Below are positions 1 through 64,000 of a DNA stretch of 64,000 bases, in pieces; positions within the stretch are counted from its first letter, which is position 1, and every line of letters starts with the position of its first letter. The stretch spans positions 1 to 64,000 of the forward strand of contig CALDZK010000007.1 in NCBI GenBank assembly GCA_937944145.1, written 5' to 3'. The notes beneath the pieces were generated by a model. That model was not told where the DNA came from. It did no database searches and saw nothing but the letters and a program-made list of their open reading frames with translations. The translations under genes were made by a program, and so were the position numbers. The DNA comes from an uncultured Candidatus Altimarinota bacterium. Its GTDB lineage: Bacteria; Patescibacteriota; Gracilibacteria; BD1-5; UBA6164.

Positions 1-1187
1 CCATTATTATTAATCCTCATCCTCTCTTGTACCCCAGCAGTATAAAACTTTATTGAATTATTAGCTGAATTAGTACTATTAAAATTTATATATAATCCAT
101 CTGTAAGTGTAGTAGAGGTGTTTTGAATTACTCTTGTATTAAGATATACATCATTTGCATTTCACGATATTACTGTTTTTCATTGAAACGCAATAGGTCC
201 ATTAACATCCAGTTTTGTTGCTGGAGCACTTGTCCCTATACCTACGTTTCCACTGGCTCTATGTACGTTCCCTCCACTCTCTATCCATGGACTCCCTCAT
301 GAGGAAACGACACTATCAACATATCATTTGGTCACCAAGTGATTTGCTGCTGTTCCCTCTGTACCAAGAGCTACTGTTCCTCCCAGGATATTGAGAGTAT
401 TGGCAGTTTCAAGATTTAGATCTACTGTACTACCTCCATTCCCCCATCCAAAAAAGGCTCCTCTTTGATTAGAGTTGTTTCTTACTTCGAAAAAACCATA
501 ACGAGTATCATCTGTATATTGTACTGTATGAGCTGTATTACTACCAGAAATAGCAGCCCTTCCATCTACTCTTACTCCTGCATTTGCATTGAAGATATTG
601 TTAGTTGTGAGTTGCGCCCCATTGTCCTGGAGAAGTGAATCTCAGAGACTATTTGGTCCCGTAAAACGAGCTATAGTATCTGGAGTTCCTGTTCCTCAGA
701 TAGTTCATCATCATGAAGTAGAAACAGCAGAAGGAGAAAAACAATTATTTCATTCTTGATCACAGTACTCATTGGCTCCGACATTTCCAGATACATCTAG
801 TGCAAGAGTAGTTGTGCTCGGTGTTGCTCAGATACCTATATTTGTTCCTGTATCATAGATGATAGAGTCTACAAAGTTACCACTATTACCCCCTGACCAT
901 CTGAGAAGTTTGTCGTTACTACTCCCACGTGAAGTCACTGCAAATGGTTTGAGGACTGCGTTTGATATCTGTCAGCTTGCGTTAAATATCCTCGAGAGAA
1001 TAAATCATACTCTTCACTTGGGTTCTGCCACACTTGGAAGAGATGGATCATTGGTCTGGAGGTCTGTAACTCTATCTATTACTGCGTTGTAGTCTCAACT
1101 ATTGTCGTCTATATCTGCTAGTACCTGACTAGGAAATAAACTCAAAACAAGAACAAGGAGTACAATGTAGGAAATTTTTCTTGGCAT
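1..1187 (-). CDS. Secreted fibre-like surface protein (3' end outside window)
   Basis: The ATG at 1187 is followed by a clear signal peptide: a positive start (MPRK), a hydrophobic stretch and a likely cleavage after VLA. The frame stays open with UGA as glycine to the window edge, so the C-terminus is missing. Around 186-251 it contains GNVGIGTSAP followed by TKLDVNGPIAF, the repeat motif of phage tail-fibre and autotransporter-like beta-structured proteins that often end in an S74 chaperone domain. I infer an extracellular fibrous or adhesin-like protein; no catalytic domain is visible in the part present. It lies downstream of two other exported proteins on the same strand. Confidence 0.7.
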
Positions 1188-1320
1188 AGGAGTGTACATA
1201 ATATATAGGTAAGGTTTAAGAGTATAGTATGGGATATCTAGAACAAAACTCAAATTGTTTCAGAGGAATTCTTTGTGTTTTTATTTTTTATCATTGTCAT
1301 ATATATTATTTTTTATTTTT

Positions 1321-1779
1321 TTAGAGTCTCCCACAGCGAATAACTCCACTAGAGGGCACAACAGTAATAGCTCCTCATTGAAAAGTTGTTCCGGCAGTGT
1401 TGAGTATACCGTAGCCACTTGGGCATCTCGTACCACCTGCAGTAACACCATAAGTTACATTGATAAAATTTCTCGTACTCACACTATTATCCATCTTTGC
1501 TGTTCCAGAAAACAGTATCTTCCCAGTGGTAAACGTTGCTTTATTGGTTCAGAGGTTTATTCCGAGAGTCACTCCATTTGGAACTGTGATAGTACGACTC
1601 CCCACTATTATATCTCCAAATACTTTTAAATTCCTATTGTAAGTACAGTTTCATGGTACAACCCAGTTTCCATTAAAAGGAGGTTCACAATTGACAGCGT
1701 TTGCCTGCAACGTACCAGCACAAAACAGTAAACATATAAGAATTACTCAGTATATCTTTTTAAAAGTACCAGACATCAT
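1321..1779 (-). CDS. Small secreted protein, unknown function
   Basis: 152 aa, starting at the first of two tandem ATGs (1779; 1776 is equally possible). The N-terminus has an FKK start and a hydrophobic core ending near LQANA, a signal peptide. The mature part is rich in Thr, Val, Asn and Gly and has Cys pairs (NCEPP, RCPSGYG, IRCG) that could form disulfides. It begins 11 bases after the stop of the upstream gene and is probably co-transcribed with it. Several glycines are UGA. I do not recognise the family; the CP-x-GYG motif is shared with the upstream protein (CPAGYGYKM), so the two may be related surface components. Confidence 0.6.
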
Positions 1780-1790
1780 AGCTCCAAATA

Positions 1791-2495
1791 CTATTTAATA
1801 ATATAAAATATCGATTCTTCTGTTGCCTCAAGTTCAACTATATCTCCTCATATTTTGTTATAATCATAGTTCGAGGACGACCCTGTAAATGTTACTATAT
1901 CATCTATAGTTGTAACATCATTTACAAATACTCCTGTTCCTGTAGTGTTCCCTGTCAGAGTAATACTTGGGATAATAGTAAAACCTATTCCCTCAAAGCT
2001 CTGTAATCCTAGTGTATCGCTATAGGCATATCACTTGAAAGTAAAATCTCACTCACAATAATACACAAAAGTAGAAGAGTTATAATCAAAATCAATGAGT
2101 CAAAAGTCCTCACTATAGGCATATCCTCACATCTTGTAACCATATCCTGCTGGACATATCCCTGTGGAGCTTACTACATGGACGTTTTCCTCTGGAGTAC
2201 TCGACCAATCGAGATCAAAAAAACCATACACAGAATCATAATACAACCCCGTAAAATAGTTCCCGATAACCGTTGAGTTATTTCCCCTGTTTACATATGA
2301 AGCAGCCCCAGCCAGAGTCTCTACGATAGAGCCGTTTGATCAGGGATCATCAGCTCTGTCTACTGGCAATATCTGCGATACAACATCATCTCAAAAAACA
2401 TATCAAAACACTCCTATTCCAAATACAGCAGAAAGTATCTTGAGTTTTGTTCAAATCCTTTTTGTTATTTTAGTTTTGTTTTTTTGCGATTTCAT
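1791..2495 (-). CDS. Exported/membrane-anchored surface protein, unknown function
   Basis: 234 aa. A strongly basic N-terminus (MKSQKNKTKITKR) precedes one hydrophobic segment at about residues 17-33, a signal anchor or signal peptide. The rest is rich in Tyr, Gly, Ser and Asp with a CPAGYGYKM motif and repeated GYAYS segments. No domain recognised. It is divergent from the pilin-like gene at 2645, and the 149-base gap must hold promoters for both directions. Reading requires UGA as glycine at many sites, for example GGYAYS and FGLIDF. Confidence 0.6.
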
Positions 2496-2644
2496 CGTAG
2501 TATATTTTTCAAGAAAAAGTGTTGTCACAAATATGCCACATACCTATGCTACTTAATATATAAAAGGAAAGAGTTTTTGGTATTTTATTTGCAAAATACA
2601 ACTTTACGAATAGTTAAAATATATTACAAACTACAATCTCTCAC

Positions 2645-3424
2645 ATGAAAACAAAAACATCCCTATGATTCACTCTCGTAGAGCTCATCGTCGCATCATC
2701 TATCCTAATTATACTGATTTCTGTGGGGTTTTACTCATACTCTCAAAACCTCGAAGACACGAGAGACTCTCTAAGAAAAACTGATATAGCCAACCTAGAA
2801 TCCCAACTCAAACTCTACAAGCAGAGAAGATGAGCCTACCCACTCCCAGCTGACAGATACAACATCACTAACAGCTGAGTGATCGTGGCACTGCAGTGAA
2901 GACTCACCGAACAAGTCCCTCTGACAACAGCCTCCTATATCCCAGTTGATCCACTCATAGAAGAGCCATATATCTATAGTATACTCAACAACAGACAAGA
3001 GTTCGAGGTGTCTCTCTCGCTAGAAAATGCTGGAAATCCCCTTGCTGTTCTTGTCTGAGACTACAGAAGTGTATCTCGTAATTTTCTCCCAAGTATCTCT
3101 CTAGCTATAGACAATGGGAGTGATACAGAAATAAACTGAGGAATTTGAGCAGGTGCTACAAATAGACTTGCTTTTATATTTGACAATGGAGGACTCAATC
3201 TCCCCTATAGTTTTGACGAACCCTTTGATCCTATAGTAGGAGCTACAACTTTTGAAGATGCTATAGATGACCCTACTATACAGTACTGGCAAAACTCCGA
3301 CTACAGAAACTGTACAGAGATATTTCAAGCTGGAAAATCCATATCAAACGGTATCGGAGCTATCCAGTATCAAATACTCAACTCTAGTGGTGCTCTGGTA
3401 AATACTGATTGTGATTTCTTGTAG
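2645..3424 (+). CDS. Type IV pilin-like protein (minor pilin/pseudopilin)
   Basis: 259 aa. The N-terminus MKTKTSLGFTLVELIVASS is a class III prepilin signal: a short basic leader, Gly (encoded by UGA) immediately before the mature Phe, Glu at mature position 5, and a long hydrophobic helix. PilD (50416-51393) would cleave after that UGA-encoded glycine. The C-terminal domain is larger than that of a typical major pilin and contains two Cys (DYRNC, TDCDFL) compatible with a disulfide loop. It precedes the pilB-pilC cluster, so a minor pilin or tip pilin is the likely role. Confidence 0.85.
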
Positions 3425-3535
3425 TTTCTTCTCTGGCAATCATTTTTCAAATACACCTCCTAATATTTTGACTTATTTTTCTATATAGGATATCATTTAA
3501 GCAGATAGCTTATATATGACCGTTTAGGAAACTCT

Positions 3536-4297
3536 ATGTCAGAATTTAAAATAAAACTCAAAACTCCTACTATAGAGACAAAAGTAGAAGAAACAAAGGA
3601 AGTCACTGAGATAACTCCCTCTGCTGTAGAAGAAACTCCAAAACAGGATATCCCTACCCCAAAAATCTGAGTCCAAGAACCAGAACAACCAGAGAAATCT
3701 TCAGAAAAAGAATCTCTTGTAAAACGTCCAAAAATACAACTCGGGAGTATAAAAGCAGACAAACAAAAGACAGAAACTCCAAAAACTGAAGAACAAAAAG
3801 AAAAGACAGAAACTCCAAAAACAACTACTCCCTCAGAGGAAGTCGAAACTCCCGATCTAGAAGAGTCTACTCCTGAGTCACGACTCCAAGACAAAAAACA
3901 AATGTTTTGAAACTATCAGTCTTCTTTTGAAAAAAGAGGAAAAAAGTTTATCGATAGAATCAAAAACATACATTGAGCTCCAGAGACGCGCCTTGGTTTT
4001 TTGATGCTTTTGGTTGGTTTGACAGTTTTTATAATAGGAGGGCTCATGATACTCATACCCGAAAAACATAGTTTTTCTATCTACAAAGCAAGCCTACAGG
4101 AAATATATGCTATACACGTAAAATGAGGATCTCCTATTCCAAGTCCCAAGGTAGTACAAAGCAATGAGAAACTCCCTAATCCAGAACCTACTCCAAGCCC
4201 CATAGAACAAGGAAACATATCTCAAGAAACAAATATAGGAGAAGATGAGAAAAGAGAAAAAGTAAAAGAATACATCTTACAGAATCTCAAAAAATAA
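3536..4297 (+). CDS. Single-pass membrane protein with Pro/Glu/Thr-rich N-terminal region
   Basis: 253 aa. Residues 1 to about 125 are highly charged and rich in Pro, Glu, Lys and Thr with short internal repeats (KTETPKT twice). One hydrophobic helix lies at about residues 160-180 (FLMLLVGLTVFIIGGLMILI), followed by a roughly 70-residue C-terminal tail. The topology recalls PilN/FimV-like or TonB-like linkers, but there is no recognisable domain. It lies between a pilin-like gene and pilB and is followed by a strong terminator at 4305-4347. A role in pilus assembly is inference from position only. Confidence 0.6.
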
Positions 4298-4304
4298 TTT
4301 CTTA

Positions 4305-4347
4305 TATATTCAAAAAACTACCTTCAATAGGTAGTTTTTTGAATATA
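4305..4347 (+). terminator. Rho-independent terminator
   Basis: Long inverted repeat (left arm ending CAAAAAACTACC, right arm beginning GGTAGTTTTTTG) with a short TTCAATA loop and a T-run, directly after the stop at 4297. It separates the pilin-like/membrane-protein pair from pilB. Confidence 0.85.
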
Positions 4348-4513
4348 TAGAACTATATTAATTTTGTATTAAATAGAGTATATGATGAAAAGATATTTTA
4401 TTGTTTATTAATTAGATAATATCTTTAATTGTTTGCAACACTGATTTATTTATTTCTCGGGACATACATGATACACTTATACATATATACGTTTTAGAAA
4501 TAAATAAGTCCCA

Positions 4514-5737
4514 ATGTTAGACCCCAAAAGTGTCGTAGAGATGAAAACAAAAAAAGATATCTGAGATGTAGTGAGCTACATAGCAGATGTTTTCCTCAAA
4601 GCGATAAATAAATGAGCATCGGATATACATATCGAACCAAACGAAGAGTATCTTCTCATTAGATTTCGTCTCGACGGTGATTTCATACTGATAGACAAAG
4701 TACACAGAGAAAACATCTCTGCAATAGTAACAAGACTCAAAGTACTCTCTCGTGTCAAAATAGATGAAAACAAAAAACCACAAGATGGTAAGATAGTCTA
4801 CCACCACGAACAGCTCGATCAAAATATAGATATACGTCTCTCTACACTCCCAACAAGTTTCGGAGAAAAAGTAGTAATGCGTATCCTCAAACAAGACGAC
4901 AACCTCACAAATATAGAAGCCCTTGGACTCATAGATGTAAATCTCGAAAAAGTACGTGAAGCTCTCAAAAGTACCTATGGTATAATACTCGTAGCCTGAC
5001 CTACTGGTTCTGGTAAATCAACCACTCTTTTTGGGATACTCAAGAACTTTAATCCTCTCGAGTATAATATATCAACTCTCGAAGATCCGATAGAGTACAA
5101 TATAGAATACGTAAATCAATCCCAAGTACACCCAGATATCAACTATACCTTTGCATCTGGGCTTCGTAGTCTCGTGCGTCAGGATCCTGATATCATCATG
5201 GTTGGGGAGATCCGTGATAAAGAAACAGCTACTCTTGCTGTAGAAGCAGCACTTACTGGTCACTTGGTACTCTCGACAATACATACCAACTCAGCAGCAG
5301 GAACCATACAGAGACTCATAAACATGGGAGTAGAACCGTTTCTTCTCGCGAGTGCTATGAAAATGGTTATATCTCAGAGACTCGGTAAGAGGATCTGTGC
5401 TCATTGTAAAGCTCCTCATGAAGTAGAACCAGAGATCAGAGTAAAAATCAAAAAATTTCTTGGGAACATCATGGATGAAGAAGAGATAGATAAACTCCCA
5501 TTTCAAAAAGGACAATGATGTGAAAAATGTAATAACTCTGGTTACAAATGAAGACTCGGTTTTCACGAAGTACTTATCGTATGAGAGTTTCTCGAAAAGA
5601 TGATGCTCGAAGAAGCCAGTGCCAGTGCGATGAAAAAAGAAGCCGTAAAACATGGAATGATAACCATCATACAAGACGCTCTTCTCAAAGCAGCTCTTTG
5701 AGAAACAACAGTAGAAGAAGCATTAAAACTTATATAA
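4514..5737 (+). CDS. pilB: Type IV pilus extension ATPase PilB (GspE family)
   Basis: 407 aa hexameric ATPase that powers pilus polymerisation at the inner face of the membrane. Visible in order: ASDIHIEP (N-terminal domain), Walker A G-PTGSGKST near residue 163 with the first Gly a UGA codon, Asp box (EDPIEY), Walker B (DPDIIMVGEIRD), His box (TGHLVLSTIHTN), and a CxxC...CxxC zinc site (CAHC, CEKC). It is shorter than classical PilB because the N-terminal MshEN region is absent. The next gene starts 6 bases downstream, so pilB, the phosphatase gene and pilC form one operon. Confidence 0.95.
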
Positions 5738-5743
5738 CTCCCT

Positions 5744-7648
5744 ATGTTTGGATTTAAAAAGAAAAAAATCGATTTTTGAAAAATAAAAACTTTTGACGAT
5801 GCCCTCAAAGCTATCAAGGTCTTTATCTATCTCAAAGAATGGGATAAAGCTGAAAAAGCTATAGCAGAAATCAGAAACATAGAAGATACAGCTTTTGCTG
5901 ATCTCGAAGTAAAACTCAAAGATAACTACTCTGAGTCACAAAAACAAAGAAAAAAATACGAAAAAAACAAAGGCCTCATAAGAACAATGGAGGGAAAATT
6001 TGAAATGGAAAAACTCAAATACGAAAGAGAAATCGAAAAAGAGAGATTTCGTATACGTTTTAATAAAATAAAAAAAGAGATCCATAAACTCGCAGCCACA
6101 GGAAAAAACAACGATGCTCTGAACCTCCTCACTCACTTCCTAGAAGACAATAGAGACAAGTCTGCTGTAGTCACGTTTTATGATAAAGAAAAGAAAAAGA
6201 TCCTCAAAAGTATAGAAGCAAAAAAAGCAAAAGACAAAAAAAAGCAAAAAGACACAGCAGAGATAGAAGCTCTGAAACTCATAGGGAAAACTATAAAAAA
6301 CCAACAGCAACAACAAGAAGAAAAAAAACAAGAAGAGGAAAAACAAGGAAAATCACTCTTTCCTTTCGCAGGAATCAGAAAGAAACTCAATTTCTACAAG
6401 AGTCTCAAAGCACGTCTCGAGAGTAAGAAACTCTTGGACGAAGTAAGTATTCTCATAGAAGAAGAATCTAACGCAAAAAAAGAAATAGCAGAAAAAAAAC
6501 TCGAAAATATACACAAAGGACTCGTTAGAGAACTCTATCAACCAGATATGGTGGGTTTTGATATATATGGAAAGATACTCTGACATGACAAGATTTCTGG
6601 TGATACTTTTGGTTTTATAGACTCAAAAGAAAAATACAACTTCTTTATCGGAGACGCTACTGGTCATGGAGTAAGAGCTGGTCTTATCGTCTCTATATTG
6701 AGTAAAAACTTTCAAGAACACTCTGCCAAATACGATCTGCAGAATATCGCTCTGAAAACAAACAACAACCTCAAAGAAAACCTACAAAGTAGGAATTTTG
6801 CAACAGGAGTATTTTTTGAGATAAATAAAGAATATAATGATATAGTAAACTTTGTTGGTTTCGGTCATGAACCGATGTTTGTATATAGAGCCAAAACAAA
6901 GAAAGTAGAAAAAGTCATCCCTGGAGGGCTCGCTGGTGGTATACGTGTCATAAAAAAACTCGAAGATATACAAGTAAAACATATAGAACTCGCAGACGAC
7001 GATATCATACTTACTTTTAGTGACGGGGTTGTAGAAGCAAAAAACGAAGCAGGAGAGTTCTATGGACTTGATAGACTCGAAAAGACATTTAGATCAATAT
7101 CAAAGAGTCATACAAATCCCCAGGACATCTACACTTCTCTGATAGAAGACCTAAAATTCTTTAAATCAGGTACGAGTTTCCTAGATGATACTACTATTGT
7201 TCTCCTGAAGAGAAATCAATCAAAAGACGTAGTGACCCACGAATCAGTAGAACTCAAAGAGATAACGGCAAAAGAATGACTCAATCGTACCCAAGCAAAA
7301 AGACTCGCATGAAAAAATAAAAAAGATCTCGAAGAAGAACTCGAAAAAATTCGTAAAGAAAAAGAAACAGATAATATCATAAAAATACTCGAATGATACT
7401 ATCTCACTGGGGAAATAATAAAACTCAAACAAGAGGCAACAAGATATATAAAAGAGTGATATATCCATAAAAAGATAAATTTTTATCTGAAAAAAGCCAT
7501 AGCAAAAGAGAATGCTTACAGGGTAAGTCAAAAAAACACAAAAATGCAAAACAAATACAATGTCCTCATGGAACTCTATAAGAAAAACGATTACAGGACA
7601 GTGATACACGAGATAAATGATATAATTGCTAAAGACTGAAATATATAA
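5744..7648 (+). CDS. SpoIIE-type PP2C phosphatase with long coiled-coil arms, in the pilus operon
   Basis: 634 aa. Residues 1 to about 260 are charged and coiled-coil rich (a Lys/Glu/Gln-rich stretch near 185-205). A SpoIIE/PP2C-like Ser/Thr phosphatase domain spans about 265-500, with metal-binding acidic motifs GDTFGF, FIGDATGHG, FSDGVVEA and a DDTTIVLL end. A second charged helical tail fills 510-634. No membrane segment is visible. The gene sits 6 bases after pilB and 2 bases before pilC, so it must be co-expressed with the pilus motor. I infer a regulator of pilus activity by dephosphorylation; no partner kinase or anti-sigma protein is in the window. Confidence 0.85.
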
Positions 7649-7650
7649 TT

Positions 7651-8868
7651 ATGGCACTTTTTGAAACAAGATTTTACGACAAATATGGAAATTTCGATAA
7701 TTCCAAGTTTATTGAGTTGCTCAAAAAATCACAAAAACAACAACTCAAAGCACAACTCGGGAGAAAAACCTGAGCAAAAGACATCATCCTCTTTGCAAGC
7801 GTTGCTCGTAAAGATCTCTGGCAGTTTATAAATAAGTTCTCTATATTTGTAAACTCGGGTATTGATGTAAAATGAGCTCTGGGAATACTCGTAAAACAAA
7901 CCAAGAACCCTCTCCTGAAAAAGATCATCATAGAGATGAAAGAAAATATAGATCATGGTGTCAGTATCCATGAAACGATGCTCATGCATCCAAAGATATT
8001 TGACCCACTCACAACAGCTCTCATAGAAGTTGGGGAAAAAACAGGACAACTCGGAAAGATACTTGCAGAGCTCGATACGAGTCTTCTTGATAGTATAGAG
8101 CTGAAATGAAAGGTAAAAGGAGCTATGATATACCCGATGATACTTCTTGGACTTACGATATCTATGGTGATATTTATGATGATATTTATCGTCCCAAAAA
8201 TCACAGCATCATTTGAAAAAACAGGAAGTGCTCTTCCTGCTATGACGCAAATAGTTGTAAACATATCAAACTTCTTTCTCAACGATTGGGGTATACTCAT
8301 CATCGTATCTATAGCTACTATTGTTTTCCTAAAAATGGTAGGAAAAACCTATACAGGGAAAGTGATATTTGCAAACATATTTATCCGTCTTCCTGTATTT
8401 GGATACATCGTAAAACAGTCAAATATCATCTATTTTATAAAATCCTTTACCATCCTGATAGATGCCTGAGTTCTCCTACTCGAAGCACTCAAAACATCGA
8501 GTAAAGTAGTGCCAAACCTCATGTATAAAAAAGAACTCATTCGTATAAAAAACGAAGTAGAGGCAGGACTCACGATATCAAAATCCCTCTGACTCAATCT
8601 CGACTACGAAACAAACGTATATATCAACAAACTCTTTTCCGAAGAATTTGCATACGTAGTAAGTACTGGGGAAGAAACATGAAGCCTCTCAGGGTCACTC
8701 AAAAAAATCGGGTACAACTATGATGCCGAACTCAAGAGATATATCGGAAACCTCTCATCTATGATGGAGCCAATTATAATTGTTATCGTATGATTTCTGG
8801 TTGGTAGTATAGTAGTTGCTATCATGCTCCCGTTCTTTTCACTCGGGAAAGTCGCAAAAAAACTCTAA
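7651..8868 (+). CDS. pilC: Type IV pilus inner-membrane platform protein PilC (GspF family)
   Basis: 405 aa polytopic platform protein on which PilB/PilT act. It shows the two repeated GspF domains: FSIFVNSGIDVKGALGI and the GEKTGQLGKIL motif in the first, then hydrophobic helices, FTILIDAGVLLLEAL and STGEETGSLSGSL in the second, and a C-terminal membrane helix (MMEPIIIVIVGFLVGSIVVA). The length is normal for the family. Glycines in both conserved domains are UGA-encoded. It starts 2 bases after the phosphatase gene stop and is followed by a terminator. Confidence 0.95.
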
Positions 8869-8884
8869 AAAACATATCGAGCGC

Positions 8885-8922
8885 AAAAAAGAGAAGTGTA
8901 TCTGTACACTTCTCTTTTTTTG
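8885..8922 (+). terminator. Rho-independent terminator after pilC
   Basis: AAAAAAGAGAAGTGTA, loop TCTG, TACACTTCTCTTTTTTT: a 16-bp stem with T-run, 17 bases after the pilC stop. Confidence 0.9.
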
Positions 8923-9122
8923 TTAAAAATATGTAGAAAAGTAAGTTTTATTCTTGTAAATAAAAGAAAATTTTATAAATCAAAACCTTCTAAAGTCTAT
9001 AAAAAAAATATAACTCTCTTGATTTATAGATCCAAAACTCATACACTAATTTTGTTTCTTATCTTTTTAAGAGACCATAAGTACGAAACTTATTTACTTT
9101 ATTTTTGTAACTTTCTTCTTTC

Positions 9123-9836
9123 ATGAGAAATACAAAAACTGGTTTTACACTCGTAGAACTCATAGTGGTAATCACTATACTCGCTATCCTTGGTACAATA
9201 GCTTTTATATCTCTTGGTTCTTATACTGCAGACGCTAGAAATGCAAAAAGACTTGATGGGATATCTAAACTCGCTACTGCTATAGATAACGATCAACTGA
9301 GTGGTAAATCACTCCTCGCATACGTTGCAGACAGTGCAAACGCTGTAACTGGTGTAAGTGTTGCTGGTACTGCTGGTACTGCTACTGACTACCAAGCTGG
9401 TAATATTAACCCTACAGCTCTCAATGTAAAAGCTGAACAATTCGAAGATCCATCTCAAACAGATGAACTCTATAGAATCGGGGTTTCTACAAGAGCTGGT
9501 GGTGTGTATGAACTCGCTGCAAAACTCGAAGAAGGATCTACGAGTAGAGCTTCTGTAAAAGGAAATTACTCTCCTAGAGGTACGACTTCTGCTACTGCTA
9601 CTGCAGGAACAAACTCTGTTGTTCTTACAAATGTAACTGATATTAACTTCTTCAAAGTTGGTGATACTACTGATAACGGTGTAGTTACTGCTATCTCTCC
9701 AGATGGTCTTACTGTAACTGTTGATGGTACTCCTGGTGCATCTATAGCTCTCTCAGCTGCTGAATCTACTGGTCTAGTAGGTACTGATGGAGGTGTTGCT
9801 GTAGTAAACGATGATATTACAAACTTTCCTTACTAA
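9123..9836 (+). CDS. Major type IV pilin
   Basis: 237 aa. It has a short prepilin leader MRNTKTG, then mature FTLVELIVVITILAILGTIA with Glu5, the canonical pilin helix processed by PilD. The globular domain is rich in Thr, Ala, Gly and Val. All 25 glycines are GGN codons and no in-frame UGA occurs, unlike neighbouring genes, suggesting strong expression. It is a single-gene unit between two strong terminators. The sequence does not show which pilin class beyond type IVa-like. Confidence 0.92.
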   Translation: MRNTKTGFTLVELIVVITILAILGTIAFISLGSYTADARNAKRLDGISKLATAIDNDQLSGKSLLAYVADSANAVTGVSVAGTAGTATDYQAGNINPTALNVKAEQFEDPSQTDELYRIGVSTRAGGVYELAAKLEEGSTSRASVKGNYSPRGTTSATATAGTNSVVLTNVTDINFFKVGDTTDNGVVTAISPDGLTVTVDGTPGASIALSAAESTGLVGTDGGVAVVNDDITNFPY

Positions 9837-9866
9837 TTTCTCTTTGATAGAAATTATTCTAGCTAT

Positions 9867-9900
9867 AAAAAGCTCTCAGATATCTGAGAGCTTTTTATTT
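9867..9900 (+). terminator. Rho-independent terminator after pilin gene
   Basis: Perfect 16-bp stem with central TATC turn (AAAAAGCTCTCAGATA / TATCTGAGAGCTTTTT), 30 bases after the pilin stop. Being symmetric, it also serves convergent pilT (stop at 9916). Confidence 0.9.
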
Positions 9901-9915
9901 TAGTTTCGGGAAATC

Positions 9916-10998
9916 TTAGTCTGTTGCGTCCTGAACTAGTTTTGGGTTATTTGCGTATTTGAGTCATTCTTCTTTTGATATCGATCACATCTGTATTAGA
10001 GATATGACATCTTCTTCGAGTAACTGCATACCATCTCTTTTTCCCATTTGCATTACTGTTTGGATTTGAGCGAGATCATTCTCACGTATGAGGTTCCCAA
10101 CAGCTGAGTTGTTTACGAGGATTTCTTTTGCCATACGTACCCCTGATCCATCCTGCATCACGAGAAGTCTCTGAGAAAATATCGCTACCATCGCGTCAGC
10201 TAGTTGTAGACGGACTTGTTCTCTTTCTGATTCTTGAAACGTATCGATAATACGAGATATCGTTTGTCCAGCACTACGAGTATGTAGTGTTGAAAATACG
10301 AGATGTCATGTCTCAGCCAGAGTGAGAGCCATCTCTATCTCTTCTCTGTTTCTCATCTCTCAAAACAAAATTACCTGGGGGTTTTGTCTCATAGCCCCTA
10401 TAAGAGCTGTAGTATAATCAGGGATATCTTTCCCTACTTCTTTTTGATCTACTATAGATTTCTTATGTGGATGGAGATACTCAACAGGGTCTTCTATCGT
10501 GATTATGTGTCTTCTATAGTTTTCGTTTATGTAGTCTACCATCGATGCAAGAGTAGTAGTTTTTCATGATCCAGTAGGTCCAGTAACGAGTATGAGTCAC
10601 TGTCAGAGCTTTGTAACATTTTTATAGATATCTGGAAGTCAGAGTTTTTCTATATTTGGGATTTCTGATGTCAGGAGCCTGAGAACTGTCATATAGTTCC
10701 CCATTTGAAAAGAAATATTTCCTCTAAATCTCCTGCCATTGAAAGAAAAAGAAAAATCTAAGTTTTTCTCTTTTTTGAGCTTTTCATGCTCTCTCTCATT
10801 CATAAGAGACTCTGCAAACTCAAAAGTGTCTTTCCAAACAAGTGGTTGTATATCCTCGTTGATACTCGCGATCTCCCCTCCTATCTTGATAGCTGGGAAA
10901 GTCCCGGTTGTGATATACATATCACTCCCGTTATGATCTATCATTACCTGGAGTAACATATCTCTCAGGAGATGGTCTTCGCGTATAACATTTTCCAT
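9916..10998 (-). CDS. pilT: Type IV pilus retraction ATPase PilT
   Basis: 360 aa ATPase that depolymerises the pilus and gives twitching motility. Motifs: [17 protein letters not shown] (N-terminal PAS-like domain), Walker A GPTGSGKTTT, Asp box [13 protein letters not shown], Walker B PQVILFGEMRNRE (Gly is UGA), His box [14 protein letters not shown] (Gly is UGA), and the AIRNLIRE-type region seen here as VGNLIREND. Length is normal. It is convergent with the major pilin and lies 68 bases downstream of the MPNTG surface-protein gene. Confidence 0.95.
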
Positions 10999-11002
10999 AA
11001 AA

Positions 11003-11049
11003 AAAAGTAAAGAAATATCTGTATATAATTACACCATTTCTTTACTTTT
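11003..11049 (-). terminator. Hairpin between the MPNTG-protein gene and pilT
   Basis: Stem AAAAGTAAAGAAAT / ATTTCTTTACTTTT with a loop of about 19 bases, immediately followed (minus sense) by a T-run that ends at the pilT ATG. It could act as attenuator/terminator, and the AT-rich loop could also contain a -10-like box for pilT. Confidence 0.5.
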
Positions 11050-11066
11050 GAGTCAATTTTTGAGTC

Positions 11067-12074
11067 TTATGCGAGTTTTTTTCTCCTAGAAAAATAGAGA
11101 AAACTATTTATAAATAATGTCGAAAAAATCAAAATCCAAGTCTCAGCTCCAGTATTTGGCATCACCTGCGCAGTAGTAGCTACTTTTTCGAGGTTATATG
11201 GAGTAGGTGCAGCAGAGAGATCATATTCTTCTGACTCGTCAACTATTTCCTTATTTTCTAGTAATATCTCTGGTATTTCTTGTTGCTCGAGTTGTTGTTC
11301 TTGCTCTTGTCTTGCTTCATTTTTTGCTGCGATCTTTTCTTCGAGAGCAAGCTGTTTCATAAACTCATCATCTGCGTCTTCAGAAGTACCGTCTATTCAG
11401 ATACTTACCTCTAACTGTGCTGGAGAAGTAAAATCATATATACTATTTTCAAAAGCTACTTCATTTCCATCACTATCAAGAAGAGAAACTACTATAAATA
11501 TAAAGTCACTTTCTAGTTCTATCTCATCTCTGAGTTCAATATTTACACGACTATTGGTTGCATTTTTTCTAGAGATACTCTCTATCTTGAGTTCTGTAAG
11601 GAGTTTGTACTCAAATTCAACCTCAATCACTTCGAGTATATATACGATTTCAAGAGTATTTTCATCGACGATACGAATCAGCTCTATTCCCTGTTCTTCT
11701 AGGATAAAACCATCATTTTCGATCTCTACATCTGAGAGTTCCCTTCCAGTAGTAAAATCAATACTCCCCTCTGCTCCAAAGAGTCCTAGTAGACTGTACT
11801 CTGTATCTTGTTTGAGTGATTGTGGGAGGTCCACACGTATGGTGTTTAGGTTATCTATATCTCTCTGAGCCGTTTCTATAGTAGTGTCTCTGAGTATTTT
11901 TATCTCTCCTTCTATATCTGTTTCTGGGAAACTGTCTATATCTGAGAGTCAAAAACTCACTGTATGGGTATCCAAAACATCGATAGTATCGATAGTCATA
12001 TTTTCAGCAAAACTCTGTCAAATAGAGAAAAAAAGCACAAAAGCAACAGCTATAATTTTTTGTATGTGTTTCAT
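11067..12074 (-). CDS. Secreted surface protein with LPXTG-like (MPNTG) C-terminal sorting signal
   Basis: 335 aa. The N-terminal signal peptide (MKHIQKIIAVAFVLFFSI) likely ends near SFAEN. The middle is acidic, rich in Glu, Asp, Ile and Thr with beta-type pattern, then a Glu/Gln-rich helical stretch (RQEQEQQLEQQE). The C-terminus shows MPNTG, then a hydrophobic helix (WILIFSTLFINSFLYF) and a basic tail SRRKKLA, the three-part arrangement of sortase substrates with Met in place of Leu. I infer anchoring to the envelope by a sortase encoded elsewhere. The hydrophobic helix could instead be a plain membrane anchor. Confidence 0.75.
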
Positions 12075-12203
12075 AATGTATAATAGTAATAAAATGATTA
12101 CTATACAATTAAAACACAATAATTTATTTATGTCAAAAAAATACTAAAAAATATTGTATAATATATTCTCTAGTATAGACATTTTGGGACGATTTTTATT
12201 GTA

Positions 12204-13178
12204 TTAGAGTACTTGTGTTTGAAATATATAGCCAATATATATAAAATATAGTAGGAGAAATACCCCTCCCTCAAATCGTGTCAGTACTCACTTTCCTCCT
12301 ATAAAAAACATCGTTATAATCAAGAGTATTATCGCTCAGAGTTCTATAAGTATATCTGTCAGTAAAAGTTGAGGAACTACTATATTTGTTACACTTCCTG
12401 TAGCTCAAAGCACCAAAAGTATATTAAATATATTGCTCCCAACTACGTTTCCTATCGCTATATCAGCATCTCTCTTGAGTGACGCGATGATAGAGGTCGC
12501 GAGCTCTGGAAGACTGGTACCAAAAGCTATAATAGTCAGACCAACAACTGACTCTGATACTCAAAAACTGAGGGCTATAGATTTGGCTGATCCTACGAGT
12601 AAATGTGCTCAGAGTCCAAGTCATACTAATCCCCCAACAATATATATAACACTCATATTCATTGATTGAATCTTTGTATTTGAGTCATCAGTTGATTCTG
12701 GTTTTGTAGTTTTGGAGATACCAAAGGTATAAGCAAAAAATATAACAAAAAATAACAATAACACAAAACTCTCTCCTCTGGTAATGAGGTTCTCACTCGC
12801 TCCAGAAAAGAGTGTATCAAAAGCCAAAAAGAATAAAGCAAAAGAAGCAACCAAAGAAAAAGGAATCTCTTTATAGATAGTAGAGTCTTTTGCTTGAAGA
12901 GGATATACCAAAGCTGCAACTCAGAGTATCAAGAGGACATTTGCTATATTTGACCCGATAACGTTTCATAGTGCTAGTTCCGTCTGACCTCTAAGTCCCG
13001 AGAGAATATTTACAAACAACTCTGGAGCCGAAGTCCCAAAAGCTACAATCGTCAGACCAATCACCAGTGAAGATATCCCGAGTCTCTTTGCGATACTCGA
13101 AGCTCACGAAACCATTATATCGGCTCATTTTATGAGTACCAAAAATCAAACCACCAACAATACATAATCAAGTACCAT
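12204..13178 (-). CDS. Calcium/sodium antiporter (CaCA family, YrbG-like)
   Basis: 324 aa, about ten hydrophobic segments in two homologous halves. Each half carries the alpha-repeat hallmarks: GLTIVAFGTSAPEL with GNVIGSNIANVLLIL in the first, GLTIIAFGTSLPEL with GNVVGSNIFNILLVL in the second. These residues form the cation path in NCX/YrbG exchangers. An acidic cytoplasmic loop (about residues 155-175) separates the halves. Many membrane glycines are UGA. A role in calcium extrusion or Na/Ca exchange is family-based; ion specificity cannot be told. Confidence 0.93.
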
Positions 13179-13201
13179 AATCCTCCGTTTAAAATATAAT
13201 A

Positions 13202-13573
13202 TTATTTTGCTTGTAAGTATCCCTGCAGTATGAGACTCGCCGAGATGTCATCTACATGCTCTAGGGTGTTATCTCTCCTGGCTTCTATCGTTGTAAACCT
13301 CTCATCATACTCGTCTATCTCTATATCAGGAAAAAGTAAAACAAGTTTCTGCTTGAACTTTTGTGTTTTTTCCAGTTGATGGGTATCTTTCCCATAGAGA
13401 TCATGAGGGATTCCTATCACGATATGGGTGATATCACCGTACTCTAAGATCAGTTTTCTCAGGTATGAAACGATCTCAACTCTCGGGACAATACTCTTTG
13501 GAATACATACCCCCTGAGTTCCTACAGCAACACCAACCCTCTTATCTCACAGATCTATCCCGATGTAGGTCAT
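13202..13573 (-). CDS. ruvX: Putative Holliday junction resolvase / pre-16S rRNA nuclease RuvX (YqgF)
   Basis: 123 aa RNase H-fold nuclease. The catalytic start YIGIDLGDKRVGVAVG is intact (the Gly before DKR is UGA), followed by IVIGIPHDLYG, YDERFTTIEA and a final DDISASLILQGYL with the last acidic residue. In bacteria the family matures 16S rRNA 5' ends and may resolve recombination intermediates. Its ATG lies inside the end of rplI (19-base overlap), so the two are translationally coupled. Confidence 0.92.
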
Positions 13574-14022
13574 GTTCTGAGAGTCAGGGATATAAGGAGT
13601 TTTGCAATCTTGTTTTGTCCAAAGTTTACATATACAAAATGTTCTCCAAATTGTTTTATATGACCACTAGGAAAATCTATATGTTTTTTTGAGAGTTGTA
13701 CTTGGAAATGTTTTTTTATTTCTGATATGATATCTTTTTCTCCGATACTTCCATATACTTTTCCAGATGGAGATCCTCAGAGAGTAAAGGAAAGTTTTTG
13801 ACCATCTATTTTTTGTACTATTTTCCCTGCGTCACTGAGTATCTCTCTTCTATTGGATTCTGCTTGTTTTTTTGTCGCTTCGAGTTGTTTTTCTAGGGCT
13901 GGAGTGACCTGTCTGGCCATCTTTTTAGGAATCAAAAAATTGCGCGCATAGGCATCCTTTACTTCTTTTATTTCTCACTTTTTTCCGACATGTACGACAT
14001 GCTGAAGAAACATTACTTTCAT
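13555..14022 (-). CDS. rplI: 50S ribosomal protein bL9
   Basis: 155 aa. The N-terminal domain MKVMFLQHVVHVGKKGEIKEV continuing DAYARNFLIPK is diagnostic for bL9; a long connecting helix and a C-terminal rRNA-binding domain (GSPSGKVYGSIGEKDI) follow. It contains three UGA glycines. The C-terminus (LTLRTGPTSG) reads into the first codons of ruvX. bL9 is reported missing from some CPR lineages, so its presence is a useful lineage character. It lies 30 bases downstream of nusA. Confidence 0.92.
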
Positions 14023-14052
14023 AGTTCTTAGATCTCTTAGGAAAATACCTCT

Positions 14053-15165
14053 CTACTCACTTGGCTCTGATGCTTCTGATTCCTCTGACTCTTCTTGTGG
14101 TTTTTCTACTTCTACTTCTTCTATCGATATCTTGTATCCTGTCAGTTCTGATGCGAGATTTACATTGACTCCACTTCTCCCAACAGCTCTCGCTCTCTCC
14201 CCTTCTGGGATAAACACTGTAGCCATATCTTCTTCTTCATTGATCTCTACACTGATCACTTCTGCTGGAGTGAGTGATCTCTTTATCACTTCACGTACAT
14301 CACTGCTGTTTGGGATGATATCAATTTTTTCTCCACTGAGTTCTTCCATTACAGATTTTACTCTGAGTCATTTTTGTCCGATAAGCGTTCCTGCTGGATC
14401 TATTTCTTCGTAGCTTGAGCTCACAAGAAGTTTTGTTTTAACTCCTGGGTGACGAGCAACTCTCTCTATGTCTACGACTCATTCTGCGATTTCTGGTACA
14501 TACTCTGCAAATATAGCAGGTACGAGCTCTGGTCTCTTTCTACTGAGAATAACTTTTGGAGCAGATCATTCTGCATGTGTTACTTCTGCTACATAGAGAT
14601 AAAACCTCTGATCTGGAGTGTAGCTATCACGAGAGATTTGTTCTGATTTTGGAAGTACTACTTGGTTTCCATTATAATCAAATACTACTTTTCCTCCTTC
14701 TACGAGATCTACTCTCATATTTATCACTTCTCCTTCTTTCCCTGAAAAGAGTTCAAATATCTTTTCTTTTTCACTGTCTCCTATTTTTTGGATAATCACC
14801 TGTCTTGCAGCTTGGGAAGCGATACGACCAAATACATCTCCATCCTGACCAAGTACCTCATCTGTTACATCTATCTCGATCACATCTCCTTCGTTAAATC
14901 ATTCAGCGTCGTCTCCGAGATCATCAAAACTGATTTCTAGATCTGGGTTTTCTACGGTTTTTACTACCGTTTTCTCTACTGATATCTCGAGCTCTCCAGA
15001 CTCTAGGTCAAAGTGAACATTTACATCTTCGTCCTTATTTCCATAGTCTTTTTTATACGCAGTTCTGAGAGCTGCTTCTATTACTTCCACGAGTTTTTCT
15101 TTTGGAAGTTTTTTTTCTGCTGCGATCATGTTTATCGCTGCTTGTATCTGTTTTACGTCGAACAT
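14053..15165 (-). CDS. nusA: Transcription elongation/termination factor NusA
   Basis: 370 aa. The N-terminal RNA-polymerase-binding domain (INMIAAEKKLPKEKLVEVIE, ALRTAYKK) is followed by an S1 domain (about 130-200), a KH1 region with SYEEIDPAGTLIGQKGLRV, and KH2 with ERARAVGRSGVNVNLASELTG. It ends in a Glu/Ser-rich tail (EESEESEASEPSE). UGA encodes glycine in the KH1 GxxG loop (IGQKG). NusA binds RNA polymerase and controls pausing and antitermination. It heads the nusA-rplI-ruvX cluster. Confidence 0.95.
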
Positions 15166-15198
15166 AAGTTAATTTTAAATTACAAATTAAAAGTTTTT

Positions 15199-15317
15199 GT
15201 CATTCCGGTTTGCAAAGCAATACCGGAATCTGATAGTAAACTAAAACTACTTCGTTCACATAGTGGAGTAGAAAAGTTTATATTAAAATAGCAGATTCCT
15301 GCATTCGCAGGAATGAC
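15199..15317. repeat. Dispersed palindromic repeat (ATTCC...GGAAT family), intergenic copy
   Basis: Left arm GTCATTCCGGTTTGC...TACCGGAATCTG and right arm CAGATTCCTGCATTCGCAGG AATGAC are inverted relative to each other; each arm is itself palindromic. A smaller hairpin (CTACTTCG / GTGGAGTAG) lies between. It fills most of the nusA-ftsZ gap. The same family is seen at 50295-50402 and, in frame, inside mutY at 43725-43812. Its ATTCC N10 GGAAT core resembles dRS3-type repeats of other bacteria. Confidence 0.85.
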
Positions 15318-15421
15318 ACAACACTGTTTTTAAAAGAAAACGAGGATTTGCGCTTGCAAAACCCCGTTTCTTCTCTTAATTACCAGTACATTGTATATGA
15401 TTGATTCAAAAAATCAAATGA

Positions 15422-16633
15422 TTATTTCTTCTTTCTGAGAAATGTTGGTATATCGAGATCATCTTCGTCTATTTTTCCTCCAGATGCCATAGGTCTCGGA
15501 GATGACGGAGTGATACGTGAGTCTGAAACTGATTTTCTTCCAAATACACTTCCTCCAACAGTTTTCATAGATTCTGATTTTTCTTGTACAAATTTCTTAT
15601 TTGATCCTTCGTCAAATCCAGTAGCAACTACGGTTATCTTGAGTTCTCCTTCGAAATCCTCTTTGATCGTCGCTCCAAATATAATATTTGCATCATTGTG
15701 AACTGATTCTGTGATGACCTTTGCAGCCTCATCTACCTCAAACATCGAGAGATCTGTTCCTCCAGTTATGTTAAAGAGAAGCCCTTGAGCACCAGCAATA
15801 GAAAGATCTAGAAGAGGACTATCTATCGCTCCTCTTGCTGCTTCTACAGCTCTATTTTCTCCACTTCCATATCAGATTCCCATGAGTGCAGAACCTGCAG
15901 AGTTCATAACCGATCTCACATCAGCAAAGTCTACATTTATGAGTCCTGGTTGTGTGATGAGGTCTGAGATACCTTGTACTCATTGGTTGAGAACTTCGTC
16001 TACGATAGAAAATGCGTCGAGAAGAGGTGTTTTTTTATCAATAATAGAAAGAATTCTATCATTTGGAATCGTGATGAGTGTATCTACTTTTTCTTTGAGG
16101 AGGTCATATCCGTCCATAGATTTCGTCATTCTGTTTTGTCCTTCGAAACTGAAAGGTCTTGTCACGACCCCTACTGTCAGAGCTCCAAGTTCTTTTGCTA
16201 TTTCAGCTACTACAGGAGCAGCACCAGTACCAGTACCACCACCAAGACCACAAGTAATAAACACCATATCAGCACCTTCGAGAGCTGACTGGATTTCATC
16301 TCTTGATTCTTCTGCTGCTTTTTTCCCTACTTCTGGATCACTCCCAGCCCCAAGACCAGAAGTCACTACTTTTCCGATATTGATTTTATTATCAGCAAGT
16401 GAGTTATAGAGAGCTTGTACATCAGTATTCATCACGATGAATTCTACTCCTTGGAGTCCTCATTCGATCATTCTGTTTACAGCATTTTGTCATCCTCCAC
16501 CGACTCCTATAACTTTTATGCTTGCTACTGGAGATATTCCCCCATCTAGACTTACTTCTTGTGGACCTGCTGTCATCTTTGATGAAGCTTTTCCTCCTAG
16601 AAGAGATTTGAGCTTGTCTTCTCTTTTTACCAT
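15422..16633 (-). CDS. ftsZ: Cell-division GTPase FtsZ
   Basis: 403 aa tubulin homologue that forms the division ring. Motifs: [19 protein letters not shown] (one Gly is UGA), tubulin signature [14 protein letters not shown] near residue 125, T7 loop ([22 protein letters not shown]), and a C-terminal peptide [12 protein letters not shown] that binds FtsA. Length is normal. It lies 112 bases downstream of ftsA on the same strand. Confidence 0.97.
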
Positions 16634-16745
16634 GTGTATTAAAATAAAAAATAATAAAGTTTTTGTTGTTATTTTTGGGTTTGACCCAGAGATCTATACG
16701 GCATATATATCACTCGGCCTCACCAAAAAATAACTTTTTTTGTTT

Positions 16746-17981
16746 TTATGGAAGTATTTTTTTAAATACCTTTACTATAGACTCAAACATTCCTTTTATG
16801 TTGAGAGAAAAAGGGATATTTCCAACTGAGTACTTATTAGCAAACACCATGTTTCCTATCACTGAGGCAAATACTGGATCACTAATAGAAGTTTCTGTCA
16901 ATGAATCTTTTTCTACTGGTATTCCTATAAATACTGGAAGTCTCAGTATCTCTTTTGCTATATCTATGAGTCCATTTGCTTTTGATCCTCCACCGACAAG
17001 TATTGCTCATTCTGGGAGCATTCCATCTCTTCCGACTCTTCTGAGTTCATCTCTCACAAAGTGAAGTATCTCCTCATAACGAGCTGTTGCTATCTTTCAG
17101 AGGTATTCGCTTGATACTGATTCTTCTTCTCCTGGGTTTATTTCTGAAAGTGATATCTGTGTATCTAGAAGTGGTTCTTCTTCTCACGCTCGAAGTGTCG
17201 CATAATCCAGTTTGAGTTTTTCTGCTACATCTATAGAGGTTCTTACTCAGAGAGCTATATCATTTGTAACACTATCACCTCCTATTGGGATAATAGATGA
17301 AAACTTGAGTACTCACTCTTCATAAATAGTGATTCCCGTAGTTGAGGCTCCTATATCGATACATACGACTCCGAGTTCTTTTTGTCTTTTTGTGAGTACT
17401 CCTTCCGGTGAAGCAAGAAGGTTCGGGATAACGTCATATATCTCTATACCGACATCTCCGACTGCTTTTCTGATGTTTCCCAGGATATTTCTATTCATAG
17501 AAAATATATGAGCTACTACTTCGAGTTTTCTAGCTGACATACCTACTGGGTTTTTTACTCCCTCTTCGAGATCTACGACAAAATACTCTGGAATAACTTT
17601 GAGGATCTCTCTATTTGGGAGATCTACACCGTTTCTGGCCATATCAAGAACTCTATCAACATCATCTGAAGTAATTTCTTCTCCTGATACTGCGATAATT
17701 CCCTTGCTGCTAATAACCTCAAGAGAAGAAGAATTGAGAGAAAGATATGCTCCTGATATCTGCTCTCCTGCCATTTTTTCTGCTTCCTCGAGCGATGTGT
17801 CGAGGTTGCTTTTAAACTCTTCCATATCGAGAATATTTCACTTTCTGATTGCGTGTGATGTCGTCACCCCTACTCATAGAACGTTGAATTCTCTTGATCA
17901 TTCCTCTGGAAATGTCCCTATGACGGTTCTAATTTTTGATGAACCGATATCGATCGCTGTAATAATATTTTCTGAACCCAT
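16746..17981 (-). CDS. ftsA: Cell-division actin-like ATPase FtsA
   Basis: 411 aa. Actin-fold motifs: AIDIGSSKIRTVIG at the start (phosphate 1), VVCIDIGASTTGITIYE (phosphate 2), AILVGGGSKANGLIDIAKE (adenosine motif); the SHS2/1C-like insertion lies between residues 60 and 150. It ends with a short amphipathic tail (MFESIVKVFKKILP) typical of the membrane-targeting helix. FtsA tethers FtsZ to the membrane. Several glycines are UGA. The order ftsA-ftsZ is the usual one. Confidence 0.95.
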
Positions 17982-18180
17982 ATTAATTTAAATTTGTTTA
18001 AAGACTTTTATATATCGCAAATAAAGATTGTTCAATTTTTGTATACATGTTTTTTGGCTTTTTATAGAAGCTTTGCTTTTTTCTGTATCAAAAAATCTAT
18101 AGAAATTATATGGTGTTTTAGGCTATATCAAAAAGAACTCAAACAAGTTCTGTTAAAAACATTTTTAATACTTCGTTTTT

Positions 18181-18209
18181 TTGCAGGAATAGAAAAGATA
18201 TGCTATAAT
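18181..18209 (+). promoter_or_regulatory. Sigma70-type promoter for the 18233 gene
   Basis: TTGCAG at 18181-18186, a 17-base spacer and a perfect TATAAT at 18204-18209. Transcription would start near 18216, giving a leader of under 20 bases before the ATG at 18233. Confidence 0.7.
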
Positions 18210-18232
18210 TCTTATGTTATAACTCTTTTTTC

Positions 18233-19432
18233 ATGAAACGTTTTTTTCATATATTCCATATCACTGTTTTTCTCATACTTTCCGTGGGAACTATAGTCAT
18301 TGTCTACAGTACCGGATCAGGTAATATTTCACTAGCATGATTTATGAGTGTAGGGCTTATTATACTCATAGAGTTTTTAGCTATTTTTTACCTCGTACAA
18401 AAATTTTATGCAAAGCCTATAAAAAACCTCGAATACACTATCAAGAAGTTCTTGGTTGGCTCCCTCAAGCAAAAAGATATTTCTTTTCACAAGACCCTAA
18501 ATCCTCATCTGAACTATATTCTCCTATTTTTTACCAAAACCCTTACTACTCTCAAAAATATAAAATGAGAGTTCATACATGGAAAAGAAATAAAGTGAGA
18601 AGTCGAACTCGCTCGTGAAATACAAGAAAAATTACTTTCTAAAAAAATAGAAAATATCCCTTCTCTTAGTATCGTTGCGAGATCAAAACCAGCAAAAGAG
18701 ATAGGTGGAGATAGTTTTGATATTATCCCACAGTGAAACGATTATTTTATCTACGTATGAGATGCTACGGGACACGGGGTCTGAGCTGGTTTTATCATGA
18801 TGATGGTAAATGCTCTCGTACACGGATACTCAAAAGTAACAAGAAAATGAAACCAGATACTTGCTCATACCAATGATATCATAAAACCTCGTGTAAAGGC
18901 CAATCTCCTGATGTCTATGCTCCTACTGAGATGGAACGAAACAGATAAGAGACTCTATATGACCTGAGCTGGTCATGAGTATCTCATGATATACAAATAC
19001 TCAAAGCAAAAATGTTTTAAAATAAAATCATGATGAGTCGCACTCGGGATGGCAAAAAACATACACAAACTCCTCAAAGAGAGAGAAGTAGCTTTTGAAA
19101 AAAATGACATCGCTATACTCTATAGTGATGGTATCACCGAAGCAATAAATCTCCCAGAAAAAAACGGAGATGAAGAGATGTTTTGAGAAGATCGTCTCAT
19201 ACAAGCTATAGAAGAATCTCCAAATGTAGAATCAAAAGACTATAAATCTGCAAAATCTGTATTTAAAAATATCACTATAGAACTCTCAAAATTTATGTGA
19301 TATAAGTACGATCAACTCGATGATATAACTCTCGTTGTAGCTCAATACAAACCAAATGATTATGATATCACCAAGGATTTTAGTGAACATATATCAGACG
19401 AACTCGTCACAGAATGGAATTGGGATTCTTAG
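18233..19432 (+). CDS. Membrane-bound SpoIIE-type Ser/Thr phosphatase
   Basis: 399 aa. Two hydrophobic helices (about residues 7-25 and 37-57) with a short loop, then a linker (residues 60-115) and a SpoIIE/PP2C domain: VARSKPAKEIGGDSFDIIP, VGDATGHGVGAGFIMMMV, AGHEYLMIY, ILYSDGITEA and DDITLVVAQY. The acidic metal ligands are present (several neighbouring glycines are UGA). RsbU/RsbP-like proteins act on anti-anti-sigma factors, but no such partner is encoded here. It lies 142 bases upstream of the VirB4-like gene and carries its own promoter. Confidence 0.88.
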
Positions 19433-19574
19433 TATCTCTTTGACTTCAAACCTATAAGTCTGATTTTGTAAATACCAAAACTCTAAAGGCACTCTTTACA
19501 AAGCCTACGAGGCTATTACAATAAGCACAAACTCTCTCTTCAATTGTGTTTACTTGTAATTCCCTATAAAGCAC

Positions 19575-21464
19575 GTGTCAGAACAACAATCTTCTCAACA
19601 ACAAGAACTCTTTTTACTTGTAAAAAAGAGGTATACTGGTGATGTCCATAGTTTTGAATCAGAAAAATGAATACCAAAACCTACCAGAAAAGACACAAAA
19701 AAAACACCAAACACCTCAGACAAGAAACAAGACAAGCAAATACTCGAAGCAGAAAAAGAATACAAATCAGCACTCGCATATATAAAAGACGCTATATCTC
19801 CTGCTTTTTTAAAAGTTCATGCAGATAAACTCAGAGTAAACAACACCTACGTAAAGACATTTTTTGTGTATTCTTATCCAAACTTTCTTGAGGGAAACTG
19901 GCTCTCTCCTATCATTAACTGGGATGTCAAATTCGATATGAGTCTCTATATATACCCAATAGAGTCAGCTTTTATCCAAAAATACCTCCGTAAAAGACTC
20001 ACACAACTCCACTCAGAGAGATCTATAAACGCAGAAAAGTGACTCATAAACGATCCAGCGCTCGAGGCACAAATCCAAGATGTCGAAGAGCTCAGAGCAA
20101 AACTCACCAGAGGACAGGAAAAGTATTTTCACTTTGGACTCTATATAACGATATACTCTGACACTGAGGAATGACTCACAAAAATAGGAAAAGATATAGA
20201 AACCATACTCGCAGGGAGAAATGTCCTCCAAAAACAAAGTTACCTCCGTGCAGAACAGGGTTTTGTTACTACGGGACCGTTTGCAAAGGATGATCTCGGA
20301 GTTTATAGAAATATCTCGACCTGAGGACTCTCAACAACATTTCCCTTTTCATCATCAACACTCAGCCATGATGATGGGATACTCTATGGGGTCAATACCC
20401 ATAATAACTCCCTTATACTCTTTGATAGATTCAAGAGTGAAAATGCAAATATGGTTGTATTTGCGAAATCTGGTTCAGGGAAATCATTTGCAGTAAAACT
20501 CGAAATTCTCAGGACTCTGATGCTCGGAACTGATGTCATCGTCATAGATCCAGAAAACGAATACAAACCACTGGTTGATACAGTAGGAGGGAGTTATCTC
20601 GATGTCAGCCTCAATTCAAATGAAAGAATCAATCCGTTTGACCTTCCTCTATGAATGAAAGATCACGAGGAAAAACCTGGTGATCTCCTAAGATCTGCTA
20701 TCATAGATCTCCTTGGACTCATGAATCTGATGCTTGGAAAACTCTCAAGTGAAGATGAATCTATCATGGAAAAAGCCCTCATAACAACCTATAGCCTCAA
20801 GGGAATAACTCTCGAAGATGATGACGCAGTAGGAAAAGAAATTCCCATAATGAAAGACCTCCAAGACGTGCTAGAAACTATGGACTGATGAGAATCTCTC
20901 GTTAGGAGACTTGAGAAATATACGACCGGGATATTTTCTGGTATTTTTTCCCAGAGAACCAACGTAGACCTCAAAGAGTGACTCCAAGTATTTTCTGTCA
21001 GGGATCTCGATGATATACTCAGACCAACAACTATGTATGTTATCCTCAATCATATCTGGAACAAAGTACGTAGTTCGAACAAAAAAAGACTCCTCGTCAT
21101 AGACGAAGCGTGGAATGTCATGCAGCACGAAGATTCTGCAAAATTTCTATTTGGGCTCGTAAAAAGAGCCAGAAAGTATAACCTCGGAATCACAACTATC
21201 ACTCAAGACGTCGAAGACTTTGCAACAAGTTCGTATGGAAAACCTATCATCACTAACTCTTCTATCCAGGTACTCTTGAAACAATCAAGTGCTTCTATCG
21301 ATGCACTCCAGGATATATTCAAACTCACCGATCAAGAAAAATACATCCTCCTCAACGCAGCTGTATGACAATGACTCTTCTTTGCTGGTGCAGAACATGT
21401 CGGAATACAGATAGTCGCGAGTTTCTACGAAGAGCAAATAGTCAGCACAGACCCAAACAAATAG
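19575..21464 (+). CDS. VirB4/TraC-like conjugation-type ATPase
   Basis: 629 aa, GTG start (an in-frame TAA at 19557-19559 precludes anything longer; the first ATG would remove over 100 residues). The N-terminal region is VirB4/CagE-like; the P-loop reads FAKSGSGKSFAVKLE, followed by VIDPENEYKPL, a Walker B LLVIDEAWNVM and ITQDVEDFATSSYGKPI. UGA is read as Gly at many sites. VirB4-type ATPases energise type IV secretion. In CPR genomes they occur with few other T4SS genes, and none is seen here. A terminator follows at 21476. Confidence 0.9.
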
Positions 21465-21475
21465 TAGACATTTTT

Positions 21476-21513
21476 AAAAAACAGATATCATATAGTCAAA
21501 TATCTGTTTTTTT
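21476..21513 (+). terminator. Rho-independent terminator after virB4-like gene
   Basis: AAAAAACAGATA / TATCTGTTTTTTT stem with a 13-base loop, 11 bases after the stop. Confidence 0.85.
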
Positions 21514-21519
21514 ATCATT

Positions 21520-22215
21520 ATGAAATACCTCTTTTTACTCCTCACTACCAGTGTCACAATAGCTGTGACTTGGTATATCTCGAGTATTCCACTCTGAGGA
21601 GTAACTCAAGCTGATATATCAGACAGTTATCGTACTATAGTAACTCCTGCTTCATATGTATTTTCGATATGGAGTATTATATATCTCTCATGGATAGTAC
21701 TCTCTATATATATTTTCATCTATCGTCCTACTATAGCTCTCGATCATATACTCTATCTGGGAAATACTCAAATGCTCTCCGCACTCTGGCTCGTACCATG
21801 GCATCTAGATATGATACACCTAAGTCTTATGGTGATGATACTGATATTTGTACAACTCTTGTATCTGAGCCTCCAAGATCACTGAAATACACTCTTTCAA
21901 AATACTGTGTATCTCTTTTCTAGCTGGATATCTGTGGCTCTGATTGCCAATACACATGTATTTCTCGTAGCTTATGAAGCCTACTGACAATCCCTGATAC
22001 TAGGAATCACCTCTCTGGTTTGACTCGTAGCACTCAGTTATTATTATCACCAATCAAGACAAACTATCATACCTATCAGTGTTGCTTGCTGGACTCTCCT
22101 ATGAATACTGATGCTGCAAAATGACCACTATATTGTTTTTACCTGTATTGCTGGTCTGATGTTTTGCCTGAGTATTATTGTGTTTTATTTTCTTCCCGAA
22201 GAAACTGGAAAATAA
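21520..22215 (+). CDS. Polytopic membrane protein, distant TspO/MBR (tryptophan-rich sensory) type
   Basis: 231 aa, almost entirely hydrophobic with roughly seven membrane helices. The stretch VTPASYVFSIWSIIYLSWIV matches the pattern of TspO-like/tryptophan-rich sensory proteins (TPxxYVFxIWxxIYL). Tryptophans recur at helix ends. TspO-type proteins bind tetrapyrroles or steroids in membranes; here only a general family tie is supported. Six in-frame UGA glycines. It begins right after the virB4 terminator and probably uses its own promoter. Confidence 0.6.
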
Positions 22216-22336
22216 ATTTGCATTTTAGAGCGATATTTATACAATCTGTTTGCTTCTAAAAATATTGATTTTTGTTCGTGGTATACCCGAAATACACCAC
22301 TCTAAAGAGTCAAAATCTCTATTAACACACCCAAAA

Positions 22337-22370
22337 ACAATCATTCATATAAAGAATGGATTGTATTTTT
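22337..22370 (+). terminator. Probable terminator before rplK
   Basis: Stem ACAATC-ATTC / GAAT-G-GATTGT with loop ATATAAA followed by ATTTTT. A TATAAT box (22375-22380) follows directly, 12 bases before the rplK ATG, so rplK may have an extremely short leader; no good -35 box is visible. Confidence 0.55.
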
Positions 22371-22392
22371 TACATATAATTCAACAACTATT

Positions 22393-22860
22393 ATGGCTAA
22401 AGAGGTAAAAGGATATATAAAACTCCAGATCCCTGGTGGACAGGCTAACCCAGCTCCTCCAGTAGGACCAGCTCTTGGACAGTACGGAGTACCTATACAG
22501 GACTTTACGACTCAGTTCAACGAAAAGACAAAAGATAAAATGGGAGTTAAACTTCCTGTGGTTATTACTGTTTATGAAGATAGGACATTTACATTTGTTG
22601 TAAAACAACCACCTGCAAGTACACTCGTAAAAGGAAAGCTCAATCTCAAATCAGGTTCTGCTGTACCTCAAAAAGACAAAGTGGGACACCTCACTATGGA
22701 TCAACTCAAAGAACTCGCAGAAGAAAAAATGCCTGATCTCAATGCATATGACCTCGCAGGAGCGATGAAAACTATCATGGGAACAGCCAGAGCAACTGGG
22801 GTTACGACTGATATCGATGATATACCACTCAAAGAACTCAGAGAAAAACTCGCAGCATAG
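22393..22860 (+). CDS. rplK: 50S ribosomal protein uL11
   Basis: 155 aa. The N-terminal domain [20 protein letters not shown] is diagnostic, followed by the [18 protein letters not shown] strand and the C-terminal rRNA-binding part ([23 protein letters not shown]). No in-frame UGA: all glycines are GGN. Unusually, rplA does not follow; tRNA-Glu does. Confidence 0.97.
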
Positions 22861-22879
22861 TTATTCTCTCATCCCTACT

Positions 22880-22950
22880 GCCCTCTCTCTATTCTCTCCT
22901 ATAGGGAGAGATGGGGCTACATAATAAATCATCCTGAACTCGTTTCAGGA
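22880..22950. repeat. Palindromic dispersed repeats (two families) in the rplK-tRNA gap
   Basis: CTCTCTCTATTCTCTCCTATAGGGAGAG followed by ATGGGGCTACATAATAAATC closely matches the element inside the photolyase-related gene (45841-45965, minus sense CCTCTCCTCAAGGAGAGG then ATGGAGCTACAGAATGA). Next to it, ATCCTGAACTCGTTTCAGGAT is a second small palindrome. Confidence 0.7.
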
Positions 22951-22955
22951 TCTTC

Positions 22956-23030
22956 GCGGCTATCGTCTAGTGGTTAGGACTCGGGATTCTCATTCCCGCA
23001 ACCGGAGTTCGATTCTCCGTAGCCGTACCA
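22956..23030 (+). tRNA. tRNA-Glu (anticodon CTC), CCA encoded
   Basis: Cloverleaf from GCGGCTA to TAGCCGT with A73 and encoded CCA. Anticodon stem CGGGA/TCCCG encloses TTCTCAT, giving CTC. The T arm GGAG-TTCGATT-CTCC is canonical. Confidence 0.95.
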
Positions 23031-23038
23031 GAAAATCT

Positions 23039-23078
23039 TAAATAAACAAATCCCTAGAAATAGGGATTTGTTTATTTA
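23039..23078. terminator. Bidirectional terminator, perfect 18-bp stem with GAAA loop
   Basis: TAAATAAACAAATCCCTA / TAGGGATTTGTTTATTTA enclosing GAAA. It ends the tRNA-Glu transcript on the plus strand and the DUF218 gene (stop at 23085) on the minus strand. Confidence 0.85.
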
Positions 23079-23084
23079 TAATGA

Positions 23085-23651
23085 CTAAAAAAAAGTGTAT
23101 TTTAAATACGCAGGTACTTCTCTAAAAAGAGAATACATATCTCTTAACTCAAAATACACAGGACTTACTCAATAGACTGTTTTAAATCAACTATTATTGA
23201 GTGATAGCTTGACTCTGAGTATATGAAAGTATTGACTGATTCAAACTATAGATACTTCATTGATATCTTCTTCTCGTCTTGAGATAATTTCAAAAGAATT
23301 TTCAGAAGTAGACTCAGTTGTGTATCAGTCACTATCTACAATAACATCTTCCTCGATTACTCAATGATCAATTAAGTACTCAGACATTACTTGCGCTTCA
23401 TCAAATCATTCGATTCACACACCACCACTAACTATAATTACTTGAATTATTCCTTTATCATAGAGTTCTAACCCACGAACCAATCTCGCTTCTAATCTAT
23501 TTGATAGACTTCCATCTCGCTCAACTTTATTACCATAAATTATACCGTATGCCCTATCTCAGATGATTTTATCATCAAACAATCCTTCAAATATAATCAC
23601 TCATACTAAAGATACATAAACAGATACTATAATTAAAAATATTTTCTTCAT
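23085..23651 (-). CDS. DUF218/YdcF-SanA-like membrane-anchored protein
   Basis: 188 aa. One N-terminal hydrophobic helix, then the DUF218 pattern: YGNKVERDGSLSNRLEARL, RGLELYDKGIIQVIIVSGG, EAQVMSEYLIDHGV and the TTESTSENS motif. Family members (SanA, ElyC, YdcF) are linked to envelope integrity and peptidoglycan or surface-carbohydrate metabolism; no reaction can be assigned here. Glycines in VSGGVG and DHG are UGA. Confidence 0.82.
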
Positions 23652-23710
23652 AAGAAGTATAATATACACTTTTCAGTTTTTTTCAAAAGAGTGTCTCTTC
23701 TTAAGAGAAT

Positions 23711-23738
23711 TTGACATAAATAATAATAAAATTATACT
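23711..23738 (+). promoter_or_regulatory. Sigma70-type promoter for the 23772-26035 operon
   Basis: Perfect TTGACA at 23711-23716, 16-base spacer, TATACT at 23733-23738. It points at the membrane protein/regulator/DUF4153 trio. Confidence 0.75.
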
Positions 23739-23771
23739 CTGTATTACAAAGTACTTTTTAAAAAAACATCT

Positions 23772-24338
23772 ATGAATCAAATGAAAGACAATATAAACTT
23801 TCTACAGAAATTTGTAAAAAACAGAGAAACTTATATCAGTTTTTCTCCTTTAGGTACAGCAATTATGTGAGCTATGTACGTTATATATTATTTTTTACCA
23901 AAAGGAGGAATATGAAATATATCAGATGACTCATTATTTATGATTATAGGTATAGCTGGAATAATAATCGTAAGTATTCTTAGCATAGTAGGTTCAAAAG
24001 ATAAATGAGAACAACTCCTCCCATCTTCTATAAAACATATACTTGTAAATCTCCTTTTTATAGTTTTAACATACTTCATAATAATTAGAAGTATTCCAAA
24101 TATTGTCTTTGACCATGTAGTAGGCATATCATTTCTCCTGTATGGTCTTTTGATAATAGTATCACGCGTAAATATACCTGAATGTATAAAGTATTTAGGA
24201 ATTGCAGTATTTATATCAGGATGGTTATTACTCTGACCATTAGGGTATTATACAAATGAAATCATACTCATAGTATTGTGATGGGGGCATATAATAACAT
24301 CAGTTCTACTCAAAATTAATAACGATAAAAATGTCTAA
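23772..24338 (+). CDS. Polytopic membrane protein, unknown family
   Basis: 188 aa with about six predicted membrane helices after a polar 30-residue start. No catalytic motif. UGA glycines lie in and between helices. Its last 8 bases contain the start of the winged-helix regulator gene, so the two are translationally coupled. The arrangement suggests a membrane sensor or channel under control of its own regulator, but this is inference. Confidence 0.6.
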
Positions 24339-24630
24339 GATTAATTCTATTATACATCAACCAGTACGATTACAAATACTGACCATACTACATATGGATA
24401 AAAAAGTATCATTTTCTAATCTAAAAAAAGAACTATCTCTTAGTGATGGAAATCTCTCTAGCCACTTAGAAAAACTCGAAAAAAAATGATACATAAAAGT
24501 TCAAAAGTCCTTTGTAAATAAAAAACCTCTCTCAACAATATCTATAACCCAACTGTGAGAGAAGGAGTTAATAGCATATATGAACGATATGAAGAATATA
24601 CTTAATTCAATAATAGACAAAAGTGAATAA
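24331..24630 (+). CDS. Winged-helix transcriptional regulator (HTH_34/MarR-ArsR-like)
   Basis: 99 aa, a single winged helix-turn-helix domain: IHQPVRLQILTILHMDKKVS, FSNLKKELSLSDGNLSSHLEKLEKKGYI (recognition helix near residues 38-55), then the wing VQKSFVNKKPLSTISIT. This pattern fits small regulators of the PF13601 type, commonly encoded beside membrane proteins of unknown function. Overlaps both neighbours by 8 bases, indicating coupling. Likely regulates its own operon. Confidence 0.85.
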
Positions 24631-26035
24631 TACAAACAATCAAACACCATCAAAAGACGCAACGGCTATACCAAATCTCAGCATAGTAGTAGCACTCTGT
24701 ATAGGATTCTTTGTAGTAGTATTCTTATGGTGATTTTGGCAAAAGTGAACCTACGCTCTATGAATCAATATGTCTATTTTAGGTATACTTGTAGGATATT
24801 TATTTTTACATGATAAGAAAGATGTCACTTTATTTATCAAAGAGAACATATACTGGATAATACCTATAGGAATTCTCATTATAAGTTTCTCTCTGTATGA
24901 AAATCCTGTACTCAAGTCCATTAATATCTTCTTACTTCCTTTGCTCATAGTATTTTTCTTCAACTATAAAAGCATAAAAGTCGAATGACCAGATACTTGG
25001 AATTGAACATTTCTGTATAAAATCATATCAAGGAAGGTCCTAATGGAAAAATGACAAGAAGTTATAGTAAAAAATATAAATCATAATAAACAGAGTTGAG
25101 AAGTAATTAAAAAAGTAGCTATGGGGATCAGTCTCCTTATTATTATTAATATATTTATCCTTTCCCTCTTATCGTCTGCAGATAGTAATTTCTGAAAAAT
25201 TGTATCTCATCTCACAAATATATTCAATGTCCAAAGTATTATAAAGATAGCTATTGCCATGTTTTTATTTGTTTTTTTTGTATCCCTAAAAGTGTCATGG
25301 AATCAAAAACATATCGTAAAAAATAAAGTCACACAAACAAGAAGAGATGACATCATTGGTGGAATTATTATCTGAGGAACACTTTTTACTTACCTAGTCT
25401 TTATATTGGTACAAATCGATAGTATATTTATAAATAGTGTCCCAACACAGATAGAACAGGTAGTGTCACTTGCAAAAAATGGTTTCTGGCAATTATTTGT
25501 CGTTTCAATAATTAATATACTCTTTTTCTTTGTTTATTTTCAAAAGACAAAAAAAAGTATACAGAGAATACTTTGTGCATTTATATTTGCCTCAATAATT
25601 ATACTACTATCTGCCTGACATAGGATGTTTACGTATGTGTATTATTATTGACTCAGTTATGAAAAGTTTTTTGCATCATATACAGTCCTATATTTTGGAG
25701 TGCTTTTTATAATTATGCTATATTTTATATGTAGTAAAAAAAACATAGACATATTAAAAATCACTATACTCACGGCCCTGTCTATGTACAGTTTCTTGAA
25801 TCTATTTCCCACAGAAAAGTTTATTTTTCATATAAATACTAGTATTTCACTCAGGGAAGATACTCATATACAAAAATACCAATCACATATATTATCAATC
25901 GACATACTTAGTAGCGTAAAAAAATTGAGATGATCAGATCTATATCATACACAATGATGGGAATCCTGGATCGAAAGAAAATCACAACAATCAATAGAAA
26001 AAAAGTGGTATGAAAAGAACCTAAAAAACTTTTAA
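24623..26035 (+). CDS. DUF4153/DUF4173-type polytopic membrane protein
   Basis: 470 aa. The GTG start overlaps the regulator stop. Around ten membrane helices are visible; near residues 330-350 is the family hallmark SAGHRMFTYVYYYGLSYEKF (RM-x-Y-x4-YGL). The C-terminal 60 residues are soluble and charged. Function unknown. Many UGA glycines, including those in SAGHR and YYG. The stop codon TAA overlaps the stop of the convergent SDR gene (shared TTAA at 26032-26035). Confidence 0.8.
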
Positions 26036-26775
26036 GATAGTCCACCTATCTCCTCCCTATACACCCTACTCATCACTCTATCCAATACAAACCTCGGAAG
26101 TGGAAGATACGCTAACACTTTACTTACAGGATCTGGGTATATATTTCTGCGTCATTTTATAATTCCCTTCAGCGTATTTCTTGCCACTTTTTGGATCTTG
26201 TTTTGAGCTGTTTTACCATGAACTACTTGTTTTCCGTAGTACTTGACGTGGGCTGTTGGCATAGGTCATGGATATACTATAGAAACTGATATCTGTCTGG
26301 ATATAAGGTAACTCCTAAGTGAGTCTCAAAACGATCGAAGAGCTCACTTGCTGGCAGCATATCAAAGTGCAACGGGAAATGGGAGCATCTCCGAAGCTGA
26401 GGCAATACATCCTATATGAGCTCATTTTTTGATTTTACTCTGTGATAGCAAAAGCCTAATCAGCTCTATATGTCAGAGCGTATTTATCTGCATGAGTTTT
26501 TTATTTGCTTGCAGGTCGTGCTCAAGAAAATTCCCAGAGAGTGATATCCCTGCGTTGCAAATAACTATATCATAGCTCCCTGATAATTTCTCTACCGTAG
26601 TTGTGTCTATTTGTGATATATCACAATGTATATAGTTCATGTTACTGGGAAGAGTCGTTCATATCTCTCCCTCAGATATATCGAGAATATCTAGGTGATA
26701 TCACTGCTGAACTGCGAGGTATCCCATCTCTTTTCAGAGACCACTCATACCACCAGTTATGAGGATTTTTTTCAT
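26032..26775 (-). CDS. Short-chain dehydrogenase/reductase (SDR)
   Basis: 247 aa Rossmann-fold oxidoreductase. Motifs: ILITGGMSGLGKEMG (TGxxxGxG nucleotide site, last Gly UGA), VICNAGISLSG (NAG), CIASASEM (catalytic Ser) and YAASKGAL (YxxxK). The C-terminal segment resembles DltE/YdfG-like members. Substrate unknown. It is translated from an ATG inside the end of the next SDR gene. Confidence 0.88.
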
Positions 26776-27419
26776 AATAGTTTTATAAATATATACAGTC
26801 TCAGCACAGGAAACACAAAGTATACAACAAACCACCATGACCAACACAGCACTATACTCCCCTCTTTTGAATCTATTATTTTTATGAGTTTTGGGAGGAT
26901 TTCTGAAACATCTTTTCCTACCATTTCTGGGAGTCATGCTTTGAGATGCATCGGGGTTTTCATCGCTCACAAATCGATACTGAGAATACTTCTCTGTCTA
27001 TCCTCTCTCATGATAGACCTCAGAGTCTGTGTAGTAGCTGATTTCATACTCGCATAGACTGACATATTGGTAACGGGGATATGTCGCATGATACTTGAGA
27101 GATAGACAAACTTTGTATCTCTCTGAAGGACTCTAAGCAAACGAAGAGGTGCCAAGGTATTGACCCACACTTGCTCAGATACCTCTGAGTCCGTCATACC
27201 TGAAAACACTCTATGTGTTCACACTCATGCAGAGTAGATAATCAGATCATATTGTATGGTAGATACATCAAGACATAGTTTTTTGATATCTGTTTCCTGT
27301 GAGAGGTCTATGTCCTGACGAGTGATAGCCACAACATCGTTTCACTCCTGAGTATAATACTCAAAAAGTGCTTTTCACACTCCAGATCAGGCTCAGATGA
27401 TACATATTTTTTGGGACAT
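26757..27419 (-). CDS. SDR-family protein with C-terminal hydrophobic tail
   Basis: 220 aa. The N-terminus KICIIGAGSGVGKALFEYY has a GxGxGxxG-like site made mostly with UGA glycines; DLIIYSAGVG is the NAG-equivalent, and VYASMKSA is the YxxxK motif. The C-terminus is strongly hydrophobic (about residues 190-212, VLCWSWWFVVYFVFPVLRLY), a likely membrane anchor. It overlaps the next SDR gene by 19 bases, so a heteromeric or sequential pair is plausible. Confidence 0.8.
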
Positions 27420-27512
27420 TGGAAAGTGTGTATAAAAGAATGTAAAAAAATAATGTTTATTTAATGTAGCATAGTATAATCAGAAAATATTTATTTTATA
27501 TTTTATATTTTT

Positions 27513-28937
27513 ATGAAATCATCTGGATTATATGTGTATATTGTTATCGCGCTCATCGCTGGTCTCGTAATCAGCGCTGGTATATTTTTCTGAGAAGATA
27601 CCCCAAGACCTATACCTGAGTTAGAGTCTAGCAAAGACTCTCCTACTCTAGAAAACCTGACGAGAAATGAGGAATTTTTGAGTCTCCTGACTCGTAGTTT
27701 CTCTGATAATCAGGATCTCGGTAGCATAACAAGTAAGTGGGATAGTACTGATAATATAAAAGCTATAGAAATACTCAACTTTGTCTGATCTCCCTTGGTC
27801 GGAAATACCCTAATAGAAAATCTCAAATCAGATACAGGAGAGGATTTTGATTTCAATATCCAAGACTGGTATACCTGGCTATGGAATAATCCTGAGCAAA
27901 TATCTGATGATTATGATGATTTCAAAGCTGAACTCTATAGAAATATTGATCCTCGTTTTGAAACCTATTTCAAAGACAGATGAGACACAGCCCAAATACG
28001 ACTCGATGAGATACGTTGGGGTTGAGTACTCCAAGATGGTATCCCTCCGCTACGTAATCCAGAAATGATACCAGTAAGCGAAGCTACATACCTAGATGAC
28101 GATGATGTAGTTTTTGGAATCGAAGTAAACGGTGATGTCAGGGCCTATCCAAAAAGGATACTTGCATGGCATGAGATGTTTGTCGATACAGTTGGAGACA
28201 TTCCTGTAGCAGGAGTGTATTGTACACTATGTGGTACCGTGATCCTCTATGAGACAGAAGTAGATGGAACAAATCATGAGATAGGAACAAGTGGTTTCCT
28301 CTATAGATCAAACAAACTTATGTATGATAGAGCGACTCAATCACTCTGGAGTACTATCAAATGAGAACCCGTAGTTGGGCCTCTTGTCGGTCAGTGAATC
28401 GCTCTCACTCCACGTAGTATCGTAACTACGACTTGGGGAGAGTGGAAAAAAAGACATCCAGAAACTCAGGTACTTTCTCTCGAGACAGGTCACTCACGTA
28501 ACTACGGAGAAGGAGTAGCCTACAATGAGTACTTTTCTACAGATAGACTCATGTTCCACACTCCATTTAGCGATACGAGACTCAAAAATAAACAAGAAGT
28601 ACTGGCTCTGAGGTTTCCAGCTCATCCAGGAGAACAACTTGCTATTGATACAGATTTCTTGAAAGAGAATACCATCTACTATGATAAGATATGAGAACAG
28701 AGTTTTGTAGTAGTAACTGATACGAGTGGAGCAAATAGGGTCTATAACGACTGAGGAACTCAGTTTACAGAGTATGATGGAGACTCTACACTCACTGATA
28801 GTACTGGACAATCATGGACTCTATCTGAGAGTGAACTCACCTCTGCCAATGGAGATACCCTCGAAAGACTCCCTTATCACAGAGCATTTTGGTTTGGATG
28901 GCACGCAGTCTATCCAGAGTCTCGTCTCGTAAAATAA
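27513..28937 (+). CDS. DUF3179 domain protein, membrane-anchored
   Basis: 474 aa. An N-terminal signal anchor (LYVYIVIALIAGLVISAGIFF) precedes an acidic linker (residues 30-160) and a DUF3179 domain from about residue 170: RAYPKRILAWHEMFVDTVGD, VAGVYCTLCGTVILYE, GTSGFLYRSNKLMYDR, SLWSTIKGE and TTWGEWKKRHPETQVLS. These are the family's conserved blocks, including the YCTLCGT cysteines. Family function is unknown. Located outside the cytoplasm by topology. A TATAAT at 27475-27480 may be its -10 box. A terminator follows. Confidence 0.85.
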
Positions 28938-28963
28938 AAGTGATCACAACATTGTCTCACACA

Positions 28964-29006
28964 AAAAAAAATATATACTAAGAAACACTTTAGTATATAT
29001 TTTTTT
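28964..29006 (+). terminator. Rho-independent terminator after DUF3179 gene
   Basis: AT-rich stem (AAAAAATATATACTA / TAGTATATATTTTTT) with a loop of about 10 bases; T-run ends just before the HIT gene start. Confidence 0.75.
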
Positions 29007-29010
29007 GAGT

Positions 29011-29421
29011 ATGGATTGTATATTTTGCGATATAGTTTCCCACAAATCTCCTGCCTGGATTATCTACCAAGACAATGATATCACAGCTTTTTTTGATTAT
29101 TTTCCTGCAAGTAAAGGACATCTACTCATCGTTCCAAACATCCATAATAGTGATATATATGATGTCCCTGACACAACGCTCCAAAAAATAGCCTCTCTCT
29201 CAAAGAAAATAGCACTTTTTTATAAAGAACACCTCGATATACCTGCGCTCAACATACTCCAAAACAATGGTCAGGCAGCTGGACAAGTCGTGTTTCACTA
29301 TCATATGCATCTGATCCCGAGGATTCCCTGAGACAATATCACTCTATGATGGACTCCTGATGAGTCTCACAGAGACAGCTACGACGAACTGAGAGACTAC
29401 ATACAAAAAAACTTCTCCTAA
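29011..29421 (+). CDS. HIT-family nucleotide hydrolase
   Basis: 136 aa. MDCIFCDIV start with zinc-type Cys pair, FPASKGHLLIVPNIH, and the histidine triad HYHMHLIP. HIT proteins of this Hint-like branch hydrolyse adenosine phosphoramidates or dinucleoside polyphosphates. The ATG at 29011 is preferred; an in-frame TTG two codons earlier is weaker. Two UGA glycines lie C-terminal to the triad. Its stop is inside a hairpin (29408-29437). Confidence 0.93.
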
Positions 29422-29437
29422 AAAGGAGAAGTTTCTT
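29408..29437. terminator. Hairpin between convergent HIT and frdA-like genes
   Basis: AAACTTCTCC / GGAGAAGTTT with loop TAAAAA, overlapping the HIT stop codon; short T-rich tail. Confidence 0.6.
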
Positions 29438-29446
29438 ATAGATAGC

Positions 29447-31168
29447 TTACTCGCTATGCCCATAGTTATTTGGTTCTTCAAACGTATCAAGTCATTCTTG
29501 GAGTTTAGCTGACGGTTTTGGGACATCTCTCCAGGTAGATACAACTTTTCCATCAATCATCTGATGAAGATAGTTTTTGTCATAGGCTCTATCCATATCT
29601 GGATAATCTGACCTAAAATGCGCTCCTCTGGATTCTTTTCTCTCTAGCGCTCATTTACAGATAAGTTCTGCGAAATCAAGAACTGCTTTGATCCTGTTGT
29701 GCATCATCGTATTTTCATAGAGGTTTCCACAGCAAGCAATCCCCTCAGTTTCTATTTTGCTTCTATATCCTGATAAGATGTCAGTAAGTTCCAGTAGCTC
29801 TGTTTCTGTTCTAACAATTCCTGAGTATTCCCAGACATTTTTACGTATATCGATCAGGAGCTGATGTGGATCAAGTGTTCCTTCACAGGTAATTCCCTCT
29901 ACTGTGGAAGTAGTAGTATCTGTTTTTTCTAGTCCTGGAAGTACCTCATCGAGAAGTCTTTGAGCGACGTTTTTTCCAAAAATCATCGTCTCCATAAGTG
30001 AATTCCCTCCGAGACGATTGGCTCCATGAACTCACATAGTACATTCTCCCGCTACATAAAAATTCTCAAGAGTTGTCTCGTAGGTCTCAGAATCAAACCA
30101 GATTCCTCACATAGTATAGTGCGTTGTTGGGGATACTTCTACTGGATCATTTGCTATATCTACGTTGTTATACTTGAGAATCATAGAGTGCATCTTTGGG
30201 AGTCTCCTCAGAATATAATTCCTCGGTTTATGTGATATATCAAGCCAGACTCCTCCTCTCTCAGTCCCCCTTCCATTATGGATCTCACTAAAATTTGCAC
30301 GTGCTACGACGTCACGAGTAGAGAGTTCCCATTTATCTGGATCATACTTTTTCATAAATCTCTCTCCCTGTGCATTTATGAGTTTTCCTCACTCACCACG
30401 AACAGCTTCGGTTACGAGTTCTCCAAATTTTTCTTCTGGGTAGAGGAGTCCTGTAGGATGAAACTGAACCATCTCTATATCCCCTACCATCGCTCCAGCT
30501 CTATAGGCTACTCCCATCAGATCTCAAAAGTTTTCTTTATTTCTCGATGAGCTACGGAAATACGTATTTGCAAATCCTCAACACGCAAAAATAACAATCG
30601 GAGCATGTATATGTATCTGCTGGTTGTCTTTATTGACTGCGAGTACTCCTGCTACTTTTTCACCATCCTCAGTTTTCAGGAGTTCGTTGACATAGGTATC
30701 CTCGAGAAAAGGAATCTCCAGTTCACGGGCTCTTGCGCTCATAACACGTATCATCTCTTTTCACGTTTGATCTCCTGAAAAGAACGTACGTCTATAGGAG
30801 TGTGCCCCAAAGAATCTCTGTGTGTAGGTCTTTCCATCTTCCTCTTTATGAAACTGGGCTCACCACCCAAGAAGATCATCTATAGCACTCGTTGCACTTT
30901 CTGTCAGTTGTTCTACGAGGTCCGGATTTGCAAGAAACTGCCCCTCACGAAAAGTATCCACAGCATGAATGAGTGGAGTATCCTCCTTATCGAGTGTTGC
31001 TGCTGCAGCGTTTATTCCTCCACGGGCTTGAGTGGTATGCGCGTCATCAAACTTTCGATCTCACACAACCAGTATATCTGTAAAATCATTCTCATAGAGA
31101 TGTATTGCAGCTCTGAGTCCTGCAGCACCAGAACCAACTATCACGACTGATGGAGTGTATTTTTTCAT
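29447..31168 (-). CDS. FAD-dependent fumarate reductase/succinate dehydrogenase flavoprotein (FrdA/SdhA-like)
   Basis: 573 aa. FAD-binding VVIVGSGAAGLRAAIHLYE; flavin-linking HTTQARGGINAA; substrate motifs QFHPTGLLYPEE, RGEGGKLINAQGERFM, HYTMGGIWF; FAD end VAGECTMGVHGANRLGGNSL. The GGINAA motif fits FrdA/SdhA better than L-aspartate oxidase. No iron-sulfur (FrdB) or anchor gene is adjacent, so it is either soluble with another electron donor or an aspartate oxidase-like enzyme. It lies 18 bases after the aspartase gene, which would supply fumarate. Confidence 0.88.
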
Positions 31169-31186
31169 ATTTGTAATTATAAGATT

Positions 31187-32569
31187 TTAAATATTTGTAA
31201 GTTTTTTGGGGTCAAGTAACTGATCTATCTCAGACTCGCTCATGTCTCACAACTCCAGGAGGAGTTCTTTTACACTTTTTCCTGTTCGCTCCTTCTGTTT
31301 TACGAGTTCAGAAACTTTCTGATATCAGAGGATAGGGTTGAGTGCTGTAAATAAACCATTGCTTTCATAAGCATATTTTTCTGTCATCTTCATATGTGCT
31401 TGTATTCCATCTATACACTTCTCAGCCATCATTTGACAGGCATTTCCCAGTATCTGTGTAGCTGTAAGTGACTCAAGTGCCATCAGTGGCATAAACACAT
31501 TGAGGTTAAGTTGTCATCATGCGAGGCACTGCCTCACAGCACTATCTGCTCATCCGACTCGGAAACATACCATATTTACACATTCGAGGATAGAAGGATT
31601 TACCTTTCCAGGCATAATAGAACTCCCTGGTTGGACTGGTGGAAGTATGATCTCTGAGATACCTGTATGAGGCCCTGATGAGAGAAGTCTCAGATCATTT
31701 GCTATACGTCAGACTTCTGTTGCTATTTGGTTCAGGGCTCACATGTATTCTCCGATTTGTCTTTGGGATTGCATCGACTCTATCAGATTTGGACACTGGG
31801 TAAAAGTATTTCCACTATGAGCAGAAATCGCTGCAATCATAAGCATATGGTATTTTTCATGCGTATTTATACCTGTTCCTGCAGCTGATCCACCTATCCC
31901 AAGCATCCTAAGCTCATCTACAGCGTGTCTATATCTCTCCAGAAGCGCACTGAGGGTATCACTATATCACTGAAACTCTTGCTCCAGAGTTATAGGCACT
32001 GCGTCCTGCAAGTGCGTGCGAGCTGAGGTTAATACATCTGAAAAATCCTGTGATTTTTTTTGAAAATTCTCTATGAGTATCTGAAACTGGGATATAAATT
32101 TGTTTGATTCAGCAACAAGGGCTATTCTCATAACTGTTGGATAGGTATCATTGGTACTCTGGGACATATTTATATGATCATTGGGGGAGATGATATCATA
32201 GCTCCCTTTTGGTTGTCCTCTTTTTTCGAGAATTCTATTTGCTATAACTTCGTTGAGATTCATATTGGTCGATGTTCCTGCACCTGCCTGATACACATCT
32301 ACCACGAAATGCTCCGAGTGCTGTCTCGTTATGATTTCGTCACATACTTTCGTGATATCATCTGCGATAGATTGATCAAGTTTTCCCAGTCAGGCATTTA
32401 CCTCTGCTGCAGATTTTTTGAGTATCGCGTAGGCTCTAATTATCTCTGAAAGCAGTGTCTGTCCTGATATAGGAAAGTTTTCTTGTGCCCTGAGAGACTG
32501 TATCCCATGCAGAGCATCTGCGGGTATTTGTCTCTCTCAGAGTGAATCATGTTCTGTGCGTGTGCTCAT
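31187..32569 (-). CDS. aspA: Aspartate ammonia-lyase (aspartase/fumarase superfamily)
   Basis: 460 aa. Superfamily signature [12 protein letters not shown] is intact. [24 protein letters not shown]-type segment [17 protein letters not shown] and [13 protein letters not shown] match aspartase rather than fumarase C (which has WQTGSGTQSN and LQDATPL). The reaction is L-aspartate to fumarate plus ammonia. The start region ([25 protein letters not shown] pattern) is complete. Fumarase activity cannot be excluded. In-frame UGA occurs at many glycine sites, including two consecutive ones near residue 355. Confidence 0.87.
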
Positions 32570-32592
32570 ATACGTGATAATAAAAAATAAAA

Positions 32593-33234
32593 CTACCCTG
32601 CTGCTTCCCTATTAGTAGGAGCATTGGGAGAGTCCCATCTTCTGAAACTCGGACAGTCTTGGATAATATTTATCAGAGCAAATCCTGGGTGATTGATAGC
32701 TTCTTTGATAAGATCTTTGAGTCATTGAAAATCCTGAGAGTATCACATCTTTGCAAACTTGCAGCCAGCATCCTCAGCAAGTTTGAGAGCATGTAGTGGC
32801 TCAGTTTGGTTTCCATCTGGAGTAGTTTTTGTTTTGACTCCAACAGGAGTAGTAGGACTCGCTTGTCCAGTTGTCAGAGCGTAGTTTTCGTTATCAAAAA
32901 CGAGATATACCATGTCTACGTTACGTCTACATGCATGGATAAAGTGTCCCATTCCTATACCATAACCATCTCCATCTCATCACATGATAACGACTGTAAG
33001 ATCATCATTTGCGAGTTTAACTCCTGTAGCAAACGGTACAGCTCTTCCATGAAGTGTTTCTGCTGCATATCAGTCTACGTACTGACTCGCTTTACCACTA
33101 CATCATACTCCCGAAACCACGACACGATTATGTGACTCTATTTCGAGTTCTTTAAAAGCATTTTTGAGTGCCATAATGATAAGGAAATCTCCACATCCAG
33201 GACACCATTGTATATTTGTGAGTCAGCTACGCAT
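32593..33234 (-). CDS. korB: 2-oxoacid:ferredoxin oxidoreductase, beta (TPP) subunit
   Basis: 213 aa, short beta subunit. WCPGCGDFLIIMAL, then the thiamine diphosphate motif MGDGDGYGIGMGHFIHACRR and FDNENYALTTGQASPTTP, all typical of KorB/PorB-type proteins. It oxidatively decarboxylates 2-oxoacids to acyl-CoA with reduction of ferredoxin. It starts 7 bases after korA. No ferredoxin domain is present in it. Confidence 0.92.
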
Positions 33235-33241
33235 ATTTTTT

Positions 33242-34906
33242 TTATATTAGTGTTTCAAAATCTTCGTAATAAAAAGGATAGAGGTCGTATTTTCTGAGAT
33301 TGCTTATCTTTAGACCATCTATGAACTTGAGCCCGAGCTCTTTGGTTATATAGTTTTCGAGTTGTCCTGAGTAGTTACTCTCTACAAATATAACTTCATC
33401 TTTCGTTTTGAGTTCATCTAGGAGTCTGTGATCTAGAGGCTTGAGAAAATGTATCATAATCAGTCCAAACTCTGGATTATTTTTGACAAACTCCCTTGCC
33501 GTATACACGGTATAACTCGTAGTTATGAGCATCTTTTTTGCATCTGGATTAAATACTTCATATCCACTGATTCCTTCTTTTTCAAAAAAGTTCTCGAGTT
33601 TCCTCCATCTCTTTTCTGTCATGGATTTTTTCATATCTGCCTGTTCACTCGTCGCTCCATACTCATCATGCTCATAGCTGGTTGCTATGAAATCTCCGTC
33701 TTTGGTTCCTGGAGTAGTATATGGTGATACCCCATCATCAGTCAGCTCATATCTTTTGAAGTCTGGTAAAGGATCTAATACGAGCTTTCCTCTATCGATC
33801 TGGGGAACTTTCATCTCTGTTTCAAGAGTTGCTTTTCCGTCTGCATATTGCTTGTCAGACAGGATAATAACTACTGTTTGGTATTTTTGTGCGAGATTAA
33901 GTGCTTGGGCTGCTCTATAATATCAATCTTCTAAACTCGAAGGAGCAATAACTACATGTTCAAAGTCCCCAAAAGAAGGGTGAAGTGCGAGGTTTAGGTC
34001 TCATTGTTCGTGAAACGTTGGGGTTCCGGTCGATGGACCAGCTCTCTGAGAAAAGACCATTACCAGAGGGATCTCTGCTTGCTGGGAAAAACTAATAGCC
34101 TCAACCATCAGTCCAAAACCTCCTCCAGAAGTTCCAACCATAGATCTCTTTCACGTGAAACTCGCTCAGAGCGCTGACATAGCTACCGATATCTCATCCT
34201 CAGCTTGTAGAAATGGAACCTTTCCACTATTGACTACTTCGGTTAGGATAGATGAGGCAGGAGTCATAGGATAGGCTGCGTAGTACTCGAGTCATCCAGC
34301 TATCGCTCCATCTGTGAGTGCTTTGTTTCCATAGGTCAGAGTCTTTGCTTCTCATATAACTTTCATCTCATCACTATCTATCCCCTCAGGGATATCATAG
34401 TCGGCAAGTATTCAGTGAAATATATCTTGATTGTACTTCACAAGTTCTGGTCATTTTCTCTCAAATACTTTTTTGATTTCTCTATCTATAATCTTTGGAT
34501 CGAGATGGAGATATTTTGCGAGTACTGATATGAGATAGGTATTGTCATACTTATCATCTATGTCTATCCCCAGAACTACAAAGTCATCAAAAGAAAAATC
34601 TTTTTGTTTGAGCTTATCCACATACTTGCTATTTGAGATAATAATTCCTCACTTTTTAAGATCTTGGCAAGAGTGCTCGAGGTTTTTCGCGTCAAGTGCG
34701 AGGAGTATATCAGGAGTTTTTGAGATATAGCTCGAGTCGTCTGAGGCAAATATATCAAAATAATTCTCTCCTCATTTTATGAGCGATTGATACTCTATAT
34801 CCGTATTTACCCAGTATCCCATATCAGCAAATACTTCTGCGATAATATCTGCAGTAGAGTTCATCCCCAGACCAGCAGCTCAACAGACACGAACGGTTAT
34901 TCTCAT
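33242..34906 (-). CDS. korA: 2-oxoacid:acceptor oxidoreductase, fused gamma-alpha subunit
   Basis: 554 aa. The N-terminal gamma domain (about 1-170: GAAGLGMNSTADIIAEVFAD) is fused to an alpha domain beginning near EAKTLTYGNKALTDGAIAGG, with YPMTPASSILTEV, QAEDEISVAMSALGAS, TSGGGFGLMVEAISFSQQ and VFSQRAGPSTGTPT. This fused KorA layout is common. With KorB it forms the enzyme feeding the divergent ADP-forming acyl-CoA synthetase. Many glycines are UGA. Confidence 0.93.
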
Positions 34907-35114
34907 AAAAGTAATTGTTATTTTGTGTTAAACTCGATTAATCCTATACTCTCTAATATATATAAAAACTTGAACTATTCAAACGGCTATAGAAAAAACT
35001 GCTTGATATGTGTATTTTCCTTGTATTGTAGAGATACTTCATGTATTGTATATGAGTGAATCTTAAACAAACATTAAGAAAATATACTTTACTCTCCTAT
35101 ATAGATTAAGAATT

Positions 35115-37190
35115 ATGAATTTTTTTGATATATCCTCTGTTTGTATCGTCTGAGCCTCTAACAATCCAGGAAAAATAGGAAATGATATTCTCAGAAATCT
35201 CTCTGAGTTCAAATGAAAAATCTATGGAGTGAACCCAAAATGAGGTTCCTACAAGGATATAGTATTCCACCAACATATATCAGATCTCCCAAAAATACCA
35301 GATATCGCTGTTTTTTGTATTCCTGCATCATTTGTCGCTACATCTCTGAGAGAATGTGGAGAAAAATGAATCAAAAGAGCTATTGTTATCTCTGCAGGTT
35401 TCAAAGAGATAGGAAATCTCACTGGTGAAGAGGAACTCAAAAAAATAGGAAAAAAATACGGTATTGACCTCCTCTGACCAAACTGTCTCGGGTATATAGA
35501 TACTTCTCTTTGACTCAACCTCTCGTTTGGAGGAAAGGCAATACAGAGAGGAAATATAGCTATGATTTCTCAGTCATGAGCTATGGCTGTAGCTTTTACA
35601 GACTGGGCTTATGAGTACAATGTAGGTTTTAGTAAAATCATCTCGATGGGAAATAAATGTGACCTCTCAGAAAATGATTTTCTCCAGGAGCTCGCACACG
35701 ACAAAAAAACCGATGTTATCGCTCTGTATCTCGAGAGTATAGAAGATGGAAAAAAGTTTTATGAAATCACCAAAAAACTCTCAAAAAAGAAGCCTATAGT
35801 CATCATAAAATCAGGTATGTCAGAATGTGGACTCCAGGCTGCTGCGAGTCATACGTGAGCACTCGCTGGATGTGCTGATGTGATGAAGTCTGTATTCTCA
35901 AGAGCAGGACTCCACTATACTAACAAGCTCGAGGAGTTCTTTTTATGGGCACAGGGGTTTTCTATGACAAAGGACATCGATATCCCTGAAGAGATGGTAG
36001 TCATAACAAACGCTGGGTGACCTGGGGTTATGACTACTGATCATATGGAGTTTGAGTGAGTCCCTATAGCCCAGTTCAGCGTAGAAGAGAAAAAAATACT
36101 CATGGAGTGACTCCCCGACGCAGCATCCGTAAAAAACCCTATCGATATCATAGGAGATGCTACTTCTATTCGCTACGAACAAATACTCAAAAATATCGTA
36201 TCTCTGGGGAGAAATCTCGCGATACATATACTCCTAACCCCTCAGACAACAACAGATGTGTATACCGTTGCTCATAAAGTACATGAGTTCCAGCTACAGC
36301 ATCCTAGTGTAGTTATTTTGTGTGGATTTATGGGAGGACATTCGCTCTGAGATTCTCGCAAATATCTCGAAGAAAACAAAATACTTAGTTATAATTATCC
36401 CCAAAAAGCAGTCGGAGTATTTGAAAGACTCATAAAACAAAAAAAATGGTCAGAGAAAAGACCAAGTACTCCTCATACTCATACTCCTCCAACAGAACTA
36501 AAAAAAATACAACACATACTCAAAACAGAAAAATCAAACGGAAACTATATAGTCGAAAACACAACCGTGCAAGATATACTCAGATCCTATGATATATCTA
36601 TACCTGAGGAATACAACGTGACAGATATAGCAGAAGTAGAAAACGCATGTACACATCTCAAATTTCCTGTCGTCGCAAAAGTAGCCAGTAGTGATATAGC
36701 ACACAAAACTGATATAGGTGGAGTAATTCTCTGAATCAAAGACCTAGAATCAGCAAAAAATGCTTACAAAGAAATCACTAAAAACATACAAAAAGCTGCT
36801 CCAAAAAGTAAAATAGATGGCATCGTCTATACTTCTCAGATACTTGATTCTCATGAAGTATTTGTAGGGCTCAAAAGAGACGTGAGTTTCGGAGATATAC
36901 TCATCATCGGAAAATGAGGAATCTATGTAAATATCTACAACGACTCAGTAACAGAAGTGCTCCCTATATCAAAAACAGGCATAGAGGATATGATAAACAG
37001 ACTCACTATCAGCCCTATACTCAAATGAGCCAGATGAAAACCTGCTATCAGAATGACTCAACTCATAGATAACATCACGAAACTCTGTCAATTATTTCAC
37101 GATATACCAGAGATACGAGAAATAGACATAAACCCTATACAGTGTAGTGCTCAGTGAATCTATGTGATAGATACGAAGTTATATATCTAG
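35115..37190 (+). CDS. acdAB: ADP-forming acyl/acetyl-CoA synthetase, fused alpha-beta
   Basis: 691 aa. Alpha part: CoA-binding VCIVGASNNPGKIGNDIL, GPNCLGYI, MISQSGAMAVAF, and the phospho-histidine segment AASHTGALAG. Beta part from about residue 470: ATP-grasp domain with PVVAKVASSDIAHKTDIGGV, DILIIGKGGIYV and EIDINPIQ. The reaction is acyl-CoA + ADP + Pi to acid + ATP. This is the standard partner of ferredoxin-dependent oxidoreductases in fermentative CPR and archaea. It is divergent from korA across 208 bases. Confidence 0.93.
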
Positions 37191-37687
37191 CCCCAAACGA
37201 GTCAGTCCAAGTCTATTTGCTAAAAATATATACCACTTAACTCTCCATCTACGTGGAGTTATGTCTCATAACTTTCGGCTTGATTTTGTTGAATTGTTAT
37301 GGGTTGTTTCATGATATTATTTTGCATAAATGGGCTTAGGGAGTATTGGTTTTAGTATATGAAAAGAGGATTTTCTAAAAAACTAAATAAAACATTACCA
37401 CAAATTGCACCTAACGAGTATAGTGCTGTAAATACAAGAAGATACTATAGCTTCAGGGGTTTTTAGGGGTACGAAGCCCCTTGAATTCTTTTGATACTTT
37501 TTAAATAAAAAGTATGTAAAAAAAGAGTAATAAATATCAAGAACTCTCAAGACACACGTTTTTCTTTCTACAAGATTTTCCTCATAATACTCTTCGAAAG
37601 ATCCCACAACAAGTGCTGGATGACATAAAGCAATACAGCTATGACATAAGACAAGATTGATTTGTTTCTCGCAATAACGTAATAACT
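37191..37687. other. 497-base gene-poor spacer
   Basis: No ORF here is convincing. It contains a short hairpin region just after the synthetase stop, the structured direct repeat at 37448-37541, and a degenerate copy of the CCCGCAACAAGTGCGGGATGACA motif at about 37602-37626 (ATCCCACAACAAGTGCTGGATGACA), which also occurs inside mutY. It looks like a landing zone for repeats. Confidence 0.6.
37448..37541 (+). repeat. Structured direct repeat, copy 1 (flanks ABC exporter)
   Basis: TAGCTTCAGGGGTTTTTAGG followed by GGTACGAAGCCCCTTGA, then ACTTTTTAAATAAAAAGT. Two nested hairpins (AGGGG/CCCCT and ACTTTTT/AAAAAGT). A diverged copy with the same orientation and the same two hairpins is at 40820-40911. 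Confidence 0.75.
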
Positions 37688-40057
37688 CTACAAACTCTTC
37701 TTACTCAACTTCAAATACACGCACATAATACTAAATAATCCAGCCAAAACCCATAACCCAGAGATATACGAGGCAGCATCTATCTCAAAGAAATCTATAA
37801 ACCCTGAGAGTATATAGAGTAGTATCGTCCCGAGTAAAACACTGAGAATTATCCCTCCTATGACGAGATAACTATATTCCCAAAACACTCCTGAGAGGAG
37901 TTTTTTCTTCTGTCATCCAAGGATATAGAGAAGTTGGAGTTTTTTTGTTTTAAAAGTTCTCAGAAACGTAATAGAAACGATAAAAGTCAAAAATGAAAAT
38001 ATAAATATATACGTCAGACAAAAGTATACGATAAGTAGGACTTTTTGAGCTATATCTAAAACTACCTCTATAATATCTCCTGTGTTTATAAACGAAACTC
38101 CTCATCCAACTCGCTGTGAGTATTCAAACTGGATATCTTTTGGTTTATCAGCAGATTTGTATGATACAAAATAGGTTTTTGGAAATCTATCAAAGTCGTC
38201 AGGATGGAGCGCAAAAAAGAAAAATGGATTGGCTCCGTTTCTCTCTGTTTTTCTAAGACTCTGAACGGTGAGCTCTTTCTCAAGACCTGCAATAGTAAAC
38301 AAGAAAACATCTCCGATACTGACTCCTATCTGCCCTGCAAACTCCTGATCAATCGAGACTCATCCAGGAGTTATATCATCTCCTGAGATAATTTCTCTAT
38401 CAAAGTTTCTCGTAGTAGAGTTGAACTCTCTGGAGTATCTTCCTGAGACTCTGTCTGTGTTTAGGTGTTCTCTGAGTGTACTGCCATTTATCTCTCTAAT
38501 ACGCAGAGAAATAATCTCATATACTTCATCCTCACTAAAATACTCTCGCGTCGTCTCTATGTCATCTTTTCATATATTTATCACAAAAGTATCATTACTT
38601 GTTTTGGTCAGATTATCTATATACCCGAGGAAACTTCCCGAAAATACATAAAATACAAATATAGAAAGAAATGAAATCAGAGAAGAGAACACAATAAGAA
38701 ACGAAACATTTCCTGGTTTTATGGTAGCACGTATCGCGTCATATATGTAGAAATTTCTACTCGGGGAAAATATGCGTCCTAAGACACCAAAACTTCTTCT
38801 GAGGATAAAGCTGACAAGTATATAGAGAACTACAATACTCACTATAAAGGCAAAGCTATAGAGAGCTGAATCAAAGAGTGTCAGCGAAGAAATATAGCTC
38901 ATCAAGAAAAATCCTACAAATATGAGTAGCAAATACACTCCATAATCCTTCAAAGAAAAGTTTGAAAATGCAGAACTGTCACTCAGCAGATCTGAGATGT
39001 GAGACTTATAAATCTTGTAAAATGGAGAATACACTCCTATAAATAAAAGTACTGCTGTTATAGCTATCCCCTTGAGAAAGGATATATTGTACACTGTAAA
39101 AAAGTCATACTGAGATCTCAGTATATCTATCACAAAATAATTAAGTACAAACGAAGCTCAAAACGAGACAAGAAATACTCCCCCAAGAAGAACCAAACTA
39201 TAGAGAAATACGCTACTTTTTTTGAGTCCTAGAATAGAAAGGAGGCCAATAGTATTTTTGAGTTTTTTATAAAAAGTTTCCAGAGACAAAATAATGATAA
39301 AAAAGGTCAAAACAAATACAATCAGGTTAAAGAAATGAATAAATAAATAGAGTCTATCGGTTACTCCTCCTATCCTTTCATTTCTATCATCGAGACTCTG
39401 AACACGAATATTTTGTGGTCTCAAATTTGCCTTGATCTGATCCACTACTCTCTCATCATAGTCTCATCTAAACTGCAGATAACTCACGTATCTCAGACGC
39501 GCATTGTCTGCTGTTATCTCTGCGTTAAATACTTCTATCGGCAGATATACCTCCGAGAAACTGGAAAAAAACGATATATTTCCCAGAGGGGTTTCGTCTA
39601 TAATCCCCCCTACGCTATAATTCTCTCAAAATATCTCTATCTCTGATCCAAAGCTCTCTCTCATATCCTGATTTACAATCAGATCTCACCCACTACCTGT
39701 TGGAGTGTAGGAAAAAGAATCGTATATAGGGTAGTTTTTATCTCTGTATACAAGCTGTATCAGACTTGGGTTTTTGTCTGTATCAAAGATGGTAGTTGAA
39801 GTTTCTATAGTATTTGCGATCACAAAATCGTTTTGATACTGATCTAGAAAATCTCATGTTATGAAATCTCTATCAGCAGATAGAACTATATCTCCTCCAA
39901 CTAAAGGTTTGATTTGTGACTGCAGATAGTCCTCAACTGAGAGGATGATATTGCTTGAGAGTATATAAGAGAATAGGCTCAAAAAAGTAGCCAGCCATAT
40001 AAACACGAGATAGCTTCTTCCACTACGAAATATGATTTTTAATATTTTGAGAAACAT
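37688..40057 (-). CDS. FtsX/MacB-type ABC transporter permease (large, LolE/YbbP-like)
   Basis: 789 aa. N-terminal membrane helix (IWLATFLSLFSYILSS) followed by an extracytoplasmic MacB-like periplasmic domain (residues 40-245), a block of membrane helices with LLSILGLKKSSVFLYSLVLL (FtsX core), further helices, a second extracytoplasmic domain (about 480-660) and a terminal FtsX core with LYILGGQKKKLLSG. This is the two-FtsX-domain layout of YbbP-like exporters. With the ATPase just upstream it probably exports lipoproteins or peptides, or works in envelope remodelling. Confidence 0.87.
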
Positions 40058-40059
40058 GT

Positions 40060-40734
40060 TTAAAGTTTATTTTTGGGAACTTCAACCAGAGACGTATTTG
40101 CTACTTTGTAGACTTTTTCTGAGAGTTTTGCGACTTCGTCATCATGGGTGATGAGTACGATAGTATTTTTTATCTTTTTGTGGAGTTTGACGATGAGATC
40201 CATAACAATCTGTTTATTACTCGCATCGAGTGCTCCTGTTGGTTCGTCAGCAAGTAAGAGTTTTGTTTTTCATACAAATGCTCTAGCTATTGCAACTCTC
40301 TGAGACTCCCCTCCACTGAGATTATATACGTAGGTATCTATTTTGGATTCTATTCCTACTATCTGTAGGATTTCTTCGGTAGAAAAATTTCTCTCGAGTT
40401 TATTGAGGTCTACTATCAGATCGATATTTTCACGAACTGTGAGGTTCTCTATGAGTTTAAAATTCTGAAATATATAAGAAATATTTTTTCCACGAAACTG
40501 TGTCATCTGAGTATCCGAGAGATCCGACAAAGAATCTCCATCCAGTAGTATATCTCCCTCGTAACTTCTATCTATGCCAGAGAGGAGATTGAGAAGTGTG
40601 GATTTTCCACTTCCACTTGGTCATATAACTGAGATAAATCATCCTTCTGGTAAGTGAAAATCTAAACCAGAAAAAATATCTACATACCCTTCTCCTGCAG
40701 GAAAACGTTTTTTAAGTTTTTCTATTGTAATCAT
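40060..40734 (-). CDS. ABC transporter ATPase (LolD/MacB type)
   Basis: 224 aa. Walker A GPSGSGKSTLLNLL (first Gly UGA), Q-loop ISYIFQNFKLIENLTV, signature LSGGESQRVAIARAFV, Walker B KLLLADEPTGALD, H-loop ITHDDEVAKL. The FQNFKLIENLTVRENI pattern is characteristic of the LolD/MacB subfamily. Its stop is 2 bases before the permease ATG; the two form one transporter. Confidence 0.95.
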
Positions 40735-40819
40735 AAGACAACTATTAATCTTTAGTATTTGTAAATCTATTATTATTCCTGAAAAACACGAGCTACATCT
40801 ATGCAAATATAACACTCTG

Positions 40820-40911
40820 TAGCTTCAGGGATTTTTAAGGGTACGAAGTCCCTTAAAGCTTTTGCGTAACTTTTAGCTAAAAGTTACATGAAAAAGAATA
40901 GCTAAGTTCAA
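40820..40911 (+). repeat. Structured direct repeat, copy 2 (flanks ABC exporter)
   Basis: TAGCTTCAGGGATTTTTAAG followed by GGTACGAAGTCCCTTAA, then AACTTTTAGCTAAAAGTT. Same order and orientation as at 37448, with compensatory changes that keep both hairpins. Confidence 0.75.
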
Positions 40912-40923
40912 TAAAAGGCAAAT

Positions 40924-41589
40924 CTATTTTCTGAGTATATCTTTTGAGAGTAAGAACGAGTAAAGGTTATCTACTATTATGTCATATCCTTCTGCTGTTG
41001 GATGGATCCTATCAGGTTGATTGAGGTACCCTATACCTCAAACATCTTTGAGGAAAAATTTCATAAAATGTATATTCCTCTCGTTAGCTATTTCCTTGTA
41101 CACAGATTTGAAACTATTTCTATAGGAGAGTCCTAAATTGAGAGGGATATCCATTCCAGCGATCACTACCTCGACTCCAGCTGCTTGATAGAGATCAATG
41201 ATAGAGAGGATATTTTGTTTCATCTCATCTACAGGGAGTGATCTGAGTCCATCATTTCCTCCGATAACTATTATCGCGAGATCTGGATCTTGATCTAGGT
41301 ATAAATCTGCTCTATCTAAAAGTTGTTTCGAAGTATTTCCACTCACTCATCCGTTTATGATTTTGTAGTTATATCATTCTTGCTTGAGTTTTGTGTCAAG
41401 TTTCGAAGGATAACTATCCTGTTCTGGGAGTCAAAAACCAGCTGTCAGACTATCTCCCAGAGCTACAATAGTTTTTTGTTCTTCTGGTGCAGTCGTAGAA
41501 ACAGGGTTCTTTGGAGCATCGGGGTTCCCCCCTCCACAAGAACTCAATATAAAAATAGAAAGTAGAGCAATAGTAATTTTATAAAACAT
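40924..41589 (-). CDS. SGNH/GDSL-family lipoprotein hydrolase (TesA/arylesterase-like)
   Basis: 221 aa. The signal peptide ends in a lipobox ILSSC-GGG, so it is a lipoprotein. SGNH blocks: VALGDSLTAGF (Ser), NGGVSGNTS (Gly), VIGGNDGLRS (Asn), and DRIHPTAEGY (Asp/His). This matches lysophospholipase L1-like esterases. Translation is coupled to the upstream DUF1295 gene (TAATG overlap). Substrate unknown; possibly envelope lipids or acylated carbohydrates. Confidence 0.92.
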
Positions 41590-42359
41590 TACAGGAAATA
41601 ATTAGGGATAAATTTAGGGGTAGAGCTAGCATACTCCTGATAGACTGCATTTTGGGCATATCTTTTTTCCAACATTGGTACTCAAGAAACAAAGCATAAC
41701 AAAAAAGTAATAACTCACCATCATATAAATGCTAAAACACTTACTTGCGAAGCGATAATACATATACCCAACCAAAAAATAGATTCCCCAAAATACTGTG
41801 GATATCTGTGATACTTTCTGAGTCAGTTTGTAAGTATTTCTCATTTCTCTTTTTTCTTTTTAAAACGAGCGAGTTGCCTGTCTGAGAATATTTCATAATA
41901 TAGTCCAAAAACGGCAACTATAGCTCACACAGTGGTGATTATAGGGTCATAACTTATACCAAGCTTAAGATTCATCAGAAAAATAGGAGTTGCTATAAGA
42001 CACATAAGAATTCACTGCAATACATAGACCTGAAAAAAACTACGAGTATAAAAGTATTTCCACGTTTTTCTCCACTTCGCGTATCTCGGGTCCTCTCCAC
42101 TATGAGAAAGTTTTTTGTTGTGAATATGTAGGGTCAACCTACTTCCCCAGTATATAATTAGTATGTTGAGGGTGTAATGATGCAGTGTTGGTTCGGGAAT
42201 ACTATGAAGTGATATACCCGCTATCACTGTAAATCCAAATCCCCAAAATACATCTGCTATGGAATTGTCTTGCAATTTTACTGAAAAGAAAAACAGTACT
42301 ATATACAGCCCTACAAGTATTGAAATTGTTTCGATCATTATAATACCGTATTTATCCAT
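41589..42359 (-). CDS. DUF1295 / steroid 5-alpha-reductase-like membrane enzyme
   Basis: 256 aa with about six membrane helices. SIADVFWGFGFTVIAG and, after GEDPRYAKWRKTW, the C-terminal NADPH-binding-like motif KYHRYPQYFGESIFWLGI are diagnostic for DUF1295, which belongs with steroid reductases and isoprenylcysteine methyltransferases. Reaction here unknown. UGA glycines occur at conserved places (RFKKKKEKGEILTNG). Overlaps the DUF2177 gene by 22 bases and the SGNH gene by 1 base. Confidence 0.85.
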
Positions 42360-42766
42360 CTAGAAAACAAAAACATAGTCAGAGAAATCATAGAACAGAG
42401 AAATATTCCCCAAGCTATATCCACCACTGTAAACGCTACTGAATAGTTTTTAAGAAAAGTCAGATTTGTCAGGTCATACATAGCATACATCAGTCCTCAC
42501 ATAATTGCCCCATAACCAAGTGCTGTAGGGACAGAGTTCACGTTTGGATTTTTGGTAACAAATACTAAAACCATCAGTGCAATAACAGACCAAGCCATCA
42601 GTCCTGCTCCAAGACGAATATCTATTGATCCGTTTGTAACCGTGATAAGAGAACCAAATTCACGGATGATAAACTGTTTTACGACTATTCCCAGCCAGAT
42701 ATAATCCCCTACTATAATCGTTCAAAATCCAACAAAAAAGGTCAGAATAAATTTGAGTATTTCCAT
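42338..42766 (-). CDS. DUF2177 small membrane protein
   Basis: 142 aa, four membrane helices. VGDYIWLGIVVKQF, ALGYGAIMGGLMYAMYDLTN and AFTVVDIAWGIFL match the DUF2177 family, often encoded beside DUF1295 or lipid-modifying enzymes. Function unknown. First gene of the DUF2177-DUF1295-SGNH operon. Confidence 0.8.
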
Positions 42767-42833
42767 AAAATCAGATTTTATAAAATAATATTACTAGTAT
42801 AATAGTTTTAACTTGTAAGACAATGATAAGAAT

Positions 42834-44141
42834 ATGTTACAACCCTTCCCATTTTCTGAACTTCGCGACTGGTATCTAAAAAATGGTCGTAGTACTCTTC
42901 CATGGAGAGACTATAGTCACGACACAAAGACTCTCGGTTACAGAGTCTGGCTCGCTGAAACGATGCTGCAACAAACACAAGTAGAGCGAGTAAAAGAGTA
43001 TTTTAAAAATATCCTGACTGCATTTCCAACGGTGGAGGATCTTGCAGCTTGCAGTTACGAAGAATTCTTTCCCTACTACAAATGACTCGGGTATTATTCT
43101 CGCGCGAGAAATATGCTCGCAGCAGCGAAGCAAGTAGTAGATGATTTCTGAGGGATATTTCCAGAAGATACCCAATCACTTCGAACACTAAAATGAGTAG
43201 GTCCCTATACAGCCGAGGCTATTCGAGCCTTTGCGTATAACGAGTCTACCCTTTCATTTGATACCAATCTCGAGAAAATATTTTCAAGATATTATTATGG
43301 AAACAAGTTTCAGAAACTGACCAAAGATGAAAAATCTCAGATATTAGCAGATTTTCAAAAACAATCTCAAGAAACGCATCAAACACGAAAAGTTCAAGAA
43401 AGACAAGATTTGATTGCAGGGAGCGTACAGAAAAGTACGTGACCAAAATCAACATCGCAGTCTGACGATGAAATTTGAAGTGTTTCATGTGTTTTCTCAG
43501 GTCGTGATATAAATAATGCACTTATGGATTACGGAGCAACTATTTCGCTCAACTCGATTGCAAGTATTGATTGGGATAGTTATCCCCTACATTCTTCGAC
43601 GTTCTACCAGACTCGCTGAGAACTAGAACCAGTCAAAGAAAAAAAGAAATCTAGCTTTCCGAATAAACAGGCATATGTTCTTGCGATACTTCATGAAAAT
43701 CATAAGAAGTACTTCTCTCTTCCTGTCATACCTGCGAATGCAGGTATCTGTCAACAGCAACCAAAGAAACAGAGCGAAGCGAAAACAGATCCCGCAACAA
43801 GTGCGGGATGACACAACTCATTCAGACCATTCCTCATCGGAAAAAATACCTGAAATCCTCGCGCAATAACGCAAGAATATTTCCTCAAGAACTTTTGACT
43901 CGAGGTTTCAGTTCGACCTCCTGAGGTAAAATCGTATAATAAACATGAGATTCCGTATATGGTATGCTATGTACAAGTGCAGTCAGGAAAGCATAGTTTC
44001 TCTGAGTTTGAAGGATTGAAAGTGAGAGGATTTGAAGAAGGATATGTTGAGGGAGTTGAGTTTGGAGACAAGTGAGAAAAGGAGTGTTTGAATAAACACG
44101 ACTATTTCGAAGTTGAAGCGAAGCAGAATAGTTTATTTTAA
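42834..44141 (+). CDS. mutY: A/G-specific adenine glycosylase MutY with two in-frame repeat inserts, no Fe-S motif
   Basis: 435 aa. Catalytic core: LPWRDY, WLAETMLQQTQVERV (Glu), KGVGPYTAEAIRAFAY (helix-hairpin-helix) and SFDTNLEKIFSRYY (catalytic Asp), then NALMDYGA. The usual C-x6-C-x2-C-x5-C cluster after MDxGA is missing (SLNSIASIDWDSYPLHSSTF), so this is a clusterless MutY. The C-terminal NUDIX-like domain is present (AYVLAILHENHKKYFS... RPFLIGKN, ITQEYFLKNFGLEV). Two inserts carry palindromic repeats: about residues 180-222 and 298-326 (VIPANAGIC to DPATSAGG). UGA glycines are frequent. It removes A opposite 8-oxoG. Stop overlaps the convergent DUF4238 gene. Confidence 0.88.
43390..43500 (+). 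repeat. Palindromic element inside mutY (first insert)
   Basis: The core TTGATT...CGTAC-AGAAAA-GTACG...AATCAA (43410-43452) forms a long hairpin. It lies in a stretch of about 40 residues absent from ordinary MutY, just before NALMDYGA. Limits are approximate. Confidence 0.6.
43725..43812 (+). repeat. Palindromic element inside mutY (second insert, ATTCC/GGAAT family)
   Basis: Starts GTCATACCTGCGAATGCAGG followed by TATCTG and ends AGATCCCGCAACAAGTGCGG followed by GATGAC; ends are inverted (GTCAT / ATGAC) and each arm is palindromic, as in the intergenic copies at 15199 and 50295. Translated as VIPANAGIC...TSAGG in the loop after the first strand of the C-terminal domain. Confidence 0.85.
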
Positions 44142-45007
44142 AAATAGAATTGAAAATTATTATTCCTTCATAATCAATTTGGTATATTGATTTTTGATAA
44201 TTGATTCTCAGTATTTGAATATAGGTACCTATCAGAGCATAAAGCTGTCATGTCATTCATGGGTTTGATCATATCTTCTTCTACAGATAATATTTTACCG
44301 TTTAATTCTCGCACATGATGATCTTGAGATATAAAAATTCATATTTTACTGGTAATTGGGAAAAATATTTCATTTCACTTATTTCATTTAGGGAATATAG
44401 AAACTGGATTATCCGATGTAATAAAATTCATATCTCAAGATATGTATAAAAAATAATGTGAGGATTCTAACATAAACCTTAATAAATTTTGACTCCTATG
44501 TAGTCAAACTCATAACACAAAATTATTATTAAATATTTCTAATCCGGATTGAGTCCTCTTGATTCACATTTTATGTAAGTCAAAATCTGTTTTACTAGTT
44601 ATTGAATCACTAAATCCTCCTCCTATTAATTCATCCTTTATAGATTGAATCCTAATATCAGATCTATGACTCATAGAGGAAATAAAACCATATAAATAAC
44701 TGTAATCTTCAGTATTTGGTTGATTAAATACTTCTATATTTTTTACTACATTTGTAATCCAAATATCTTGATTCTCTCAGTAAGAAGTTTCCAAAATATC
44801 ACTAGGGTATCATTCAGGAGAATACAAAGTATTAATATTCTTTTTTACAATACCACATTTATCAATACAAACTTTTCTAGATATTCTATTTTTTCTATCA
44901 AACTGAAATATATTACTTTTTCTATAGTTTCTAGAATCTAACTGTTCTACAAATCACTTCAAATAAGAACAAGGTACAGTATGATGGTTTTTCTTTCTTT
45001 GAGTCAT
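44138..45007 (-). CDS. DUF4238-like protein
   Basis: 289 aa. The N-terminal KNHHTVPCSYLKGF fits the HHxVPxxYLxxF start of DUF4238; NFITSDNPVSIFP fits the family's SDNPV motif, with PITSKI and DRYLYSN after it. Function of the family is unknown; it is patchy and often in variable regions. Codon use is more AT-rich than neighbours (many TTA leucines), suggesting recent acquisition. It contains many UGA glycines, so it has been adapted to, or came from, a code-25 genome. It follows the photolyase-related gene by 15 bases. Confidence 0.7.
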
Positions 45008-45022
45008 ATTATTATTTCAAAA

Positions 45023-46612
45023 CTAAAAACTTTTTTTCAACTCCCTCACTTTCGCAACATCAATCTTCTCTAAGTTCTTCACCACAAACTGCTGTCTCCC
45101 CTTTTCAAAAGTTTCTTTATTATCCGAGACAAAGTTCCAGTAGAGGTGGTTATAAGGACAAGCATTTTCAGTGTATTTTTCTTTTGGATCATACTTACAG
45201 TTTTTACAGTAGTCTGACATCTTATTTATGTAATTGGCAGATGCTGCGTACGGTTTTGTCGCGAGTTTTCCTCCATCAGCAAACTGGCTCATCCCCAGGA
45301 CATTGGGAGTTACGACCCACTCAAACGCATCGGTGTAGTACTCAAAAAACCAATGATTGAGTTCGTGTGGGTCGAGATCCGCAAGGAGTGCAAAGTTCCC
45401 GATGATCATCAGTCTCTGGATATGATGTGACATATTTTCTGACTGTACCTGTTTTAGAGTGGTTGATAAGCAGTTCATATCACAGGTCTCTGCATCTTTC
45501 CAAAAATAGCTTGGGAGTTTTCTCCTATGCTCTAAGAAATTTTCTGTGTAGATACTATCTTTGTAGTACTGAAAAAAATGGTACATATATTCTCTCCACC
45601 CGAGTATCTGACGGATAAATCATTCTTTGTTATTCATCGCTGTATCTCTGTTTACTACAGCCTGCACTACTTCACGAGGAGACAAAAGTCCGTAGTTTAT
45701 AGAGCTTGAGAGGAGACTATGATGCACATACGCATCGTCCTGATACATCGCGTCCTCGAGTCTCCCGAAATTATCTAGGTGGTTTTCGAGAAAATACTCT
45801 AAGAGTTTCAGAGCTTCTTGTCTGTTTGTTGGGAACACAAAACCTCACCTCAATTCCTCTCACAAAACCTCACTCTTGAATTCTCTCTCCTCTAAGGAGA
45901 GAGAGGCTACATTTCTTCATTCTGTAGCTCCATCCTCTCCTTGAGGAGAGGAATTAAGGTGAGTTTTTTTATAATACTCTTCTGCTTCTTTCCAGTATGA
46001 ATTCTTCTCTAATCTAAAATTCCAACTTCTCTCATGCTTTCGATCAAACTTTCTATTTTCTTTATCATAGTTCCATTCTCCTCACTCGGGCTTTCCATCA
46101 TCTGTCATGAGTATATTTTCTCTCTTTCTCATGAATCTATAAAAGTACTCCATAACCGGAGGTTTTTTGTACTGCTTTTTAAAATCATCGTGTGAGAGAA
46201 AAAATGACTGAGTATCTGGGATAAATGTAAGAGTGATTCACTCTGTTTTCAGTGTGTTTTGTATTTTTATAAAGTTCTTATAGACATAGTCCTCAACTGG
46301 AGTGACGAGAATAAATTCTGATATATTATGTTTTTTTGCGTATTTTCGTATCCCTGATATAAAGCTCTTTTCTTTATAAAATTCTGCTATTTTTCATTTC
46401 TCTTGCAGAGTATGTATAATCTGTTTTCATCCAGCGTAATCTATGATTTTTGAGTGTATATTAAGACGTAACTCTCTTCATTGAAATCTGATTTTTCCAG
46501 TATTATGAATATAGAGAAAATAAGTATGGTTTGTATATAAATACTCTTCTCTAAGTTGATTGTACGACAACAATTGAGCAGTAGCCAAAATGAAGAAATA
46601 TATAAATATAAT
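45023..46612 (-). CDS. Photolyase-related protein (Fe-S cryptochrome/(6-4) photolyase family, DPRP)
   Basis: 529 aa. N-terminal antenna domain from FFILATAQLLSYNQL; PPVMEYFYRFMRKRENILM and GEWNYDKENRK are family blocks; the FAD domain shows FGRLEDAMYQDDAYVHHSLL, NYGLLSPREVV, GWREYMYHFF, HHIQRLMIIGNFALL, WVVTPNVLGMSQFADGG and Fe-S ligands YCKNCKY plus NACPYNHLYWNF. Between the domains (about residues 217-258) is an insert made of palindromic repeats. No ATG exists between the upstream TAG (46613) and the first beta strand; ATT at 46612 is the most consistent start. Divergent from dps. Confidence 0.85.
45841..45965 (-). repeat. Palindromic elements in frame within the photolyase-related gene
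   Basis: Two hairpins (minus sense): CCTCTCCTCAAGGAGAGG with the tail ATGGAGCTACAGAATGA, and CTCTCTCTCCTTAGAGGAGAGAG, flanked by an inverted pair ACTCACCTTAATTCCTCTC / GAGAGGAATTGAGGTGAGG. Read through as about 42 residues with three UGA glycines, exactly between the antenna and FAD domains. Confidence 0.85.
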
Positions 46613-46786
46613 CTAGCACGAGAAGAATCTTTGTGTAGATAATAATGAGTTAGTTAGAAATATCAATCCAAAGCAAAAACCAAATACATCACATCTACAG
46701 GATAAAAACCCTAGAATTTCATTATACATATACAAAGTTTTAAATATAATGGGTTATATATTTTACATATATTAAAAAATATTTTT

Positions 46787-47254
46787 ATGCAAGAAATAGG
46801 ACTCAATTCATCTGATTCACAAAAAACTGCAGAGATACTTCACAAATATCTTGCGAGTGAAATCGTGCTCAATCTCAAGATTAGAAATTTTCACTGGAAT
46901 ATAGAAGGTATTCATTTTAACGACCTACATAAATTCTTCGAAGAATTATATACTTCTGGTGCAAGTTATGCTGACGAAGTTGCCGAGAGAATACGTACTC
47001 TTGGATATCATACACAGGCAAGTATGAAAGAATACATACAAATAACTATTATTTCTGAAGAAGACAACATCAAAATGCCTTCTCATGAAATGATATCTCA
47101 ACTCTTGAAAGATAACGAAAAAATTATCCAAGAGCTTAGGAAAGATATCGATACCATAGGAGAAACAGGAGACCAAGGGACAGAAGATTTTCTTACTGGA
47201 CTCATTCAAAAACACGAAAAAGACTCTTGGATGCTCAGGAGTTTGCAAGGATAA
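46787..47254 (+). CDS. dps: Dps-family DNA-binding/iron-storage protein
   Basis: 155 aa. LASEIVLNLKIRNFHWNIEG, HKFFEELYTSGASYADEVAERIRTLG and KHEKDSWMLRSLQ are Dps blocks; H and E/D residues of the inter-subunit ferroxidase site (NFHWN, FFEELY, DEVAER) are in place. It protects DNA from oxidative damage by sequestering iron. No in-frame UGA: all nine glycines are GGN. A TATATT-rich region ends close to the ATG. First gene of a dps-unknown-phrB-DUF2256 operon. Confidence 0.95.
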   Translation: MQEIGLNSSDSQKTAEILHKYLASEIVLNLKIRNFHWNIEGIHFNDLHKFFEELYTSGASYADEVAERIRTLGYHTQASMKEYIQITIISEEDNIKMPSHEMISQLLKDNEKIIQELRKDIDTIGETGDQGTEDFLTGLIQKHEKDSWMLRSLQG

Positions 47255-47276
47255 AAACATCAAAAGTCTGGTTTCA

Positions 47277-47654
47277 ATGAATCGTAACATCAACACAAAA
47301 GTACTACTAGAGGGCAACATCATGACAAAAATAAAACTCGAACACATAGACAACCTCAGACAAGGAAAAAAATCTGGATCAAAAATAGGATCCAGGTGAG
47401 TCCCTCATCATCTCTACAAATATGAAGAAGAAAAATACAAAAGAGCACTCAAGTATAGATTCTTAGAAATAACAAACAAAGACCGAGTAAATCTGAGAAA
47501 TATCTGGCAAAAAGTATGTCTCGTAAAATGATGGAAAAATTATGTACTCATGAAAAACTTAGAACAGGCTCATGCAATCATATATCTAAGTGATCTCCCT
47601 CAAATGTCAGGAGATATAAAAAGCATGAAACAAGTAATAAAAGACTATGTATAA
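47277..47654 (+). CDS. Hypothetical basic protein in the dps-phrB operon
   Basis: 125 aa, rich in Lys, mostly helical (KYEEEKYKRALKYRFLEI, LEQAHAIIYL). No family recognised. It contains two UGA glycines. Its stop overlaps the phrB ATG by 8 bases, so it is translated with the photolyase; a nucleic-acid-binding role is possible from charge but unproven. An internal ATG at residue 16 is an alternative start. Confidence 0.6.
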
Positions 47655-49128
47655 GAAATCCATTTTTTGGTTCAGGCAAGACCTCAGAGTCCAGGACAAC
47701 ACTGGACTCTTTGAGGCTGTTCAAAACTCTGAAAGCGTTCTACCTATTTTTATTCTCGATACGAACATAATCGAAAACTTTTGAGGACTCTGAGATAAGA
47801 AGTTCTGATTTATCAGAGAAGCTCTGGAACAAGTATCACAATCCCTCTCTCAACTCTCTCCCAAAGAGAGAGGTGAAACGCAAAATAAAATCATTGTGTT
47901 TCATGGAAAACCTGAGGAAATTATTCCAGAACTCGTAAAAAAGTACGAGATAGAATGCATCTATACCAACACGACCTACGGACACTACGGAAAAGCTCGT
48001 GATGAAAAAGTTGCTAAACTCTCTAAATGCGAGTTTGAATCTCATAAAGATTTTCTGCTTGCTGAACCTCATGAAGTCGAACAAAGAAAGGTTTTTACTC
48101 CCTTTTACAAGCTCTGGCAAAAGTACCTCTACCCCCTCTGTCCTACCGACATCTCCCCCTTATCAAAGGGGAGAAGATTTGAAGAACTAGAAATAACTGA
48201 ATTTAGACAACTCAAAACCGAGGAACAAACGGAAAGCTCAGACTTTATAGAGCTTGAAAAACATCCCTATTTTACTATGGAGTTCGGACAAGAACGTTTT
48301 CAGAGACTTCCCTTCCCTCACTACAACGATATCAGAAATAATCTGGATAAAGATGGGACCTCCAGACTCTCTCCCTATCTGAGATTTGGAGTATTTTCTA
48401 TTAAACAGATTTATAATAAAATCTTACCCCCTCCTAACCTCCTCCTATCAGGGGAGGAACAAAAGAATGCTCCCCCTACTCAGGGGGAGCTGCCCGAAGG
48501 ACTGAGGGGGTTCCCAGAAAAAGGAACACACGAAGAATCATATATTTCTGAACTTGCCTGGAGAGAATTCTGGTGGCAGATATATTATAATTTTCCTGAA
48601 ACCAAAGAAATAGAATTCCAAGAAAAACGTAGGCATATACAGTGGTCACAAGACAATGAAATGTTTGAAAAATGGTGCAGATGAGAAACAGGATATCCAG
48701 TCGTAGACGCTGCCATGAAGCAGCTCAACAAAACCAACTGGATGCACGGAAGAGCCCGCATGATCGTAGCCAGTTTCCTAACTAAAGACATGCATATAGA
48801 CTGGAGACTGGGAGAAGAGTACTTTAAAAAGATGTTACTTGACTACGACGAAGCTGTGAACCTCGGTAACTGGCAATGGGGAGCAAGTGTCGGAGCTGAT
48901 CCAAAGCCCCTTCGTATTTTTAACCCGATTCTTCAAAGTGAAAAATTTGATCCAAAAGCTGTATACATAAAAAAATATCTCCCCGAAGTAGAGTCTGAAC
49001 CACTACATGCAATTCATAACCCTCTCGAGTCTCCTCTCAGTTACTGTGCCCCCGTAGTCGACCATAGAATCGAGACAAAGGTCGCGAGAGAACTCTATAA
49101 AACACCAGACTATGAAGCAACTCCATAG
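47647..49128 (+). CDS. phrB: Class I deoxyribodipyrimidine photolyase / cryptochrome with three repeat inserts
   Basis: 493 aa. The antenna domain starts KSIFWFRQDLRVQDNTGLFE; the FAD domain shows RLSPYLRFGVFSIKQIY, ELAWREFWWQIYYNFPE, GYPVVDAAMKQLNKTNWMHG, RARMIVASFLTKDMHIDWRLGE and NLGNWQWGASVGADP, all core photolyase motifs. It repairs cyclobutane dimers with light. Three in-frame inserts come from palindromic repeats: SLSQLSPKERG (about residue 66-76), YPLCPTDISPLSKGRR (162-177), and LPPPNLLLSGEEQKNAP to GLRGFP (260-289). The FAD-binding residues on both sides are intact. Confidence 0.93.
47843..47873 (+). repeat. Palindromic element in phrB (first)
   Basis: CCTCTCTC...CTCTCCCAAAGAGAGAGG hairpin, read in frame as part of SLSQLSPKERG in the antenna domain. 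Confidence 0.7.
48132..48176 (+). repeat. Palindromic element in phrB (second)
   Basis: CCCCCTC...CTCCCCCTTATCAAAGGGGAG, read in frame as YPLC...SPLSKGRR in the linker between antenna and FAD domains; matches the frame used in the UPF0489 gene (YPLL...SPSKG). Confidence 0.75.
48426..48513 (+). repeat. Palindromic element in phrB (third, longest)
   Basis: Outer arms ACCCCCTC / GAGGGGGTT; inner hairpins CTCCTATCAGGGGAG and GCTCCCCCT / AGGGGGAGC. Contains GGGGAGGAACAAAAGAATGC, nearly identical to the UPF0489 insert. It falls between helices following GVFSIKQIYNKI. Confidence 0.85.
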
Positions 49129-49135
49129 ATGACAG

Positions 49136-49252
49136 ATGCGCGAAGAAAAACTCTGCAAGGTCTGTCAAAAACCTTTTTCAATACGCAAGAAATGGAAAAA
49201 TAATTTTGATGAAGTATTTTACTGTAGTGAAAGATGTAAGCGTAATAAATAA
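49136..49252 (+). CDS. DUF2256 zinc-ribbon mini-protein
   Basis: 38 aa. LCKVCQKPFSIRKKW, then VFYCSERCKRNK: two CxxC-type pairs and the PF-x-RKKW motif define DUF2256. These tiny proteins are commonly encoded next to cryptochrome/photolyase genes, as here (7 bases after phrB). Function unknown; probably zinc-binding. No in-frame UGA. Confidence 0.85.
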   Translation: MREEKLCKVCQKPFSIRKKWKNNFDEVFYCSERCKRNK

Positions 49253-49256
49253 CTTA

Positions 49257-49631
49257 TTATCTCACTGGTCTCATTCACAAACACGTTTCTTGAAGTTTTT
49301 TGACTTCTGACTTAATATTTCCTATATTTTGTGATCAACTGTGATGATGTATATAGGCATTCATCTGATAGAGAATGGTGCCCATGTTTACTCCGTTATT
49401 AATGTTTTGACTATAATACGACTCAGGAACTGCCGTAACGATATCTCTAAGCTCTATAAAATGAGCATCTTCTTCTAGGTGCTGCTGTACAATTATCTTT
49501 CCTAGTTGCTCTATATCATAAGTAGAGTGCTTGGCAAATACCATAAGTAGTTGTTTTGTTTCAGATGACATAGTCATATCATCAATCAAATCGACTATAT
49601 TGTTTTCTTGGTTAGAATTATTTACAGACAT
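49257..49631 (-). CDS. Hypothetical helical protein
   Basis: 124 aa, soluble and acidic, mostly helical (MSSETKQLLMVFAKHSTYDI, IIVQQHLEEDAHFIELRDIV). No family recognised. Two UGA glycines near the C-terminus. Convergent with DUF2256, with 4 bases between the stops. Confidence 0.55.
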
Positions 49632-49709
49632 AATTTATAAGTATATAAAAATATTGCTATATATAATAATATTTTTATAAAATAAGTCAATTTTTGTGAT
49701 ATCTTACAA

Positions 49710-49746
49710 TAAACAGTAGCCTTTAAAAAGACTACTGTTTTAAAAG
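49710..49746 (-). terminator. Terminator after the Excalibur-domain gene
   Basis: AAACAGTAG / CTACTGTTT stem with A/T-rich loop and flanking T-run in minus sense. Confidence 0.65.
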
Positions 49747-49764
49747 TGTGTTGACAATTCTAGA

Positions 49765-50223
49765 CTACGCTCCACTCGGCAGCGCTTCACATACGATTCC
49801 ATCTTTGTCTCTATCGAGACCATAGATATCGAGTTTGAGTGCTCCTTCTATACCAACATTATTTTCTTCTATCTCTGCTGCACATCTGTTGTATGTTGCC
49901 TGAGCATCTGCTTGGGTCGCAAAGTTATCACAGTTTACATCAGCTTTGACACAAGACCCAACAAGACGAACAGTATTTCACTCTCAATCTTTTACTGATT
50001 CTACCCTTGATTCACTGAGACTTTTTGTTTCCCGGAGTTTCTCGAGATCTAGGTCATAATCATACACTTCGAGTCCTACAGCACCGAGCATCAAGATAAT
50101 AAAACCGATCATGAGCCATCTCACTTTTTCAAATACAAATGCAATAATTCCGAGAATAATAATGAGTACTACAAGAAAACCTATCCTATGTTTCTTGCTC
50201 TTTCTCCACCCTTGAAACCCCAT
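49765..50223 (-). CDS. Membrane protein with C-terminal Excalibur (calcium-binding) domain
   Basis: 152 aa. A basic start (MGFQGWRKSKKHR) and two adjacent hydrophobic helices (about 14-50) are followed by a charged linker and a C-terminal Excalibur domain with VNCDNFATQADAQATYNRC and the calcium loop LDRDKDGIVCEAL. This domain binds calcium outside the cell in surface proteins and nucleases. Stop at 49765 is TAG; two UGA codons in the linker are glycine. Confidence 0.85.
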
Positions 50224-50294
50224 AATACATTAATAAGTAAATAAATTACTTCAAAAGTATATATTTTTTAGAGTTTTTGACAAATTCTACCATC

Positions 50295-50402
50295 GTCATT
50301 CCTGCGAAGGCAGGAATCTGCAAGATAGATAAATGTATTTAGATTTGCTGTAGATAAAAAAGGAAATATTATTTTATTGATTCCTGCCTTCGCAGGAATG
50401 AC
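50295..50402. repeat. Dispersed palindromic element with perfect 24-bp inverted ends
   Basis: GTCATTCCTGCGAAGGCAGG followed by AATC at 50295-50318 is exactly repeated in reverse complement at 50379-50402. Each arm is itself an ATTCCTGC-GAAG-GCAGGAAT hairpin. 108 bp in total, between the Excalibur gene and pilD, in a gap that should hold promoters for both. Small MITE-like in structure, with no coding capacity. Confidence 0.9.
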
Positions 50403-50415
50403 ATAACACTACATT

Positions 50416-51393
50416 ATGGATAGCTTCTTCTACATACTCTTGTTTATCTTTGGGACAATGTTTGGGAGCTTTGGCTCTGTTGTGATACACAGGCTCAAAT
50501 CCTGAGAATCAGGTATCTGGACTGGGAGGAGTCATTGCAAAACCTGTGACAGAAATCTCTCTCCCATCGAACTCATTCCTATACTTTCCTGGGTATTTCA
50601 ACTATGAAAATGCAGGTGATGCAATAGCAAAATATCAGCTATATACCCGATACTCGAGATAACTACGAGTCTACTATTTGCTGGAGTTGGGTATTTTTTG
50701 GTTGATCCTAGTCTGATATCTCTGTGATATACTCCCGAAATGATCAAACTCTGATACCTTCTCATCATTGCTTTTTTGACTATCGTATATGTTTTTTATG
50801 ACATACTATATCTCGAAATACCTGAGAGTATTCTGATTATAGCAAATATACTGACTCTGATCGCGCTTGCTGTACTCGACAGGTGATCTCCCTTACTTAT
50901 TTGAAATATCATTCTCTCACTCTGAGTAGTTGGACTCCTCTATACTATTATGCTGAAATGATTCAAAGAAATCTATGATATAGCCTTATTTGCCTTAGCA
51001 TGTGTAGGAGTATATCTATATACTCAAGTATTCTGAGTGTCATATCATGACTCATTTTTGATATCTGGAATTATCTGAGCTCTGGGGATATTTGGATTCT
51101 TTTTTGCTCAAATTGTGGTCTCATGAGGAAAATGGATGGGATGATGAGACCTACGAATAGCAATACTTATGGGGCTCACTCTTGGAGTTACGTTTTCATT
51201 TGCAGGAGTGATGCTCAGTTATTTTGCAGGAAGTATCATCTGAGTAGGACTCATCCTCTGGCAAAAATCTCGCAAATGATGGAAAGAGCAGTTTTCTACT
51301 CAAGTTCCTTTTGGTCCATTTTTGGCTTGTGGGTATTTTGGAGTATTATTTTTTGCAGAGTATATAAATACCCTGATGAAAATCTACTTATAA
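50416..51393 (+). CDS. pilD: Prepilin peptidase / N-methyltransferase PilD
   Basis: 325 aa membrane aspartic protease. N-terminal GTMFGSFGSVVIHRLKSGE, SHCKTCDRNLSPIELIPILS and CRGCNSKIS (the two CxxC pairs of the methyltransferase part); catalytic Asp sites VFYDILYLEIPE and GKWMGGGDLRIAILMG. It cleaves the pilin leaders at 2645 and 9123. It carries 16 in-frame UGA codons, two of them consecutive inside the catalytic GGGD motif. Slightly long for the family because of extra membrane helices in the middle. Confidence 0.93.
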
Positions 51394-51485
51394 AGGAGAG
51401 AATAAAAAAGTCTATAAGTATTTATTTACAAAACTCTTATTTTTCTGTAAACTAAGAGAGAATAGTAGATAAAATACAAACAAAA

Positions 51486-52022
51486 ATGACAAAGAAAAAA
51501 GTCGCTGCGATTCGTGATTTCATCGAAAGTGCAGAAAAATCAGTTAAAAATGCAAAGAAACTCCTCGGAGAACTTCTCCAGGAAGAAAACATAGATCTTA
51601 GTAGCTCTGTAGAACTCGACACAGGTGGTCTCAATAAATACGATAGTGGAGATGCAAAAATCATAGAGTGAGTATTTACCGGTGAAGAAATGCTCGGAGT
51701 CGATGACAACAAGTATCCTATCCCTGTAAACTACTCAAGTAAATCAAAGCTCGTACAGGGAGACAAGATGAAACTCACCATAGAAGGGAGTGGAAAAATG
51801 CTCTACAAGCAAATCCTCCCAATAGAAAGAGAAACAAAAGTAGGACTCCTCACAAAAGATAAGTGAAAATACCAAGTAGTCGCTGATGGAGTAACCTATA
51901 ATGTCCTCACAGCAGCTGTCACTCACTTCAAAGCCGATATCTGAGATTCGATCACGATCCTCATACCAAAAGGAAAATCAGCTACATTTGGAGCGATAGA
52001 AACTGTTATTCCCAAAGCATAA
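51486..52022 (+). CDS. Conserved CPR-type protein of unknown function
   Basis: 178 aa. An N-terminal helical part (AAIRDFIESAEKSVKNAKKL) is followed by a beta-rich domain: IIEGVFTGEEMLGVDDNKYP, VNYSSKSKLVQGDKMKLTI, LYKQILPIERETKVGLL, KYQVVADGVTYNVLTAAVTHFKADIGDSITILIPKG. I have seen this pattern in other CPR genomes, sometimes labelled L7/L12-like, but the assignment is not supported by any ribosomal motif. A terminator follows. Confidence 0.7.
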
Positions 52023-52028
52023 AATCAT

Positions 52029-52060
52029 AAAAAAACTCCCCTACTTAGGAGAGTTTTTTT
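52029..52060. terminator. Shared terminator between 51486 gene and UPF0489 gene
   Basis: AAAAAAACTCCCC / AGGAGAGTTTTTTT, 6 bases after the TAA at 52022; the convergent stop codon (52059) lies at its right edge. Confidence 0.75.
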
Positions 52061-52823
52061 ATGAGAACAAGTCTCTAAATACTCCTAGTGCTCTCTGCTG
52101 ATCTATAAAAAACGGTGAAGTACATACCGTAATCAGATCAGCTTTTTTTGCTATATCGAGTATCACCCTCTTCTTGAGTTCATAGTCTATATAGTCGAGT
52201 CCAGGTGAAAAAAAATCAAGATCGAGGTTAAGTATGATGCTCTTTCCCTTTTCTTTTCATATATGTTCTCCCATCTCATATAACTCAAGACCCCTCTCAC
52301 TACGTATCTGAATTGTCTCTCAGATGAGTCATTCTTTCTCTGCAGGGATTATATAATTCCCTACATTGAGAAAGAAATTCGTATACTCAAACACCTTCTG
52401 TAAATCCTCTGACTCTGGCTTGAGCAAATACTCTCACGGATCACGAGTATCTGCGTGCTCATCTATGTGATAGAGTAAACTATTGTCAGATATGATTCCC
52501 TGACTACGAGTCAGGTACCAAAAGTACAATACATGATTATGGTTATCAACCAGATATAGAGGAGCACCTTTTTGTTCCTGCCCCTTTGAGGGAGAAGTTA
52601 AGAGGGGGTATTGTAATTCATACAGATTCTCTAGTCCATGACAGGTCTGAAGTACACCATCAAAGTCATAGTCCTCAAATGTTATTTCTCTCGTCAGTTG
52701 TATCTCATCAAGAGATGATATTTTCTTTAAACTCGGAACAAATAACTGCTTGGTTTTTCTCTCATTAAAAGAGAAAGTATTATTTCCTACAGGTGGTGTG
52801 ATATAAAAAGATTTCTGATACAT
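52059..52823 (-). CDS. UPF0489 family protein with in-frame repeat insert
   Basis: 254 aa. LYLVDNHNHVLYFWYLTRSQGI, LYHIDEHADTRDP, NVGNYIIPA and IILNLDLDFFSPG are the UPF0489 blocks; the DNHNH, DEHAD and DLDFF residues form an arginase-like metal site. Family members are proposed peptide or ureohydrolase-like enzymes. Just before the first motif, residues about 70-88 (YPLLTSPSKGQEQKGAP) come from a palindromic repeat, as in phrB. Confidence 0.85.
52561..52611 (-). repeat. Palindromic element in the UPF0489 gene
   Basis: Minus sense ACCCCCTCTTAACTTCTCCC followed by TCAAAGGGGCAGGAACAAAA and AGGTGCTCC. Aligns base for base, with few changes, to the third phrB element (ACCCCCTCCTAACCTCCTCC...) and is translated in the same frame (GQEQKGAP versus GEEQKNAP). 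Confidence 0.85.
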
Positions 52824-52882
52824 AAATTTTCTAAAAATACATTTTCCCTATATACTACTACTAAAATACTAAAAATCCAAAA

Positions 52883-53527
52883 ATGAAAATATCTGAGAAA
52901 ATAAATATCCTCCGAGAAGAAACGTTTGCTATGTTTCCAGATGCTGTAACAGAACTCGATTATGAGAATCCTTTTCAACTCCTGATAGCTATACTCATGT
53001 CGGCTCAAACAACAGATATACAAGTAAACAAGGCAAATAAAAAGTTTTTTCAGGTACTCAAAACTCCTGAGGATGGCATAAGTCTATGAGTAGCAAAAAT
53101 CGAGAACTATATAAAAACAATCGGTTTTTACAAGAATAAGGCAAAAAACATACACACAACCTGCAAGATACTGATAGAAAAACATGATAGCATTCCTCCA
53201 AAAACTATTGAGGAACTCACAAAACTCGCAGGGGTAGGAACAAAAACAGCAAAGGTATTTCTCGCAGTTACAGAAGATGCTCCCTATCTCGCTGTAGATA
53301 CACATGTCCACAGAGTCCTCAATCGAGTTGGTATCGTAAACACCAAAACTCCGGATCAAACAGATAAAAGAGCCGAAAAGATATTTGCTCACAACAAACT
53401 CTGAACACTACACAATACTCTTATATTTTTTGGGAGATATCATTGTATAGCGCGAAAACCCAAGTGTGAAACGTGTCCAGTTCAGTCTATATGTAGGTAT
53501 TACAAGAAAAAAAATCCAAGCTCTTAG
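52883..53527 (+). CDS. nth: Endonuclease III
   Basis: 214 aa base-excision DNA glycosylase/AP lyase for oxidised pyrimidines. FQLLIAILMSAQTTDIQVNK, HhH LAGVGTKTAKVFLAV with catalytic Lys, catalytic Asp in LAVDTHVHRVLNRVG, and a complete Fe-S motif C-x6-C-x2-C-x5-C (CIARKPKCETCPVQSIC). In contrast with the MutY of this window the cluster is kept. Two UGA glycines. A terminator overlaps its stop. Confidence 0.96.
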
Positions 53528-53540
53528 GCTTGGATTTTTT
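53507..53540. terminator. Bidirectional terminator after nth
   Basis: AAAAAAATCCAAGC / GCTTGGATTTTTT with loop TCTTAG; contains the nth stop codon and abuts the convergent stop at 53539. Confidence 0.85.
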
Positions 53541-53811
53541 AGATATTTTCTGTAATAGTTTCAAATGTTTGTATTTTCCTCTTAGAATTAACTCTCTGGA
53601 GTTTGGTCTCGAGTGTTTGTATTTCCCCCTGAACCATATCAGTAGAACTAGGAGTTTCTTCTACGATACCCAGTACTTGGTTACGAAACTTTTCAAAACT
53701 CTCGAGAAAAGCAGGGTCTATCTGTCCTTGTAGACGCTGAAGTTTTTGAGCTACTTGTTGCTTTTTCCTCTTTTTATCAAAATGTGATTGGAGTCAATCG
53801 CTTACTGGCAT
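53539..53811 (-). CDS. Small helical/coiled-coil protein
   Basis: 90 aa, charged, with coiled-coil-like heptads (KKRKKQQVAQKLQRLQGQI and EIQTLETKLQRVNSKRKI). No family recognised. One UGA glycine at residue 6. Followed upstream by another small protein, 31 bases away, so they may form an operon. Confidence 0.6.
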
Positions 53812-53842
53812 AGTTGTATTTTTATTTTTGTAATGCTGATAT

Positions 53843-54136
53843 TTAAAACATTTTTCTAAACTCCCCTAGATCATCTGTTGTCTCCTGAGTAATACGCTTT
53901 TTGTGTATTATCCCTATCTGGGACTCTATATCACTGAGCGTTTCTCCGAGAAGTATCTCTTGCTCGAGCCCTATATCCTGATGAAGTTTCGTGATATTTC
54001 CAACGATAGTTTCGAAGTTATCTATCAGTTTTTGCTTCTTTCCAGGAGGAAGTATCTGATATATCTGAGATATCTCATACCTGTCCTTATCCTGGAGGTT
54101 ATATGTGTCAAATAATTTCTGAAGACGGATATTCAT
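53843..54136 (-). CDS. Small helical protein of unknown function
   Basis: 97 aa, soluble and helical (LQKLFDTYNLQDKDRYEISQ, KKQKLIDNFETIVGNITKL), ending EFRKMF. No in-frame UGA and no recognised family. The ATG is well placed and the ORF is compact, so I accept it as real with moderate confidence. Confidence 0.55.
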   Translation of the reverse strand: MNIRLQKLFDTYNLQDKDRYEISQIYQILPPGKKQKLIDNFETIVGNITKLHQDIGLEQEILLGETLSDIESQIGIIHKKRITQETTDDLGEFRKMF

Positions 54137-54265
54137 AAATATGTATCTAGTATCTGGATATATAAGCTAGTTTCTAGTATATCTTTCCATATAAAAAATC
54201 AAGGCTCATAGAGATACTCATATCTACCTAATAAGTCTACCATAGTTTTGAAATAGGGACAATAA

Positions 54266-55147
54266 TTATTTATTGACATAGTTACGAAACCATGTGAGTT
54301 GCCTCTTGGCATAATTACGACTATTTTGTTGGATGTTTGATATAGCTTCTCCTAGAGGAATTTCTGATCTGAGATATGGAAAAAACTCTTGATATCATAT
54401 AGCCTGCATCCCAAAATCGTGTTGGGTATATCCTCTTGCAAATAGTGATTCTATCTCTTCCACCAGTCACATATCCACCATCTTTTCTACCCTACAATTG
54501 ATTCTGGAGTACAGTTCTTCTCTGTCACCTCTATATGGGGTCAAAAAAAGAGTTTCATATTGTAGTTGTTTTTCATGAACAAATTCTTTTTTTGATTTTC
54601 CTGTGATTCTATGTATCTCGAGAGCTCTTTGTATCCTGCGAATATTATTTGGATGTATCTCGCTCGCGACTTCTGGGTCTACTCTCTCTAGTTCAGTATA
54701 GACTTCTGTAGGAGACAATAGTTCTATCTCAGCACGCACTTCACTATCACTTGGAGCCGTCGGAAAATCCCAGTTATATATCAAACTATCTATATAGAGG
54801 CCCGTACCTCAGACGAGTATGGGGATTTTTTGCTCACTATGAAGTTTCTCAATAATCTCTTTTGCTTGTTTTTGAAATTCTCAGACAGAGTATTCTTGGT
54901 TGGGTTCAATGATATCAAGCATATGATGTGGCACTCACTGCATTTCTTCGGGAGTGATCTTTCCGGTCCCGATATCCATATGCTGAAAAATCTGCCTACT
55001 ATCTGTGGAGATAATCTCACTCCCCAACTGTTTTGCTATATCGATACTCATATCAGTCTTCCCCGATCAGGTTGGACCATAGATGACGATTATTTTTTGT
55101 GTGTTTGATTGTTTTTGTGCAAAATCTTGAATCTGTTTCTGGTACAT
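54266..55147 (-). CDS. miaA: tRNA dimethylallyltransferase MiaA
   Basis: 293 aa. P-loop [19 protein letters not shown] (the first Gly of GSGKT is UGA), [54 protein letters not shown] and ITGKSKKEF, ending with [12 protein letters not shown]. It adds the isopentenyl group to A37 of tRNAs reading UNN codons. The UGA codon itself starts with U, so MiaA-modified tRNA may matter for decoding it; that link is speculation. Confidence 0.95.
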
Positions 55148-55236
55148 ATACGTATAGGTTATACTGAAAACAAAGGTACAAAAAAGAGAACAAAAATCAA
55201 GTTCTTCCTATGATATATCCAAAAGTATACTTTTAT

Positions 55237-55264
55237 TTGACTTTTTATTATTTTTATATATAAA
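55237..55264 (+). promoter_or_regulatory. Promoter for the giant LysM gene
   Basis: TTGACT (55237-55242), 16-base spacer, TATAAA (55259-55264), 35 bases before the ATG at 55300. Confidence 0.6.
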
Positions 55265-55299
55265 TACTATTACTTTGGTATTTTCTATATATATACTCT

Positions 55300-58200
55300 A
55301 TGTCGAAAAATCATATTCTCAGTGTTGCTCTCGCTGCAGGAATCGCTTCTACATCTGTGCCTAGTGGAGCTCAGGAAACTATAAACTACACGAGACACAG
55401 CGCGAGCGCTCTCACAGGGCAAAACGTATGCCTCATAGACAGCGATACTATCCAAGAAGAGATACGTAAACATACGAAAACTCATTTTATCCAATCAGGT
55501 GAAGTCATAGGTACTATCGCTCAAAAATATGGTATATCCAGCGACCAACTGGTAGAAATCAGAAAAGCTACCGAGTCTATACCTACAAATTTATCAGTTG
55601 ATCGGACGAAACTCAAAGCAGGAAAAACTATACAAGTCCCTATCAACCAGAGAGCTGTCAGGCAGATAGAGCTCTATACAGAACTACAAAAAAGAAAAAA
55701 TCTCGATATAGAACTCAATGCCCTCTATGAGGAGTGAAATATGCAAGAGTTACAAAAAAAACTCAATGAAACTGGTCCTCGTCTCTTTCCAAAAGAAGTA
55801 ATAAATCTCTGAATATCTGCTACCACTCAATGACTTCGAGGGAATATGGCAGCAGACTACGATCCTGATAATCCTATCATAAACGATACAGAGTTTCAAC
55901 GTGAAGTAGATTGTGCTGGGAAAATAAAGGCATTTTTTGGATATTCTCTCAAAAAGACAGACGACATCAAAAGACTCCTTGCATCAGAATGAGAGGACGC
56001 GTGGATACTCCTAGGATCACTACAAGATATAGGATTTACGAGAAAAACTGAGGACAACCTCATGGGTTTTTTTAACAAGGATAAGATCTGACAACGTGAG
56101 ATTATCAACGAAGAAGATGAAGTTGCCTACACACTCGCAAAACGTGCACTATCACTCAGGATTTTAAAAGGTGGAGTTCCAGGGAGTGTTGTGGGAGCCT
56201 ATTTCAAAGGAAGTAATTTCAAACACAGAGTAAAAGAGGAATACTTAGATAGAAAAGAGGCAGGAGAGGACTATCATATAAATACACACCAGTTTAAAAT
56301 GATTGGTATAGGAGAGCAAAACTTTCAAGCCGACAGAGTAAAAGACTATCGCAGTAGCTCAAGAGGAACACTCATGTCTAGTGAAATCGGAATCATAGAC
56401 TTTGTGACTAACTATATCCAGGATAAGGCTCCCTATCAGTGACTCAGGTCAAAGTCTAGAAGAGCTATCATAGAAACAGGACTCAAGAATTTTCACGAGT
56501 CTCTGAGTGTAGAAGTAAATGGCCAACAAATAGACCTACTCAGCGAGCTAGAAAAACCACAAGAGCAAAGAGTACAGATACAGGCAAGTGATACTATCAG
56601 ACTCTCTGGACCAGCAGCTAAGGACTGATTTCATGTAAAAACTTCTGATAACAAATACAAATCCGAAAATAATACTACCAGAACGTTTCTCTTTATTCAA
56701 GCCCTGGTAAATCCTGATTTTGTTCTCAGTGAAATGGTAGAACCAAGCAAAGAAATGCAAGACCATAAACCCGTCATAGGTGGAGTAGAGTATGATATAG
56801 CTGTAAAGAATTTTGTATATCTACAAGAAGGTGATACCATAGAAACTGCGTACAAAGAAGGAATTCTCAAATACATGATGTGACAAAACCATCTCCTAGA
56901 ATACACTCCAGAGCAAATCAGAAAACTCAACGAAATAGAAGAACAAAAAGACATCTCTCTGAAGAGACCCCTGATAACTTTCCTAAACAAACAAAGAATA
57001 AAACTGAGGAAGGATCGTGTAGAAGAGACTATAGCCTCCCTCACCGAAGAACAAAAAACATACCTCCAAAGTGAATATGCAAGGCAAATACGTGCCCTCA
57101 AAATCCTAGGATATATGCAAAGTGAATCTGAACCCAATGCGTGAACTGTCAAAACGCATGCCCCTATGCCTCTGATAGATACTAAAAAAACAGATATAGA
57201 TACTATATACACAACCTATCTCGATAAGAGAAAAAAAGAACTCGAAAAAGAATACAAAAACAGCTGTCATAGGGATCGTAATTTCATAGAGATACGCTTC
57301 TTGGAAGGAGACTCAAGTGCTCATGTATTTAGAAGAATTGCAACACAACTTACTCACTATACAGAAAGATTCCCGATCTTTGCTACTCTTGATGATTTCA
57401 CCCCTCTCCAGAGACAAGATTTCCTCTATAGAATAACACAAGACTCAAACATACCGGGACTAGACACTATAGCAGGAGCTATACCGGGTTCTGGAAATAT
57501 CGTCAAAGGGCTCGCAGATATATATACCATCGTAGAGAAAATATCTACAGAATCATATCTCCCTGAAATACAACTCTCAGAAGCCGATAAAATCGTAGTA
57601 GAAAACCTCGCAGATACCGAACACAAACGTAGATACTACGCATATATACTGGCTCAGGAGAGCTATGAGAGGTGATTTCCTGTGAGAAAAGTAACAAAAG
57701 AAATATCAAGAATCACAAAAATAAGAGATTCTCGCTCTTTTTGAGATGCTCAGCTCAGATTTGCAAACTTGCTCGATGCAACAAGAGTACTAAAATACTG
57801 GCCAGATCAGAGCCATATAGTAGATTTCCTAAAGGATCTTGAGACTCCAAAAATACAAAGTACTATATCGTACTTTCTCAGATTTGAAAAATACCATGCC
57901 ATCATAAAAAATGACCTCGATCAGGTAGAAAGACTCCGCACTCTCAACACACAAGTAACTCCTGAAAACAAGCAGAAAATAGGAAAAGAAATGTATGATA
58001 TCATCACCTGATTACTCAGGTTCGACGATGGAAGTGGGTCAAATATAATAGGAAAGGTTGCTACTATCTCTCTCCTAGACAATAAAGTAGTAGGACACCA
58101 CAACAACCTCATAAATTGGATGCATAGCTCTAAAAAACCTGTAGAGGACATACTCTCATCACCTGAACTCAAAGAGAGATTTACTAATCTGATACTCACT

Positions 58201-59382
58201 ATAGGTCATAGAGGAGAAACTACTATCCTCAGAGCTGTAATTGAAAACTACGTACTCAGAGTCCTAGAAGCTGCAGGTATAGACACGCAGAGTCCTGATT
58301 TTCCTGTACCAGAAATCAATATAAAATGACAAGTAGACTATAGCCGTACTACGAGCAGCAATAATCTCAATTTTTATAGTACTCAACTCTCTGGACATCC
58401 TCTAGAAAGCGTACTAAAAACTCATATACAAAATATTCAAGAGAAAAAATTATCTTCAACAAGTATTTTTGAACTCTTACAAGACACAAAAATACAAAAG
58501 TTCTTGTCAGATTCCCAAAGGGATACACATCTGCTCCCAACTATGTCAGAGTTTCAGACTCCAGGAATCAGGAAAGTACTCTTTGACTACACGACACCAC
58601 CTACAGATATGACTCCTCCAAAACCTGAGTCTCTCTCATCCAAGATAATAGAATTTTTCAAAATAATAGGAAAAAATGGAAATGCTATAGGGAATCTTTT
58701 TCTTTTCCTAATGAGTATATGATTTATGAGCTTTCCTATATTTAGACCTGTAGTATGAAAACTCTACAATATAATAAGACTCACAAATAAAGAAAACGAT
58801 ATACCTGCGACACTAGAGTTATTTGGTTTCGAGAAATTAGCAAAAGAAATCCGTGAAAAAAGAGAAACAAGAAATATCTGGTATATATTAAAAGGGAAAT
58901 GAGCCGTTAGACTCGTAAATAAATACCTACAACACAGACAGGACAATAAGATATTTGAGTACGCAAAACACAAAATCATACAAGAACAGATAGAAAAAAA
59001 GATAAAACAAGGAAAAATACTCGGTATAACAAATGATCCCCACTGAGAAAAAATACGGACAGAGTTCGAAGGAAACTATATAAAAAGAAGTACCCAGGCA
59101 AAAAGACTTGCTCTGAAAGAAATGAAAAGTAAGATAATATGAAGATACCAAGAATCATGGAAACTAGAAAATCCCTCCCTACACGACAGACTGAAACAAA
59201 AAATATCTGGACTTAAAAATATATTTTCAAAAACAACAAAAAAAGAAACTCCAAAACAAAAAATATCCGATGAAATAATAAATAATATATCCCCAGATAC
59301 AACTATATCTCCTGATTCTATTACTCAAAAAATCGAGAAAGTAACTAGAGATATAAAAGCATCTATACCAAAATCTGTCTAA
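55300..59382 (+). CDS. Giant secreted LysM protein (1360 aa)
   Basis: A signal peptide (ILSVALAAGIASTSVPSGAQE) opens it. One LysM-like domain at about residues 60-115 (HFIQSGEVIGTIAQKYGISSDQLVEI... LKAGKTIQVPI) would bind peptidoglycan. A very long, mostly helical,charged region without known domains follows; a hydrophobic stretch near 1127-1150 (IGNLFLFLMSIGFMSF) is a probable membrane segment, after which comes a basic C-terminus. The reading frame is continuous only with UGA as glycine, at about 20 places. I infer a cell-wall-associated architectural or effector protein. It converges on another LysM gene across a shared terminator. Confidence 0.8.
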
Positions 59383-59420
59383 CAAAAAAAGAGTATCTCA
59401 TGAGATACTCTTTTTTTGTT
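59381..59420. terminator. Perfect 40-base palindromic bidirectional terminator
   Basis: AACAAAAAAAGAGTATCTCA and TGAGATACTCTTTTTTTGTT are exact reverse complements, covering the stop codons of both convergent LysM genes (59380-59382 and 59419-59421). Confidence 0.9.
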
Positions 59421-60990
59421 ACATAGGAATCTGAAGAGTTTGTCAGATAGAGATCTTGTCTTTATCTACTATATTGTTTTTTCTAGCGATCTTATCAACG
59501 AGCTGTTGTATATCTGTAGATGAAGCATCGTCTGGGAGGTGTTTTCTAGATATATCCCAGAGACTATCTCACGCGTCTACCCTATATTTTGCAAATACCG
59601 ACTCAGACTCGTCCTCTACTCTCACTGATTGGGGTGGAAGTCATGATATCTTGAGCTCCTGTCATACTTCTAAGGTATCCTTATCTTTTATATCATTATC
59701 TTGTGCTATTTGATTTATTTTATTATTGATAGCATCTGATGATTTTATATCTGGAAAGTATGCTTGAACTATTCTCCAAAGGGATTGTCCTTTTACTACA
59801 GTATGTGTAATCATAGTATCTGTTTTTTCAATCTCAGGTGTTGCTTCTTGTTCTAGAACAGTAGACTCAGGTGTTGTTAATTCCCCAGGTTCAGGAACTG
59901 GAACCAATTCTATTGGCTCAACTGAAACTGGTAGTTCTTGAGGGGCTACTTCGTCTCATTCTTCTCATGGGAGTTCTGATCATGAAATAGGAGCATCCCC
60001 AGAAGTAGTAGATTCCTCATATACTATTTGATCAGAGGAAATGCTCGGTCTTTTCGTAGGAGAAGGAGTAGCTACTGGTTCAACTGATGATGATTCAGGA
60101 GTATCTCTCTCAGCAAAAACTGGAGTAGCAACAGTTCCCGAGCTTGGAGCTTGATCTGGGTCTATAGCCTGTTTTTTATTTTCTTGCACAGTGTCTGACT
60201 CTGACTTTACCTCATCTTTTGAAACATCACTTGCTCTCTCAGCAAAAACTGGAGTAGCAACAGTTCCAGAACTCGGAGCTTGGTCTGGGTCTATAGCTTC
60301 TTTTTTATCCTTCTGCGTAGTATCTGATTCTGACTTTACCTCATCTTTTGAAACATCACTTACTCTCTGAGCAAAAACTGGAGTAGCAACAGTTCCAGAA
60401 CTTGGAGCTTGGTCTGGGTCTATAGCTTCTTTTTTATCTCTCTGCGTAGTATCTGATTCTGACTTTACCTCATCTTTTGAAACATCACCTACCCTCTGAG
60501 CAAAAACTGGAGTAGCAACAGTTCCCGAGCTTGGAGCTTGGTCTGGGTCTATTCTCGGTATATCTCACTCTTCTCCTGGCAATTCTGATCATGAAATAGG
60601 AGCATCTACTCACGTCTCTGACTCTTCATATACGACTGTCTGTAGTGGTTTTTGAGCGAGATCATCTCAATACCTCTCTAAAAGCTGTGACTTTACAACT
60701 CCTAGAAGTATAGAATTTCATTTTTTAAACTCTTGTATTTTTTCTGATCTCCATCTGGCATCTTTTCCAGGAACTCTCTTTATGAGATCTTCTACTTCTT
60801 TCCATAGCATCTCTCTTACTTGTGATTCCAGAACTTCTTCTTTTATCCTCGTCTGTTCTGTAGATGCTTCTGCAACTACCATCCTCTCTTCAACAGCAGG
60901 TTGATCTACCTTTTCAGGAGAAACTGGACTTGGGACTTCACTACCAGAACTTTTCTCTGGTCACTTTTTACTAAAAAATCAAAAAACCAT
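59419..60990 (-). CDS. LysM protein with 43-aa tandem repeats
   Basis: 523 aa. No signal peptide (MVFGFFSKKGPEKSS). Residues about 145-325 consist of near-identical tandem units IDPDQAPSSGTVATPVFA(Q/E)R + VSKDEVKSESDTTQ, an acidic Pro/Ser/Thr-rich spacer. Two LysM domains fill the C-terminus: HTVVKGQSLWRIVQAYFP...LKIS and YRVDAGDSLWDISRKHLP...LQIP. Wall binding would need export by an unrecognised route; otherwise it may be cytoplasmic-side. It is transcribed downstream of the coiled-coil gene. Confidence 0.85.
60104..60572 (-). repeat. Tandem 129-bp coding repeats (about four copies)
   Basis: Identical blocks such as CAAAAACTGGAGTAGCAACA and TCTGGGTCTATAGCTTCTTT recur every 129 bases (GGGTCTAT near 60158, 60287, 60416, 60545). 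43 codons per unit keeps frame; middle copies are almost identical at DNA level, indicating recent expansion or conversion. Confidence 0.9.
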
Positions 60991-61028
60991 AAAAATACGC
61001 TTATTAAGATATTACTCTATAAGCGTAT
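60991..61028 (-). terminator. Hairpin between coiled-coil gene and LysM gene
   Basis: ATACGCTTAT / ATAAGCGTAT stem, then TTTTT (minus sense) running into the LysM ATG. It may terminate or attenuate transcription from upstream. Confidence 0.6.
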
Positions 61029-61063
61029 CATATATATGTTCCTATTGCAAAAAATACAAATAC

Positions 61064-62803
61064 TTAATCTATTTTTGCTGCAACAGCAAAATCAAGAGCT
61101 TCTTTGACACTACTAAGTTTTGCTGTCAGATCACTGTTTTCTCCTTCTAACTGGGTTACTTTCTTTTTAAATTCTTCTAATTGCTTTAGAAGTTCTGTAT
61201 TAACGTCAGTAAGTTCTGTGTTTTTTCTACTTATTTCTATATTGTCTGATATAGACTCGTTCAACTGCTCTTCTCATGATTTCTTTGCACTCTGCAGTTG
61301 GATTATCTCATCTTTAGAATTCTCTAACTCCTTTAAAAGTCTTGTATTAACATCAGTAAGTTCTGTGTTTTTTCTACTTATTTCTATATTCTCTGATATA
61401 GACTCGTTCAACTGTCCTACTCCGGAAGTTCTTGCCTTATCCAGCAATTGTACTTGCTCTCTCAGTTCAGAGTTAGAAGAGCTAAGTTGCTGATTCGCTT
61501 GTTCTAATTTTTGATTCTCTGTCAGGGTCGTATCAAGTTTTTTGAGCTCTGACCTTAGTGAAGCTACTTCTCTATCAAGTACCTCTATTTCTGTATCTTT
61601 ATTTGTAATAATTCCTATGTACTCTTTTTTTATATCTCCTAACTGTTTTTCAAAATTTGTAAAAATTGTATCAAGAAGCTGACTTGTATCTGTTTCGAGA
61701 TTACCAGATCGATCCAAAGAAACATCTGAGGGAATCGCAGCATAAAAACCAGATATGTTTTTCTTGTGTCACTCTATACTATTTTCAAGTTTTGTGATCT
61801 CATCTTGCTTCTCTGATAGTAGTCAGTCCTTACTTGCAAGTTCTGCAGTATAAGCAGCTGTATTGTTTGCTATCTTTGTAGTATAGTGCTCGTCTTTATC
61901 ATGCTTTGCTTTTTCTATATCGCTTTGTGCTTGTTTCTTAATAGAAACCAATTCTGATTCCAGATCAGTCAGTTCCCTACCGAGTTGTTCTATCTCGCTT
62001 TCCTTAGATGATATAGTACGATTTTTTGAGCTAATGCTTGATTGTAATTGTCTAACTTTCGCTGCATATTCTTTGTATTTATTTAGAGCATCTTGCTGTG
62101 GTAGACTCAAGTCTGCATACAAAAGCGAAGCTATCGCAGCATCTGCTTGGTATTTGTGATCTATATCTGAAAGAGAAGCCGTATCGAGATCTGGGAGATC
62201 ATCAAGTGATTTGTGCCTCTGTATAGTAACCGTCTTTCACTTTTTATCTGCTGTGATATATATATCCTCTGAAAAAAGTGGAGTAGATGCTACATTTGTA
62301 TGATGTAACACATTGTATCCCTCTCACTCAAGACTCTCTATAATAAAAGTCAGCTTCTCCAAATCCTTATGTCAATGTAGTGTATATCCATTTTCAAGCA
62401 AAGAATATAACAGTTCTAATATATGTCCTCTCATATACTCTGAAACTTTTGGTAGTATATGTTGTTGACGTAAAACATAATTATTATAGAGTGACAAAAC
62501 ATCTAATTTCCCGACTACTCATGTTTTATCTACAGTTTCATACAATGAAGTCAAATGCCCCCATATAGAATTTGTTGCGTCCTCTGAGCTTGATAAAGGT
62601 GAACTCAGTCTAGTTATATCTGGTGTTTGTGACGAAATAGTAGTAGATCTACCATCTACCGTTCCATCTGCCTGCGCTGGAGTAGCAATAGTCATCAATG
62701 ATATTCCTATAGCTCCTAATAGATTTGAAACACTCTTTGAGTGATTTCATTGCTTTGTTGCTAGAACTCAGGTATTATTAGATTCTGTAGTTGTATTTTT
62801 CAT
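61064..62803 (-). CDS. Secreted coiled-coil protein with internal duplication
   Basis: 579 aa. A long basic/polar N-terminus is followed by a hydrophobic core (LLGAIGISLMTIATPAQA) and cleavage-like AQA-DG: a signal peptide. From residue 230 to the end it is continuous coiled coil (SKESEIEQLGRELTDLESEL and similar). A 43-residue block beginning QLNESIS(E/D)NIEISRKNTE is duplicated near the C-terminus (about 61300-61412 and 61170-61275). An ATG two codons upstream (62809) is an alternative start. A structural surface or periplasmic protein is likely. Confidence 0.75.
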
Positions 62804-62850
62804 AAACATATTGTATGAATAAATAGGGTAAAAATACTATTTGTTTTGTA

Positions 62851-62878
62851 TTTATATTTAAATTATTATATTTGTCAA
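62851..62878 (-). promoter_or_regulatory. Sigma70-type promoter for the coiled-coil gene
   Basis: Minus sense: perfect TTGACA (62878-62873), 16-base spacer, TATAAA (62856-62851), about 45 bases upstream of the start codon. Confidence 0.7.
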
Positions 62879-62942
62879 ATAAATATATTATTTTTATCTA
62901 TCTTCTATCATTTTACAGGTCAAAAAAACTCATACAAAAAAT

Positions 62943-62970
62943 TTGACTTTCCATGCTTTGATAATAATAT
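62943..62970 (+). promoter_or_regulatory. Probable promoter of the tRNA cluster
   Basis: TTGACT (62943-62948), 16 bases, TAATAT (62965-62970), 24 bases before tRNA-Thr. Confidence 0.5.
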
Positions 62971-62994
62971 ATGTGTCGTTTCAGAGAGACAGAT

Positions 62995-63070
62995 GCCACT
63001 TTAGCTCAGTTGGTAGAGCACTCGCCTTGTAAGCGAATGGTCGTCGGTTCAAGTCCGACAAGTGGCTCCA
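62995..63070 (+). tRNA. tRNA-Thr (anticodon TGT), CCA encoded
   Basis: Acceptor GCCACTT / AAGTGGC, D arm GCTCAGTTGGTAGAGC, anticodon loop CTTGTAA giving TGT, T arm GTCGG-TTCAAGT-CCGAC, terminal CCA. Confidence 0.96.
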
Positions 63071-63158
63071 TTAGATATACATATGTAAAGTGGAAAGTTA
63101 AAAGTTAAAAGTTTCTAAAGCCTACTTTTAGCAAAAGACTTTCTACTTTTTACTTTAC

Positions 63159-63243
63159 GGGCAGTTACCAGAGCGGTCAAATGGGGTGGACTGTAAATCC
63201 ACTGGCTTAGCCTTCGGGGGTTCGAATCCCTCACTGCCCACCA
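63159..63243 (+). tRNA. tRNA-Tyr (anticodon GTA), long variable arm, CCA encoded
   Basis: Acceptor GGGCAGT / ACTGCCC, anticodon stem-loop TGGACTGTAAATCCA giving GTA, variable arm GGCTTAGCCTTC, T arm GGGGG-TTCGAAT-CCCTC, terminal CCA. Confidence 0.95.
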
Positions 63244-63290
63244 AAATTGTACATATGTGATTGGGATGAGAAGTTTATGCCCTTTGGGTA

Positions 63291-63309
63291 AATCCCTCAC
63301 TGCCCACCA
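63291..63309 (+). repeat. Duplicate of the 3' end of tRNA-Tyr
   Basis: AATCCCTCACTGCCCACCA repeats the last 19 bases of tRNA-Tyr, 66 bases downstream of the original. Looks like an att-type or slippage scar. Confidence 0.7.
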
Positions 63310-63367
63310 TTTTTCACCCGAAACTTTGAATTTTCTATGTTTCAGATGAAAACACTATAGTCTATAT

Positions 63368-63451
63368 GCCCAGGTGGTGGAATTGGTAGACACGCTGGTC
63401 TTAGAAACCAGTGCTTCACGCGTGCGAGTTCGAGTCTCGCCCTGGGCACCA
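63368..63451 (+). tRNA. tRNA-Leu (anticodon TAG), CCA encoded
   Basis: Acceptor GCCCAGG / CCTGGGC, anticodon stem CTGGT/ACCAG with loop CTTAGAA giving TAG, long variable arm (TGCTTCACGCGTG), T arm GCGAG-TTCGAGT-CTCGC, CCA end. Confidence 0.95.
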
Positions 63452-63587
63452 TTTCCAAAAATAAAGTTAAATCGATTGCATCTTGGCTATGCTCGATGTA
63501 ACTTTCCTTCTGACTTGCTAACGCTCGTCGCAAGAGAAACTTATATTTTTTTGTACCGTATTGAGCGGGCAAGTAAAACAATACATT

Positions 63588-63818
63588 ATGAAAACAGCTA
63601 TACACCCTACATCTCAGGATGTAAAAATTATATGTTCTTGTGGAGCAGAGTATGCAACACAATCAACAGTAAAAGAAGACACAATAAGAGTGGAAATATG
63701 TTCTAACTGTCACCCACAGTACACAGGAGAACAAAGAATCCTCAAAACTGGTGCTGTTGACAAGTTCTATGCAAGACAAAAGAAAATGGAAGAACTTCAA
63801 AAAACAAAGAAGAAATAA
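63588..63818 (+). CDS. rpmE: 50S ribosomal protein bL31 (zinc-binding form)
   Basis: 76 aa. [20 protein letters not shown], then [15 protein letters not shown] and [10 protein letters not shown]: the CxC...CxxC zinc ligands and the HP(Q/F)YTG motif of type C+ bL31. No in-frame UGA. The ATG at 63588 is preferred over an upstream TTG. A terminator follows at once. Confidence 0.95.
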
Positions 63819-63834
63819 TACTTCAAATAGTGCT

Positions 63835-63866
63835 AAAGACTCCAAGAAATATCTTGGAGTTTTTAT
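63835..63866 (+). terminator. Rho-independent terminator after rpmE
   Basis: AAAGACTCCAAGA / TCTTGGAGTTTTTA with loop AATA, 17 bases after the stop. Confidence 0.85.
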
Positions 63867-63893
63867 TTGACTTATATTTTTTATCTATATAAT
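63867..63893 (+). promoter_or_regulatory. Promoter upstream of the last partial gene
   Basis: TTGACT (63867-63872) and TATAAT (63888-63893) with a 15-base spacer. The leader to 63950 contains CATAGG / CCTAT hairpin arms. Confidence 0.5.
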
Positions 63894-63950
63894 ACTTTCC
63901 GTATTCATATATTTCGTCAAAGACCATAGGCAACAATAAGACCTATCGAG

Positions 63951-64000
63951 ATGAAAGAGAAAACTATAAGAAATCTAAAAACTTATTTATCTCTTTGCTC
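63951..64000 (+). CDS. Start of an unidentified gene, truncated by the window
   Basis: ATG at 63951 opens a frame (MKEKTIRNLKTYLSLC) that runs off the window. Too short to identify. It is preceded by a promoter and a leader with a small hairpin, consistent with a regulated gene. Confidence 0.35.
   Translation, partial: MKEKTIRNLKTYLSLC

Follow-up and report, generated by a model that had tools for sequence, protein, structure and literature searches.

A SpoIIE/RsbU-type phosphatase encoded between pilB and pilC accompanies one PilB subfamily in Gracilibacteria

SpoIIE of Bacillus subtilis has an N-terminal membrane region, and SiaA, a biofilm phosphatase of Pseudomonas aeruginosa, is membrane-bound and acts on SiaC. 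RsbU of the Bacillus general stress response consists of a small N-terminal domain with a helical linker and ends with its SpoIIE-type PPM domain (residues 121-335); it works together with a STAS protein and the kinase RsbW (PMC12143880). RsbU is activated when its coiled linker is rigidified and the phosphatase domains dimerize, a mechanism proposed to be general for such enzymes (PMC12143880). A connection of this type of signaling to pili is described for Nostoc punctiforme, in which an RsbU-like phosphatase, a STAS protein and a kinase (HmpU, HmpV and HmpW, respectively) are required for pilus-driven motile filaments to develop normally and HmpV, dephosphorylated by HmpU, is an output on which that development depends (Riley 2018 in PMC8256260, PMC6495340). 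These sources do not describe a phosphatase gene that belongs to the operon of a pilus motor or that accompanies only one PilB subfamily. Control of the extension motor PilB is known to occur via PilZ, FimX, c-di-GMP and chemotaxis-type systems; PilZ, FimX and c-di-GMP control the motor, yet none is a phosphatase, and the word "phosphatase" is absent from a 2024 review of PilB regulators (PMC11656802).

We analyzed a 64,000-nucleotide stretch of DNA (the window) from an uncultured Candidatus Altimarinota bacterium of the class Gracilibacteria (contig CALDZK010000007.1). Read with code 25 (TGA=Gly), the plus-strand ORF at 5744-7648 encodes a 634-aa SpoIIE/RsbU-type protein, here named SPOp, and conserved glycine columns of this protein, such as the invariant G280 and G572, are encoded by TGA, which supports the use of this code. 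Gaps of 6 bp and 2 bp separate the gene from pilB upstream and pilC downstream, respectively, an arrangement first seen in a sequence-only reading and borne out by the ORF and by the T2SSE and T2SSF Pfam matches of the two neighbors. Similarly to RsbU, SPOp combines a SpoIIE-type PPM domain with a predicted N-terminal helical linker, and homologs of the RsbU partners (STAS and RsbW) are present in the same genome. By contrast to RsbU, SPOp carries long arms on both sides of the PPM domain, is encoded in a pilus operon and is not known to have a partner of the RsbT type. Among solved structures, those of SpoIIE (3t91, 5mqh, 5ucg) are nearest in both sequence and fold; unlike SpoIIE with its membrane region, SPOp appears to be soluble and pilus-linked. 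The features of the locus are listed in Table 1.

Table 1. Coordinates of the features of the pilus locus and of the SPOm locus in the window.
Feature	Coordinates	Strand	Basis or remark
Type IV pilin-like protein, start of locus	2645..3424	+	Weak N_methyl and T2SSG Pfam matches
Single-pass membrane protein (judged by eye) with long Thr/Glu/Lys-rich tail	3536..4297	+	No family match in Pfam or NCBIfam
PilB, extension ATPase of the SPOp-linked subfamily, 407 aa	4514..5737	+	T2SSE, E 4e-119
SPOp, PPM phosphatase of the SpoIIE/RsbU type, flanked by N- and C-terminal helical arms	5744..7648	+	PF07228, E 1.9e-33; PDB fold matches
SPOp N-terminal arm and linker (about residues 1-259), the least conserved region, with long charged helices	5744..6520	+	AlphaFold2
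SPOp PPM catalytic domain (about residues 260-492)	6521..7219	+	Pfam, alignment, AlphaFold2
SPOp C-terminal arm, the most conserved region (about residues 493-634)	7220..7645	+	AlphaFold2, alignment, profile
PilC, pilus platform protein, 405 aa	7651..8868	+	T2SSF, E 2e-45
Pilin-like protein	9123..9836	+	N_methyl
PilT-like ATPase	9916..10998	-	T2SSE match; close to the locus in most relatives
SPOm, second SpoIIE-family phosphatase, N-terminal membrane segment	18233..19432	+	PF07228, E 7e-35
VirB4/TraG-like ATPase, conserved partner of SPOm	19575..21464	+	NF045971, E 2e-105, above cut-off

The pilin-like gene that opens the locus has a counterpart at many relatives' loci, and homologs of the single-pass membrane protein precede pilB in several f1 genomes. 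This membrane protein is a possible docking partner or substrate of SPOp. Divergent from the pilin gene, two small secreted-looking proteins of no known family are encoded on the minus strand (window 1321-2528) and are found in the same place in several relatives.

SpoIIE (PF07228) was the sole Pfam domain detected in SPOp (residues 295-490, 116 bits compared to a cut-off of 25). Its metal-ligand positions correspond to D287, D304, D427 and D481/D482, with the Asp invariant in 27 orthologs and likewise across all 66 SpoIIE domains compared. A single-chain AlphaFold2 model built with 22 homologs (mean pLDDT 80) revealed a confident PPM fold (about residues 260-492) between long helices. The N-terminal arm was modeled as helices 17-57, 62-118, 122-135, 140-200 and 209-254 with low confidence at the end of the arm; helix 209-254 is the predicted linker before the PPM domain, although residues 226-259 fall below pLDDT 50. 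The C-terminal arm was helical and confident (residues 502-629). Thus, the catalytic residues and the long helical arms noticed by the sequence-only reading were both recovered. By Foldseek search against the PDB, the matches covered the PPM part of SPOp and the nearest structures were SpoIIE, the RsbU domain of Rv1364c, RsbX and SiaA. SPOp differs from SiaA, despite this fold match, in that no NCBIfam model matched it, and its arms matched no named family in Pfam or NCBIfam. Based on this domain and active site, SPOp is predicted to be a working RsbU/SpoIIE-type serine phosphatase, as part of an overall explanation (set out below) to which we give not quite an even chance.

Mean column identity within SPOp was about 0.47 for the N-terminal arm (residues 1-200), 0.61 for the PPM domain and about 0.67 for the C-terminal arm (residues 521-634); the latter is thus under the strongest constraint within the protein, which suggests that it is a probable binding or docking surface. 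The length of SPOp increases to 897-1184 aa in some genomes (L083, L104, L059, L048), with the extra stretch apparently N-terminal. A scaffold, with arms that organize PilB and PilC and a PPM activity that is minor or vestigial, would account for an arm being the most conserved part of SPOp and for a total length that varies up to 1184 aa. This role is improbable, however, as the metal-ligand Asp residues are all invariant over a divergent family and a scaffold would be expected to have lost some of them. The intact Asp ligands also ruled out a degenerate phosphatase, and the presence of orthologs in relatives ruled out a gene specific to this genome.

PilB of the SPOp-linked subfamily was detected in 46 of the 60 genomes of the order (each at 447 bits or above) and was absent from the other 14, in which the best match reached at most 352 bits. 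In every readable case among the 46 genomes, SPOp was encoded directly after this PilB; pilB and SPOp are split between contig ends in G028, and the stretch fetched for G057 holds only the start of SPOp. The gene order proposed from the window is thus kept in relatives. The 14 genomes devoid of the subfamily PilB had no SPOp; the other SpoIIE protein was the only one encoded there, or SpoIIE proteins were missing altogether. In a tree of 84 PilB proteins, the 35 that are SPOp-linked formed one clade (support 100/98). As the next gene after every examined pilB of that subfamily, SPOp is not placed there by chance. At 20 other pilB genes of the order, including one in the same genome (L307), pilC was directly next with no phosphatase between, in agreement with the view that pilus operons usually lack such a gene at this position. 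Another reading holds that SPOp is a co-transcribed neighbor, placed for expression with pili and with a function and substrate unrelated to the pilus machine. We find this unlikely, since among the 60 genomes SPOp is never apart from this pilB and is missing along with it in 14, and since other pilus operons do without SPOp; operon position by itself is, admittedly, no proof of interaction.

Orthologs of SPOp were found in all f1 genomes sampled. A profile of the C-terminal arm (A2) matched 35 of 242 genomes of the class, namely 28 of 28 in the family of the window and seven in the sister family, with no match in other orders. When the same profile was compared to 380 genomes across the phylum, only the genome of the window was matched, apart from two hits outside the order (E 6e-4, with internal stops) that were read as chance. 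As a small correction to the sequence-only reading, almost every named record is an assembly of 'Candidatus Gracilibacteria' or of Patescibacteria. The perfect pairing of SPOp with PilB is partly shared ancestry. There is strong support for a dedicated link of SPOp to a single pilus system. Its constant position between the genes for motor and platform of that pilus suggests that a serine-phosphorylation switch probably either controls the pilus or receives information on pilus state.

In the same genome, no match to the Ser/Thr kinase family Pkinase (PF00069) was detected, and control by a eukaryotic-type kinase of this family was thus ruled out. One HATPase_c_2 kinase of the RsbW/SpoIIAB type was identified (E 3.9e-14) with intact N, G1 and G2 boxes, together with one stand-alone RsbV-like STAS protein (L153:6400-6750). 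In alignments of STAS and kinase proteins, taken from loci L112 onward only, the STAS motif NSKS was invariant in 20 sequences and the phospho-position serine was kept; we take this serine to be the SpoIIAA/RsbV phospho-position. A second STAS match (C1:39515) proved to be the tail of a SulP transporter and hence not RsbV. By PF04542 search, one SigA-like and one ECF-like sigma factor were detected (types judged by eye), and no target sigma factor of the SigB/SigF type was seen.

On contig C10 of the same genome (region L113:10590-17019), the kinase gene adjoins an HU gene and is located at the end of a cluster of minor-pilin, pilC2 and pilO/pilN-like genes. Adjacency of the kinase and HU genes is common to both families, and the link of the kinase to minor pilins occurs in many f1 genomes. 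The stand-alone STAS gene is located beside a tsaE-like gene, away from pilus genes, in most f1 genomes viewed (L154-L164, L171, L172); an exception is G010 (L156), in which the STAS gene is followed by a pilC2-pilO-pilN cluster.

No STAS or kinase homolog was seen at the fetched SPOp loci and no second STAS/kinase pair dedicated to SPOp was found; G038, for instance, has one STAS and one kinase only, despite its SPOp. Both proteins are also present in genomes lacking SPOp and thus neither needs it. In two f3 genomes without any SpoIIE protein, the kinase was missing as well and the STAS matches were weak.

SPOm, the second SpoIIE-family phosphatase of the window, displays a weak match to the SiaA profile and is paired with the VirB4-like ATPase in both families, including in genomes without SPOp. 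A STAS gene follows the ATPase gene in two SPOm loci (L092, L096). In a tree of SpoIIE domains, the SPOm clade joins class-wide SpoIIE proteins of about 380 aa, most of which are encoded after a STAS gene; in several genomes from other orders of the class the order is direct, STAS then SpoIIE. SPOm is thus a likely STAS phosphatase of the same signaling set and a better candidate than SPOp for the original one, as judged from its grouping with STAS-linked enzymes. In some genomes of the sister family, a compact gene cluster encodes an RsbW-like kinase, a STAS protein and an additional, third SpoIIE protein of about 780-840 aa (L168:3567-7048; L003; L063; L066). Because kinase and STAS are present with intact motifs and STAS-linked SpoIIE clusters occur in relatives, a partner-switching set exists in this lineage. 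In standard-code relatives from other orders of the class (L283-L302), a second conserved SpoIIE type of about 525 aa is encoded after a gene of about 500 aa, often near lepA.

SPOp itself formed a separate clade on a long branch, outside the STAS-linked group. A pilus protein could thus be its substrate, and direct control is a real rival: SPOp would switch extension on or off by dephosphorylating PilB, PilC or the membrane protein encoded at 3536-4297 (on its Thr-rich tail), the opposing kinase being either the RsbW-like one or an unrecognized one and the STAS protein being left to SPOm alone. The long-branched clade, the strict bond to one PilB clade, the arrival of SPOp without an extra STAS or kinase and the position of the RsbW-like gene next to a minor-pilin operon in many f1 genomes are all consistent with this possibility. 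It is nevertheless judged less likely than the STAS route, as the pilus proteins here have no known phosphosite, the genome has no Pkinase, and the SpoIIE/RsbU-type enzymes known to us target STAS or similar small proteins (PMC12143880, PMC8256260). The presence of an RsbW/STAS pair in a genome devoid of Pkinase makes a path through STAS likelier, with the pilus either as an input or as a recipient of STAS output. The interpretation given in the sequence-only reading was upheld in part, strongly for a dedicated link to one pilus system and not for phospho-control of pilus extension.

The explanation that we favor, at a little less than even probability, is that SPOp is a pilus-docked RsbU-type phosphatase that feeds the single partner switch of the cell via STAS. 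With no extra STAS or kinase accompanying it, SPOp may act on the same STAS protein as SPOm; such a role as second input carries the same near-even weight. By this mechanism, the arms of SPOp, chiefly the conserved C-terminal arm, would dock on the PilB-PilC motor and platform, and pilus state or contact would alter the arms and coiled linker and so change phosphatase activity. By analogy to RsbU, we propose that the arms act as sensors of the PilB-PilC complex and that they set the linker. The single RsbW-like kinase would phosphorylate the serine of the single RsbV-like STAS protein and SPOp would remove the phosphate, such that the pilus provides a second input into one partner switch beside membrane-bound SPOm. 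The switch may act on a sigma factor, either ECF or primary, or else unphosphorylated STAS may act on the pilus, in the manner of HmpV in Nostoc. Of these elements, the catalytic site, the operon position, the co-occurrence with one PilB clade and the presence of a kinase and a STAS protein are seen in the sequences, whereas docking, activation by the pilus, the STAS substrate and the output are proposed. The separation of SPOp from the STAS-linked SpoIIE clade, the persistence of STAS and kinase in genomes without SPOp, their absence from the SPOp loci and the low confidence of the linker count against this explanation. Tentatively, and at somewhat short of an even chance, SPOp would be a structural part of the PilB-PilC complex that couples pilus mechanics directly to serine-phosphate signaling, a form of pilus control or sensing not described before.

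The enzyme family and partner switching are already known. What appears to be new is that a phosphatase of the SpoIIE type, flanked by conserved arms at either end, is a fixed member of a pilus motor operon: open-licence papers on Gracilibacteria/Absconditabacteria pili and on Patescibacteria secretion did not mention this phosphatase, and those searched for SpoIIE with type IV pili, SpoIIE in Patescibacteria or partner switching in CPR bacteria held nothing relevant.

Gracilibacteria are poorly studied, and contact between related epibionts and other cells is believed to be mediated by pili. A phosphatase gained or lost together with one PilB subfamily would add serine phosphorylation wired into the pilus machine. 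If SPOp reads the pilus, these bacteria would offer a testable route from contact to cell state that requires few proteins, namely SPOp, SPOm, one STAS protein and one kinase.
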